Source of the DNA: Amanita rubescens
Lineage: Eukaryota; Basidiomycota; Agaricomycetes; Agaricales; Amanitaceae
DNA: 64,000 nucleotides
Reading direction: 5' to 3'
NCBI GenBank assembly: GCA_015039365.1
Contig: WION01000034.1
Span: forward strand, 1 to 64,000
The translations under genes were made by a program, and so were the position numbers. The notes under the pieces were generated by a model. That model searched no databases. It had not been told where the DNA came from and saw only the letters and a program-made list of their open reading frames with translations. Position 1 is the stretch's first letter. Each line of letters opens with the position of its first letter. Below are positions 1-64,000 of this stretch, in pieces.

Positions 1-640
1 TGTGAGGGTGCTGAAGAAAGAAGCGCTGGAGGCTCAGGTTCCATACTTCGATAGCGTTTTTTGTAATCGCCGACGCTCCCGACGATTCCCCCGTTGTGCC
101 AGAAGCAATCCACGTCGCCGTTATCCACAACTGCAAGAACTTCAATGACGTGAGGAACTGTTCATAATAGCGAAATCTAACCTGTGGATGAACCAGTAAA
201 AGAGTATGGACATCAGGTGTCACAACAGCCTGAAGAACCGTTCATAGCGATATAATAAGCGCATGGAATCTAACCTATGGATGAACCGTTGAAAGAGTAA
301 GGTAGCCTGGCCAATCAGTAAACCAGCAAGACGGTACGCATGTTCAATTGAGAAAGGGCGACCCAAAAGTCTATCCCTTGGGAGCGACGCAAAGTCTAAC
401 TCCTGTGGTTTCTGCGTGAGGATGACATAAGAGGAAGGTGAAGAGAGGAGAGAAGCTGTCGAGACGCCGAGTCCAGTGCCAAAAGGGGCGAATCTCTCTT
501 AATCTCTCTTAGGCTCTCTTAGGCTCTCTTTGTCTCTCTTTGTCTCTCTTTGTCTCTCTCCTGACCCGTGATCACGCGCTCTCAACCCATTGAAATTCTA
601 TTTTGAGAATGGCCCAAGGTAAGCAGGAAAGTCAGACAAG
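1..640 (+). repeat. R1 dispersed repeat, 3' part
   Basis: This is the 3' part of a repeat family seen at least ten times in the window. Landmarks are a segment around 45-110 also found at 2280-2340, a stretch around 245-410 (cf. 2460-2570 and 6250-6380) and a CT-rich array at about 490-560 made of CTCTCTTAGG and CTCTCTTTGT units. It ends in an A/T-rich tail near 590-625. No coding capacity is evident. Its 5' part lies outside the window or is lost. Confidence 0.8.
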
Positions 641-960
641 TCAGACTTTCAACGTAGGCAGCAGCCAGGATAGTATGAACGACGTTGAGATACATGTTGA
701 GTACTCACTCGGGAAGTTTTTGACAAGCCTAGAGTGATCAGGCCGTTTTCAATACCATCGTATCTAATGCGTATCATCTTGCTTGTATCTATTACCTTGC
801 TTTCCATCGCCCGCGTCATGTTATCACGATTGCTTATCTTATCACTCGCGCCAGAATACAATTTATTAACAAAGAAGGAATGCGAATTACGTCAGCTACT
901 GCGAGAGTGGCAGAGTTTGAGCAAGACCGTCATGTAAATGGATAGTATGCACGACTGTCT
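640..960. other. spacer between R1 copies, no gene recognised
   Basis: The stretch holds two short overlapping open frames on opposite strands (649-861 minus and 734-937 plus) with no recognisable motif. A segment near 890-965 resembles the 5' margin of R1 seen inverted near 56,690-56,760. I see nothing else. Confidence 0.4.
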
Positions 961-2830
961 ATTGCGGAAACACAGGTCAAAAGGATTGATTGGTGTGCAG
1001 GGCGAGAAACAAGACCTACGGGGGTAAGGTCTGTGGGCCACTTGGTTCGAGGTCATGCCAGTTCAGCGACTTGAGAATGGCAAATGTGCGTCACCTTACC
1101 AGAAATGCCAGAACCACTCCCTCCGCAGAATGGGTGACACGCAATCAAACCCACTTGACGACGCCTGACGGCTACATTATAGCAAAATCCTCAACGCACA
1201 AGATCAACGCTAATATGTGCACATTGCGAGAGAGACGGGTGCCGTCACGCGTGACGTGCCTACCAAATTGGGCGAACACGCTGGCCAACGCGAAGAACGT
1301 GGGATGGGGGGAGAACAAGACGATATTGTGACCGGCCATATAGAGAAAAATGACAGAGGGACGCGTTGGGGAACTTTCTATCGCGGAAATACTAAATTAA
1401 ATTGATCGGTTAGCGTGCGAGGCACGAATTGAGAGAAATGGAGCACTTACGGGCCCGGTGATAGAAGGAACGGCACTGGATGCATGTTTCGTGCATAGAA
1501 AGTTGAAGGATGCAAGGAATGAAGAAAAAAGTAAGAAGCAAACCATAGAGGAGTCACATGCGCCGAATAAGAGAGAATGTGCCGCCAGCATGGCAACAAC
1601 GTCAGCGAGAAAGCGAACGACGTGGTATTAAGGCTGGACTTATTGAGAGGAATGCTTCCAAATTCCATTGAGCAACCTTCTATCGTGAAGATACATAACT
1701 AAAGGAATCGGTTAGCGTGCGAGACGCAAATTGAGAGAATGAAGCACTTACGGGCCTGGTGATAGAAGGAACAGCACAGGATGCGTATTTCATGCATAAA
1801 AAGTTGGAGGATGCGCAAAGATGCTAGAGGCTGATGGCAGAGGAGCCGTATGTGCCGAATAAGAGAGAACCCGCCACCAACGGGCACAACGTCAGCAAGA
1901 AAGCGAACGACGCAGTATTAGGACCGGACGTATTGAAGGCAAAGCTTCTGGATCCCATTGAGCAACTTTCTATCGCAGTGATAAAGGATTAGAGCAACCG
2001 GTCAGCTTGCGAGACGTAAAACGACGTACTGTCGCTATGGACCGTTCCAGCCTGAGCGTTCTCGGCAAGTTGTCTTGACACTACGGGAAAGCAGCCGATT
2101 CAAGGCTGCTGTTTGGGAGACATCCAATTCAGGACGACCGCGAGGGGAGGACTCTATTAAATTGTTGGAAGGTGAATGCTGCCGGAAAAGACCAAATCCT
2201 TCACATGAAGATTTCAGGGGCCGATGCTGCGAACGAGACACACCCTAGCTCGGCTTGGATGCAGTCAGGTTCCATACCCCGATAGCGTTTTTGGCAATCG
2301 CCGATGCTCCCGACGATTCCCCCGTTGTGCCAGAAGCAATGATCCACATCGTCGGTCATCCACAACTGCAAGAACTTCAATGACGTCAGGAACTGTTCGT
2401 AATAGCGAAATCTAACCTGTGGATGAACCAGTAAAAGAGCATGGACATCAGGTGGCATGGAATCTAACCTATGGATGAACCGTTGAAAGAGTAAGGTAGC
2501 CTGGCCAATCAGTAACGCATGTTCGATTGGGAAAGGGCGACCCGAAAGTCTATCCCATGGAAGCAACGCAACGTGTGGTTTATGCGTGAGGATGTCATAA
2601 GAGGAAGGTGAAGAGAGGAGAGAAACTGTCGAAGACGCCGAGTCCTGCCAATTGAATTTGAAAGGGGCGCGGCGAATCTCTCAAACTCTCTAAGGCTCTC
2701 TTAGGCTCTCTTTGGCTCTCTTTGGCTCTCTTTGTCCCTCTCTCTAACTTCTGACTCGGCGTGATCACGCGCTCTCATTACCGATATCCCAAGGCTTGAT
2801 ACCCATTGAAATTCTATTTTAAGAATGGCC
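960..2830 (+). repeat. R1 dispersed repeat, near complete copy
   Basis: This is the longest plus-strand R1 copy. In order it has a 5' block (about 1230-1390), two tandem sub-units of about 310 bp (about 1390-1690 and 1700-2030), a middle block (2040-2240), the block shared with 45-430 (2270-2620) and the CT-rich array (2675-2750), then the tail. It matches 40,400-42,330 on the other strand almost base for base over long stretches. No transposase or reverse transcriptase is visible, so it is non-autonomous or of unknown class. No clear terminal repeat or target duplication was found. Confidence 0.8.
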
Positions 2831-2911
2831 CAAGGTATCACTGAGAAATCTAGTCCTCAATAATTAAACTGACAAAATACCACCTTGTAAGAACAATACC
2901 CATCAATCTTT

Positions 2912-3368
2912 AGAAAATCGTTCAAAAACGAATCCGAACGGATAGAGTACAAAATCTTCGTTGGTCCCCATTCTCCACAGGCCGACGTGGGCAACATTGG
3001 AGATATTGGGGTCGAAAGTTCAGATACACAGGAAGTTACCGATATCCTAAACTTTCAACGCACAATAGAACGGCCGAAAAACTACGAAAAACACCAGGTT
3101 TATTATAAGACTGAAGACGGCTGGAGATATGCAGACAAACGTAGGCATGACAATGGCAAACCCTACACCAGACATCCGGAAATCTCATTGTATTTCTTGG
3201 ACTGACTTTTCATTCACATGGAGAAACGCTAGAAACTACTCTGCCAACAGCAAGCGCCGAACGTCTAAGCGACTCGATTCAACATCTGGAGGGGGAGATC
3301 ATGATGCAGTTGAGCCAAGTCACGGTACGAGAATGCCAAGAACCGAACTTGAAAGCATTCTTACCTAG
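2912..3368 (+). pseudogene. conserved ORF 'X' of unknown function, frameshifted copy
   Basis: The reading frame opens upstream of the ATG-like start at 2987, runs to about 3205, and continues in another frame to a stop at 3368. The inverted copy at 39,920-40,320 reads through this point in one frame, because this copy has one extra C near 3200. The product would be roughly 140 residues, rich in charged and aromatic residues, with a central KNYEKHQVYYKTEDGW stretch. I do not recognise the family. It lies directly after an R1 copy in both places and about 140 bp before the JmjC-like gene here. It could be an exon of a captured host gene or a piece of a retroelement. Confidence 0.45.
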
Positions 3369-3509
3369 CAACGATAGATGGTGACTCACAAAAAGCGAAA
3401 AAACGAGCTCGAACAGACTCGATGACCTTCGATCGCAGCAGTAATATGATCCGCTCCTCTCTGCTAAGAAATAAGTCTCTGAAAATATATTTTAGCTCCC
3501 TCATGGATC

Positions 3510-4604
3510 ATGGAAGAATATCATCGGTGGCAGAGTAAGGATATCACCGACGCTGCGCACCCAACGCTGCATGAACAAGGGCGGAAAATCCTGTCGAAGT
3601 TAGTGACGGCCCTATCCAGGTCCTCGGAATCGGTCCCTTCATGGCCACATGGGCCAGAATTAAAACATATCATCATTATCCATGCTCAGAGTACCGGACA
3701 CCTCTCGAAGGGGGACTCGGACAAACCAGACATGTCGCATGTCATAACGGACTTATCTGAGGCGAGAAGAAATGGCAACCATGCGAGTATTGTCAATTTT
3801 TTACGCAATGGTCCCGCAAACCACACCCCGATCGAAAAGCTGTTAAAATTGTTTCCCTTGTCTGGAGACAGTTCGGGTGAAAAGGTTCTCCCGATTGGCG
3901 CTCTCACCATTCCTGCATCATCCTCTGGCCTAGATAAAGTTAACCTATTACCGAACCTGGTCGAGGACTGTACGGAGTTTGTGTGCGAGAGGAAAACGGA
4001 AAAGAAGAAATCAGACCATCCGTGGGCCTGGGCAAGCTGTCTTGTCCCGATAGGAGCCATCACAACCCCCCATACGGATTACTGCGGATCTTCCCAGCTC
4101 ATCCAGCATATCAATGGACGAAAACTCTGGCTTTGTTGGCCTCCCACCCCGAGCAATCTTGATATCTACGTGCGAGAGCATTTTTCAGGGCTCATTACCT
4201 TTTCAACCGAAGACGCCATTGATCGATTAGAAGGGTTGGAGTTGTTGCTGTTGGACGATGAACAAACACGTTTTATCCTGCCCGGAGGGACGATCCACGC
4301 AGTACTCACCTTTAGCCAAAGTTGCCATACTGGGCTGAAGCTTTGCCGTATTGGAGATCTTGACGTGGCAAGGAAGATGTACAAGATTGAGTCAGAGAAT
4401 ATGAACGAAGAGTTAGACGATAATATGTTTGAACACCTCCAGGATTACTTCAAGGACGTGAAGAAGGAACTGAAATTGTGGGATGAGCTGCGGAAGAAGA
4501 GCAAAAACAAGGAGGTCAATGAAGTGATTCGGCAGTGGATAGGTGTCGTCAAAAACTACTTGAAGGCTCACTCCAAACGGTTGTTCCAGAAAAGACGTAC
4601 ATAG
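3510..4604 (+). CDS. JmjC-like (cupin-fold) 2-oxoglutarate oxygenase
   Basis: A single 364-residue frame without introns. Residues about 175-275 carry the JmjC-type core: an HTD triad start (PHTDYCGSSQLIQHINGRK), a KLWLCWPP strand, and a later GGTIHAVLTF segment supplying the second histidine. In this superfamily HxD plus the distal H bind Fe(II) and the lysine after the first strand contacts 2-oxoglutarate. The usual substrates are methylated histones or other protein side chains, but many fungal members are uncharacterised. The C-terminal 100 residues are lysine/glutamate-rich and probably helical. No targeting signal is seen. The start is the first ATG of the frame. The conserved core suggests an intact gene, although no histone-reader domain accompanies it. 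Confidence 0.7.
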   Translation: MEEYHRWQSKDITDAAHPTLHEQGRKILSKLVTALSRSSESVPSWPHGPELKHIIIIHAQSTGHLSKGDSDKPDMSHVITDLSEARRNGNHASIVNFLRNGPANHTPIEKLLKLFPLSGDSSGEKVLPIGALTIPASSSGLDKVNLLPNLVEDCTEFVCERKTEKKKSDHPWAWASCLVPIGAITTPHTDYCGSSQLIQHINGRKLWLCWPPTPSNLDIYVREHFSGLITFSTEDAIDRLEGLELLLLDDEQTRFILPGGTIHAVLTFSQSCHTGLKLCRIGDLDVARKMYKIESENMNEELDDNMFEHLQDYFKDVKKELKLWDELRKKSKNKEVNEVIRQWIGVVKNYLKAHSKRLFQKRRT

Positions 4605-4790
4605 AAATCGGAATTCTTTACATATTAGCTTAGCTTGAGTCGTCACGAATTGAGGTTGTTGACACTATAAGTAGGAATACAAAAAGACAAGACTTAGTGC
4701 AACGTTCGAAGAAAAAAGAGAGCTCACACCGCAGCACAAATGATTTATTAATAAAGACGAAGTACAAGAGATGCGTACGCATAACAATTG
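4605..4790. other. 3' flank of JmjC-like gene
   Basis: AT-rich sequence after the stop. No second gene is recognised before R1 sequence resumes near 4790. Confidence 0.4.
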
Positions 4791-6600
4791 AACTTGTAAA
4801 GCTGCCAAAGCGAAGAACGTTGGCTACAGCGAGGACGACGGAATTTGAGCGAGGCAGGATATGTACATGGATGGCGTTCACAGCATTCTATCGTGGAAAA
4901 ACAGAGCAAAGCCGATTCAACTGGCATGCAGGACGAGAAAGAGGCGAAATGGTGACTTACGGGGGTAGAACTCAATATAGCAATCAAGACGTACGCGAGT
5001 AGACGCTTTTAGGCGGAATCTGATGTCCAATGACATTTTTCAGTGACTTGCAACGCAAAACATGCGTCAGCTTGCCAGAATTGCCAGAACTATGCCGATT
5101 TTCTCCTTCCGTGGAACGGGTGACGCGCGATCAAACCCGCCAAACAACACCTGACGATTACGTTCGTAGGCGTACGTTGCGAGAAGAGAGATAACTGCGA
5201 GGAAGGTGAGCCTGCAGTTGGATATGTATCTGCCAAATTGGGCGAACACGTTGGCCAACACGAACAGCGTCAGGCTGGAGGGCGAACGTGAGTGTATCGC
5301 GACTGACCGTATGGAGCAAAATTTCCAAAGGATGCATTGGGCAACTTTCTATCACGAAAATAGGGGACTAAAGGAATCGGTTAGCTTGCAATATGCAAAT
5401 TGAGAGAAATGGAACGCCTACAGTCCTGGTGATAGAAGGAACGGCACGGGATGCGTATTTCATGCATAAAAAGTTGGAGGATGCGTTGAAAATAAAGAAA
5501 GACGCTCGAAGCCAATCGTAGAGGAGTCGAATGCGCCAAATAAGAGAGAGCCCGCCACCAACGTGCACAACGTCAGCAAGAAAGCAAGAAAGCAAACGAT
5601 GCAGTATTAGAACCGGACGTATTGAAGGTAAAGCTTCTGAATTCCATTGAGCAACTTTCTATCGCGGTGATAAAGAATTAGAGCGACCGGTCAGCTTGTG
5701 AGATGCAAATTTAGTAAAATGGTGTATTCAAGTCACTATGGATCGCCCCAGCCCGGGCCATCTGGGAAGAATGTGCCGGTAACTCTTGACACTACAGGAA
5801 AGCAGCAGATTCAAGGCTGGTCTCTAGGGAGGTATCCAATTCAGGACGAAAAGACCGAATCCCTCACATGAAGTCGCTGCTGCGGACAAGACATCTGTCT
5901 CAGCTTGGACGCATTCCGGGAGGACCTGCGAGAATGTTGAAGAAAGAGACGCTGGAGACTCAGGTTCCATACCTCGACCGCGTTTTTGGCAGGCGCCAAT
6001 GCTCCCGACGATTCTTCCGCTATGCTAGCAGCAATCCACGTCGTCGCCATCCACGAGCTTCAACGGCATGAGGAACTGTTCATAAACGATATAGCAGAAG
6101 CTCCATTAGATCTAACCTGTGGATGAACGAGAATGGACATTCGGTTGCAGTTCAGGTGTTACATTCCCGTTTTAAAACCAATTCACAACCTGGCTTCCTT
6201 CGACAACCTAAGGAACCGATCATAAGCGACACAACAAGGGGTGCATGGAATCTAACCGTTGAATGCACCGTTGAAAGAGTAAGGTAGCCTGGCCAATCAG
6301 TAAACCAGCAAGATGGTGCACATGTTCGATTGAGAAAGGGTAACCCGAAAGTCTAGCCCTTGGAAGCGACGCAGCGTCTAACTCCTGTAATTTCTGCACG
6401 ACGATCTTTAGGACGATATAAGAGGGAGGTGAAGAAAGGAGAGACGCTGAGTCCCTGCGAAATGTGTGACCTGAATCTCTCTTAGGCTCTCTCAGACTCT
6501 CTTAGGCTCTCTTTGTCTCTCTTTGTCTCTCTCTCTGTCTCTCTTTGTCTCTCTTTGTCTCTCTCCGCGATGACACTGGGCTGTTACCCATCGCCCTCTA
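4790..6600 (+). repeat. R1 dispersed repeat, near complete copy
   Basis: It has the same block order as the 960-2830 copy but with one 310-bp sub-unit (about 5380-5700) rather than two. The CT-rich array lies at 6475-6560. Short open frames inside correspond to frames in other R1 copies. The 3' end runs into the sequence that also follows the R1 end at 17,260, so the junction is part of a larger duplicated block. Confidence 0.75.
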
Positions 6601-6929
6601 TGAGATAGGGAGCTGGCCGAGTGTAGGCTCGAGTAGTTCAAATGGCAGGCATGAATGGCATGAGCAACACAATGCATTGACCCCAAGCTGAAGGAAAATA
6701 GAGTAGAATCTTAAACGATCACTTGAACGTATTTGAACAAAGCACATTGGTGATGATAATCATTAATGAATGGTTAGGCTGGAGATAAATCATGACAACC
6801 GTTTTTGGGATCAACTTGACAGCTTGAATACGGTGATCAAAAGATGATGATATCAAGGTTTGAAAATGTACGCTAAGAAAGGCTAAGACATTATTACAAG
6901 AAAAAGAAACTTGGTAGCCTAGTGTCTGG

Positions 6930-7735
6930 CAACGTTCTTGGAATGATGGCTGCACGACCAAAATATCGAAAGTAATTGTGGGTGTAGAATCTGGCGAGAG
7001 GATATTCGTAATGCAGCAGCTCGTTCTCTGGGGCCTCCGCTGTCGGTGATGGCAGGCGCGCTACATGATGTCGATGATAATTGTCCCATTCAAACATCAC
7101 CCGACACAAGGCATGGAGGTATGGAAGGCGATCTCGGACATCAGGCGATGCCAGTCCCAGGCGAGCGTTTCTAACTGACACCGTTGCCAGACGACGAGGT
7201 TGGTTGGGACGGAAGGAAACACCGTAATACGAGTCCCTCCCGGACCAGAGAATCAAGATCTTGATGTCGACCCTCGAACAGGCGTCAATCAAGAGCACGG
7301 CGATCCAATATGAGAAGTTCGAACCGGAACGATAGCTCTGAAATACCCCACATGCTGTTCCTGCGTCTCCTGTACCGTAAACTTCCAGTTAGAGACCTGG
7401 TGGAGATTGGATGTGTCGATTCCCAGCGCAGTTGCCTCTGGTGACAAAAAATTGGTTAGGAAATGACGAGATTTCCCTGCCATCGGGTCTGTCGACTGGG
7501 CTCATGTCCATGCAATAGAGTACGCCAATCCTAGGTTCGAGAGCAAACGGACTTTAGGGGCATTAGACACCAGACGGTATATGCATAAATCACGGATGGT
7601 TGTCGTCGCTGGGGATTGTTGCCAGGAACAGAAAAGTCCCGGTTCTGGGAATGCATACCTTCCCATCATTGTCTGCCAGCTTGGTTGACGAGTAAAGATA
7701 TTTGGTTTCAGCTGCACTAGTACCTCGAAACTCCA
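6930..7735 (-). pseudogene. 3' half of an unnamed agaricomycete family gene (copy 1)
   Basis: This matches the 3' half of the gene at 17,556-19,508 closely (frames at 6894-7298, 7289-7483 and 7502-7741 correspond to consecutive parts of that gene). Small indels break the frame: 17,556-18,416 is one frame, whereas here three are needed. Homology stops near 7735, where unrelated sequence upstream of the TET/JBP gene begins. The 5' half is missing, so this is a truncated, decayed copy. The duplicated block includes the preceding R1 end. Confidence 0.7.
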
Positions 7736-8078
7736 TCGCAACTAAGGGTTTGTTTGATAGTTGTTGCGCAGCAGCGAGTTCCGCGATGTATGGGAGGCAA
7801 GAACCTAGGGGTTGGTTCATGTGAGCGAGAACAGCTGGCATGGGAGATTGCAGCTTTTTCGCGCATATTTAGCAGTGGTCCGTGGTCAATGATCAAGAAG
7901 TCATCAATATCAATCAGATTCAATCACTGTCTAAACACACCACCGCTAAAAAAAACTAGGCTGAAACTGTTTCCGGTAAGCAACATTGCATGAACATGAG
8001 CGTAGTGCTCTATAAGGGTGCCCTACTTAGCTAAACGCCACCTTCAACCAGCTCTGCTATGTTTGTGAACATCTTAAC

Positions 8079-9731
8079 CGGCACTTGCCCACCTCCCACC
8101 ATCTGTTCGTGGCTCAGGCCCCTGCTTTGAATCATCCTGTGTTGAGTAGCCGTTTTCTACCCAACGGAAGAGCCCGCCAGATACATATTGGAACGATGGC
8201 ATATCGTGTTTCATCATCTTTGATTGTGGTGTTGGAATGAAGGATGACGGAGGATGGTATCAGAATGGTAGCACCAGCAGGGAAGTCAATGACCAGTCCA
8301 AAATCCCAAAGGACCAAATGGCCCCCTGTCTGATGATTGAATGAGCCGAGGGGTGTAACAGAACACCAGGAATGAGATAGATTGCCATTATCAGTATGAG
8401 GAAACGTGATGCTTTTCTTCCCAACATTATATGAGCGACAGGGGTAGGCACCCATCTGGTCGTCGTACTCTCGTCGAAGTCCTTTTGAGCTCGTTGGGGT
8501 GGTCATCATACCTTGTCTTTATTGCTTCTATAGTGGCCCTCATGTGCTCAAAGTTTCGTTCCCCATATAATTGATACCCGCCTAGACAAGGTCAGCATCG
8601 TCACCCTATCTGCTAAAAACAGGCGGCCTACAACTGGCGTAATTGCACATCCTTTGGATGCCTTTGTTTGTGGCTAGTTCTTCGAGTGCTACGGTGACTG
8701 GCGTCAGAGGAGTGCGTCAGAAACTGAGGCTCCTAAGACCCGGTTGGCTGGTAAATTAAGGCATTTGGTTGAAGGATGCTTACCGGTTGCCCTCCCCCAA
8801 AGGATATGCCATGAGGTAGGGAGGGGAATTCGCCTCGACGATGGCTGGCCTCCTTAGCTCGGGGACAGATCACATCAGCTGCCTTGTCCAGGGCAACAAA
8901 CGCCATCCCCTGGGCCTCTTTCCACCCCTTCACATCTCTAGGCATCCCCAAAAGCACGCCGACGATGTAGCCATTTTTGTCCAGCAAAAGGTGCGTTGAG
9001 CTGAGGCATCTGTCAGCAGCAGAAGGATGGATGGATGAAAAAAAGTGCCCACAGCCCATCCCAAGGAAAACGCGTCATTTGGTAGTCATTGATAAGCTCT
9101 GTGTAAGAAAAGACGCGCTGGGGCAGTCCGGCAATGCGTTTCCCTATCCATCCTGGTCGGGTGGTCTGGGCTTGGGCATCTGATGGTAGGCTGTAGTCCA
9201 CCAAGATAACATCCTTTACTGCCTCAAGCCGCCGCTTCTTAGCGACGTGCTTAGGTTCGTTAGCGACATGCTTAGAATCGGTAGAATCCATCTTGTCTTC
9301 CTTCTGCTGGGCAATTCGCTTCTTCCTTCGCCGTATGATGGAGCGACGATTACCCCTTCCCTTTCCCCAGGTGCTGACAAAGGGGCAGCATGATTGGCAC
9401 TGCCGGTGCGTTTGCGTTTTACTGTGGTTGGCTTTTCTTCATCCTCACTATTGCTGTATAGGAGGGCTGACAAAGGGGCACCATGATTGGCACCGCCGGT
9501 GCGTTTGCGTTTTGCTCCAGTTGGCCTTTCTTCATCCTCACTGTCGCTGTATAGGGGTGCTGACAAAGGGGCAGCATGCTCACTGCCGGTGCGTTTGTGT
9601 TTTGCTCTGATTGGCTTTTCTTCATCCTCACTGTCACTGTATAGGAACTCCACATCAGAGAGCGGCCCTTCAAATAAATCCTCAATTTGTCGAGCCTGGA
9701 AATGCTCTGTTATGGAGAAGGTTTTTGACAT
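8079..9731 (-). pseudogene. TET/JBP-type 2-oxoglutarate dioxygenase, frameshifted
   Basis: The gene reads leftward in several exons. The N-terminus (9731-9216) has three imperfect 30-residue repeats pairing an acidic SDSEDEE with a basic KRKRTG. Then come exons around 9291-9013 and 9059-8740, with a DKNGYIVGVLLGMPRD block and a HRRGEFPSLPHGISFGGGQ block, both typical of fungal TET/JBP proteins. The catalytic exon (8590-8132) has the HTD iron-binding motif, the GGHLVLWDF strand, a distal histidine (SVILHSN) and the conserved arginine (DETRYA). TET/JBP enzymes oxidise 5-methylcytosine or thymine in DNA and are expanded in basidiomycetes, often with KDZ transposons. Just after the conserved arginine the frame shifts by one base (near 8193); the continuation needed to reach the usual GGLFRW motif is in the next frame. 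It is either a recent pseudogene or an assembly error. Confidence 0.72.
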
Positions 9732-9734
9732 AAT

Positions 9735-10375
9735 GGATGGCCCCCTGGGTGCAGGGCATATAGATGGCGCTGTACATGGCTTTTAGCATCAGGTTCAATT
9801 TAGGATAGGGGTGCAATGAGCGATTCGGAAGGTGGAGACAAGTGAGCGCAAATGTGAGCGCAAATGAGCCTGATTGCTGGTATTTTGACTCAAAGGACTT
9901 CGCTCCACCAGCTAGCACAAACTGGGGCATCAGGGTCGACGCCAAGCCATGAGATTGTGCAAGTGGCATTGCTATTCAGTCCCTAGTTCAGAGCAAGGGG
10001 CAAAAGGAGCCAAGGGATGCCTGCCCCCGAGACAGGTTGAGACACAATACACCTCTGGAACGACATCACTCCCCCCATTAGCACAAACTGGGGCATCAGG
10101 GTCGACGCCAAGCCATGAGCTTGTGCAAGTGAGGTCGCTAGTATTCAATCCGGGGCTCAGAACAAAGGGTATAGGCGGTGCAAAAAGGGCGAATAACCAA
10201 AGGTTGAAGCTGAAGACAACTCACGCGATGCCGGTATCCGACAGGCTACTGATGGAGTGAGGCCAGACATCAGGTTTTTTCTTTTTTTGCTGGAAAGGTG
10301 CGAGGAGAAGGTTTTCGATAAAACGACGCGTTGGAGAAGACGTGATGCGTGACGCGTGACATGACTGTGTATGAT
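9735..10375. repeat. two-copy tandem repeat upstream of the TET/JBP gene
   Basis: Two imperfect direct copies, about 180 bp apart, begin at about 9912 and 10,085 (shared core: tagcacaaactggggcatca). They lie just upstream of the start of the TET/JBP gene and so could include its promoter. The frame at 9949-10,260 runs through them and has no recognisable motif. I see no separate gene. Confidence 0.5.
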
Positions 10376-10680
10376 TCTATGAACCGTTGAAAGAGTAAGG
10401 TAGCCTGGCCAATCAGTAAGCCAGCAAGATGGTACGCATGTTCGATTGAGAAAGGGCGACCCGAAGTCTAACCCTTGGGAGAGACGCAACGTCTAACTCC
10501 TGTAGTTTCTGCGTGAGGATGACATAAGAGGAAGTTGAAGAGAGGCACTCTTTGTGGTCACTCTCCTTCGAAAACTCTCTTAGGCTCTCTTAGGCTCTCT
10601 TTGTCTCTCTCTCTAATTTCTGACCCATGATGCATCAAGCGCTCTCTTTTTTTTTTTGGCTACACTTGTATACCGCGTAC
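10376..10680 (+). repeat. R1 dispersed repeat, 3' end only
   Basis: Starts at the block equivalent to 270 in the first copy and ends after a short CT-rich array (10,570-10,615) and a run of ten T. 5'-truncated. Confidence 0.7.
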
Positions 10681-11830
10681 CTCGCATACCTAAGAGTAGT
10701 CACCACTCTAAGGTAGGTCGGAAATGTGGCAGACATCAGGACAGGTAGGTAAGGATTGGATGATTGAATGTAAGTAGGGAGTGTAGCAACAGAGAGCAAC
10801 TGGACTACTGATACGTGAGAGGGAAATGGAATGAGCGCGGCAAGGGGCTCGGCGGGGGAAGGCCATCGTGCTAGGTTTTCCTAAAAGCGTTTGAGGCAGC
10901 AATGAATTCAGCCAGTGCCTCCAGGCCTTTATGCGTGCCGGTGATGATAGAGGTGGGTGGACTCTTGTTGAATGGTGCCAGGCCGAGACGGAGAGCGGGT
11001 GAACGTAGCTGTAAGGTGCAATTAGCGAGGGTAAGTGAGAGCATTAAATGGTGCCTAGAATGGGTTGAAGGGGAACGGCGGCATAAGGTGGACCGTTGCT
11101 AGATCTTCGCATTTATGGCATTGAGGTGGCTGAAGGTCGCAGAATATTAGCCGTGGATGTTGGGAGAGGCGGGCAGGTGTCACCGAGTCTTTACCGCGTC
11201 GACGAACAGCCAGAGAAAGGTTATAATAAAGAATGAAATGGAACAGAGGACGGGTCACATCAACCCTTCGGGGAGGTGCATCAATTCTCGCACCTTGTGC
11301 TTCGCAAACTTCGGAGTCGCCATTTCTGCCACTCTGCCTGCAATTCCGTATTCCATAGCGTACATTCCCAAGCTTATGTCGAAAAAATCCGAACAACACC
11401 AGTACTTCGCCTTCAATAATCGGAATCCCGAATGGGATTTACTTTATTCAGAGGTGGAGGAAGCGCTAGAGAAGACGCGGGAGGCAGTGAGAGAGAATGC
11501 GGAGGAAATAACAATGGTGGTGTGGACTGGGTGATTATGTGGGTCAAATCCCGATTTACGTTGCTTGACAGCGATAACCTTGAGGGGGGCGGCCGATGCG
11601 CACGATACCCTGAATGAAAGCCATTGGACGGTTCGAGGCTTCCAAGGCGGCTATTCAATCGCATTTCCCAAGGGGTGCGGATACATGATTTTGATTTGAC
11701 GAAGAATACAGATGTTGGGATGTTGGGGATGAAAAGCGGCAATACGGATCAAATAGCCAGAGGTAAGGCTGAATTCACGTTAAGCGACCGTCGTCGTTCA
11801 GAGTTATGTCGAGCTTACCATCAGTTCTCC
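10680..11830. other. gene-poor stretch
   Basis: I recognise no gene. The longest frame (11,157-11,534 plus, 125 codons) lacks motifs and has an opposing frame of similar length. R1 sub-unit sequence begins at about 11,830. Confidence 0.4.
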
Positions 11831-13400
11831 GATTCTCAATTCGAGGATGCGTTGAAAATAAAGAAAGATGCTCGAAGCCGATCGTAGTGGAGCCGTATGC
11901 TCCGAATAAGAGAGAATCCGCCGCCAACGCGCACAACGTCAGCAAGAAAGCAAACGACGCGGTATTAAGACCGGACATATTGAAGGCAAAGCTTCTGAAT
12001 TCAATTGAGCAACTTTCTATCGCGGTGATAAAGAAATAGAATTAGAGCGACCGGTCAGCTTGCGAGACGCAAATTTAGTAAAATGACGTGGGCCAGGTGG
12101 GCAGAAGGTGCCTCTTGACACTACAGGAAAGCAACAGATTCAAGGCTGGTCTCCGGGAGACATCCAATTCAGGACGAAAAAAACTAAATCCGTCCACGGT
12201 TGGAGGTCACGCGTGATGTACCTGCCAAATTGGGCAAACGCGCTGGCCAACACGAACAGCGTCGGCTGGAGGGCAAACGTGAGTGTATTATGACTGACGG
12301 TATGGAGCAAAATTGCCAAAGGACGCATTGGGCAACTTTCTATCATGCAAATAGGGAATTAAAAGAATCGGTCAGCGTGCAATATGCAAATTGAGAGAAA
12401 TGGAACACTTACAGGCCTGGTGATAGAAGGAACGGAATGGGATGCGTATTTCATGCATAAAGAGTTGGGGGATGTGTTGAAAATAAAGAAAGACGCTCGA
12501 AGCCGATCGTAGAGGAGTGGAATGCGCCAAATAAGAGAGAACCCGCCACCAACGCTCACAACGTAAGCAAGAAAGAGAACGACGCCGTATTAGAACTGGA
12601 CGTATTGAAGGTAAAGGTTCTGAATTCCATTGAGCAACTTTCTATCATGGTGATAAAGAATTAGATCGACCAGTCAGCTCGCGAGACGCAGATTTAGTAA
12701 AACGACGTACTCCAAGTCACTATGGATCATCCCAGCCCGGGCCAGCTGGGCAGAAGGTGCCAGTAACTCTCAAAAACATGGGAAAGCAGCAGATTCCAGG
12801 CAGGTCTCCCGGAGACATCGAATTCAGGATGAAAAGACCAAATCCGTCGCATGAAGTTGCTGCTGCGGACACGTCGCCATCCACGAGCTTCAACGGCGTG
12901 AGGAGCTGTTCATAAATGATATAGCAGAAACTCCATTAAATCTAACCTGTGGATGAACCAGTATAATAGAGGATGGACATTCGGTTGCAGTTCAGGCAGT
13001 GTTACATTCCCGTATTAAAACCAATTCACAACCTGGCTTCCTTCGACAACCTAAGGAACCGATCATAAGCGACACAACAAAGCCGGGGTACATGGAATCT
13101 AACCTATGAATGAACCGTTGAAAGACTTGGAGTAAGGTAGCCTGGCCAATCAGTAAACCAGCAAGATCATGGTGCCCATGTTCGATTGGTAACCTGAAAG
13201 TCTAGCCCTTTGGGGAAACGCGACGCACGACGATCTTGGGACGACATAAGAGGCGGTGAAGAGAGGAGAGACGCTGAGTCCCTGCGTGAATCTCTCTCTT
13301 TGTCTCCCTTTGTCTCTCTTTGTCTCTCTTTGTCTCTCTGCGATCACGGCACGCTCTCTGTTACCCATCGGAATTTTTGGCCCTCTATGAGATACTTGCA
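11830..13400 (+). repeat. R1 dispersed repeat, near complete copy
   Basis: It begins within a 310-bp sub-unit and continues through a second one, the middle block, the shared 3' block and a CT-rich array (13,286-13,340). In one frame it encodes a lysine- and alanine-rich peptide whose wording recurs in other copies (frames at 11,806-12,039 here and 63,115-63,360 on minus). Confidence 0.75.
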
Positions 13401-13543
13401 CAGAATTTGGGGAGTGGTACCAAATAATTCATCGCAATGAGTATACCAATTGAAGGTAATAGCAGACTATACATAACACTACAAAAACAATCTATTTGAA
13501 CAAAACAGTACATAGAGGATAACGATAATAATGTCATCACAAT

Positions 13544-16085
13544 TCAAGTTCCATCCTGATACGTCAGCGAGTTGAAAGAGGATATAAGCGACATGCTGGC
13601 TTCATTTTGCTGCGCGAAACCATCTACTTTTCGTCCTTTCAAGCCTTCACTAATTACGATACTCGCCTCACTAAGGTGTGATGCGCTTTGTGACCGAGTG
13701 TGTGATGAAGATTTCGCAACCACATTGTCAGTCGGAACTAACTCGAGGAGCTCCTTTACTAGAAAGCTCTGGAACAATGCAATCATCTCTTCAACAATTT
13801 CATCCGGGAGCCATTTTGGTAGTTCCACTGGATAAACAGTGGCATGACAGCCACGAACGGTGAAATGGTCAAGGACACTAGCCTTCTCCTTCAATATCCG
13901 GACGAGTTCTGCACAAACTGGGCAACATAGTTTTGACACCGATAACAGGCTTTTGTCCAGTTTCTATGAAGGCCCAGCAACGGTTAGTCAAGCCATCCAT
14001 ACGAAGGGTGCATAAGGACAACATACAGCAATAATATCGAGGAGTTTATCAGCGTCCCGGCCCTTCTTCTGTATAGCCAGCTCGTAGTACTCAGCCAGTG
14101 CTGCGAGCACGGCCTCGCAGTGGACAGCGAAGTCTAGTAGCCCCATCTGTGTGCCTTGAAAGATCTTCCGGAAGAGATGAACAGCATACGCTGATGTACC
14201 ATGTCCTATACGATTTTCTGTAGAATCTTGAAGTGCGTCTTCAAAGACCTTGTAGACCTGGTCGCAATCAAGTTTTGAATCATTTTTGTCCGCGGCTATT
14301 GCGGCAGCGATGACTTCTTTGTACTCATGCCAAGATGGGGCTTGGTACTGTGAGGACCTGACGCCAATGACCGATATCTCAACATGCATACGGTGCATGC
14401 TGGCTTCATGTTCCAAAACCCGTTTCGCAAGGAATTGGGATGCAATGCTACGCATCCATATCAAGTACATTGCAATACTTGGGCGTTCTAGAAGCTGCTC
14501 AAACCTGGTCAGCGTCGAAACTTCCATACATGAAGCATAGGCATACATCTGCGGCATCGTCTGCGGCATCGTCTGCGGCATCGTCTGCGGCATCGTCTGG
14601 GTTTGACTCAAAGACTGTTCAGCATCATAGTCTCATACTAAAATTGGGAGTTTTGCATACCTGTGGTCCTGCGTCACCTCCTGCAACAGCCCATGTGTTC
14701 TCTGCTGAGTAGACTCCATACCTCCTGCCAAAACCTTTATATTCCTCTCTGTGATTGTAGTCAGGTACCAGGCCCCCAAAGGACTGGCCTTGGCGCGAGA
14801 GGACCTCCATATGGGTCACAAATGACGGTGAGGTCAAAATGTAAATCAAGAGTCGGAGGTACCCTCCGAGCGAACCAAAAATGAGCTGCATGCCGTTTTT
14901 CACTTCAGGTGTCTTTTTTTGTTCGGAGAGCCTGTGGAAACCTTGGACAAACCTTCCAGTCATAATGAATGTGGCTATAACAAGTCTGTGAAAATCGATG
15001 GCCGTCTCCCGATTGTAGATCCAGATTTTTTCAGAGACTTCACCTATCAAGCGAGTAAAAGGCATTCCGTCGGCAGCCGCTAGCCCCTGGACAATTTCTG
15101 CATTGTTTTGAAGGAAGATAGCTAACGGATCACGTTGTGGGGACTCGGGCTCTGATGGTGGATCCAGCTCCTCAAAGTTGGAAAAAGACATCTGCGAAAG
15201 CTGACGCTTCTTCTCCAGGTCACTCCAGGCATAATCGTGGATCGCTGAATGGAGATGGCCATCTGCTAAAAAACGGCGGAAAAGAAAGAGAAGGCCTAGC
15301 CATTGCCAGGACATGAACCGGCGCCGCAATTTTCTCCAGCATAGGGAAAGGAGGTATTGAAAGAAGTGCTCGGAATATAAGCTCCGGTCGCTGTCACTTG
15401 ATGTCGAAAATTCATCAAAGTATTTAGAAACAGTTTCCGCATGGTCTGCTAGAGGTCTTGTACCCCTAGTTATTTGGCCATGTAGGTGAGATTTATAACA
15501 CACGGGCGGCAGATCTACTCACTTGAATAACCAACAAAAAGGATCCTTTTTGATGTCTTTCCAAATGTCAACTCCTCTAGGGATGATGCTAATGTTGTAA
15601 TTGTTGTGACGTGATGCTTCCTCGGCGGCAAGGACTCTTGGGTTTGCCGTGGTAGCGACATTTATCGGCTTCCGAGTTTTTGGGTCTTGGTTCGGGACCA
15701 TAATAGGGAAGCCGAGGGCATATTCTTTCCTTTCGTTGTCTACTACTGTGAGCCCCACGTTTCCAACGTCCCGGTAACAAGCGGCAACGATTTCATGATC
15801 CTGTACCAGGATAGAGCTCACTGCATCTAACGCCGTAAAATCACCTTCATGGTCTGAGAGCCCGTATCTCTGGGCCGCATCTTCGGCATACGTGTACAAA
15901 GATGCATCGCCATTTTTGTTCTTTATTAAAAGTGCGAGTTGCAGTAGCTGGATGAGCATGGTGAAGCGGGGAACCTTAGGGTACGACTGGGATTGGGAGC
16001 CTTCCAAGGACTCGGGTGGCATAGCAGAAGTAACAGCTAAAGTAGTGTCGTCCACCGCTGGGAGACTAGCAGCCAGAACGACCAT
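13544..16085 (-). CDS. OTT_1508-like deaminase family protein, paralogue A
   Basis: Four exons fit splice consensus and the other paralogues: about 16,085-15,523, 15,465-14,661, an exon ending 14,027, and 13,963-13,544. The catalytic signature of the deaminase superfamily is split over the last two exons: HCE (FAVHCEAVLAALAEYY) supplies one zinc ligand and the proton-shuttling glutamate, and CCPVC supplies the other zinc ligands. A conserved RGCHATVYP motif follows. The fungal OTT_1508 group was proposed by comparative genomics to act on nucleotides or nucleic acids and to descend from bacterial toxin-type deaminases; substrate and location are unknown. The N-terminal 450 residues are a conserved, mostly helical region found in all four copies. 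The start is the ATG at 16,085, downstream of an in-frame ATG at 16,139. Near exon 3 is a 12-bp coding minisatellite. Confidence 0.68.
14540..14597. repeat. 12-bp minisatellite in paralogue A
   Basis: Four near-perfect copies of a 12-bp unit (cgtctgcggcat on plus) encode repeated QTMP on the minus strand. They sit at or just inside the 5' edge of exon 3. Each unit contains GCAG, which offers alternative AG acceptors on the coding strand. Confidence 0.7.
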
Positions 16086-16154
16086 GGATAAGTCTAGGCA
16101 TGGCGAGTAATGAGTACCGAACACAAAGATGAAGATCACTCTAACTTACTGGCC

Positions 16155-16400
16155 TGTGAACCAGTTGCAGAATGTTGAGCGTCAAGAGAAACGTCTGGAC
16201 TTCAATGCGGGTGATTACTAGGGTGAAGTCGGGGGAGTCGGAGTTAGTATAGCCCAACTTGTCCTTGTTGACGATCCGACAGGCGTGGGTGAGACCCGAT
16301 CAGTTGATCTGAGGGCTCGTAGTAGGCTGGCCGACGTCATCCTGGATGAAGAGGCAACATAGAGTGAGTACAAGTTCAACGAGCGATTGCTTTAACGGCA
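16155..16400 (-). mobile_element. possible solo LTR
   Basis: The segment begins TGTG and ends GGCA on plus. On the minus strand it is preceded by a purine-rich tract (complement of ctcccccgaacct just right of 16,400) that looks like a polypurine tract. No internal domain or second LTR is present. No target duplication could be confirmed, so this is tentative. Confidence 0.3.
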
Positions 16401-16880
16401 CTCCCCCGAACCTGGCACCACAACTGGGATAGCCCTGCACTGAATTACATATATATTTATATTAATGTGATGACTAACAACGCGGCCCAGGCTTCCGGAA
16501 CACCATTGCTGACGCCATATGGAAAGGTACATACGGTAGTACGGGAGTCTTCAGAGCGCGCAAGCAACTTGCCCCAACTCATTTTCTCTTCTTAAGTATG
16601 CCTTACTGATCCGTATCGATTCTCAGCAGTTTTTACTACGGTACATCCTGTGGAGATTCAAACATTCCCGGGGCCACAAGCCTCTCTCATCAACAGACCA
16701 TTCTCAGTTGTCATCATCCCCGCTGCTTGGAGAAGCCAGTGAGTCGAGTTTTGGACATCTTAGAGGATTATTGTCTCATTGATCTCCCAAATTTCAGCGT
16801 TTTTTTAATGTCATGCCGGCCCTGGCGCCTTTCCTCCGAGTCCGTATTGTTCTTACAAGGTAAGTTTGCAATTCAAATTG
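16400..16880. other. spacer with an inverted segment shared with 20,735-20,790
   Basis: No gene is seen. The piece at about 16,805-16,850 (catgccggccctggcgcctt) recurs inverted at 20,740-20,775, each time next to an R1 end. The R1 copies flanking 17.3-20.2 kb are therefore part of longer inverted arms. Confidence 0.45.
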
Positions 16881-17290
16881 AGGACTAGATTTCAGTGATA
16901 CCTTGGGCCATTCTTAAAATAGAATTTCAATGGGTATATCCAGCGCGTCAGGAGAGAGCCAAAGAGAGCCTAAGAGAGTTTATGAGAGTTGAAGAGAGAT
17001 TCGCCCCTTTTGGCAGGACTCGGTGTTGCCTCGACAGCTTCTCTCCTATCTTCACCTTCCTCTTACGTCATCCTCACGCAGAAACCACACGTTGCGTTGC
17101 TCCCAAGGTTCCCTATCTCAATCGAACAGGGAGGTGAAGAGAGGAGAGACGCTGAGTCCCTGCGAAATGTGGCAAGTTGCAGTGTGACCTGAATCTCTCT
17201 TAGGCTCTCTCAGACTCTCTTAGGCTCTCTTTGTCTCTCTTTGTCTCTCTCCGCGATCACAGGCTGAAGTTACTCATCGCCCTTAGGGAG
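16880..17290. repeat. two R1 ends joined head to head
   Basis: 16,880-17,130 is an R1 3' end on minus (GAGAGCC array, then the gccccttttggcaggactcgg block). At about 17,131 it switches to an R1 3' end on plus (gaggtgaagagaggagagacgctgag, then CT array to 17,252). The result is an inverted junction. Confidence 0.65.
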
Positions 17291-17555
17291 CTGGCCGAGT
17301 GTAGGCATGAATGGCATGAGCAACACAATGCATTGACCCCAAGCTGAAGGAAAATAAAGTAGAATCTTAAACGATCACTTGAATGTATTTGAACAAAGCA
17401 CATGGTGATGATAATCATTAATAAATGGTTAGGCTGGAGATAAATCATGACAACCGTTTTTGGGATCAACTTGACAGCTTGAATACGGTGATCAAAATAT
17501 GATGATATCAAATGTTCGCTAAGAAAGGCTAAGAGATTATTACAAGAAAAAGAAA

Positions 17556-19508
17556 CTAAGTGTCTGGCAATGTTCTTGGAATGATGGCTGCACGACCAAA
17601 ATACCGAAAGTAACTCTGGGTGTAGAATCTGGCAAGAGCGTATTCGTAATGTAGCAGCTCGTTCTCTGGGGCCTCTGCTGTCGGTGTTGGCAGGCGCGCT
17701 ACATGATGTCGATGATAACTGTCCCATTCAAACATCACCCGACGCAAAGCATGGAGGTATGGAAGGCGATCTCGGACATCAGGGGATGCCAGTCCCAGGC
17801 GAGCGTTTCTAACAGACACCGTTGCCAGATGACGAGGTTGGTTGGGACGGAAGTAGAAACACCGTAATACGAGTCCCTCCCGGACCAGAGAATCAAGATC
17901 TTGATGTCGACCCTCAAACAGGCGTCGATCAAGAGCACGGCGATCCAATATGAGAAGTTCGAACCGGAACGATAGCTCTGAAATACCCCACATGTGTTCC
18001 TGCGTCTCCCGCACCGTAAACTCCCTGTTAGAGACCTGGTGGAGATTGGATATGTCGATGCCCAGTGCAGTTGCCTCTGGTGACAACAAATTGGTTAGGA
18101 AATGACGAGATTTTCCTGCCATGGTCTGTTGATTGGGCTCATGTCCATGCAATAGAGTACGCCAATCCTGGTTCGAGAGCAAACGGACTTCAGGGGCATT
18201 AGACGCCAGACGGTATATGCATAAATCACGGATGGTTGTCCATAATGTAAGGAACCGATTTCGTCGCTGGGGATTGTTTCCAGAACAGAAAAGTCCCGGT
18301 TCCGGGAATGCATACTTGCCATCATTTTCTGCTAGCTTGGTCGACGAGTAAAGATATTTTGGGTCACGATCGACAGCGAGCAGGGCACATTGCCACGATT
18401 GTAATGCAGGAGGCATGTATGGACTATCAATCGGCTCAAACTTATCCCGGTCTGTTGATGCTTTAGGGCATGGTTTTCCAGAACGGGAATCTGCTGTATA
18501 TAAGATGCAAAATTAGCTGAATGAATGGAGTAACTTACACGGTTGGTGCTTTATGCGTGAGTCTCGAGTATTTCGCGAGGGTCCAGCTTGCTCGAATTCG
18601 TGTGGTTTAATTCCTCTCGGGTTTCCGTCACTAAAGAGGTCCGTATAACGAAGTGATTTTAAGCCGTGCTCGGAGATCGCCCGAAATCGGTTGTAGTTTG
18701 AATCGCCCACGTAGATGCGTGGAAAGGGGGGGACATAGTCTTCCAGTTCCAGCTTGTCTTGTGGTTGAATGATAGACGTGATGGAGAGGATATTCTCTTT
18801 CACGAAGGACGAGATGGGGCGTATGAACCAATAAGGGATCCCTGCAGCAAAAAGTCTCTCCGCGACATCTGCGTTAAGGACAAAGCAACCGATGACCTTG
18901 GCCGTTTCTGTTGCAGGAGCGACGCGACCTTCCATGTAGGGTTCAAAAATCTCTATGTAGTCAAGCAGCGCCCACAGCTCCATCCACAGACGTTGAATCT
19001 GCCGAAATTCGAATAAGACCTCTTTACGCGTCATTGCGACTGCCCTCAAACGACTTAAACTACGGCGGAGATTAACGGATAGCAATTTTGTTTCAGGGTA
19101 ATGGGTGCTATGATCAACTTTAGCTTGGACCGCCCTCTCATGCAACCGTTCGCAGCACTGCTCCATTGCTTGCAACTCGTGATGTGGAAGGAACCCGATC
19201 CCAAAGCTCCATCCATGTTGATGGACCGGTTCAAAATCAACCCGGGTGGGATTCCACCACATGATCGAATACTCCGACGCTAGCGCATCTTTTTGGGGAA
19301 CACAGCACAGGTACGGGGCTGACCGAGAAAATGGCTGAGGCCACTGCGTGTGATCGTCCACACCATAACGGCCGCCTATCCTTGCATATAAATTACAACG
19401 ACCGGGAGGCGCAAAGATATGCTCTTGGTTGGGAGTGGCGATATAATAATCGGAATAGTGAGGGTGAACAGCTGCAACGCGTCCATCGAACGCCCCGAGA
19501 GGCACTAA
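17556..19508 (-). CDS. unnamed agaricomycete family gene (copy 2, fuller)
   Basis: At least two exons: about 19,508-18,530 and about 18,490-17,556, separated by a short intron. A further 5' exon (19,771-19,560) is possible but its splice to the rest is unclear. The protein exceeds 600 residues. It contains a conserved AAGIPYWFIRPI segment, a QHGWSFGIGFLPHHEL segment, and in exon 2 a SPYMPPALQSW motif with a YAFPEPGLF block. I recall this arrangement from abundant uncharacterised agaricomycete proteins; I know no function. There is no signal peptide, membrane segment or catalytic motif that I can identify. It is flanked by inverted R1 copies. A truncated relative is at 6930-7735. Confidence 0.6.
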
Positions 19509-19799
19509 GATAACATTAAGGTGCTGTGATCGTACGTGCCATAGGTAGCTTACCATCAGTTCTCCGATTCCGCAACAAATCCGTCGCTTGTGTAGGTATA
19601 GAAACAGCTGGCGGCATATCTTCGGGTATCGTCAATAAGAATAGCGCCACTGTGATAAGAGACGGATATACATACTGAAGGCGGTGGATCGCAACAATAT
19701 ATCACAAAATGTGATGAGGCGTCGCAGGTCGAAGGGATCCAGGGAACAAGCAACGGAATAAACGGAGTCAAAGGAAAAATCCAGGCGAAGAACCGGAGG

Positions 19800-20000
19800 T
19801 AATTTCCTCAGAATCGGCGTGGACCTCTTGACAAAAGAGCGGGGTCGGCGAAAAGTGATCTTGAGGACGGAAAAGAGAGGAGGGCGAGGAGAGACTGAGG
19901 AGCGACGGCCCGCTCGGAAACAAGCACGTGCTCACCGCTCCTCTCTTTGGCTCTCTTTGGCGCTCTTTGGCGCTCTTTGGCTCTCTTTGGCTCTCTTTCG
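19800..20000. repeat. CTCTTTGG microsatellite
   Basis: Six or so units of ggctctcttt/ggcgctcttt at about 19,938-19,998, resembling the R1 terminal array, preceded by a purine-rich stretch. The frames across it are composition artefacts. Confidence 0.6.
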
Positions 20001-20232
20001 GACCGATACTACATTCAATGAAGTATGGTTTCAAAAATCATCAACATAACACTCATACTAATAAAATTGAAATCGAGGCAGGAAGTTCTGCTGCGCCCAC
20101 TAGGACGGCTCATCATCGACGACATTTTTACGACCCCGGAGAAGAAGGCCCAAGGGAGTGTAGGTGTACCAGGGACAACCGCCGAAAGTTATATCAACAG
20201 GTTACCGACGACGGCCTGAGTCACTAAAACTT

Positions 20233-20730
20233 AAGTGAGGAAGGTGAAGAGAGGAGAGAAGCATCAGTCCTGCCAAAAGGGGCGAATCTCTTAAACTCTC
20301 TCACTATGGGCACAGGAGTGTTTCTGATAAAATATTCCATTTCTCCAGCGAGAATAGTTCGCGAAAAATATTGGAATAATAAGTTTCCAAAACATCCATT
20401 TCGTTGACATTTTGCCTGAAACAGAAATTCCCACGGTTTCCACCCAAGCGAAATGTCCGACGAAATGTTGTAATTAGTCAAACGAGCGAGGCACGAGCGC
20501 GTTTGATGAAAAACTTCGAAATTTTCTTACACTAGTTCCCCTTACGAAATTTGGTATTTCAGCCTTTCTCCCTCCTGGAAACGTGTCCGCGCCAGTGGTG
20601 AGATCTTAAACACTTGAACTCTCTTAGGCTCTCTTTGTCTCTCTTTGTCTCTCTTTGTCTCTCTAATTTCTGGCCCGTGATCACGCTCTCATTGGCCCAA
20701 TGAGAAATATAGTCCTCAATAATTGAAAAC
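20233..20730 (+). repeat. R1 3' end split by a small insertion
   Basis: The R1 3' block (20,233-20,296) and its CT array and tail (20,615-20,730) are separated by the 307-bp element at 20,297-20,603. Confidence 0.65.
20297..20603. mobile_element. MITE-like insertion with 8-bp target duplication
   Basis: The flanks carry an exact 8-bp direct repeat, TCTTAAAC, at 20,289-20,296 and 20,604-20,611. The ends are imperfect inverted repeats: the left starts TCTCTCACTATGGGCAC and the complement of the right end starts TCTCACCACTGGCGCGG. It has no coding capacity. An 8-bp duplication is the hAT habit, so this may be a hAT-type MITE; the ends are too diverged to be sure. Confidence 0.5.
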
Positions 20731-21004
20731 TGACCAATACTCGGAGGAAAGGCGCCAGGGCTGGCATGACATTAAAGTTCGGTGCTAATCTAAGTGACAT
20801 GTCATACGAAACGCTAATGAATACGAGTCAAAGATACGGCAATAACGACAACCCAATTAACAAATATATACCGTCACGTTGAACCGAGAGGTGCTATGAA
20901 TTTTGAACTCAAATTGATACTGGGCTAGTCAAGTAGTAGCACAAAGCGCTAATTAAAGACATGCATGTCACGGTTAATCAATCTAAGGGTAATACAATAT
21001 CTAT

Positions 21005-23496
21005 TCATTCATTTGAACGGGACCCGGCCTTGTTGAGCGCAGGCCGAAATCGAAAGCGGTCTTCCGATCTGTGGATACACGACAAGACCACTGCATTACT
21101 GGAAAAGGGGTCATCACGGTTTCTGCTCGCGGAGCCAAGACCGAGATTTGGACCACCAGTCAACTGATGGCGATATACAATCTTCTTATCCACCGCTTCT
21201 GTCAATGCCTTAGCCTTGGCAGGCCTGGCCACTACCTGCTTAGCATCAAGGATAGCCATCAGCTGGACCAGTTCAGCGCCAAGGTAGCTTCGGAACTTCA
21301 AATTCATCCTTCCGCGGATTTCATCCGAAATCCAGGGAGGCAACACGAGTGGATAAATTTGTGGGTGGGAACCGCGGATAGCAAGTCTTGGAGATGAGTC
21401 ATCGGTTCCCTTGGTGACCGAGATACTCCTCAACAGCGCGATAAGCTCCCAACAGACCGGGCAGCATGGCTTTGGTACTGCAACCATAGATGAATTTAAT
21501 TTCTATAAATGGTTTTGATCGTCAATGATCCTTTAATACACTAAGACGACGCACCAATGTTGAAATGTCTTTCGACTCTCTGAAAGCCTCGGAAAGCGCC
21601 ACAAGTGCAGCTTCACAATGGACGGTCAAGCCCACCGTCAATTTCGGTTTCGACGACTCCCCCTGGCTTTCGTAATCTATAAGCTTCCGAAAGTGGTCAA
21701 TATAAGCGACCGATCTACGATAGCTTTTCCTCTTTTTTCCAAATTCCTCTAAGAGCCTTGCAACAACGAAGCTAGTATTATATTTTGCAGGGCGGTCTGG
21801 GCATGTTTGTAATGCATCATCAATGAGAGACTTGAACTCGCTCCACTGCGGAATAGAGTAATGAACCCGGTCAGTGGTCATGACCGCTATCTCGATCGTC
21901 GATTTAGGGAAATGTGCATGCATTTTTGTGCATTTTTGTTCCAAATGCCGCTTCCCAATGAACTGCAGAAGAAAGCCTCTGATCCATCGGACAAGCACCG
22001 AAACATCATCTTCATTTGGTCGCAGAGCCTACATGAAACCTCAACATCGCATATGTTTATGACATACGAGACTTCAATACCTCTAAATCCACCTCAGCCT
22101 CTTCATCAGAGGGTTCCTCTACATTCGCAATCTCCCCCTCAATGGGTGTGACTGCCGAGCTCCCACCCATAAGCACACTTTTACGAAGCTTCCATTTCGA
22201 ATCATATGACGACCTATCTTCGAATACAGGAACCAGATTTTTAACACCGCCCTGTGCCATAAACATCATGTAGGTTCTGAATGAGGTGGAGGCTAAAATA
22301 TTTAGGAGGAGGCGGGTATACAATCCGATCCGACGGAAGGATTGCATCGCTGTATTCCGAGCATTGGCATCCAGCTGCTTCCAATTTCGGTAGTGGGTCT
22401 TGAATTGCTCGAGCTCCGCTGTTAGCATGATAAACGTGCCCAAAACAAGCCTGTGAAAATCTTTGGCGGTGTTCTTCGTGAAGAGAGCATGTTGGTCATT
22501 CTGGACTGCTCCCATTAAGGAACTGAAAGATGCAGTTTCGAACGCTCTGCCGCGGGCAAGAATCGCGTCCAATACCACGGGGATAAAATCGTGCTTTTTG
22601 AGGAACTTGGTTAGGGAATTATCACCGGTGTGTGGTATGTCGAACGATTCCCACTGCGAGTACCCGTTAATTGCATCCGAATTCTCGAGTTTGAGCCAGG
22701 TAAGTTCCAAGTGATAGACGAAGCCTAGTCCTGGCCAGGATGTGAAACGCCGGTGTAGTTTCTCCCAACAGAATGATAGAAGGTAGTTAAAGAATTTGCG
22801 GCCATAACCCATTTGATTATCGCCTTTTGGATTGCCCTCCAAGTCGGAAGAAGCGGCCTTGAAATCGTTGAGATACGAACAAATTGTCTTCGCGTGTGAT
22901 CCCAGAGACACTGACTCGCCCCTGGTACTCAAACATAAGATTCGCGGCTCAGAAACGAGAGTAGCGGGTAAATTTACTCGCCGAGCTATTATATCCAGAG
23001 GATCGTAGTTATTGGCTTGTGATTCTTTGATCTTTGGCCAAATATCTTCCCCGTCGGTGATGAACCTTAGATTAAGAGGATTCAAGTTTGTTTCAAGAGC
23101 GTTGGTCTCCTTGTCTGCGTTAGCCATAACGACGATATGGCACGGCATCATGTATTTCTGCTTGTCAGAATCAAGAACTGGATCGTCAATGCATCCTTCT
23201 TTGTGTACATGGGGCATAGCGAGTGGTTCTTCGTCACGATAGCATGCCGCTACAACACCTTCGTTCGGCGTCAAAAGTGCGTTGAAGGCTTCCAATGTAG
23301 TGAATTTAGGATCTGACCCAGATATGTGGCTGCTGGAATGTGTCAGACGAAACGCCCACAAAGTTAAATCTTCATCTCGATGTCGTAATGTAACAGTGGC
23401 TTGTAGCAGCATAGTGATCATGGAAAACTTGTCCATCTCGACTGCGACTTTAGATAGAGGCCGTTTTTCAGTGGGCGAAATAGCCGGAGGAGTCAT
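21005..23496 (-). CDS. OTT_1508-like deaminase family protein, paralogue B
   Basis: Three exons: about 23,496-22,081, 22,028-21,541 and 21,506-21,005, with intron positions matching paralogues A and C. The deaminase signature is intact: HCE (LTVHCEAALVALSEAF) in exon 2 and CCPVC (PKPCCPVCWELI) in exon 3, followed by RGSHPQIYP where the others have RGCH. A helical WIRGFLLQFIGKRHLE segment, conserved in all paralogues, precedes the catalytic part. The start is the only long-frame ATG at 23,496. Compared with A and C it lacks the proline-rich N-terminal extension. It is strongly diverged from its neighbours at the DNA level, so the family is old or fast evolving. Confidence 0.68.
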
Positions 23497-23499
23497 AGT

Positions 23500-24160
23500 G
23501 GCAGGGAGTCTCTGTGGGTCCTCGAAGCTACGTGATTAAAAGAAGTCGACGATGCACAAATTGCTGTGACTCACCGATGCAGAGGACCTAATAACTATGA
23601 GAGCTGGTGATGGGACGGGACTCGACGGCGTGGGACTTGGATAACACTGTCAACAAATCGCTCACTGTGACTGCCGCGGCTAATGGCGGCCTTTGAAGGT
23701 AACTAGGCAGAGGGATATGTGAGGCGGATGAATGGTGAGGTGCGCTTTGTGGTGCAAACTTGAAGCACGTCAATGGTGAACAATTCTCGGCGCACTAAGC
23801 GCCGAGGGATGAAAGGAGGAGGCGTCATCGCGTTGTAATGTTCAACATATACAGCTGCCAGTACCTCTTTTCGCTAATAAATTGTTGTCCCGGAGTGCTT
23901 GGCAGCAACGCGTTATTGCCCGGGCCATGCGATGGCAGTCGCAGGTAAGTGAAGGTCTCATCTATCCTGAACACACGACGCTGAACACTGTTCCAGGGTG
24001 GAACTACGAACACAAATGCATCGTTGCAGCCGCAGGTAAGTGAAGGTCACATCTATCCCGAACACACGACGCTGAACACTGTTCAAAATACGAACGCAAA
24101 TGCATCGTCGCAGGTATGAAGATGCCACCTGTTATGAGCACCTGGTGTTGAATACTGTTT
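23500..24160. repeat. three-copy tandem repeat of about 83 bp
   Basis: Units at about 23,940-24,005, 24,030-24,095 and a diverged one at 24,108-24,165 share a cgcaggtaagtgaaggtc start and an acgctgaacactgtt end. They lead directly into deaminase fragment E. The start of each unit resembles a splice donor and the end a splice-acceptor-like stretch, so the units may be duplicated intron sequence. I see no gene in 23,540-23,930. Confidence 0.5.
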
Positions 24161-24164
24161 CAGG

Positions 24165-24571
24165 ATGAAAATCGAGGATAACGAGTCTGATGACTCTGAG
24201 AGATGGTTTCATCTGTGTATAGTGTTGAGCAAGTTTCATCCAGGTGCCACAAGCAGACGATGTCAATGCCTATGGATTGGCAGAGCATTTGTCCTTCACT
24301 TCATCGGAAAGCGACATTTGGAACTGAAATCCGTGATACATGCCGATACTTCAGTCGAAATATCTGCTCTTACTCCGTTTCCTATCCATGGACCATCATT
24401 GATTGTGCTTTGAAGACACAAGCTTCAAACTATACTCTTGACTTCGTGGTCAAGAAGCTCATTGCCGACGTGAGAGAACCAAACAGGAATTATTGTGCAG
24501 CGCGCTTTTATATTGACTGTTTCGATACTAGCGTTGATCATCCATTGCGAGTCTTAATGAATATATTTTGA
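24165..24571 (+). pseudogene. OTT_1508-like deaminase fragment E
   Basis: Two overlapping frames (24,165-24,413 and 24,203-24,571) together resemble the middle of paralogue B: FIGKRHLELK matches FIGKRHLEQK. The piece ends before the catalytic HCE and CPVC motifs, so it cannot be active. It lies on the opposite strand to B, 0.7 kb away, suggesting a local inverted duplication that decayed. Confidence 0.55.
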
Positions 24572-24579
24572 TTGTGTTA

Positions 24580-25160
24580 GCCTTGGCTGTTTTTGGGGCC
24601 TCTATTTGCTGTAGGCTCATCCTCTACGCGTACCCGCAACCTGCACAAGTATGCTAAATGCTAAATAGGCTATAGCATGGGCGGCAAGCCAACACACGTC
24701 GAGAAATAAAATTTAAGCGAAACTTTATTTAAGCATTCTGCCTCCTATACAAAACCGTGTAACCCTGTATATAGCTACTGTATACTCCAGATGCCAAGGC
24801 CTATGTATATATACTGATACCTATACCGTTTAAATTGTCTAAGGCCTTTGACGTATGGCTTATGACTCGGCACACGCGCACTCAAGGATGAGCACTAGCA
24901 ATTCAGCCAAGGGCTCATCACTTCTGGTGCATCATATTATGCGTGTAGTACATCCCCAATCTCCAATCGCTCATGCTCAACAACCTACTCAATATACCTG
25001 TTGAGATTGTCGGCGAGTAACGGAGCACTCCGGACTCCGAGAAGAATGAGTAGAAATCGTGTATAAAGTGCTGTAGCTAATAATAGAACATGTGTGTCCC
25101 TCATCTGAGACTCTCGCTCGTCGTGCCTGCGCCCTCGGTTTACGCTACGTCACTACTTAC
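24580..25160. other. intergenic, nothing recognised
   Basis: AT-rich sequence between fragment E and the H3-mimic gene. I see no gene or repeat beyond short palindromic pieces. Confidence 0.4.
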
Positions 25161-25166
25161 CGCTGC

Positions 25167-26798
25167 CTAGAATCCTACAACTTCACGGTACCATTCCCCA
25201 ACCGGTGATCGCAACAACTCCCCCTTCATGACCCTGTGCAAACCTGGAGGCTTTGGGTATTCTAGAACATTGGTACAATCTTTGGTATTACACACAAGGC
25301 GGATCAGACTGAAATCCGTCTTCTCCTGGTTTACCTGGGGTTTGGGAATGAAAGACTTAAGAGCCTTACAACCAGTGCACTGAATCGGTAGCGGAAACCC
25401 GAAGGGACGGTGTCCAGGATGAGACCAGGTTAAGCGTTCAGCCGAACCAGAGTGGTATAGGACGTAGACATCTGAGTGGCTCCCCAACACCTGGTGGTTG
25501 AGGAGCATGCCCGAGACCGGATTTCTCCTGTATATGAACCAGAACAAGTTTGTGTCCATGAGAAAGGCATTGGCAGTGGACGGTTGAAAATCAACCTGCC
25601 CAAAAGCCATTAACGAGTGGAAGGGGGAACTGACCAGTCAGCTCCTGCATGGAAATTGAGCGGGATCAAGGCTCACGTGTTCAGAAAAGTCTTGACTTCG
25701 TTGAAGGACTGGGTGTGTTTCATGATCCCCCCGCACGCAAGCAGGGTGATGGTATTTTGGTCGGAACCTGGTTTCAAAACCTCGAGAAGCGGGGGAGGGA
25801 AGAGCATTGGAAATATCTGTAGACTTTGCGTTAGAGGTGCACAAGATGACGGGCTTTTACTCACCTCAGATACGGGTGCGGCGCCCTGGTTCTCTGGGGC
25901 GAAGTGGAGATCGCCTCGGGAAGGGTCCGTGTGGTCAATCAAGAATACGGCAAACCGTTGGAACCTCATTGAATGAATGAGAATTTAAACAAATCAAACA
26001 CGCATAGAATTACCTAACCAAGTTGCCAGATCGTATCCTTTGGGCGAGCGTACTCACTTCTCGGACATAGTTGTCTACACTATCAGGGGTGGAGAAGTCG
26101 AATGAAATGATGATGTGTTGGATGTTTTGACGTAGATACGGGTAAAGGTGTTGATAGACGACCATGGGAGGGAGGCCGTCGCATGGAATCGAAACAAGTT
26201 TTATCGTTATCATGAGTAGGGGCTCCGAAGAGCAGACAGGCATGAATTCTCGCTGTGAGTGCATCCCAGTCACGGTTAGGGGAACACCAGCGTCATCCTG
26301 CCAAACTCAGATAAGCAGCATGAGAAGATAATGAAGGAAAACTCACAAGGTACGGTTTTAAATTATTCCGAGCGCCATTCGAACGAAATATATGGCAATG
26401 TGGACAAGAAAACTGGTTGTTTACCGAAAGCTGAACGTTTGGGACGCACTTGGAACATACGGTTCGAGGACAAGTGTCACAGTCGGTCAAAGCTCCTCCA
26501 TTTCGGCAGAGCGCACAGAACTGGACCCAACAACATTAGAAATGTGGGTAGCAATGTCAAGGGGGGGTGAACATACGATCGCGGCGGTGCTGGGCTCAGC
26601 GCCGAGCTCAATAGCGGATAAGTTCAGGTTCTGGGGTACTGGTGGCGTCGCGGTAGGGGCCTTCGCCTTGCTTGAACCAGCACGCCCAAGCCGTTTTTTG
26701 GGAGTAGCGGCCCGGGTGCTTCCAGATATAGAGGCAATTTGTTTTCGGGGAGCATCTTCACCCGTGCATTTACGTCCGGTATTCTTTGTCCGGGCCAT
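25167..26798 (-). CDS. histone H3 tail look-alike + PHD finger protein with caspase/CHAT-like dyad
   Basis: Exon 1 (26,798-26,577) starts MARTKNTGRKCTGEDAPRKQ, matching histone H3 residues 1-19 at 13 of 19 positions, including K4, R8, K9, R17 and K18. A basic low-complexity linker follows. Exon 2 (26,520-26,347) is a PHD-type zinc finger: CALCRNGG, then DCDTCPRTVCSKC and a final CPHC pair, with Cys where many PHD fingers have His. Exon 3 (about 26,298-26,037) and the next exons hold a conserved domain with a His (FLIDHTD) and a Cys (LLACGG) spaced as in caspase/CHAT-like proteases; that reading is inference. The C-terminus has a CTGCKALK pair and a later CNTKDC pair, which could form a zinc ribbon. 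PHD fingers typically read the H3 tail, so self-binding is conceivable. I recall similar proteins as common but unnamed in agaricomycetes. A 143-bp satellite begins just upstream of the start. Confidence 0.65.
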
Positions 26799-26879
26799 GG
26801 GAGGAGATGGAGAGAGCTGACAGTCGTTGTCAGCACGTAGCAATAATAATTTTGCTGCCCACATCACGTGACAGGGATG

Positions 26880-28200
26880 TTCAACAATTTAATCACGCTG
26901 ACTCCGCGTTTATTCTTCTTCTCCAGTCGCAACGTTCAATTGAGCGTGCGCATTCGCATGTTACATCGACGGCTGCCATCTTCGGTGCCGTGATGGTTCA
27001 AGTCCACTTTGATGGGCTTGTTTTGACTGCAAGTGCTGCCTTTGAATCTGACGCGTTTATTATTCTTCACCAGTCCCAACGTTCAGGCGTGCGCATTCGT
27101 ATGTTACATCGACGGCTGCCATCTTCGGTGCCGTGATGGTGCAAGTCCACTTTGATGGGCTTGTTTTGACTGCAAGTGCTGCTTTTGGATCTGACGCGTT
27201 TATTATTCTTCCCCAGTCTCAACGTTCAAGCGTGCGCATTCGTATGTTACATCGACGGCTGCCATCTTCGGTACCGTGATGGTGCAAGTCCACTTTGATG
27301 GGCTTGTTTTGACTGCAAGTGCTGCTTTTGGATCTGACGCATTTATTATTCTTCCCCAGTCCCAACGTTCAAGCGTGCGCATTCGTATGTTACATCGACG
27401 GCTGCCATCTTCGGTGCCGTGATGGTGCAAGTCCACTTTGATGGGCTTGTTTTGACTGCAAGTGCTGCTTTTGGATCTGACGCGTTTATTATTCTTCCCC
27501 AGTCCCAACGTTCAAGCGTGCGCATTTGTACGTTACATCGACGGCTGCCATCTTGTACTGCCTTTGGATCTGACGCGTTTATTATTCTTCCCCCGTCCCA
27601 ACGTTCAAGCGTGCGCATTCGTATGTTACATCGACGGCTGCCATCTTCGGTACCGTGATGGTGCAAGTCCACTTTGATGGGCTTGTTTTGACTGCAAGTA
27701 CTGCCTTTGGATCTGACGCGTTTATTATTCTTCCCCAGTCCCAACGTTCAAGCGTGCGCATTCGTATGTTACATCGACGGCTGCCATCTTCGGTGCCGTG
27801 ATGGTGCAAGTCCACTTTGATGGGCTTGTTTTGACTGCAAGTGCTGCCTTTGGATCTGACGCGTTTATTATTCTTCCCCAGTCCCAACGTTCGAGCGTGC
27901 GCATTCATATGTTACATCGACGGCTGCCATCTTCGGTGCCGTGATGGTGCAAGTCCACTTTGATGGGCTTGTTTTAACCGCAAGTACTGCCTTTGGATCT
28001 GACGCTTTTATTATTCTTCCCAAGTCCCAACGTGCACACTGCCAGTGAGCCTGAGCGGTACCCATGTCACATGACAGGGATTGTTCAACAATTTAATTAT
28101 GCGCTGTGACTCCGAGTCTGCGTTTATCTTTCGCAACGTTCAAGCGTGCGCATTCGTATGTTACATTGACGGCTTCCATCTTCGGCGCCGTGATGCAAGT
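26880..28200. repeat. 143-bp tandem satellite
   Basis: Units start (at gcgtgcgcattcgtatgtt) at 26,944, 27,087, 27,230, 27,373, 27,516, 27,609, 27,752 and 27,895: six spacings of exactly 143 bp and one of 93 bp, where 50 bp is missing from a unit. The units are nearly identical. Both ends are bracketed by a diverged unit beginning acagggat(t)gttcaacaatttaat (26,870 and 28,075). 143 is not a multiple of three, so the overlapping long frames on both strands are not genes. It sits between the promoter side of the H3-mimic gene and the 3' end of deaminase C. Confidence 0.9.
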
Positions 28201-28398
28201 AAATGTCTGCTTGTGAATTGGATGATAGGTTAACTATAGCATATACGCCAGCATTGTAGTAGTTTCTCAATGTGAATTCAGCAGCTCTGGTCACAATATT
28301 ATTTTTAATTGAAGGGTATGTATACTACTAGATTCGTTCTACTTGCAATACAGGATGATCATAGTTGTTACAATGAAAGTGCCTCTCGCAGCGCTTGG

Positions 28399-30804
28399 CT
28401 ATAGCGCGTCACGACGATATACTTTAAGATAAAATTTAGAACCGAGTCCTCGTTTCTCCGGGTCGTCAATAGTCAGTGCACCAGAAGACAGCTTCGCGAC
28501 GTGGTTCTGCTCCAAGCTATGATTATCATTCAGGCTAGTGTTTAATAGCTTGCAGAGCTCCCTGCGCAAATATCCTTGAAATTTCAACATCATGTCGCCA
28601 TAGATATGTGGAGGAAGCCATGTTGGTAGCACTGTCGCGCAGACTGTGGAGTGACACCCACGAACAGTGATGGAGTGGCATTCAGTCCGAGTATCTTGGT
28701 CTGCTTCCTCTCCCTTTAAGGAGTGCAAAAGTTCCCGGCAAACGGGGCAACATCGCTTCGACACTGATATCACACTTTCTTTCAATTCCTACAGAATATA
28801 ATCAGTTAATTTTCTGAACAAAAGACACGGATGAATGAATCCAAGTACCTTGCAGATCTGAGCCAAGCCCTCGTTCGTAGTGAGTTCATTGTCAGGGCAA
28901 AATTTCACAAATGCTGCGAGCACAGCCTCGCAATGCGGGGCCAGAGTGATTTCTTCTACTTTCCCTTCCATAAGACCGCGAAAGATGTTTACAGTCATGT
29001 TCACATTCACATCTGTATCACAAGGTGTGAAATGCATTAATTTCTCTTCGAGGAGCCGGAAAACGTTGGGTATACGGATAGGGAGGCGAGGGTAAATTGT
29101 TGTCCGTAATGCAATCTCGATGGTTTCCTTAAAATTGTCCCAAGACGGGACGCGATATCGGACGCAGTCGACAGTAAGAAGTGGCATCTTGATTGGGATA
29201 TCATAATGCACGCGACATTGGGCTTGCAACTCCCGCTGTGCGAGGAATTGAAGAACAAATGTCTTCAGCCATCTGACGAATGCACCCGCAGTTAAAGGTT
29301 CCGGAGGAGCCTTCAAACCGTTGAGCTTCAGGTGTACTACGCGACCGAACTACATTGCGTACCTGTAACTCAAAGTCGTCCGTCGAAGAACCACCCACAT
29401 CACAGGGGTGATCAGCTTTCATGTCGCTTGCCCCGGTGTCCAAACAAGACAATGCCTTGTTGACTGGACACCTCCTGGATACTAAATCATGGTCCCATAT
29501 CTTCATGCTTTCACCAAATTTCCTATATTCTCCCCTCTCGTCGAAATCAGGTACCAATTCCTGGAGTCCCAGAATATTCTGGAACACCTCCATATGTTTC
29601 GCAAACGCAGATGATGTCGTAAGATAGAGAATGAGCGTCGTGTGTGCTTGTAACCCATAGAAGAGTTGCAGCAGTGAACCCTCCGAGTTCAGCTTGTGGC
29701 CAGCTCTTGACAGATTGACAGCTTTACCGAACAGAGAAAGAGAATGGCCAAACATAACAAACGCGGCAAACACGAAGTGGTGAAATTCATTGGCGGTCTC
29801 CCTGGTGTAGAGCCGGTTGCCACATTTGGCAGCTGCCGCCAGCGCCTGAAAATCAATGGAAGGGCCTCTAACGGGAAGCCATTCAAAAATGGATGATAGA
29901 CCATTGACCACGTTATCATGCTCGGAGAGGAATCTGCAAAGACGCTTGTCATGAGTCATATCATATTCAGTGTCTCCCCAATTGGCATCCTTGGCAATTT
30001 GCGAGTTGAACTGGCAGTGATATAATCTGTAAATGAAACCGAGCCCGCGCCAGGAGGAGATCCGCCGATAAATGCTTGGCCAACAAACTGTAAGAAGATA
30101 TTTGAAAAATCGGTTGGAATAATCCGATTGGACAGAAGGATGGCTCCTGTAGTCGTTAAGATAAGCACACAGGGTTGAAATGTGCTCCTCGATGGAGGTA
30201 GGGCCCCTAGTATGTCAGTGTCACATGTGATAGCGTAGAGGGATGAACTTGATACTTACTTGATCATGCGACATTCGGGGTTCGATAAGATCTCTGGCCA
30301 GTGCCCGTCGTCTTCATCCGTTTTAACGTGTCGGAGGATGTGCAATCTCCCGCACAGGTGCTTCTTTTCATTCCGTTCCACAGCGCTTTGCCGGTGACAC
30401 AGCGCTATGAAGTTGTTTGAGCCGTCCTTGAGATAAGCGGCAGCGACAGTGTCGTGGCACTGTACAATGATTGCACCAATGGCATCCAACGGCCCATCTG
30501 CCGTTCCATTGGAGATAAAAGAATCTGGCTCGAAAGATAGATCATCTGCAAATCCATCCAAAGACGTATTACCATTTACACAGTTTAAGATCACGACGAG
30601 ACGTAGCAACAAGGTGAGAACGGCGAGATCATCGAGTAAAGGTAATTCCTGAAGATTCTTGGCTTCTGCAGATTCAGAGGAGTTTGACAGCAAGGCGGGA
30701 CTCGGCGCGGCCAAAATAATGCTATCCGCTGGAGTTCTTGTCAACACTATTGAAGGAGATCTTGGAGGGAACATCATCGAAGGGGTGGGGTACCCTGGTG
30801 CCAT
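28399..30804 (-). CDS. OTT_1508-like deaminase family protein, paralogue C
   Basis: Four exons: about 30,804-30,260, 30,204-29,363, 29,313-28,849 and 28,788-28,399. The catalytic signature is HCE (TLAPHCEAVLAAFVKF) in exon 3 and CCPVC (KRCCPVCRELL) in exon 4, followed by RGCHSTV. Exon 1 begins with a proline/serine-rich stretch. The start could also be 30,876; I prefer 30,804 because the extra residues are not matched in paralogue D. Most of exon 2, the preceding intron and the end of exon 1 are nearly identical to paralogue D, while the rest has diverged strongly. C and D are divergently arranged, 4.5 kb apart. Confidence 0.7.
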
Positions 30805-31164
30805 GCTGGCAGATATGTCTATGTCTAAGTCAAGGCTGAATGCTGTTTGGCGGACTTGGGTGAGTAACAGATCCAAAAAGCTTTCTGCTCACTTTGGCGG
30901 TAAAGTGATAGAACGGGTTGTACTGAGATGACAGAATCACAAGATACCCTGAAAGTGGAGGGAGGAACTGTTAATTGAACGACGAGCGATGTGCCAGTCT
31001 GAGCGGGTTTCCAACCTGCCATGACTCGTAGACTCCGACGCGGCAAGCGTGGGAACAAGGGCCTCCCGATACGGCGGCTGTCCAACTATAGGTGTAGCGC
31101 ATTTAGGTCCTAACTGAGTTTCAATAGGTTTCAATTGACCTACACGTTTAAACATACCTTGCCT

Positions 31165-31660
31165 TTTTGGAAGGTGGGCAGAAACCGTTTCAGGGGTGCC
31201 TGGGAACGGCGTCAGACGGGCTGTAGAAACCTTTGTCCAGGGTTTTCGCTGACATAATATACGTCGAAAAACTTGCAAAGTCCACGCACGACCTGTGCAC
31301 TTCAGTTAGACACAAGATAGACCTCAATGTATTCATATGACCTCCTCAAAGCCTAGAAATAGTACTGTACTACTCTATCCCACCCTATTCCGTGTTTTTG
31401 GCTTTGCATGGTTCATAAGGGTTTCCCTGGGATTAGATTGCAAGGCCTCATGGCTTAATGGTTGTCACGTGTGTAGAGCATTGTGATGCGAGGGTTCGAA
31501 CCTTGCAAGTTTTTTCATTTTTTCGTTCTACATATGGCAATTATTATGTCAGCAAAACCTTTCACAAAGGTTTTTGGAGAGCTAGCACCGTTCCCAGGAA
31601 TGGTCCGAGCCATGCCGGCAGAAACCGTTTTGATAAGCCATCATCAACCTTTCGCCGACC
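31165..31660. repeat. fold-back element with a tRNA-like stretch
   Basis: The sequence at about 31,165-31,330 recurs, imperfect and inverted, at about 31,440-31,660 (shared pieces: gcagaaaccgttt, gacataatat and gaaaaacttgcaa). The right arm contains tggcttaatgg (A-box-like, 31,450) and gggttcgaacc (B-box-like, 31,492), then a run of six T. The acceptor stem does not pair, so it is not a working tRNA. A tRNA-derived SINE head in an inverted pair is possible. Confidence 0.4.
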
Positions 31661-31699
31661 AACCGTTTAGACGTGTAGTTGAGGCCTAGAAGAGTTCGG

Positions 31700-33720
31700 C
31701 TAGCACGTGCAGACTCGCTCTCTTTGGCGTTCTTCTCTTTGATAAGTTCTTTGTCGGGCTATGGCCAATTGTGAGAGGGTGAGCTCGAGATAAAGGTTAT
31801 ATATCTCGCTTGTGGTATTGTGTTGTTTTAGTCCTTTCCAAAGTTTTATGTTTTATTATAATTCCGAGGCCTGAAAGGACTCGGTCTCTTGCTGGCGCGG
31901 CTTTTTGAAACGGAAAAAGGGCGAGACATAAGTGGTGCGGCTACATCCGGTAAAATGACTGGCGAGAACCGATGCGGCAACTCCCTCTCGACGCATCAAC
32001 GTTCAACTCTTGCTCGAGTGCTATGCCACGCCTCTTGCTTGGTACTCTTCTTCCAATCTACAAAATATTGGTCGTCCTTCACAACGAATACTAACACCCT
32101 CTTAATTTCCAATTTATCAAAACATCAAGACGTTACCGAGAGTCTGTCTCGTATTTGTTGATGATGACGATCCCTATCAATACAGACGCTTCCACTCTGA
32201 CGGAGAAGACAAAGATGTTAACATTCGCAGTGATAAGGAAGACGAGCCTACCGATATGGATGATGACGATTATCCCCTCAATTGCTGCGTCCTCTGCCTC
32301 CCCAGTTCTGTCGTCCTCTCAGCCACCCTCTTTTGCTCTCTCGCGCCCACATAGCACCTGCACGAGGTATGTGCTCCCTCTCTAATCCGTTCCATCGTGC
32401 TGATCAGCTGTATTCCACGATCATCGTGTGTCAATCGTATCCACCGCACGGAACCCTTTCATGTCTACCTATGAACCTCTGCACCCCACCATGCCAAATC
32501 CTGCCGCCCAACGGCCCTTACAATTACGCGGGAACCCCTCTATACCCATCCTTAACCCTTTACACCCCACCACCAATTCCGCCCACTGGCACCTTTTTCG
32601 ACAATGCGAAAGCCTCAACACCTGCCTGTAACTCCCGCTTCATACCCAATCCCAACCACCGGAACCTCTTCCAACCATGCGTAACCCATTTATGCCGACC
32701 CTCCCCCCTTACTATCCGCTTAGCTTGTTTCCAGAAAAGGAGAGGCTCGCTGGCGAGCGTCTCCTCGCCAAAGCTTGCGGTGATAGTAAGTTTTTTCTTC
32801 TTAGGTCTCATCGTCACTGAGCTTTCCTCCAGTTCTGGCTCTTCTCATAGATCTCATCCCAGTCCTGATCGCTATAGCTCTGGCTCGACAGCTTCGTTTA
32901 ATCCGCCGCCGCCGCCAGCTTCATCGACAGCCCTTGCCAGAACTGTACAGCCTTCTTCGCATTCGCAACCTGCTCTCCTCAACCATCTGTCATATCCCGC
33001 ACCAGCGATGACAATTTCCAGCAGGGAAGGGCGCATACAACGGACCTCATGGGGAATCTTATACGACGGGATCACCTCATCGAGACTCTTCTGAGTTGCA
33101 CCTTTTCGGTGAATAAAGTCTTGTCGAGCGTAATGGGTGCTTCGTTTGGGATTCTCACAGCTCAAGTCGTTGATTCCCGGGCAACAAGGAGGATCAACGA
33201 TGAGTGCTGCTTAAGCACCACCCCCCTTTTGGGGCCATTTTCAAGTCTAGCCACACGAGTCTCGGGTCTGGTTTCCCTTCCCAAGCATTACTGTGTCGTT
33301 TCCTCAGATGATTGCTTCGATCAAGACACGGTGGTTGGGAAAGGGTATGAGCGGGGCAGAGGGAGATTTTATTGGATCGGTTGGCGGATGTGTCTGCATT
33401 GGCCGGGCATGAGGATCCAGTCCTCCACCAGTGTTCACTCGGCAGGTAATGATATCGTATGGTGGTCCATCATCAAAAAGTCACAGCGTAGCGTAATGAG
33501 TTGATTATACTATAGTTCAATATATGAAGCCCTATAGTGACTAGTCCCCGGCCTCGGACCATGCCACGTGAAGCGGTGGCCCACAATCCAAGTGAAGTAT
33601 ATGCGGTTCAAGAGGCGCAAGCGGTCACGCTACGAGCAGCATCTTCCGGTAAATCAGCCATGTGCTGCTATAATAGTATAGTTTCTGGCCTCGGACCATG
33701 CGAAGCGGTATTGCATATGT
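31700..33720. other. unassigned region with acidic and proline-rich frames
   Basis: In plus-strand frames, 32,130-32,350 would encode an aspartate-rich stretch, 32,282-33,094 a 270-codon proline-rich frame, and 33,049-33,504 a 151-codon frame. None has a motif I recognise and I cannot join them with confidence. At 33,545-33,560 and 33,690-33,706 a short direct repeat (ggcctcggaccatg) occurs. It could be a decayed host gene of low-complexity protein. Confidence 0.3.
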
Positions 33721-33725
33721 ACATA

Positions 33726-34473
33726 CAGTAGAACCTGTCATAACCCATGGCTGTCATAACCCATAACCTCCGGTAACCCATAGATTTTACGAGTAACCGA
33801 GTTGGTAACGGTAGCATAACCCATAACTAATCCATAACCCATAACCCATACGTAACCGAAGCAATAACCCATACTTGACCTCACCAAATCATGCTTACAT
33901 AGGATTGATGTGCCCAAAAAATTAGTTGATTTTTCGGTCAATTTCCGAACTATAGTACCCATGCCTTCTCTCGAGCTTCTGAAAAAAGGACTCTGGCTGA
34001 GAGCCCTATTTCTGGAGCAGAGAAGGACATTGAGGAAGCTCTTGATGAGATGATGGAAGAGGAGATCTGCCAGGCAGTTCTCGAGGCATGGAAAGAGCGG
34101 GAACAGGCGTGTAGTAACGATGGTGGTGATGACGATACACCAGCTAACCCTCGCCCTACCTATCAGGAAGTGCTTCGGGCAGCTTCTACCATCAAACACT
34201 ACATTGATGGCATCGATGACCCAATTGCACGCAAACTTGAGGTCACGTTGGCATCCTTCTCGCCAAACATGCCTGGAGCAGGCTCGCACACTGACTACAA
34301 CTAAAATCACTGATTATTTTACGCCGAAAGCTTTATAGTAGTCATTATATAATTAGATTAGGGTTAGGGTTAGGTTTAATCTTAACTCTCCATACACGCC
34401 ATAACCCATACATTTTTGCCGTAACCGAGGGGTATGGGCATTGGGTTATGACAGGTTCTACTAGGTTCTACTG
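33726..34473. mobile_element. pogo/Tc1-like element remnant
   Basis: It starts CAGTAGAACCTGTCATAACCCA and ends with the inverted counterpart TGGGTTATGACAGGTTCTACT, flanked by TA at 33,724-33,725 and 34,474-34,475. A TA duplication and a CAGTAGAACCT terminus are typical of pogo-type Tc1/mariner elements. The right tip is duplicated by about 10 bp. Only a short transposase-like C-terminal frame remains (34,050-34,304 plus), with AASTIKHYI and KLEVTLASF pieces resembling the tail of pogo-type transposases. At 748 bp it is internally deleted and non-autonomous. Confidence 0.7.
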
Positions 34474-34475
34474 TA

Positions 34476-35290
34476 GCTCATACTCCGTGAATGTACAGGT
34501 ATCCGATCAATCAATCAATCGATCAATTAATTTTAGGGTTACATGATCTGCGCTGATAAAAATGGCAAGGGACTCAAGACGTCGACGACGACCTTCCTAA
34601 AAGACAATCCCACCGCCTTCACCTTTGAGGACTTCCCAGAGCCCGAACCCCATCAATCCCTGCATCGTTGCGTTCCATTAGTAATTTATTAGATACTATT
34701 ATACCCCATCCTGAGCCATGTGCTACTTATACAACAAGCCTCCGTAGGGGCGGAACGATCATCATGGAGTTATTATAGAGTAATAATACATTCATTCTAT
34801 TCCCATCGTTATACCTATAAGGAGTTAGAAAGTCCGCTGACAGTTGCCAGTTCAACTCCTTTGGGTAAGGATCTAATCGGATAAATAACAATTAAATTTC
34901 GTCTAAGGTATTCCAACATCAAACTGAAGCTGAGCGCTGAGCTGCAGGTCGCCTACCGGATACTACAGTCATCCAAAATGTAGTAAGTTTGATAAGAACT
35001 CAGTTTTTCTCGTAGCAGTGTGGAGACGGAAGGCTAGTAGATCGTCTGAGCTTGGCAACCGTGAGCCTGGTGATCACAGTGAGTTACTGCAACCTCATAA
35101 GTAATTATATTGCAAAGGGAGATAGGACGAACCAGCGGTGACTCAGACGCGGGGTTTACTTCTTTGGATGCTTGCCATAAAGATCTCCCACACTTAATTA
35201 ATTGCGTAGATGGAATTCTGACTCACCGTGGTAGGAGAGCCGGATTTCGATTGGGCGGCGTGCTGCCTACACGTTCTGTCAGGATCTGAT
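34476..35290. other. upstream region of deaminase D
   Basis: AT-rich, no gene recognised. Its 3' end leads into the start codon of paralogue D. Confidence 0.4.
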
Positions 35291-35292
35291 AT

Positions 35293-38106
35293 ATGCCTAC
35301 GACCAGCGTAGCACCATCGCAAATCCCTTCCACGACAATGTCACACATCCCTTCCACGACCATGGACGCCTTTGTGTTCCCTCGCAGAGGAGGATTCTTA
35401 TCAAAGAGTCCTGGGACTGTCCCTTCCGCACTGCCTTCCGATTTCCCCAGTACAGACGGTCGCAATCGTAAGCCTAAGGCCAACGTGGGCAATCAAGAAT
35501 CACCTTTACTTGACGAAGTCGGCATGCTCACACTGTTGCTACGCGTAATCGCCATCATAAATAATAAAAATGGAGATTGTTCTTTACGAGGCTTTCAGCA
35601 AAATACCGAAGTTACTTGCGGGCCACTTTTTCCCTACGACGAAGCAGATCTTATTCCCCTAGAGGCTGTCAGCGCAATTCTAGTGCAACAGCACGAAATC
35701 ATCGCTGCGGGCTACCAGAAACACACGCCGTCAAATGTAGTGTTTGGTCGGGATCGCCGCACATTGAATGTCAAGCTAGGTATTAACACTCCAAAGTCAA
35801 TATTTTTCTAGTTACTAACTTTTATACGCTAGTGGGTAAAGAATTACAAGAAAACATACCCGACGATTTCGGCATCCCCTTAGCAGAACACCCCAATCCT
35901 CCGCGATTTGAACCAAAGTTTACGATAACGGCCAACCCCAGGTCAATGAATGAAGACTCAGCGGGAAATTTTCATAATCTCCGTCACGTTAAAACGGGTG
36001 AAGACGACGGGCACTGGCCAGACATCCTATCAAACCCCGAATGTCGCATGATCAAGTAAGTAATTCATCCCTCTACACTATCACATGTGACACTGACATA
36101 CTAGGGGCCCTACCTCCCTCGAGGAGCACATTTCGACTGTGTGCGCTTATCTTAACGACTACAGGAGCCATCCCTCTGTCCAATCGGATTATTCCAACCG
36201 ATTTTTCAAATATCTTCTTACAGTTTGTTGGCCAAAACTTTATCGGCGGATCTCCTCCTGGCGCGGGCTCGGTTTCATTTACAGATTATATCACTGCCAG
36301 TTCAACTCGCAAATTGCCAAGGATGCCAATTGGGGAGACACTGAATATGACATGGCTCATGAAAAACATCTTCGCAGATTCCTTTCCGAGCATGATAACG
36401 TGGTCAATGGTCTATCATCCGTTTTTGAATGGCTTCCCGTTAGAGGCCCTTCCATTGATTTCCAGGCGCTGGCGGCAGCTGCCAAATGTGGCAACCGGCT
36501 CTACACCAGGGAGACCGCCAATGAATTTCACCACTTCGTGTTTGCCGCGTTTGTTATGTTTGGCCATTCTCTATCTCTGTTCGGTAAAGCTGTCACTCTG
36601 TCAAGAGATTGCCGCGAGCTGAACTCGGCAATACAACAACTCTTCTATGGGCTACAAGCACACACGACGCTCATTCTCTATCTTACGACATCATCTGCGT
36701 TTGCGAAACATATGGAGGTGTTCCAGAATAGTCTGGGACTCCAGGAATTGGTACCTGATTTCGACCAGAGGGAAGAATACAAGAAATTTGGCGAAAGCAT
36801 GAAGATAAAGGACCATGATTTAGTGACCGAGAGGTGTTCATCCTCCAATGCAACGCCTGATTTGAGCACTGGAGCAAGCAACGCGAAGGCTAATGACAAG
36901 GCCAAGGCAAACGATGCCAAGCTTAATGACAAGGCCGAGGAAAACGGCCTGGAGCCTGCCAACGCCGGGGCCAAGGTGACATCATCTGACTCCGGGGCAG
37001 GCACTGACGCGCCGGGAAACGTGGATTCATTATCCGAGGAGTCCGAGTTGGAGGTACGCAGTACTTTTCGTTATGTTCTATACCTGGCGCTAAACAATTT
37101 CAAGGGACCTCCGGAAGGTTTAAGCGCAGAATCATTCATTGGATGGTTGAAGACCTTTATCGTTCAATTTATCGCAAAGCGAGTATTGGAGCTGCAATGC
37201 CGCAAGCGGCCTGGTACTCCAGTCGAGATGTCACTACTTGCCGTCGACCGCAAAGTATATCGCGTCCCGCCTTGGACTGAATTCCAGAAGTTGATACAAA
37301 GTACAGTCAAAATCGCAAGTGGAGGTCTTTCTATTTCATGCGCAACAAAGGAGGTAGTCCCAACCATCGAGAAGAAGATCGAAGATTTCATCGCGTCCGA
37401 CCCGGACGTGGAAAAAACTATGGACATATTTCGCACTATAATAAATTCCGCGACGAAAGAGAGCAAACAGCGGAAACCGAGGAAACACACTCAGAAGAAA
37501 CCGAGGCTCTATACTGTGGGCTCGCACAGTGAGACGCTACTCGGAATGCTCATGAAGTTTGGAAGCCGGATTGAGGTCGACGACCCAGAGCTGGCGAAAC
37601 TTTGCGCGGTAAGTCTTCGTGCATTCGTCATCTCCAACCACTCATGCATCACGGGTCTACAGGGATTGCACGACGGGTTGATCGGCGTTTCAAAGCTCTG
37701 TTGCCCTATTTGCTGGCACGTTCTTGGAGCGCTACGACAAATTAAGCAAAACGAACTTATGGTCCGCGGATGTCATTCGAACATGTATGGGTTGGTACTT
37801 CCACCATTTCTTTCTGACATCGACACTGCGGACTCAATGAACCGCATGAAGACGATCGTAAATCTCTTGAAATGCGAATTACTCCAATCTATTTGCGATT
37901 TGGTCAAACCTGAGGTGAAGGCTGATCCAGGGTTGGACAGTAACAGTACAACCCCGAAGCGACCCACTCATCAACCCAAGCAGGAGAGTGTTACGAGTAT
38001 GGAATTCGGATACGACAGCAGCAGCAGCAGCGGCAGCTTAAACGATGTGACGATACGACAGGTTGAGTACCCGTTAGAAAAACACATGCCATCTAGGGTT
38101 CCGTGA
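35293..38106 (+). CDS. OTT_1508-like deaminase family protein, paralogue D
   Basis: Exons about 35,293-35,779, 35,833-36,055, 36,105-37,608 and 37,663-38,106. The 37,609-37,662 intron is 54 bp and in frame, and a further 51-bp in-frame intron at about 37,053-37,103 is likely by comparison with C. The catalytic motifs are HSE (VGSHSETLLGMLMKF; Ser replaces the usual Cys between H and E, which should not matter) and CCPIC. A lysine-rich linker between catalytic and N-terminal parts contains repeated KAND/KLND units (36,890-36,950). The N-terminus before the first intron is proline- and serine-rich. The middle is a near copy of paralogue C while both ends differ. Confidence 0.7.
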
Positions 38107-38143
38107 ATAATTCTATGTACTTTTTTGTCTCTCGCAATCTTAA

Positions 38144-38338
38144 TGTTGGAATGTGGTACGGTTACGGATAATATAAGTTGATTAGTCAATATACGAGGGC
38201 GCACGAGTAAGCGAGCACGATGTCTTAGATGGGGGTGAGCACGTTATTATTAGCTGCACAGCCTTTACGTATTTATACGAACTCTACTGATTTCACTCGC
38301 AGCTCGGACAATACCGACGCTCGCCGTTATTTCCAACA
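38144..38338 (-). repeat. Copia LTR (3')
   Basis: 195 bp bounded by TGTTGGAA and TTCCAACA. On the minus strand it directly follows a purine-rich tract (complement of ctccccctcgag at 38,340-38,351), the expected polypurine tract. The putative duplicated target left of it is cttaa (38,139-38,143). No second LTR exists, so this cannot be confirmed. Confidence 0.6.
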
Positions 38339-38351
38339 CTCCCCCTCGAGC

Positions 38352-39910
38352 TCAGGCTATTCCGAGCTCGATTTTATGCTTCTGAAACTTGGGCTTTGGC
38401 AACGGTTTTGTAAAAATGTCGGCCGTCATTTCCTCGGTAGGACAATATTCGATGGCAATCGATTGATCATTGACTTTTTCTCGGATATAGTGATGTTTAA
38501 CATCAAAGTGTTTCGTGCGCTTGTGGTATTGCGGATTACTCGCTATCGCTAGCGCACCTTGATTGTCTCCGTGGATAACAGTCGGACCCTCGATTGGAAA
38601 ACCTAGTTCTCGGTATAAATTTCGAAGCCAGATGACTTCTCGGGCGGCATCAGCCATACAAGCATACTCGGCTTCGGTCGTCGACAGGCTCACGGACTTT
38701 TGCTTCTTGGACGTCCACGTTATGGCGCCTCCAGCAGCCAAAAACACATATCCCGTTACGGACGTCATATCCTCAAATGAGGCGAAGCTTGCGTCCGAAA
38801 AACCAACAATTTCCGTCTTTTCGTCGGATTTCACGGCTGACCGATATATGATGCCTTCGTGCCGAGTACCAGATAAGTACCGGAGTATTCTTTTTGCCGC
38901 TGACCAATGTTCTAGGTCTGGACTTGCCGTGTAAGACGCCAACCGAAATACCGCAAATACAATATCCGGTCTCGTGGCGACCGCGATAAACATTAAAGAT
39001 CCTATCAACGAAGCATAGGTATTGCTTCGATCTTGCGGATTCGACGATGCTTCCGGCTTTTCAAGTTTGATATTAGGGTCCATGGGAACGGCGACTCCGT
39101 TTGCGTTTTCAAGCCCGTATTTCAGCAGTAGTGCTTCGATATATTTTGTCTGGGTGAGTTTTACTTCCCCAGTCTCCTTGCCGATCGTTATTTCGATACC
39201 GACGATCTTACTTGGTTCACCCATATCAGTGATTTCGAACATGTCTCGTAGATCCGAAATGATGTGCGTCATTGCCGCATCGTCATTGGTAAACAACAGC
39301 AAGTCGTCTACCCAGACAGTTAAGATTTCAATACGGCCGTCTTTTTCACGACGATATGCGCACGGATCCGAGATTAATCTACGAAATCCCTTTTTGGTGA
39401 GCTTCTTATTTAGCTCCTCATTCCATTCGCGCCCTGATTGTTTCAGACCATACAGGGTCTTTATTAGGCGACAAACTTTATCCGTTCCGTCGCCAAACCC
39501 GAACGGTTGGTCCATATCTACCTCTTCTTTGAGGTATCCATTTAGGTACGCTCCTTTTACATCCATCTGACGTAATTTCCATCTTCTACGGACGGCTTCC
39601 GCCATTATGCTGCTGATTGTCTCAAAGCGTACGACAGGCGCAAACGTTTGATTGAAATCCATGCCTGGAATTTGGGAGAAGCCCTTTGCAACCAGACGCG
39701 CTTTATACTTGGTAATTTGTCCGTCTTTATTATATTTCTTGACGAACACCCATTTATTATCGACAGCTTTCCGGTCGCTCGGCGCGTCGACTAGGGTCCA
39801 AGTCCCCATCGCCTGGAGCTGATTAAGCTCGGCATTGATCGCTTTTTCCCATTCCGGCCATTCTGGAGAAGCCTTCGCTTCTTGAAGCGTTGTTGGATCG
39901 TCTATTGCAT
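38352..39910 (-). pseudogene. Copia (Ty1-type) reverse transcriptase-RNase H, 5'-truncated element
   Basis: An open frame of 485 codons (39,809-38,352) and an in-frame upstream stretch to about 39,910. Domains in order are the RT fingers (KYKARLVAKGFSQ), the palm with the catalytic VDD motif (WVDDLLLF), the connection, and an RNase H with GFSDASFAS and LSTTEAEYACMADAA blocks. Integrase, protease, gag and the 5' LTR are absent. At 39,910 it abuts the inverted copy of ORF X and an R1 copy. The frame has no internal stop, so insertion or truncation was recent. It cannot transpose alone. Confidence 0.85.
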
Positions 39911-39919
39911 CTGGAGAGC

Positions 39920-40380
39920 TTAGTGATCTAGCTCAACTGCATCATAATCTCCGCTCCCGGATGTTGAATTGAGTCGCTTAGACCTGGTGCTGGCAGAGTA
40001 GTTTCTAGCATTTCTCCATGTGAATGAAAAGTCATCCAAGAAATACAATGAGATTTCCGGATGTCTGGTGTAGGGTTTGCCATTGTCATGCCTACGTTTG
40101 TCTGCATGTCTCCAGCCGTCTTCAGTCTTATAATAAACCTGGTGTTTTTCGTAGTTTTTCGGCCGTTCTATCGTGCGTTGAAAGTTTAGGGTATCGGTAA
40201 CTTCCTGTGTATCTGAACTTTCGACCCCAATATCTCCAATGTTGCCCACGTCGGCCTGTGGAGAATGGGGACCAACGAAGATTTTGTACTCTATCCGTTC
40301 GGATTCGTTTTTGAACGATTTTCTAAAGATTGATGGGTATTGTTCTTACAAGGTGGTATTTTGTCAGTTTAATTATTGAG
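39920..40380 (-). CDS. conserved ORF 'X', uninterrupted copy
   Basis: This is the inverted counterpart of 2912-3368 and reads through in one frame, ending in VELDH near 39,920, where it joins the truncated Copia element. About 140 residues. The frame is open upstream of the indicated start. Function unknown. Being open here and frameshifted in the other copy suggests that the ancestor coded. Confidence 0.45.
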
Positions 40381-40399
40381 GACTAGATTTCTCAGTGAT

Positions 40400-42330
40400 A
40401 CCTTGGGCCATTCTTAAAATAGAATTTCAATGGGTATCAAGTCTTGGGATATCGGTAATGAGAGCGCGTGATCACACCGAGTCAGAAATTAGAGAGAGAG
40501 ACAAAGAGAGCCAATGAGAGCCAATGAGAGCCAATGAGAGCCTAAGAGAGCCAAAGAGAGCCTAAGAGAGTTTGAGAGAGATTCGCCCCTTTCAATTGGC
40601 AGGACTCGGCGTTGCCTCGACAGCTTCTCTCCTCTCTTCACCTTCCTCTTATGACATCCTGACGCATAAACCACACGTTGCGTTTCTCCCAAGGGATAGA
40701 CTTTCGGGTCGCCCTTTCCCAATCGAACATGCGTACCATCTTGCTGGTTTACTGATTGGCCAGGCTACCTTACTCTTTCAACGGTTCATCCATAGGTTAG
40801 ATTCCATGCCACCTGATGTGCATTCTCTTTTACTGGTTCATCCACAGGTTTAGATTTCGCTATTATGAACAGTTCCTGACGTCATTGAAGTTCTTGGATG
40901 ACGACGATGTGGATCATTGCTTCTGGCACAACGGGGGAATCGTCGGGAGCATCGGCGATTGCCAAAAACGCTATCGGGGTATGTAACCTGACTGCATCCA
41001 AGCCGAGCTAGGTGTGTCTCGTTCGCAGCACCGGCCCCTGAAATCTTCATGTGAAGGATTTGGTCTTTTCCGGCAGCATTCACCTTCCAACAATTTAATA
41101 GAGTCCTCCCCTCGCCCTCCCTGTGGAAGAGCGGCGCTGGAATTGGGGTCCTGAATTGGATGTCTCCCAGACAGCAGCCTTGAGTCGGCTGCTTTCCCGT
41201 AGTGTCAAGACAACTTGCCGAGAACGCACAGGCTGGAACGGTCCATAGTAACAGTACGTCATTTTACTAAATTTACGTCTCGCAAGCTGACCGGTTGCTC
41301 TAATCCTTTATCACTGCAATAGAAAGTTGCTCAATGGAATCCAGAAGCTTTGCCTTCAATACGTCCGGTCCTAATACTGTGTCGTTCGCTTTCTTGCTGA
41401 CGTTGTGCCCGTTGGTGGCGGGTTCTCTCTTATTTGGCACATACAGCTCCTCTGCCATCAGCCTCTAGCATCTTTCCGCATCCTCCAACTTTTTATGCAT
41501 GAAACACGCATCCTGTGCTGTTCCTTCTATCAGCAGGCCCGTAAGTGCTCCATTCTCTCAATTTGCGTCTCGCACGCTAACCAATTCCTTTAATTATGTA
41601 TCTCCATGATAGAAAGTTGCTCAATGGAATTTGGAAGCATTCCTCTCAATAAGTCCAGCCCTAATACCACGTCGTTCGCTTTCTCGCTGACGTTGTTGCC
41701 ATGCTGGCGGCACATTCTCTCTTATTCGGCGCATGCGACCCCTCTATCGTTGGCTTCTCACTTTTTTCTTCACTCCAATGCATCCTTCAACTTTCTATGC
41801 ACGAAACGCGCATACAGTGCCGTTCCTTCTATCACCGGGCCCGCAAGTGTTCCTTTTCTTAATTAGTGCCTGGCATGCTAACCGATCGATTTAATTCAGT
41901 ATTTCCGTGATAGAAAGTTCCCCAACGCGTCCCTCTGTCATTTTCTCTATACAGTCGGTCACAATATCGCCTTGTTCTCCCCCCATCCCAAGTTCTTCGC
42001 GTTGGCCAGCGCGTTCGCCCAATTTGGCAGGCACGTCACGCGTGACGGCACCCGCACATACTAGCGTTGATCTTGCTTTAGCTCGTGCATTGAGGACTTT
42101 GCTATAACGTAGTTGTCCGGCGGGTTTGATTGCGCGTCACCCGTTCTGCAGAGGGAGTAGTTCTTGCATTTCTGGTAAGGTGATGCGCATTTTCCGTTCT
42201 CAAGTCACTGAACCATGACCTCGAACCAAGCGGCCCACAGACCTACGTTTTGATCGCCATATCGAGCTTTACCCCCGTAGGTCTTGTACGTTTTGATCGC
42301 CATCCCCGTAGGGGGCGCTTCCATGATTCT
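40400..42330 (-). repeat. R1 dispersed repeat, near complete inverted copy
   Basis: Block order mirrors 960-2830, including both 310-bp sub-units (about 41,290-41,590 and 41,600-41,900). The terminal array (40,490-40,580) reads GAGAGCC on plus. Together with ORF X it forms an inverted duplication of about 2.4 kb relative to 960-3330. Confidence 0.8.
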
Positions 42331-42339
42331 ATGAGGTCA

Positions 42340-43330
42340 ATTAATTTTCTATCCTTGTTTGTCCTGTCAACTAATTCAAGTCTCTCTTCAACTTGTGTGT
42401 TATAGACTTACAGTTCAGAATGCTATACCTGCACTACAATGACAAGGGGTGCTTTCGCATGATTGTCTAACCCTAACCTCAAACCGCCACGTCATCGAGA
42501 ACATACTGTCTCAGAATATTTCCGTTTCTGACACTGCTGCAGCTCGGCCTGCAACTAGCGTATCGATGTCGTCTCCTATACTTGTGGCGTCACCCCCACT
42601 GTTTGAATTCTACGGACGGTACCCACACAAGTACCTTTCCAATCTGTGCCTGTATCACATTGTACGAGCGACAAGGCCCCAGCAAAATGGCATTGTCATG
42701 AGAACACTGTCTGTACTCAACACAAAAATTGCCGTCGTTGTCACAGAATCTTGACAACTTGAAGGCAGATGAGAAAGATCCTGTTATAGCAACCAGCCTA
42801 TCGTTATTTCAAGAAAGGCCCACCACACCGCGACTTCGAAAACACGCGAAAGCCGCAAGTACAAGAGAGAGGGGAGGGGGGGGGGTCTGTTATCAGGTTA
42901 TTGATGAGGATAAGCACATAGCAGATTGCTCAAACTCACTTTATCTAGGACCTGCCCGGACTGAGGGGTTTCCGGAAAGGAAGCTAACGTGGGCGCAGTC
43001 GTCGTCGTCCGAAGTTTGTGACTCACGACACAAGATCGTCATCACCTGTTGATGTCGCCTGGCAGAGCTAAGGTTACCATCTGCTCCGGTCAGCGCCAGG
43101 TTCTCCACCGGAATATAATCGCCATCATCAAGGATAGGGTACTCATGATAACGTAAATCTCCCCCGGTTGACAAAATCGAACCAAACGCTTCACCGTGCG
43201 ACGTGCCTCATAGTCGTTGTACTGGCGTAATCGCGTTCTCATTCTCTCCCATATTCGATGCAAATTAATTTATGTACCAGATTAAGCAACGAGTTAGAGT
43301 GTTTTCTCCTATGATTAACCTATCAAATAT
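42340..43330. other. unassigned region
   Basis: Frames at 42,449-42,754 and 42,729-43,052 on plus and 42,941-43,174 on minus have no motif I recognise. There is a run of nine G at about 42,875. Confidence 0.3.
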
Positions 43331-43339
43331 ATTAAATAC

Positions 43340-43440
43340 CAGACTCCTACCCAGTCCCTCGGAGCTAGCTTGACGATGTTATGTAAGCGTATTGCTCTGG
43401 AGGGACTGGCAAATAACATGCGTCAACAACGTCGCGGTTG
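43340..43440. promoter_or_regulatory. upstream module of the RecQ gene, inverted copy of the FunK1 upstream module
   Basis: About 95 bp closely match the reverse complement of 50,683-50,780, with several indels. Within the module ccagtccctc (43,351) and gagggactgg (43,400) form an inverted repeat around a 40-bp centre, which could be a protein-binding palindrome. A TATA-like ttaaatacc lies at its outer edge. Confidence 0.5.
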
Positions 43441-43633
43441 CGTTACTTTCTGTGACATCTTTTCGGACTTTGAATAACTTGCGTGCGTTGGCCGTGCCGT
43501 ATTGCTCAGTTGCATGGCACACCCGTCCCCTGGCCACAATTGCTCGGCTTGACAAAAGGTGAGTGGTATATCAATTCTTGTACCATATCCGACCCTCTGA
43601 CTTAATTTTTTAGCCAATCTCGGCGGTTTCTCT

Positions 43634-44030
43634 ATGTCTAGTCAAGCAGATATGGCTGTCGATCCGTCTTGCCCATCGTTCGACGAAATTCGGGCCAAAA
43701 CACTCGAGAATATTGGAAGACGACCATGTCTATGGCAGGTTCGTGTCTGTGATGCGATTTTACGTGGCCAAGATGTCATCTCGCTTGCGGCTACTGGCAG
43801 TGGGAAGACCTTAACATTCTGGATGCCACTCTTATTCCGGCCACAAGGGATCCAAATCATCGTCACACCCTTAAACATTCTGGGTGAACAAAATACGGAG
43901 CTTTTGAGCAAGTTGGATATAGAGGGGATCTTCATATCTGCTAAAACTGCGATGGAAATGGAATGGAATTTTCGGGTATGTTCTTGAATGCGTTCTTGAT
44001 ATCAACTTGATGTATTTTGTAGTCATATCA
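43634..44030 (+). pseudogene. RecQ-type DNA helicase, N-terminal fragment
   Basis: A 117-residue frame, plus a few residues after a probable intron (donor at about 43,976, acceptor before 44,024). It holds the Walker A motif ATGSGKT within SLAATGSGKTLTFWMPLLF and the following motif Ia-like VTPLNILGEQN. The family is the RecQ-like helicase set amplified in agaricomycetes. The gene is cut at about 44,028 by a Copia fragment, losing motifs II-VI, so it is not a working helicase. Confidence 0.75.
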
Positions 44031-45470
44031 AGCTGATAATGCAAGAACTGTTCGGATTGAAGCCATTTTCGCCACGGGCGCGTAAGTGTCAAAGAAGTCG
44101 ATGCCAGAAACTTGAAAAAATCCCTGCACAACCAAACGCGCCTTGTAGCGAATAATATTCCTGGCTGCATCACGTTTGATAGCAAAGACCCATCGGCACC
44201 CGACGATATTCAAGCCCTTTGGCGCATTCCATGCGCCTCCAGCGCCTCCCGTTCCTCTTCCATTGCCTCTTTCCAGCGCGGCGGCCAGTCAGGACTTTTC
44301 ATAGCTTCGTTTAACGAGCTCGGGAGTAGACCACTCGCTTCATCCATCCGTACTGACATAGCCCAACTGCTGATTTCTTCCTCCATAACAGGTATCTGAA
44401 GCCCTTTAGGTATTTTCTCCTTCGTACCGGTTGAGAATTTGCCTGACTGAATATCTTTAACATATCGGCTAAGTTGTTTGTTACGTTCACTACGGCGAAG
44501 TTCCGGTAACGTCGGATTAGTTGGCTCTTTGGGTACCTCAACCGTGGGTTCCTCAATTGGCTCGGGCGCAACATTTTCTTCCTTGTGGGTGTATTCCTCG
44601 TCCTCATCATCACTCTCCCCCTGGAATACATCCACACCAGGCAGGTCTCCAATGATAGGCAGTCCCTTCTTCGAGAAAACAACGCTCCGCTCAACTGTTA
44701 TCGCCCGCCGTTCCGGCCAATAGATGCGGTGACCCTTGCTCTCTCGGTCATAACCGATCCACCGTCCTTCCTTCACCCTATCTCCAAGTTTCCCATCAGC
44801 CGTATCGTGCACCCACACTACGGCTCCCCATTCAGGTACGTCTTCCAATTCAGGCATATTCCCGGTCAAGAGTTCATATGGGGTTACGCTAGGAGGTAAT
44901 GCGCGTGTCCAGGTACGATTTTTAATCCACACCGCGTGCATCAAACACTCCCCCCAAAGACGGGTAGGAAGCTGACTTCCAATCAGCATCGCGCGCACCC
45001 TCTCCACTAGCGTTCTGTTCAACCGCTCCGCAACTCCATTCTCCTCATGTGTATCATGTACTGTCAACTTGCGCTCTGTCCCTTTTTCTTCTAGGAACAA
45101 ATTGAACTCTTCGCTTAAGTATTCTCCACCGCGGTCAGAGTGAAGAACTTTGATCCTCGTTTTGATCTGAGTCTCGACCCACGGCGCGGCGTAAGGCTTC
45201 ATATTCTCGAAGCCGTAACGTTCTAGAACCGCCCGGATATAAGCCGCTTGGGACAACGACAACGTCCTCTTCGACCTATCCCTCTTGACTTCGAAGCCGA
45301 GAATCCAATGTAACTCTCCCATATCCGAAAACTTGAAGTCCTTCTTCAACTGCTCCTTTACGTGGTCCATCAACGCAACGGATGAAGTGACAATCGTCAA
45401 ATCATCAACGTGAACAACGATAACGATCAAGTCTTCTCCCTTCCGCATGTAGAACACTGCTTGGTCAACT
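44028..45470 (-). mobile_element. circularly permuted Copia fragment
   Basis: On the minus strand the order is RT palm-to-connection with its VDD motif (45,457-45,181), then integrase core and C-terminal region (45,181-44,700; HSDRGGEYLSEEF and NGVAERLNRTL carry catalytic Asp and Glu), then an acidic linker (44,700-44,230), then the RT N-terminal part with KARLVVQGFFQ (44,213-44,028). Normal Copia order is integrase then RT. RT and integrase are fused in one open frame at the 45,181 junction. Gag, protease, RNase H and LTRs are missing. There is a stop just upstream of 45,457. Confidence 0.75.
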
Positions 45471-45479
45471 TCGCATCAT

Positions 45480-45918
45480 TCCATCTTCAACCTCCGCCTC
45501 AACACATTCCACAACCTCATATACTAATGATGCGCCGAAACCTTGACCGCGAAACCAAGTGGATGGGCGCAAACGAGTTTGGCAACGATATACTCCGGAT
45601 AATAGAAGAACATTATCCCATTCCCCCACCTCCTACCATTTTCATCGAGCAGGTTACATCGTCATCTGAGCCATCATCAAACCCAGGCTATTCGCATGTC
45701 AGGCATAGTGACTCTCAAATGCATCCAATATAGCCGTAAAGTCCCTTTGAGGTAGTGGCTGTATGCCCTGTACTTGTGGCTGTTGTAACTCAGGCATTGT
45801 CGAGCAGAAGGATAGTGCATATATACATCTAGTATTTCGACGTTCCCCCGACGCTGTACGACGTACATATTTTTAGAAATACATTTCAAGGTCCGAAGCC
45901 AAACGTGACGACTGGTGA
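45480..45918. other. spacer between permuted Copia and hAT-like element
   Basis: A proline-rich frame on plus (45,410-45,733) has no recognised motif. The last 50 bp resemble the complement of 43,440-43,490, consistent with the ancestral FunK1 upstream region continuing to this side of the hAT insertion. Confidence 0.35.
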
Positions 45919-46298
45919 CAACGCGCTAGGGTTGCGGGAAAAAGGGGATGTTTTTCCCCGGACCAGTTTTTCCCTGGTTCGTTACCGGTACCGTACTGGT
46001 AACTTACCTCCTACATCGCCGGAAAAATTTGGGCCAAGTAATTTACCATATCACGTGATTACCATATATGGTATAAATAGCTATATATGGTCATGGATGA
46101 AACTGAAGTCGTCCCGCATCATCTTGTCGAGTCGTCATCTTCAAAAGGCACTAACGGAGTGTTTATTAGGTTTTGGCTGGTAAAGTATTCAACTCCGAAG
46201 AATGGTCCATTTTGTGCAACCCGGAGCCACTCCAATTCTGCAATCCAGGACCCTGAGATATGTGCCGCGAAATTGGACAACACATCCAAAACGTATGA

Positions 46299-46570
46299 AA
46301 ACAATGATGATCATTAATGATCATTAATGATCATGCGTGAATGTCCGTGAACATGACAGATCATCATGATTTATCATTAATCATGATGAATGCTCGAGAT
46401 TAGAAGTGATCCATCAATGATTTATCGTGATCACTTCTTGCCCTTCAACTTAGACCTTCGTGATCCCGCCATTGCTCATCATGATCCTAAGTTTGGATTC
46501 AATTTTAGACAAATTGTAAACATTGTTAATCACTCATGATCACTAGTGATCATCCGTGATCACTTAAGTA
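46299..46570. repeat. left subterminal TGATCA-type repeats of the hAT-like element
   Basis: Many tgatcat/atgatca copies, mostly 5-15 bp apart. A matching zone is at 49,530-49,862. Both zones abut the same ttgtccaatttcgcgg sequence in inverted orientation (46,268 and 49,871). hAT transposases bind short subterminal repeats, so these may be binding sites. Confidence 0.65.
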
Positions 46571-46756
46571 CGATAGGCATATCTATGACCTGTGTTGGAG
46601 AGTTCATGATTGCTCACGGTGGACAGAATTAATGTCATATCCCATTCCGGACTCCACCTTGAATAACCCCGGACTCCGATGGACACCCGACTAAGACATT
46701 TTTCGCATGTGCTTACCACACTCATTGTTTTCCACCTTTGATTCCCGTCAAGCAGC

Positions 46757-47120
46757 GGCTGTGTGCGGCTGGCTCCGCTGAAACTAAGTATATACTTAGT
46801 TTATACTTAGTCATGTGACTTTCAAGTTTCAAACACCAAGATCATTGCCGTTCTTTTACAGCGACTCAAGGTGCGATTTCTGTCTACAAAGGGATTGCCA
46901 CTTCATAGACTATTTATTTCAGCCCACATGATCACCTTGGAGGTGACTATGCAGTGGGCTGGCTCTGCTGAAACTAAGTATATACTTAGTTTATACTTAG
47001 TCATGTGACTTTCAAGTTTCAAATACCAAGATCATTGCCGTTCTTTTACAGCGACTCAAGGTGCGATTTCTGTCCGCAAAGGGATCGCCACTTCATAGAC
47101 TATGTATTTCAGCCCACAAT
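46757..47120. repeat. direct duplication of about 165 bp inside the hAT-like element
   Basis: Copies at about 46,760-46,928 and 46,960-47,118 differ at only a few bases. Each contains the palindrome actaagtatatacttagt. Confidence 0.75.
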
Positions 47121-47502
47121 CCCATACATTTGTGTGACAAGAAATATATACAACAAAATTTTTACAATGAGACGGACCCCGACGGACACCGTTTTCACCC
47201 CATGACCAATTCGACACTGCCCACTCTTGTATATTCTGTCACGTTCAACACTTCCTTTATCTGTACTCCTAGCGCCCCTATGCTAAACCCCTACCACCCC
47301 CCTCAATGTTCCCTATCTGTCAAACATGCCCCATCATCCAAGAACGGGATGACAGATGGGCTGGCGATCTCTGCATGACAGGGATAGCCATAGAGGCCAT
47401 CAATACAGGGGGTTTTCCCTCCACGTCATTTGCAGAGTTCAACCCGATGACGGGGTCTGAGAAGACTGCTCCGTACAGCCCATTGAAGCCGTAGTGGCGG
47501 AG

Positions 47503-48057
47503 AGATGCTCAGCTGAGCATCTAGAGACCGAAAAGGTCTCGATAGAGCCGGTTATACCAGCTCTAAATCTAATAGAGGTCAAGCGGCCTCTAGACTCCAC
47601 TAAACGACAGCCTACATCTTTGGCTGTCAGTAAGATAGAAATGAGCGCACGCCCGCACTCACCTATCCCCTCAATGGCCCTCATGCCATTTGCTCTCTCG
47701 CCTGCCATCCTTTCGCAGGCCGATTCCCTCAGCGAGTCGAGCATGAGGCTCGACCGGCTAGTCTTGACACCTCTGGACGATGGAGGCCCCCAACGGTATC
47801 CCTACAATGCTGTTAACCTCCTATTCACCTTGAGTGCTTCTGATCATAAGATGGGCCTGCTACCTGTCTCCAAGCCTGTCTTCCCCCGGGATCACTCCTG
47901 CAGCCTTCTGAGCATCGAGCATTGGTGGTGGGCTCATGGTAAACCACCGAATATCGTGGTTAAGGCCAAACGACGACCTAATAACGTCGTTAATACGAAA
48001 TTCGGCTTAAGTGTTTTAAAGCACTTACTGTCTGTTGAGGCAGCCCTCATACTGCCT
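47503..48057. repeat. hairpin cluster 1 in the hAT-like element
   Basis: Consecutive, non-overlapping inverted repeats of unrelated sequence: 47,503-47,522 (perfect 20-bp palindrome), 47,524-47,540, 47,545-47,563, 47,606-47,628, 47,700-47,720, 47,736-47,754, 47,942-47,961, 47,969-47,991, 48,008-48,027 and 48,038-48,057. Stems are 6-10 bp and loops mostly 4-10 nt. A further one is at 48,433-48,448. No function is known to me. Confidence 0.8.
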
Positions 48058-48237
48058 ATCCTATCTGCACGCCTGCTGCGGATATCGAGTCTTTGTCACC
48101 CGAGTATTGGACTCGCTTGCCCAGTTCATAAGCCATCCATTTGGATAGTCTGTAGTCAGCTTCTATACGAAGTTGTCAATACAACGAGCGAACGAAAGGG
48201 AATAGCTACGAACCTTAGCGGGCCCATCAACACACTC

Positions 48238-48420
48238 AACTGTGACACTCCCGTCATCTCCCATCCCTCTCGTCTCCATGGCTGTGGGTTGCAGATGCCG
48301 AGTAGTATCGCGTCGTTATCGTCATTGTTTGCTTCAACTGTGACACTCCCGTCATCTCCCATCCCTCTCGTCTCCATGGCTGCGGGTTGCAGATGCCGAG
48401 TATCGCGTCGTTATCGTCGT
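48238..48420. repeat. tandem duplication of about 105 bp
   Basis: The unit beginning tgtgacactcccgtcatctc occurs at 48,241 and 48,339, followed by a partial further copy of its end. Nearly identical copies. Confidence 0.75.
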
Positions 48421-49082
48421 CATTTGCTCGAAGCTGTCTTTGGACAGCATAACTAGTTGATTTCCGAGTCGACTAACTTGTATCTATGTAAATTAAACAT
48501 AAATTCTATGAATTAGATTTAAAAACTATGTTTGAGTCATTACATGACTCACTTAATTATTATTATGCTAGGTGGGACTTGCTGAGCCCATCTATAATCT
48601 TGTATTCCTCCTTTCTTGAAGGGGGAAGGACTTGGGATGAGTCGTTGTTGATTCTCCTGGGTCCTAGCATGGGGAGAGGTCCTCCTTAGGCCTAAAAACA
48701 GCTGATCCAGTCGAAAGGAACACTGGACTGAGGAATCGAGATGCACCAGTCCCAAACTGCGACACGCAGCATATTGCGCCCTTTCATCACCTCCAGTGGT
48801 CTCCCGCATACGGTCGTGATGTGTAAGCTCGTAGGGCTCTCTCCAAGTCCTAGCCTTGCTGTAGTTGTCCTGCCGAGCGAGAAGAGGCAGACTCTAAGTC
48901 CTAACCTTGAAGCCGACACTTGGGTCCAGGCCTCAGATGTCGCAAGGACTGGTCTTGAGTCCTCGTATTGCGCCGTCCTCAGTTTGGCTAACACGGATTC
49001 AACCGCAGTACCTATGTGTCATCCAGATGGTCAGTAAGGAAGGAAAGAGAAAGAGAAAGACGAGGGACGCACCGTATAGCCA

Positions 49083-49364
49083 AGCCGCCCTCACGCGGCT
49101 ATTCTCCCTCCTCCTCTTTCTCCTCGGATCGCAGTCGCGGGCTAGAAGGGAACAAACGGCTCTTGTAGCCGTTAATATTCGGAGCTCTCACTTGTGAGAG
49201 CTCTCATCACCGTTCTTATCGCTAGGGGCTCTAGTGATAAACAAGGCTTGACGTGCGCACGCTCTAAATTCAGCCAGTCACACGATGTGACGACCTTCCA
49301 TACTAGGAAGGAACGTCGAAATTCGACACGCTCCTCGCGTCTAATGTTCTACTGGCTGTAGAAC
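49083..49364. repeat. hairpin cluster 2 in the hAT-like element
   Basis: Eight further short inverted repeats: 49,083-49,100, 49,155-49,173, 49,182-49,203, 49,216-49,240, 49,277-49,291, 49,294-49,311, 49,315-49,327 and 49,346-49,364. Stems of 6-10 bp are mostly perfect; at 49,216 the single mismatch is G:T. Confidence 0.8.
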
Positions 49365-50682
49365 TTCACAAACACCATCGTAGATGTTCGCTTTTGTGGT
49401 GGATAGACTCATATGTTTATCCCACAGATTAATCTTAGAGAATTTTAATTTTTACTTCAGTGAAAATGATGATTTCCCTATTATACTGCATTAAATGTGC
49501 TTCACACAATCTATACTTCTCTATGCAAATCGTATCATGATCGTGAATAGATCACAAGTGATCATGAATGGATCATGATGACCCACAATGATCCATGACT
49601 GATCACGATTGCATGTGCATGGTCTCAAAGAATGATCATGAACATTCACTGTGGTTCACAAGTGTTCATGAGGGAATCAGTATATAATGGCTTAATACAA
49701 TAACTACTATTCATGGCTGTTCACAGCTATTCATGCGCAATCATCGTGGATAGCTAATGATCATTAGTGATCACGAGTGATCATTAATGATCACGCTTGT
49801 TCATGATGATCTACAGTGATCACGAGTGATCATTAGTGATCATTAATGATCATTAATGATCACAGCTTGTTGTCCAATTTCGCGGAGCAAACTGAGAGTT
49901 CCATCTCTTGCTCCGAATCCTCCCCCCAGCATCCTGGACCCGTTCTTGACACTCCCTGTAACGAGGTCCAGGAGAATAGCTCTGAACACTTCACAAATGC
50001 ACAATCAAGTCACGTAGAAGCATCAGAAGAAAGGTGCCGGTAATCCCTCTAGGCTATCCTCGTCAGGAAATTGGCATTGGAGGTGTTACCCACATTGAGG
50101 GAGGTGGAGGAGCGCTATCGGCGATTGCCGTTGAGCGATGGCGTATTCGATGCGCTGAGCGATGAGGCTGGCGCTGCTGCGCGTATGATGAGTCCGAATT
50201 TGGGCTTTCACCACCACTTCCTCGTTCGTCCGGATTCAAGTTGGGGACAGGCTCGGGCAGAAGAAACGGGAGTTGTGGGACGAGAAGCTTTACCTACACC
50301 TGTAGCCGCTTGGACCATTCGGCGTCGAGCTGGCCTGATGAACTAGTGAGCCTGCCAGAGGCTGGAAATAATTGGAATCTGACAAACCCGGAGATGAGGA
50401 TGAGGCTGAGTTATCCCCGGAAATTCCCCTCGAGGCGCAAACTCATTCGCTCATTGATTTCAATTCTGAGTGGTATTCTAATATCTAGTTCTTTGCATGT
50501 ATACCCCATTGCCGCACGGCGGAAAAAATTCTCGGAAACGCGATGATTTTGGGTCACGTGTATGATCACGTGAACGTAATTTACCTGTAATTTACGGGGG
50601 AAAAACTCTAGATTCTGGTCCCAACCGGTACGTTACCGGGGAATTAGGCCGCAGAGGTTTTTCCCGCAGCCCTACAACGCGC

Positions 50683-50780
50683 GATGTTGTTGACGCATGT
50701 TATTTGCCAGTCCCTCCAGAGCGTCATGCTTACATAACGAGCGATGCTGGGACTGGGTAGGAGTCTGATTAAATACAAGG
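50683..50780. promoter_or_regulatory. upstream module of the FunK1 gene
   Basis: This is the inverted counterpart of 43,340-43,440. It contains ccagtccctcc (50,708) and ggactggg (50,750) as inverted halves. A TATA-like attaaatac is at 50,768, 30-40 bp before the kinase start codon. The hAT-like element is inserted at its outer edge. Confidence 0.5.
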
Positions 50781-50807
50781 TTTTGTCGATTCTTTCCTTA
50801 CATAATC

Positions 50808-53384
50808 ATGTTGCCATCCACCTTCAAGGCTTTTCTTCACAAGATGGCCTATCCTCACTACATCGACCACCCGGATATCCTCGGCAACTCGACTTGTTTT
50901 TCGGTCTCAAGTTTAGGCGGAAATATCATCTCCTCTTCTATGGCCGACACACGGGATGTTACCGAAGCTTCAAGTTCAGCTTCAACACCACCAGCTCATA
51001 TATTTCCAACTCTTCCCGAGGCTCACAACTTCTCTGCTCTTGGAAACATCTCCAAGTTTCGTAGATATATCGAAAAGGAACTTCCCAAGGCTCTCGCAAA
51101 TCAGACACCTTTGTCTCCTCTTCCTCCACCGCCTCCAACGCTCCCAGCTGAAAAGCTTCGTCGAAGCGTGAATAGCACTTTCATTAATAGTTTCCTTAAG
51201 GGCAAGGAGGCAACTACAACCTTAGAGTGGGTTTATTTGGACATGTTCCCCGACTCCAAACTTCCCATCCCCTTCTCAAGCGACAACGTCACAAGTTGCG
51301 AGAAAATATGGGATGCAAAATCAGCGACTCTCTCCCGCTTTCCTACAGAGATGACGGAGGAAGCTGTTAAGAGTTGGCTCAATAACATTAGCAGCAACCT
51401 AGCCGCCGTTCACAACCTCGACACTCATACCGGCTCAGACCGCAGGTTTGACTCTAGGACTGCTACAAAAGAACCTTCTGGGGGTTATATGTTGAGGAAA
51501 CCTGACATCTGCGTCATTGACCGGGAGCTCCGCCTTGGTAAAGATGAACGCCTACGATGGCGCCACGTTCAAGCGATCCTCGAGGTTACCACATCGGCGT
51601 CAGTCCCCAGCGTTATCCGGCAGCTTTCTCAGAAAGCGGCATGTATGTTCGATGTCCAACCGCAGAGGCAGTTCGTCTGTGCTCTTGGCATATTCGGCGA
51701 ACCCATGGGACTCGAGTACATGTTCGCTATCGTAGACCGCGCGGGTATAGTTCACACTGGCCGGAACCCAATTAATTCGTATTCCGCTTTCATCTTCCTT
51801 CGTATTATATTCGCTTTATGCTTGTGATCGATCTATGGAGGTTGATCCCGAAATTGGTGTCACACATATCACCGTCGTCGGGTTTGAACGCCCTTCTGAA
51901 TGCGAGCCCGAGACCCGCGCCGAGACTGAAAGCCCCACCAAGCGCACGTTCGCAGTCGTCAAGACACTTCATAGCTCACCTATTCTCTATGGCCGTGGGA
52001 CTCGGGTCTGGGTTGTGAAGGATGAACAAAATAATTCCTTCTATGTGCTGAAAGATTCGTGGATTCAGCAGGGCCCACGTTCAGAGATCGAGTTCATTAA
52101 ACATATCGAGAAGGTAGTCAATGAACAAGCTGATGGGAATCTTTTCAAGTATGCCCATCCCCATTACTACATTGGTCAGGAGGAAGTGTACGACACAGGG
52201 AAGATTCGCAGCGCTCTGCCAAAAAAGCCTCCCATCCGCGTTCAGAGACGAATTGTCACAGGCCCAATAGGGGACCCGATCACATCCTTCCGTTCAAGAT
52301 ATGAATTTGTTAGCGTCATGCTCGACGTCGTAAACTGTATGTTTTATTTGCATAAACTAGGGGAGTTAAATAACATTTTTGACAGTCTTGGAGTTCCTCT
52401 CTGAAAAAGGAAATGTTATTCATGGTGATATTTCTATCAACAATATCTTGATCAACCGCGTTTGGAACAGCCCATCCGAACCCTCACCCTCTCAACTTCG
52501 GAAATTAGCATCCGGTATAAAAGTCTCCGCTGATGATTCTATTACGCTTCCTGAAGGCGATCCTACACCTGAACTTCGTTCTCCAAATGACCAGGCCTAC
52601 CGTAGTGGCTCCGTTCCACCTCGGAGTCCGGCTGTAGAAGCTAGCTATGATGGTACCTTTGAGCCTATTGAAGCTACTGGATTCTTGATTGATTGTGACT
52701 TTATGCGCTACAAGACCGATGCGGACCACCAAACTTCGGTACGCATATCTAACATGATACTCTAATAACATCTGCCTTAACCCGTTATTCTTTCAGGGAA
52801 CTTTGCCTTACATGGCGATTGGAATGCTGGCACCCCTACCTGGATTTGTTCACACACCGGGCCACGATTTGGAATCTCTCCTTCACTCCATGCTAACTAT
52901 ATGTCACTATACCATTGCTGCCAGTGGCAAGCACCGTCAACCTGTCCCAGGTGATGAACGGATTAATTTAAACTTATGGTTTTCCACCAAAGACCTTGAT
53001 CAATTAGCCTGCACCAAGTCATTAACGCTTGAAGCATTCAACACCCGTATTAAACCTTGCCTCCCTCCATATTGGCAAGATTTTGCACCATTTCTTGCAA
53101 GACTAATCAAAGCAACGTGGGGCGAGAACTATCCCTACATCGAGCATCCTAACATTGCCACGCACACTGCATACCGTGATATTTTGAAGGAGGCACTTGA
53201 GATGTATGCGCAAATTGACAAAAACACACCCTGTGTTTATGCCCTCGTCCCGTCCACAAAACGCCCTCGTGAAGAACCAGCACACAACCCAGACCGTCGC
53301 ACAAGGACTCGTTGGGAACGCACCGCGCGCCGCGCATCGATCCACTATCTCGAGAGCCACGTGGAAACCCAGTCGATGAATTAG
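50808..53384 (+). CDS. FunK1 (fungal-type) protein kinase
   Basis: A long N-terminal region (50,808-51,830) leads into the kinase core. Core landmarks are a VLKDSW strand with the presumed ATP-binding lysine (about 52,048), HGDISINNIL as the catalytic loop (HGD rather than HRD, usual for FunK1) in the exon from about 52,384, and LIDCDF in place of DFG before the intron at 52,739-52,796. The last exon opens GTLPYMAIGML and ends with a basic tail. Introns: about 52,339-52,383 and 52,739-52,796. FunK1 kinases are amplified in multicellular basidiomycetes; substrates are largely unknown. Between about 51,800 and 51,835 the frame changes by one base with no convincing intron, so this copy may be a pseudogene or carry a sequencing error. 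Confidence 0.75.
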
Positions 53385-53389
53385 ACCGA

Positions 53390-54050
53390 TTTTGCCATTG
53401 TTCTTGCAATATGCGTCTATTTGTACAAATACCTTCAAGTTCTAGTACTTCCGCCGGTTCCGTCCGTCTCGGTCGTTGTTTTCTTTAATGTATGACTCAC
53501 CTAGACTTTCAATCATCATCTATAAAGAAGGGAACGAGAAAGGTACGCGCTGACAAATTCTGACTAAGGCTGACTAAAATGACTAAGAGCTGACAAATAA
53601 TTTACGTAATCATTACTTAAGCACATTCTGTGATCCAGTCTGATCTCTGCTTGCCCTCCTCTTTCCGTCCCTCCTCCACCTTATAAAAATCTGAAAAATG
53701 TATGTAAAATACTAGATGCATACTCTGATGCCCTCATGTGATATTGGGACAGTAATTGCATATATTTGTGCGCTTTATCTATCTTAATCTTAATCCTGAC
53801 ATAAGCCTGACATAATAATTCATGTAAGCATTACTTAAGCACATTTCGTGTGATCCCTTGCTTGCCCTCCTCTTTCCCTCCCTCCCTCCACCAAATAATA
53901 ATAATAAAAATCAGAAAAATCTATGTAAAATGTTAGATATCAATACAGTGCTTAAAACTAAAACTAAAATCTCAAATATGTCCCCCACCTATTACATCTA
54001 AGCTATTCTGTCCCCACACCTCACACGGGAACGTTGTGCATATAGCGCCC
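53390..54050. repeat. AT-rich flank with a duplicated segment
   Basis: About 53,610-53,700 and 53,830-53,950 share gtaaKcattacttaagcacat and cttgccctcctctttcc blocks, giving a direct duplication of about 100 bp. No gene is seen. Confidence 0.55.
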
Positions 54051-54294
54051 ACACCCCGCAGCGCAGCGAAGGGGTGTAGTAACACAGTTCAACAACAGGC
54101 TAACAGAGCTAACATGCCCACACTTACTATCTGTCTAGGGGTGACCCTCAGCTGGCCGCAGGCCAGATGATTTATCAGTGAGGAGCCCCACTAGGGGTGA
54201 CCCTCAGCTGGCCGCAGGCCAGATGACTTATCGGTGAGGAGCCCCGACAGGGGCGACCCCCCCTGCCCGAAGGGCAGGCGAGGCTTTAGCCTCG
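54051..54294. repeat. GC-rich hairpin cluster
   Basis: Inverted repeats at 54,051-54,077, 54,152-54,166, 54,208-54,222, 54,241-54,254, 54,262-54,278 and 54,279-54,294 follow each other in 245 bp. Two lie in a direct repeat of about 56 bp (54,136 and 54,192). Stems are 5-7 bp, GC-rich and perfect. They resemble the double-hairpin elements known from fungal mitochondrial DNA, but flanking sequence looks nuclear. Confidence 0.75.
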
Positions 54295-54358
54295 TCGTAT
54301 ATACATGCATACCTCTGTTGTAGACTTGTAGTTTCCTAAGTTAGGATCATGTTCTCAT

Positions 54359-54793
54359 TTGATTATGTCATCTAGCCGTTGTTTTCTTGAATACCGGATC
54401 GGGTATCCTGCTCCTAACGTCACGGGAACATTTGGTCCCTATCATTCCAGCAGGCCCAATTACCGAGTATCGAAAGCTCGGACTCTGGTCTATTATGGGC
54501 CAAGTAGCATTTATGGCACCACTTCGAATACGGCATGTAGCTTGACACAGAATATGCTAGACATATGGCTAATGTATTTCTTACAGAGCTGGTCTTCAAT
54601 GGAAGGTAACTGGAATCATCCAGGTGCGATCAATCAAAGGCATATTGGTGAAGAACAATATCACGCTCTTCGACGAGAAAATGCTCAACTTTCCAAGCAA
54701 GTCAGAGCTGTTTGGCAAGCTAAGTACCGCTGCCTGACTATAAACCAGGACAACTTACAAGCGTCTATTAGCACACATACCTACTTCCCGTGA
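54359..54793 (+). other. unassigned open frame
   Basis: 144 codons with a glutamine- and asparagine-rich, possibly helical C-terminal part. No motif recognised. It may be a degraded exon. Confidence 0.25.
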
Positions 54794-54834
54794 AATAGAG
54801 CGCGAGAAGCTCAACCCCGAAGATTTCCCGCTCA

Positions 54835-56840
54835 TTGATTACATTCTCAAAATAGAATTTCAATGGGTGAGCGCGTGATCACGGGTCAGGAGAGAGACAA
54901 AGAGAGCCAAAGAGAGCCTAAGAGAGCCAACGAGAGCCTAAGAGAGCCTAAGAGAGCTTGAGAGAGACTCGGGTCACATTTCGCACTGGGACTCAGCGTC
55001 TCTCCTCTCTTCACCTTCCTCTTATGTCATCCTCACGCGGAAACCACAGGAGTTAGACGTTGCGTCGCTCCCAAGGGATAGACTTTCGGGTCGCCCCTTC
55101 TCAATCGAACATGCGTACCATCTTGCTGGTGGCCAGGCTACCTTACAATACTCTTTCAACGGTTCATCCATAGGTTAGATTTCATGCGCTCTTTATTATA
55201 TCGCTTAGTATGAACGGTTCCTCAGGCTGTTGAACGAAGCCAAGTCGTGGATTGGGAATGTGACACCTGAACTGGACTGGCACAACGGGGGAATCGTCGG
55301 GAGCATCGGCGATTACCAAAAACGCTATCGAGCTATGAAACCTGAGCCTCCAGCGCTTCTTTCTTCAGCACCCTCACAGGTCCTCCCTGAATGCATCCAA
55401 GCCGAGCTAGGTGTGTCTCGTCCACAGCAGCGAACCCTCAAGTCTCCATGTGAAGGATATGGGCTTTTCCGGAAGCATTACGATTTTGACTTTGACTACA
55501 TGAACGTGATACTTGGCAACATTCACCTTCCAACGGTTTAATAGAGTCCTCCCCTAACGCCCACCCGGTGGAAGAGCGGTGTTGGAATTTGGGTCGTCCT
55601 GAATTGGATGTCTTCCAGGCACTACCTCGAATCGGCTGCTGTTACAGCTCACCCCGTTACCAGCACTCTCTGCCCAGCTGGTTCAGGCTGGAACGGTCCA
55701 TAGTGATTTGAGTACGTCATTTTGCTAAATTTGCGTCTCGCAAGCTGACCGGTCACTCTAATTCTGTATCACTGCAATAGAAAGTTGTTCAATGTAATTC
55801 AGAAGCATTACCTTCAATACGTCCGGTCCTAATACCACGTCGTTCGCTTTCTTGCCAACGTTGTGCACGTTGGCGGCGGGTTCTCTCTTATTCGGCGCAT
55901 ACGGCTCCTCTACCATCAGCTTCTAGCATCTTTTCTTATTTTCAACGCATCCTGTGCCGTTCCTTCTATTACCAGGTCCGTAAGTGCTCCATTCTCTCAA
56001 TTTGCGTCTCGCAAGCTAACCAATTCCTTTAATTATGTATCTCCACGATAGAAAGTTGCTCAATGGAATTCGGAAGCATTCCTCTCAATAAGTCGGCGCA
56101 TGCGACCCCTCTATCGTTGGTTTATCACTTTTTTCTTCATTTCAATGCATCCTTCAACTTTCTATGCACGAAACACGCATCCAGTGCCGTTCCTTCTATC
56201 ACCGGGCCCGTAAGTGCTCCATTTCTCTCAATTCGTGCCTCGCACGCTAACCGATCGATTTAATTCAGTATTTCCGTGATAGAAAGTTCCCCAACGCATC
56301 CCTCTGTCGTTTTTCTCTATACGGTCGGTCACAATATCGTCTTGTTCTCCCCCAATCCCACGTTCTTCACGTTGGCCAGCGCGCTCGCCCACATCACGCG
56401 TGATGGCACCCGCACATACTAGCGTTGATCTTGCTTTAGCTCGTGCGTTGAGGACTTTGCTATAACGCAGTCGTCAGGCGTCGTCAGACGGGTTTGATTG
56501 CGCGTCACCCGTTCTGCGGAGGGAGTAGTTCTGGCATTTCTGGTAAGGTGACGCACATTTTCCGTTCTCAAGTCACTGAACCACGACCTCGAACCTTGTT
56601 TTGATCGCCATATCGAGCTCTACCCCCGTAGGTCTTGTTTCCCGCCCTGCACACCAATCAATCGTTTTGACCTGTGTTTCCGCGATAGAAAGTCGTGCAT
56701 ACCATCCATTTACATGACGGTCTCACCCTGCCCCGCTCAAACTCTGCCACTCTCGCAGTAGCCAACGTACTTCGCGTTGGCAGTTCTGAAATATTAATAC
56801 CCTTGTATCTCTCATCTTTGTTAATAAATCGTATTCCATC
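54835..56840 (-). repeat. R1 dispersed repeat, near complete inverted copy
   Basis: It starts with the tail and GAGAGCC array (54,890-54,970), then the 3' block, middle block and two sub-units (about 55,720-56,040 and 56,050-56,270), and a 5' block reaching a segment (56,690-56,770) that matches the complement of 890-960. More diverged than the 40.4-kb copy. Confidence 0.75.
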
Positions 56841-57430
56841 CAATACTAAATACAGCGCGTGGTTCCCTCGTCCCGGTCTTCATGGCATCGGCTCCAATCC
56901 CAGACCTAACCTTCAGCCACGGTTTCCTCTCCTACTGTTCAATCTTTATTTATGTCGCCATTTCCGAACCCAGTGGAAAAGGCCTGCACTCAGCTGCTCA
57001 ACTGACGATCGTCTGGCCTGCCAGGCCCGAGCAGTGCCGCCATCATACTCTCATTGTTACACCCTCTCATGGTGCTCAAGATCATTCACACAGAAGTTGT
57101 CAAGAGTCGGACTTTACGTCGCTCCCATGGGCTAGGCTCTCGCGTCACCCTTTCTCAACCGAAGATGTGCATCGCCAAGTAGCCGCACAGATTCCCTCTG
57201 CTTCAAAAAGCCAGGTTCAGTGCTTAGTGTCACACCCTCTATTTTGTTTTTAGTCAGCATTTACTCCGGCGTCGTTACCCTCTGGACTTTGGATGCTTTT
57301 ACACGCATAAATCAGATAAACGCCCTTAATCTATTGACGTATGTGGTCTAGAAATAATTGAAGTGGTAACATCTTAACTATGAGCAGGTATTCATTAAAC
57401 CGTTACTTGAACCAGATGCCGACGGTACAT
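56840..57430. other. spacer with a decayed R1-like piece
   Basis: About 57,070-57,170 resembles an R1 3' block on minus (gacttt/acgt, cgctcccatgggctaggctctcg). No gene is seen. Confidence 0.4.
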
Positions 57431-57438
57431 GCGCTTTG

Positions 57439-58423
57439 TCACTCCTTGTCAGATAGCTCTGACCCAGAATCGTCAACCGTATCCGGCCTACAGTGATGCT
57501 TGTGGAACAACAGATGCGTGGTGATGAGCCCACACGCGTCACACTTGATAAACAAGCCCAAGAATTGCTCCTCAGTCAAGCCGGGCTTCTCTATACATTC
57601 AAGCTTTGTTAGTTTCCGCCAGTCAGTTCGACGACTCAAATCCACGCCTTCAAACCCGGGGGCAGGAAGGGGTGAGTCCATTAAATCTGCTTAAGTCCAT
57701 GCATTATGTCCATATTCTTAAGATCATCTTTTACATACCAGCTTGGGCATAAGTTCTCTTCAACTGCGTTTTGGTTACAGACCTCGTCTCCTTGTCGATA
57801 TTGACTTGCGAAGGGTATGGCATATTGACACCTTGTAACCCAGGCTCGTGGTGAGTGCCAGATTGATGTAGAATTGAGAAAGTTAGAAACTAACCTCGCA
57901 GCGGATAGCTCTTCCCTTTAATTTTTCCCCCTAGGTATACTCTTTCTAGTGGTACTGAATAGAGGGGCATCAGTAACCACTTCGTCAATGAGTCAGGCAA
58001 ATGGTGGCCAACCTGAATAACCGCACCGGCCCTGGGCACATTCGGCGACGTACTCCCCTTTGTACCGACCATCTATAGATAAGCATATTGCAGCTTCCTT
58101 ATATGCCGTATTTTTCCTGCGCGGTTCCAGCAAGGGACATAAACAACCTGGCCCAAGGTACTCATGGGTTTCGCGATACTGGCACAATTCGTTTGGTGGT
58201 ACACGCCCACCATCAGGCTTGAGCGGCCTATGGAAACATCGCTAGTTCAGCTAATCATATATATTGTAGAGACCATGGTTACTTGCCAATAGTGCACGAC
58301 TAGCTTCAGTTTAGCCGGGTCATAAGACATGACGCGGTGAGTTGACTTGTCGACGTCATATAATAACTTTTGACGGTAGGTTGGGAAGGTCAAAAACGGT
58401 AGTGGTTTGGGTTTTCTAGGCAT
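57439..58423 (-). CDS. cysteine-containing paralogue F, unknown function
   Basis: Multi-exon gene read leftward. Exon 1 (58,423-58,283) starts MPRKPKPLPFLTFP. Exon 2 (from 58,227) has GPGCLCPLL, then a basic stretch and CAQGRCGY, giving a C-x-C plus C-x4-C pattern reminiscent of a GRF-type zinc finger. A third part includes YLGGKIKGKSYPLRG before a donor near 57,896. The last exon (57,681-57,439) has CDACGLITTHLLFHKHHC, a CxxC...HxxC zinc-binding pattern, and an acidic end. Exon order matches paralogue G. The family is familiar from agaricomycetes as short uncharacterised proteins; the zinc-finger reading is inference. One splice around 58,015 is uncertain. Confidence 0.5.
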
Positions 58424-58429
58424 GATGAG

Positions 58430-59420
58430 ATGGAATAAGGTGTTCAACATCAGCGCAGGGATGATGTCACTGATGGTTAGAGTCAGAATGAGTCACTTGA
58501 GTGGCGTTCCTGAACGTCTGACTCACACAGGGCCAGTGGCGACCCTGTCACCGTTGAGCAGAAAGCAGTTTAGAGCTAAATGCACCGAGACTCGGTGGCA
58601 GCCTCGGTCGTTCAAGTGCATGGGGTCAGCAGGGTGGATACGCATCTTCGAACTGTGAGGATGTAGTCATTCAACTTAAACCTTTGATGTTGAAGCATAA
58701 TTAGTGGAATTCTATTGGGAATCAAGTTCTGGCGTCAGGAAGTTCGGAGACCGAGGATCATAACTACCTCATTGTCAATTTTTATGCAATACGATGGCGA
58801 TCAGCAACTAATAATTCATTGAAACTCTTGAAACTTCGACTGAGTAAGATATTACGCCCCCTGAACGCTCCCAAGGCTTACATTTGGCCAGAATACCGAA
58901 CGGCACGGAGAATAGGCCCTTTAATATGGGATCGCCTGGCCTATGCTTTCGGAACATCCTAGTTCTAGCTAGGTGACACCGACAATGCCATTCTTGTATT
59001 CATGACACCAACCTAGGTTCGGTTCTCACTGGGCTCATATTTCCCCAAGCATCCGAGTCCCGGGATGCGCCGTCTTAGTACATGTAACCCTCAAGACCAC
59101 CACACAGAAATTATCAGGAGCCAGACCTTATGTCGCTCCCAAGGGTCAGACTCTTGTGTCATCTTTCGTACATCGTCAAGTGGACTGCGCAGATGTCACC
59201 TTCATTCTGGTGAGTCAGTCTCAGTTTGTCTTTTATTAGGATTCTTAGTTATTGTCCTACGCACAAATTGGAGAAGTCATAAATTGAGGCATCTAGTCTA
59301 GGAAGATTGGAATATAAGCAGCATTTTAAAAGTATGGCCAGATGCTAGTGAAGAAGAGCAGAACAACTCGAATCTGAATCACAGTATATGTGCCGCTGTG
59401 CCTCGTTTATCCAAGGTTGG
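58430..59420. other. spacer between F and G
   Basis: No gene recognised. A decayed R1-like block lies near 59,095-59,165 (cacacagaaattatcaggag, cgctcccaagggtcagactc). Confidence 0.4.
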
Positions 59421-59426
59421 TCATTT

Positions 59427-60381
59427 TCAAGTTCTGTGCAACCTACACTCATGGTCGTCAAATATCTGATGCATGGTGATGAGTCCACATGTGTCGCATT
59501 GGACGAACAAGCCCATGAATTGCTCTTCAGTTAACCCGGGCCTATCCAAGCTGTCGAGCTTCTGCATTTTTCGCCAGTCGGTCCGGCGACTCAAATTCGC
59601 CTCCGGAAGCGCAGGAGCATGGGGAGGTGGCTCCAGTACATCTACTCCATGTGATGAGTCATCGTGATCAGCTCACGTTAGGAATTAATGTTTTGACATA
59701 CTAGCTTGAGCATAGGTTCTCTTCAATGGTCTTTTTGTTACGGGCCTCGCCTCCCTCTCGGTGAAGACTTGTGGAGGGCAGGGCGTGCCAGTGTCTTACA
59801 GCCAGGTTTGTAAGTTGATACGGAATCGAGAAACTTAGAAACCAACCTCGCAGGGGATAGGTCTTCACAGGGAGACTACGTCTAGCGTATAATCTTTCTA
59901 ATGGTACTGAATGATGGAGTGCATGGGTTCTCGCTTCGTCAAGCGATTAGAATAATTGAGATTACTAACCTAGATAGCCGCACCGGTCCTCCGCACATTC
60001 GGCGACATGCTCTCCTTTGTACCTCCCGTCCGTGGTTATGTAAATCGCTGTTTCTTTATATGCAAGTTTTTCTCCAAGCGGGGCCAACAGGGGACACAAG
60101 CATCCTGGCCCGAGGTACTCGTGGGCTTCGCGATGCTGGCGCAATCCCTCCGGCGGAATACGCTCACCGTCCGGCTTCACAGGCCTATGGAAAAAAATGC
60201 AAGTTAATCCAACTTAGCTTATTACGGAGGTTACTTGCCACTGGTGCACGACTAAGCCCCCATTTTCTGGGTTATAGGACATGAGGCGGCCCTCGCGAGT
60301 CGACTTGTAGACGTCCAACAGCAACAGTTGATTTGGACGATAGTTTGTTGGGGAGGGCGGCGGTTTGGGATTCTTAGGCAT
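59427..60381 (-). CDS. cysteine-containing paralogue G, unknown function
   Basis: Same layout as F, 1 kb away on the same strand. Exon 1 starts MPKNPKPPPSPTN at 60,381. Exon 2 has GPGCLCPLLAPL and ECAEDRCGYL. A short exon ends KTYPLRG near 59,846. The last exon carries QCDTCGLITMHQIFDDHEC and stops at 59,427. Introns have consensus borders. Two adjacent, moderately diverged copies point to an old tandem duplication. Confidence 0.55.
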
Positions 60382-60649
60382 GATGGAACGGATCAGTGTA
60401 AGCTCTAGCGCGTACCACTACGTGTACGAATTCCGAGGTGCTAAGGGATGGAGGTGACGTTTTGCGCTAGGAATGGGCAGGAATTAGTGGACTGGCGGAT
60501 TCTTATCTCCGCGCCCCTAGGCCAACCACAATGACTCGAGTCATTTCTGGCGTCCCTGAATATGACTCACATGCCAATACAAAGGCAAGTCTGATGGGTC
60601 AAGAGAAAGTGTTATACCCCCCCGCAATCGGCTCGCCCTCCCGCCCCAA

Positions 60650-62000
60650 TGCCTGAGGACGAAAATGTTCCTCCTGCTGGCACCGGCGCCCCAGCCAACG
60701 CGCTAAGGCTTGGAAACAGGAAAAAGCCGTGAGGTTATCAAAACTTCGTCTGCTACACATAGTGCTAATGGTATCCCAGCTCTACCAGTGATCCCTTCGT
60801 TCATCATGGACGACACTTTGGCAGAACTGTGCATGCAATGTGTAATGTCCAAGCGTTGATAACGAACTGCTTACTCGTCTTCGAGAACGGGGAAGTTACA
60901 CAAGAAATGCTGACACCACAGTCCGTATTCAAGTTTGTTGTTGGTTTCCCAACCTTTGACGTCACACATCCTTTTGTATTGCAGGCAACGAAACGAGTAC
61001 AAGGTGTATCTGCGACTGTTGGAAGTAGTACCCCGACTAGAAGAGCGTATCATGGACGGTTCGGACGAAGAATACAAGATAATGGCGAATTTGGTACGCT
61101 TATTAGATCAGGAGTTGCTTATTCTAATCGTTTGCCGTTAGATTCAAAAAGGCATGTCAAGCGCAAGGTCAGATGATACCAAAAGCCTGAAGGGGGTCGT
61201 ACTGGACTGGATAACCCCCCGAGACATGCCATTGAATCCACCACTTTCTCGTAGCGTCAAGACAACTCGCGGATTTAACCATCCCGTCACTGGGGCACTC
61301 CTCTGCCCGGCTGGCCTAGACTGGAATGATCCGCAGTGACTTTCTCCCCGCTTATACGTGTTTCCGTATTTCGCTAATCTGCTGCATAGAACTCGTACAA
61401 AGCTTGCCAGCGGTGAACTGGGTGTTCGGGGAGATCAATGGCCATTGATGCTGTATGCAAAGCAGCAGTTTGACCCCGAAGAACCCTGGGACGGGCTCTT
61501 CAGAAGTGAACTTCTTGTCTGGGTTTGTACCCTTCTATTTTTGGGGGGGATTATTGACTACTTTGTGTGTAGGCCTACAAACATATCTTTACTTCGCCCA
61601 GTTCTGTTGAGAAGGAAGTCAAAGCGACAAGATCAGGCAATGCTCGTATCCATGGCATGACTCGAGTCACGACGGGTTCTTTAGCCTATATAGCTACGCA
61701 GGTGTGTCAGACGTCTGAGCTCGTAACCCTTAGCGCTGAACGTTCAAACAGCTTCGTTTCGCCTTGTCGTCTTCATCTGTCTTTAGCAGGTCCGACACCA
61801 CGACGGACTCGGAACGATTCTACGAGAGCGTATCAGACTTTTTAGATGATCCCGATGAGAAGAATGAGGTTACTGATTTGTTGAACTGGTGGGATTGGTA
61901 GGTCTCGCTTTCAATAATATCTTCCCGAGGTCCGCTATATCTTCGTCTCAAAGCCAGGTATTCCCCAGCTGTGTGATCCGTGAAGGGGGAATAACAAAAC
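60650..62000 (+). CDS. DUF6698-like protein
   Basis: Spliced gene of about six exons. Recognisable family blocks in order: VHAMCNVQALITN (about 60,830), YLRLLEVVPRLEERIM (about 61,005), SARSDDTKSLKGVVLDWITP and RGFNHPVTGALLCPAGLDW (61,160-61,330), GDQWPLMLYA, WDGLFRSELLV (61,490), and FLDDPDEKNEVTDLLNWW (61,840). Introns at about 61,094-61,141 and 61,337-61,390 have consensus borders. This domain of unknown function is frequent in agaricomycetes, and no activity is known to me. The first exon and the C-terminus are uncertain; small frame changes there could mean decay. Confidence 0.6.
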
Positions 62001-62329
62001 AAAGCGCGCTAGCCAAGCTGAAGGAGAAGAGGGCTAAGCTGAAACAATTACCGAACGGGAGGGCATCGTAATATCTAGGGTTCAAATATTTTGTCTTGCA
62101 TGACATCTTATCACTGTGACTGCCAGACAGTACGCAATCAGGGGCATTCTGGCATGCTCAAGTATGCCTCAACTAAGAAAGTCTCGTCAAAATTGCCATC
62201 CGATTCATCCCCACGAGTCCCGTTCGTCCTCACTTGACAATACTAAAGAAGTCTTGCATCAAGCATTGGCAAGAAACTTGCTTGCCTCGGAAAGTCACTC
62301 AGCCAATGTGGGAGAGCCCGTCAGAAATT

Positions 62330-63470
62330 CAAAGAGAGACAAAGAGAGACAAAGAGAGACAAAGAGAGACAAAGAGAGCCTAAGAGAGCTAAAGAGAGCC
62401 TAAGAGAGCGAATGAGAGATTCCAGTCACCGTGACGTTGCCACATGTTCAACCGTGACAGTGCTGAGTCAACTGCACCTCTCCTCTTTTCATTTCACCTC
62501 CCTCTTATGTCGTCTTCAAGATCGCCGCGCAGAAACCACAGGAGTTAGACGTTGCGTCGCTCCCAAGGGCTAGACTCTCGGGTCACCCTTTCTCAATCGA
62601 ACATGCGCACCATCTTGCTTCAAGTTTCAACGGTTCATTCCATAGGTTAGATTTCATGCACACTTTGTTGTGTCGCTTATGATCGGTTCCTTATTAGGTC
62701 GTCGAAGGAAGCCAGGCTGTGAATTGGTTTTCAAGCGGGAATGTAACACCTGAACTGCAACTGAATGTCCATCCTCTATTACTGGTTCATCCACAGGTTA
62801 GATTTCATGGTTTATGAACAGTTCCTCACGCCGTTGAAGCTCTTGCAGTTGTGGACGACGTGGAATGCTGCTAGCACAGCGGAAGAATCGTCGGGAGCAT
62901 CAGCGACTGCCAAAAACACGGTCGAGGTATGTAACCTGAGCCTCCAGCGTCTCATTCAATCATCAACACCCTCGCAGGTCCTCCCTGAATGCGTCCAAGC
63001 TGAGCTGTCTTGTCCGCAGCAGCGACTTAATGCGACGGATTTGGTCTTTTCCTCCTGAATTGGATGTCTCCCGGAGGCTGGGACGATCCATAGTGACTTG
63101 AGTACGTCATTTTACTAAATTTGCGTCTCGCAAGCTGACTGGTCGCTCCAATTCTTTATCACCGGGATAGAAAGTTGCTCAATGGAATTTAGAAGCTTTA
63201 CCTTCAATACGTCTAGTCCTAATACCGCGTCGTTCGCTTTCTTGCTGGCGTTGTGTGCGTTGGTGGCAGGTTCTCTTTTATTTGGCACATCCGACTCCTC
63301 TACGATCGGCTTCGAGCATCTTAAATGCATTCTCCAACTTTCTTTGCATGAAATACGCAACGCGTTCCGTTCCTTCTGAGTGTTCCATTTCTCTCAGTTT
63401 GCATCTTGCACGCTAACCCATTCCTTTAGTTCCTTATTTCCGTGATAATCACAAATTCAAGTTCTATAAG
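62330..63470 (-). repeat. R1 dispersed repeat, inverted copy
   Basis: Array at 62,332-62,410, 3' block to 62,830, middle block, then one sub-unit (63,115-63,400). On minus the sub-unit holds an 81-codon frame whose text matches other copies. Confidence 0.7.
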
Positions 63471-64000
63471 AACAGCGCAATGATGGCGACTCTATAACTA
63501 CTACGACCATTCTAACCTTAAGTACTAAGGTGGCATGATGTTCCCAGGCCTGGCCCGTACGGCAAGTTCAAACGTTGCATGTGTTTTGAAATCGACTGAC
63601 TCGTACTATCGTCCCCGTAATCCACGGCACGGAAATCCACCCAGGCACAGAAGACTCCGGGAGCAGAGGGAGCAGACTTTACGTTGCTCCCAAGGGCTAA
63701 ACTCCTGACCGTACGCGTGTCAGACCATCCGCACCTGCATTGATTCAATCTATTCGGTAAGTCTATCGTTCCCGCCCGTCCCGCATCCATAACCAATGGG
63801 CCCTGTTACTACATCCTGCCCACTCAATTTGACCGCATCTGTGAGGTTTAAAGGCTCCCATCGCATATCAGCTCAGATGCAATGGTTCGCATGATTTGCT
63901 GTATTCGTTATATCGTCCAGTGGAATCTGTTCAGTAAGTCATTTTTTCTTGTCATGTATTTACAGCTCACGGATATTTCATTTTCAACGTGCGACCACAC
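63470..64000. other. window end, no gene recognised
   Basis: A decayed R1-like piece is at about 63,655-63,720. Otherwise nothing is seen. Confidence 0.35.

Follow-up and report, generated by a model that had tools for sequence, protein, structure and literature searches.

Histone mimicry is known from viruses, and cellular proteins provide a few short motifs of the same kind. In PAF15 the mimicry covers about four residues, the reader is carried by a separate protein and no protease is known to be involved; the SNAG motif, likewise located at the amino end, contains far less H3-like sequence and is not known to have a reader or a protease in the same chain. According to the published accounts, the H3-like VRTK amino end of PAF15 is read by the PHD finger of UHRF1 (PMC12704277), the H3-mimicking SNAG domain of Snail and GFI1 hooks LSD1 (PMC8080763), and LIG1 contains an internal H3K9-like mimic (PMC6316679). 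The Amanita rubescens protein analyzed here is like PAF15/UHRF1, as described in that account (PMC12704277), in bringing together the H3-like start of a non-histone protein and a PHD-type reader, and like SNAG proteins (PMC8080763) in having an H3-mimicking motif that could serve to hook an H3 enzyme; SNAG proteins, however, are transcription factors. A profile of its family also matched the chain 3a1b, named as DNMT3A plus histone H3.1, over tail and finger together. We take this chain to be a laboratory-made fusion of an H3 tail ahead of an ADD finger, and the ADD of DNMT3A is autoinhibitory. In the family described here the same order occurs naturally and is followed by a caspase-fold domain. 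No description of the family was found in the open-access literature, most subscription papers and preprints being outside the scope of the search; within the open-access literature searched, a family combining an H3-tail copy, a PHD-like finger and a caspase fold is undescribed.

The gene lies on the minus strand of the window, i.e. the whole 64,000-nucleotide stretch of DNA that was analyzed, and runs in six exons from the ATG at 26798-26796 to the stop codon at 25169-25167, with a product of 460 amino acids. The spliced product opens with MARTKNTGRKCTGEDAPRKQIAS, and along the protein an H3-tail copy, a PHD-like finger, a caspase/CHAT-fold domain and a zinc-ribbon-like end succeed each other. 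Exon 1 (26577..26798) encodes residues 1-74, with the H3 tail look-alike (residues 1-21, MARTKNTGRKCTGEDAPRKQI, 26736..26798) at the start codon and a basic Pro/Ala-rich linker after it. Exon 2 (26347..26520) encodes the finger (residues 75-117) and the start of the next linker. On the gene model and the predicted fold of two relatives, the caspase/CHAT-fold domain begins in exon 3 (26014..26297); the catalytic-type His H238 (codon 25933-25931) is found in LIDHTDPSRGDL in exon 4 (25865..25964), and the catalytic-type Cys C288 (codon 25735-25733) in LLACGG in exon 5 (25677..25816). Exon 6 (25167..25629) contains the end of the protease-like domain, a C-terminal CxxC...CxxxxC zinc-ribbon-like segment, for which Zn-ribbon Pfam matches in relatives stayed below cut-off, and the stop codon. 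All introns are GT...AG, with a GT donor after 26577, a GAG acceptor in intron 3 and CAG acceptors in the others. The public model F5887DRAFT_957912 (P0001, a hypothetical protein of A. rubescens) matches over the full length with identical splicing, and differs from the window protein by two residues and by 22 extra N-terminal residues.

Residues 2-22 align with residues 1-21 of histone H3 without gaps and with 15 identities out of 21, a match that 200,000 shuffles of these residues never reached (shuffle maximum 11). The claim of the sequence-only reading that an H3-like N-terminus stands at the ATG is therefore confirmed, with exact coordinates. In the Pisolithus protein P0015, 15 of 17 tail residues are identical to H3. 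Against the PDB, phmmer with the window protein recovered an H3 peptide (E 0.0036), a profile of 19 family sequences recovered histone H3 (E 3e-8) and a chain named Cse4 (E 1.8e-8), and a further family profile recovered histone H3 (E 1.8e-7). No histone fold lies behind the tail, as the listed profile matches to H3 stop by about position 44; a PHD-like finger and an alpha/beta domain are found there. The protein is thus an H3 mimic and not a histone, and an origin as a histone gene fragment was ruled out by the same absence of a histone fold. Chance resemblance was likewise ruled out by the shuffles, by conservation in relatives and by the window ranking given below. The pattern that recovers the six copies of the gene in this genome recovers four more starts, all beside a match to an H3 body and with different codons. 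Over the first ten positions, four of the seven codons of shared residues differ from the H3 start on C331, indicating that the tail is not a recent capture of that H3 gene; recent capture of H3 was rejected on the other codons present in this genome's H3 starts.

A search with the whole protein returned three proteins, and a three-sequence profile returned at least 20, with 8000 candidates scored. Relatives occur in Lyophyllum shimeji, Lyophyllum atratum, Tricholomella constricta, Pisolithus marmoratus, Heliocybe sulcata, Russula dissimulans and Amanita. A third search, performed with the post-tail part only, returned at least 100 proteins, the weakest listed at E 1.3e-16 for a threshold of 0.1. 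Among the 100 matches listed, 94 belong to Pisolithus (29 to P. marmoratus, 14 to P. albus, 12 each to P. microcarpus and P. orientalis, 9 to P. croceorrhizus, 8 to P. tinctorius, and 5 each to Pisolithus sp. B1 and P. thermaeus), three to Heliocybe, and three are unnamed. This search was blind to the tail, and 74 of the 100 matches listed carry it (at least 11 of 20 residues); the 26 tail-less ones are mostly models beginning at or after the finger, with a few decayed tails. When all 114 proteins were pooled, 84 had the tail: 40 start exactly there and 37 are longer models with a Met directly before it, so that a Met immediately precedes the tail in 77 of the 84. Tails are thus kept across several Agaricomycete genera, the point on which the sequence-only reading wanted its H3-like start checked. 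Absent or random tails in orthologues, which it named as evidence against such a start, are not what most members show (84 of 114 being tail-bearing) and are represented by a few decayed tails.

Residue conservation was computed on rows with a best 20-residue H3 match of at least 9 (85 of 114), of which 71 were aligned after a length filter of 300 and 28 kept as representatives at 85% identity; the resulting tail figures favour the tail because the rows were chosen for carrying it. The 29 dropped rows are mostly models beginning at or after the finger, with a few decayed or shifted tails (among them P0004, P0037, P0065, P0081 and P0105). P0105, from P. microcarpus, is divergent, with a finger-like stretch, a tail decayed to 8/20 and a long branch near Heliocybe. 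For eight chosen members, between-clade pairs are 53-88% identical in the tail as compared to 19-37% in the rest of the protein, and the Amanita-Russula pair (P0001 and P0002) is 76% identical in the tail and 82% in the rest. Among 355 windows of 17 residues, scanned in Pisolithus, Lyophyllaceae and Amanita/Russula with Heliocybe left out, the tail ranks first (0.59), the His motif scores 0.50 and the mean of the rest is 0.24. The basic linker beside the tail is less conserved (0.50 versus 0.78). When the tail was left out of the tree, MARTKQTARK was still present in clades separated by several changes per column; 14 of the tree's 29 inner branches are starred and long branches meet, so that only the main clades are safe. 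Within the 50 unique tails with an initiator Met, residue 2 is small in 49, and the H3 residue is present in 49 cases for K9, 48 for K4, 47 for R17, 46 for T11, 40 for R2, 35 for R8, 15 for K14, five for K18 and four for S10. K4, K9, T11, A15 and R17 are therefore the kept positions and S10, K14 and K18 the mostly lost ones; K4 or R8 is missing in several Lyophyllaceae paralogues. The catalytic-type His and Cys are each present in 27 of the 28 representatives, with one gap, and both are present in 64 of the 65 rows that have letters at both sites (71 aligned). As judged from these alignments, the tail copy and the His/Cys pair are conserved across strongly diverged members, and retention of the tail where the rest of the protein is nearly unrecognisable points to a chromatin-linked switch.

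The finger of the window protein contains eight Cys (C76, 79, 88, 91, 96, 99, 113 and 116) with a PHD-like spacing by eye. A Cys stands at the position of the PHD His ligand, as is also the case in ADD fingers. In the PDB, phmmer with the window protein matched the PHD finger of CHD4 (E 7.1e-10), and the 19-sequence profile matched those of PHF21A (E 4.2e-8) and CHD4 (E 7.4e-8). The nearest solved fingers by sequence are from CHD4, PHF21A (BHC80), AIRE, SP140, NSD3 and DNMT3L, from which the family differs by the Cys in place of the His ligand. This class of fingers binds H3 tails, several of them unmodified at K4. PHF21A and AIRE fingers have acidic residues directly before the first Cys; by eye, such residues are absent from the Amanita and Pisolithus fingers. 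The finger of P0015 searched alone matched solved fingers at E 0.017 and weaker only, and the finger is incomplete in several gene models. No Pfam model scored above its cut-off in the window protein and ten relatives, the scores below it including 16.9 bits for PHD PF00628 (cut-off 24, P0006) and 14.3 bits for ADD PF21255 (cut-off 27, P0015). PADLOC yielded weak matches only, the best being that of an orphan-methyltransferase model with the P0015 finger (E 1.9e-4). The proposal of a PHD-type finger in the second exon thus stands on the sequence match to PHD fingers, but has to be softened to a PHD-like one given the substituted His ligand and the Pfam cut-offs not passed.

The downstream domain adopts a caspase-type alpha/beta fold in the predicted models of two relatives, P0003 and P0015. 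In the P0015 model, H220 follows strand 3 (212-218) and C256 follows strand 4 (249-254), which is the clan CD arrangement. On these models, the cysteine-protease-like domain is most likely a putative clan CD (caspase/CHAT) protease, and the fold together with the conserved pair agrees with the previous suggestion of a caspase/CHAT-like His/Cys pair. CHAT and caspase models were absent from the Pfam matches of the window protein (E <= 10) and of ten relatives (E <= 1). Foldseek with the second model found nothing at E <= 0.001, the best match being a sweet receptor (3.3e-3) followed by CED-3 (6.9e-3). As opposed to SAVED-CHAT proteins and caspases, the family shows only 8-11% identity to 8tl0, has no SAVED part and possesses an H3 tail and a PHD-like finger instead. 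AlphaFold2 monomers of P0003 and P0015 did not dock the tail on the finger and left the first residues disordered: pLDDT stays below 50 over residues 1-13 (P0003) and 1-45 (P0015), and in P0003 residues 11-20 have a mean of about 59 and a single bridge residue, at 18. The absence of docking is weak evidence against a tail-finger contact because the Met was kept and few sequences entered the runs.

Six copies of the gene were found in the genome, all of them open; there is no seventh at E <= 0.001, and one match at E 0.07. The copies sit in two larger duplicated blocks. C268, C13 and C325 have 17.1-33.6 kb in common, with gaps, whereas C4, C419 and C493 match this first group through the gene up to 24946, the next 1.25 kb being inverted and 9 kb away. 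Identity over long stretches is 99.3-99.9% among C4, C419 and C493 and 99.8-99.9% between C13 and C325, so that some of the copies may represent haplotypes in a two-nucleus assembly. The window copy is separated from the C4 group by three amino-acid changes, seven silent changes and a lost stop. With an expected share of 0.71-0.75 for random changes that alter an amino acid, the probability of three or fewer in ten is 0.003-0.01. Two amino-acid changes and one silent change separate it from C13, which taken alone gives no sign of selection. In the C4, C419 and C493 copies the stop has become a sense codon (in C419 at the same base), adding nine residues before the next stop.

The downstream flank is complete at the same six loci only, with short fragments elsewhere. 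The upstream flank is complete at three loci and represented by array units at the remaining three; 95 bases of it recur on many contigs. A 143-bp tandem array (26905..28036) lies directly upstream of the gene, its units also being found upstream of the other five copies; remnants are present at C4:105101-105643. A high-copy transposon gene received no support, the full downstream flank being confined to six loci. At 16804-20776 the window harbours an element some 4 kb long, with terminal inverted repeats of 38 nt that are 97% complementary; Pfam matched neither of its two longest ORFs at E <= 0.01. Only one clear pair of long terminal repeats was found, and it is that of this neighbouring element, not of the gene. 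A Copia-type reverse transcriptase ORF is located at 38355-39932 on the minus strand (RVT_2, E 1.2e-63). Four paralogous genes or remnants have pieces within 13547-16145 (-), 21008-23535 (-), 28402-30214 (-) and 36097-38103 (+). The last one matches the OTT_1508-like deaminase family PF14441 (E 2.4e-6, 27.8 bits for a cut-off of 27), and the ORFs of the other three match it or each other in blastp; two of the four flank the H3-tail gene. By classification, Lyophyllum is nearer than Russula to Amanita. Outside the tail, however, P0001 is far closer to Russula P0002 than to Lyophyllum P0003 (34% identity), which may point to movement between species. Together, duplication and the Amanita-Russula similarity suggest, from sequence comparison, either such movement or a selfish or immune-type life.

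The gene very probably encodes a conserved, functional H3 mimic on a PHD and caspase-fold protein of an Agaricomycete family, as judged from sequence. Removal of the initiator Met would expose the H3-like amino end. The PHD would serve as an exosite for unmodified H3 tails. Within one molecule or between neighbours, the tethered tail copy would compete for this exosite and thereby keep the protease latched. The latch would open when genuine H3 tails arrive or when an enzyme acts on the copy at K4 or K9, by binding or by modification, and cleavage would then be confined to a given chromatin state. We propose this latch tentatively, as the mechanism that best joins a free H3-like amino end, a finger of an H3-reader class and a caspase fold in one chain. 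Self-masking, decoy recruitment and competition with nucleosomes, put forward by the sequence-only reading, are likewise candidate mechanisms, so that its interpretation is supported in part. No firmer is the wider reading of a chromatin-gated protease in one chain, whose tail copy would be a substrate-mimic latch or a bait and whose firing would be decided by the state of H3 tails or by H3-handling enzymes. The complete statement, family identity plus an H3-directed or H3-gated protease with a tethered tail competing for its own PHD, comes close to an even chance but falls short of it. Tail conservation reaches residue 17, beyond the need of an ARTK-binding PHD; conservation past residue 6 implies that the copy is read by something in addition to the finger. 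There is probably a further reader besides the PHD, leaving room for a bait of K4/K9 enzymes or for the substrate groove of the protease.

Other readings have to be weighed against the latch. In Amanita, translation could begin at the in-frame ATG located 22 codons upstream (26862..26864, minus strand), where P0001 is annotated to start; the tail would then be buried as an internal stretch, with no H3-type amino end in that species. A 6-base indel between this ATG and the tail separates the two copy groups but interrupts the frame in neither. Nevertheless, the tail is the exact start of 40 of the 84 tail-bearing models and is directly preceded by a Met in 37 of the 44 others, and the upstream stretch looks promoter-like by eye (A/T-rich, then a CT-rich run), which makes an upstream start quite improbable. 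Still less probable, to a degree that we regard as very slight, is that the tail is just a chromatin address or a by-product, a basic N-terminus captured from H3 and slowly drifting. The linker is likewise basic and tails have decayed in P0105, P0008 and P0004, but between-clade identity is more than twice as high in the tail as in the rest and conservation also exceeds that of the His motif, the adjoining basic linker has not been kept to the same extent, and the codons exclude a recent capture of the C331 gene.

The tail could also act as a decoy of the host silencing machinery: bound or methylated by K4/K9 enzymes and bound by readers, it would titrate or recruit them and shield the duplicating gene or its repeat-rich surroundings from H3K9-type silencing, the PHD being a chromatin anchor. 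The nearly invariant K4 and K9 next to variable S10, K14 and K18, the conservation to R17 past the requirement of a PHD, the location in duplicated DNA near transposons and the multi-copy expansion in Pisolithus are all consistent with it. A pure decoy, however, has no need of a protease-like domain whose His/Cys pair is nearly invariant, and the full downstream flank at six loci only does not reveal a widely spreading element; we consider a decoy unlikely, though worth keeping in view. A further reading is an immune-type guard with an integrated bait, where foreign or selfish H3-tail enzymes would bind or cut the copy and so turn on a caspase-type killer or processing protease, in the manner of the integrated decoys that immune receptors carry. 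Caspases function in animal immunity. The fold of the models fits this analogy, CHAT proteases are reported in type III CRISPR immunity (PMC11417357), 29 of the 100 matches listed fall in a single Pisolithus species, the 82% against 34% identity resembles that of genes moved between species, and deaminase-like paralogues are neighbours. But no NLR-type sensor module was seen and no target is known, and a bait might be expected to diversify, yet the tail is the most conserved part. A guard is accordingly rated rather unlikely, slightly more so than the decoy.

As compared to the few short motifs of cellular proteins, the novelty lies in a large fungal family that has retained three parts side by side: an extended copy of the H3 tail, a finger of the reader type and a caspase fold. 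Should the latch or bait reading hold, proteolysis would be directly coupled to chromatin state, and the family would serve as a natural test of which H3 residues are important. If the chromatin-gated reading is true, histone mimicry would be built into an immune-like or selfish family of the cell's own, spread by duplication and possibly between species.
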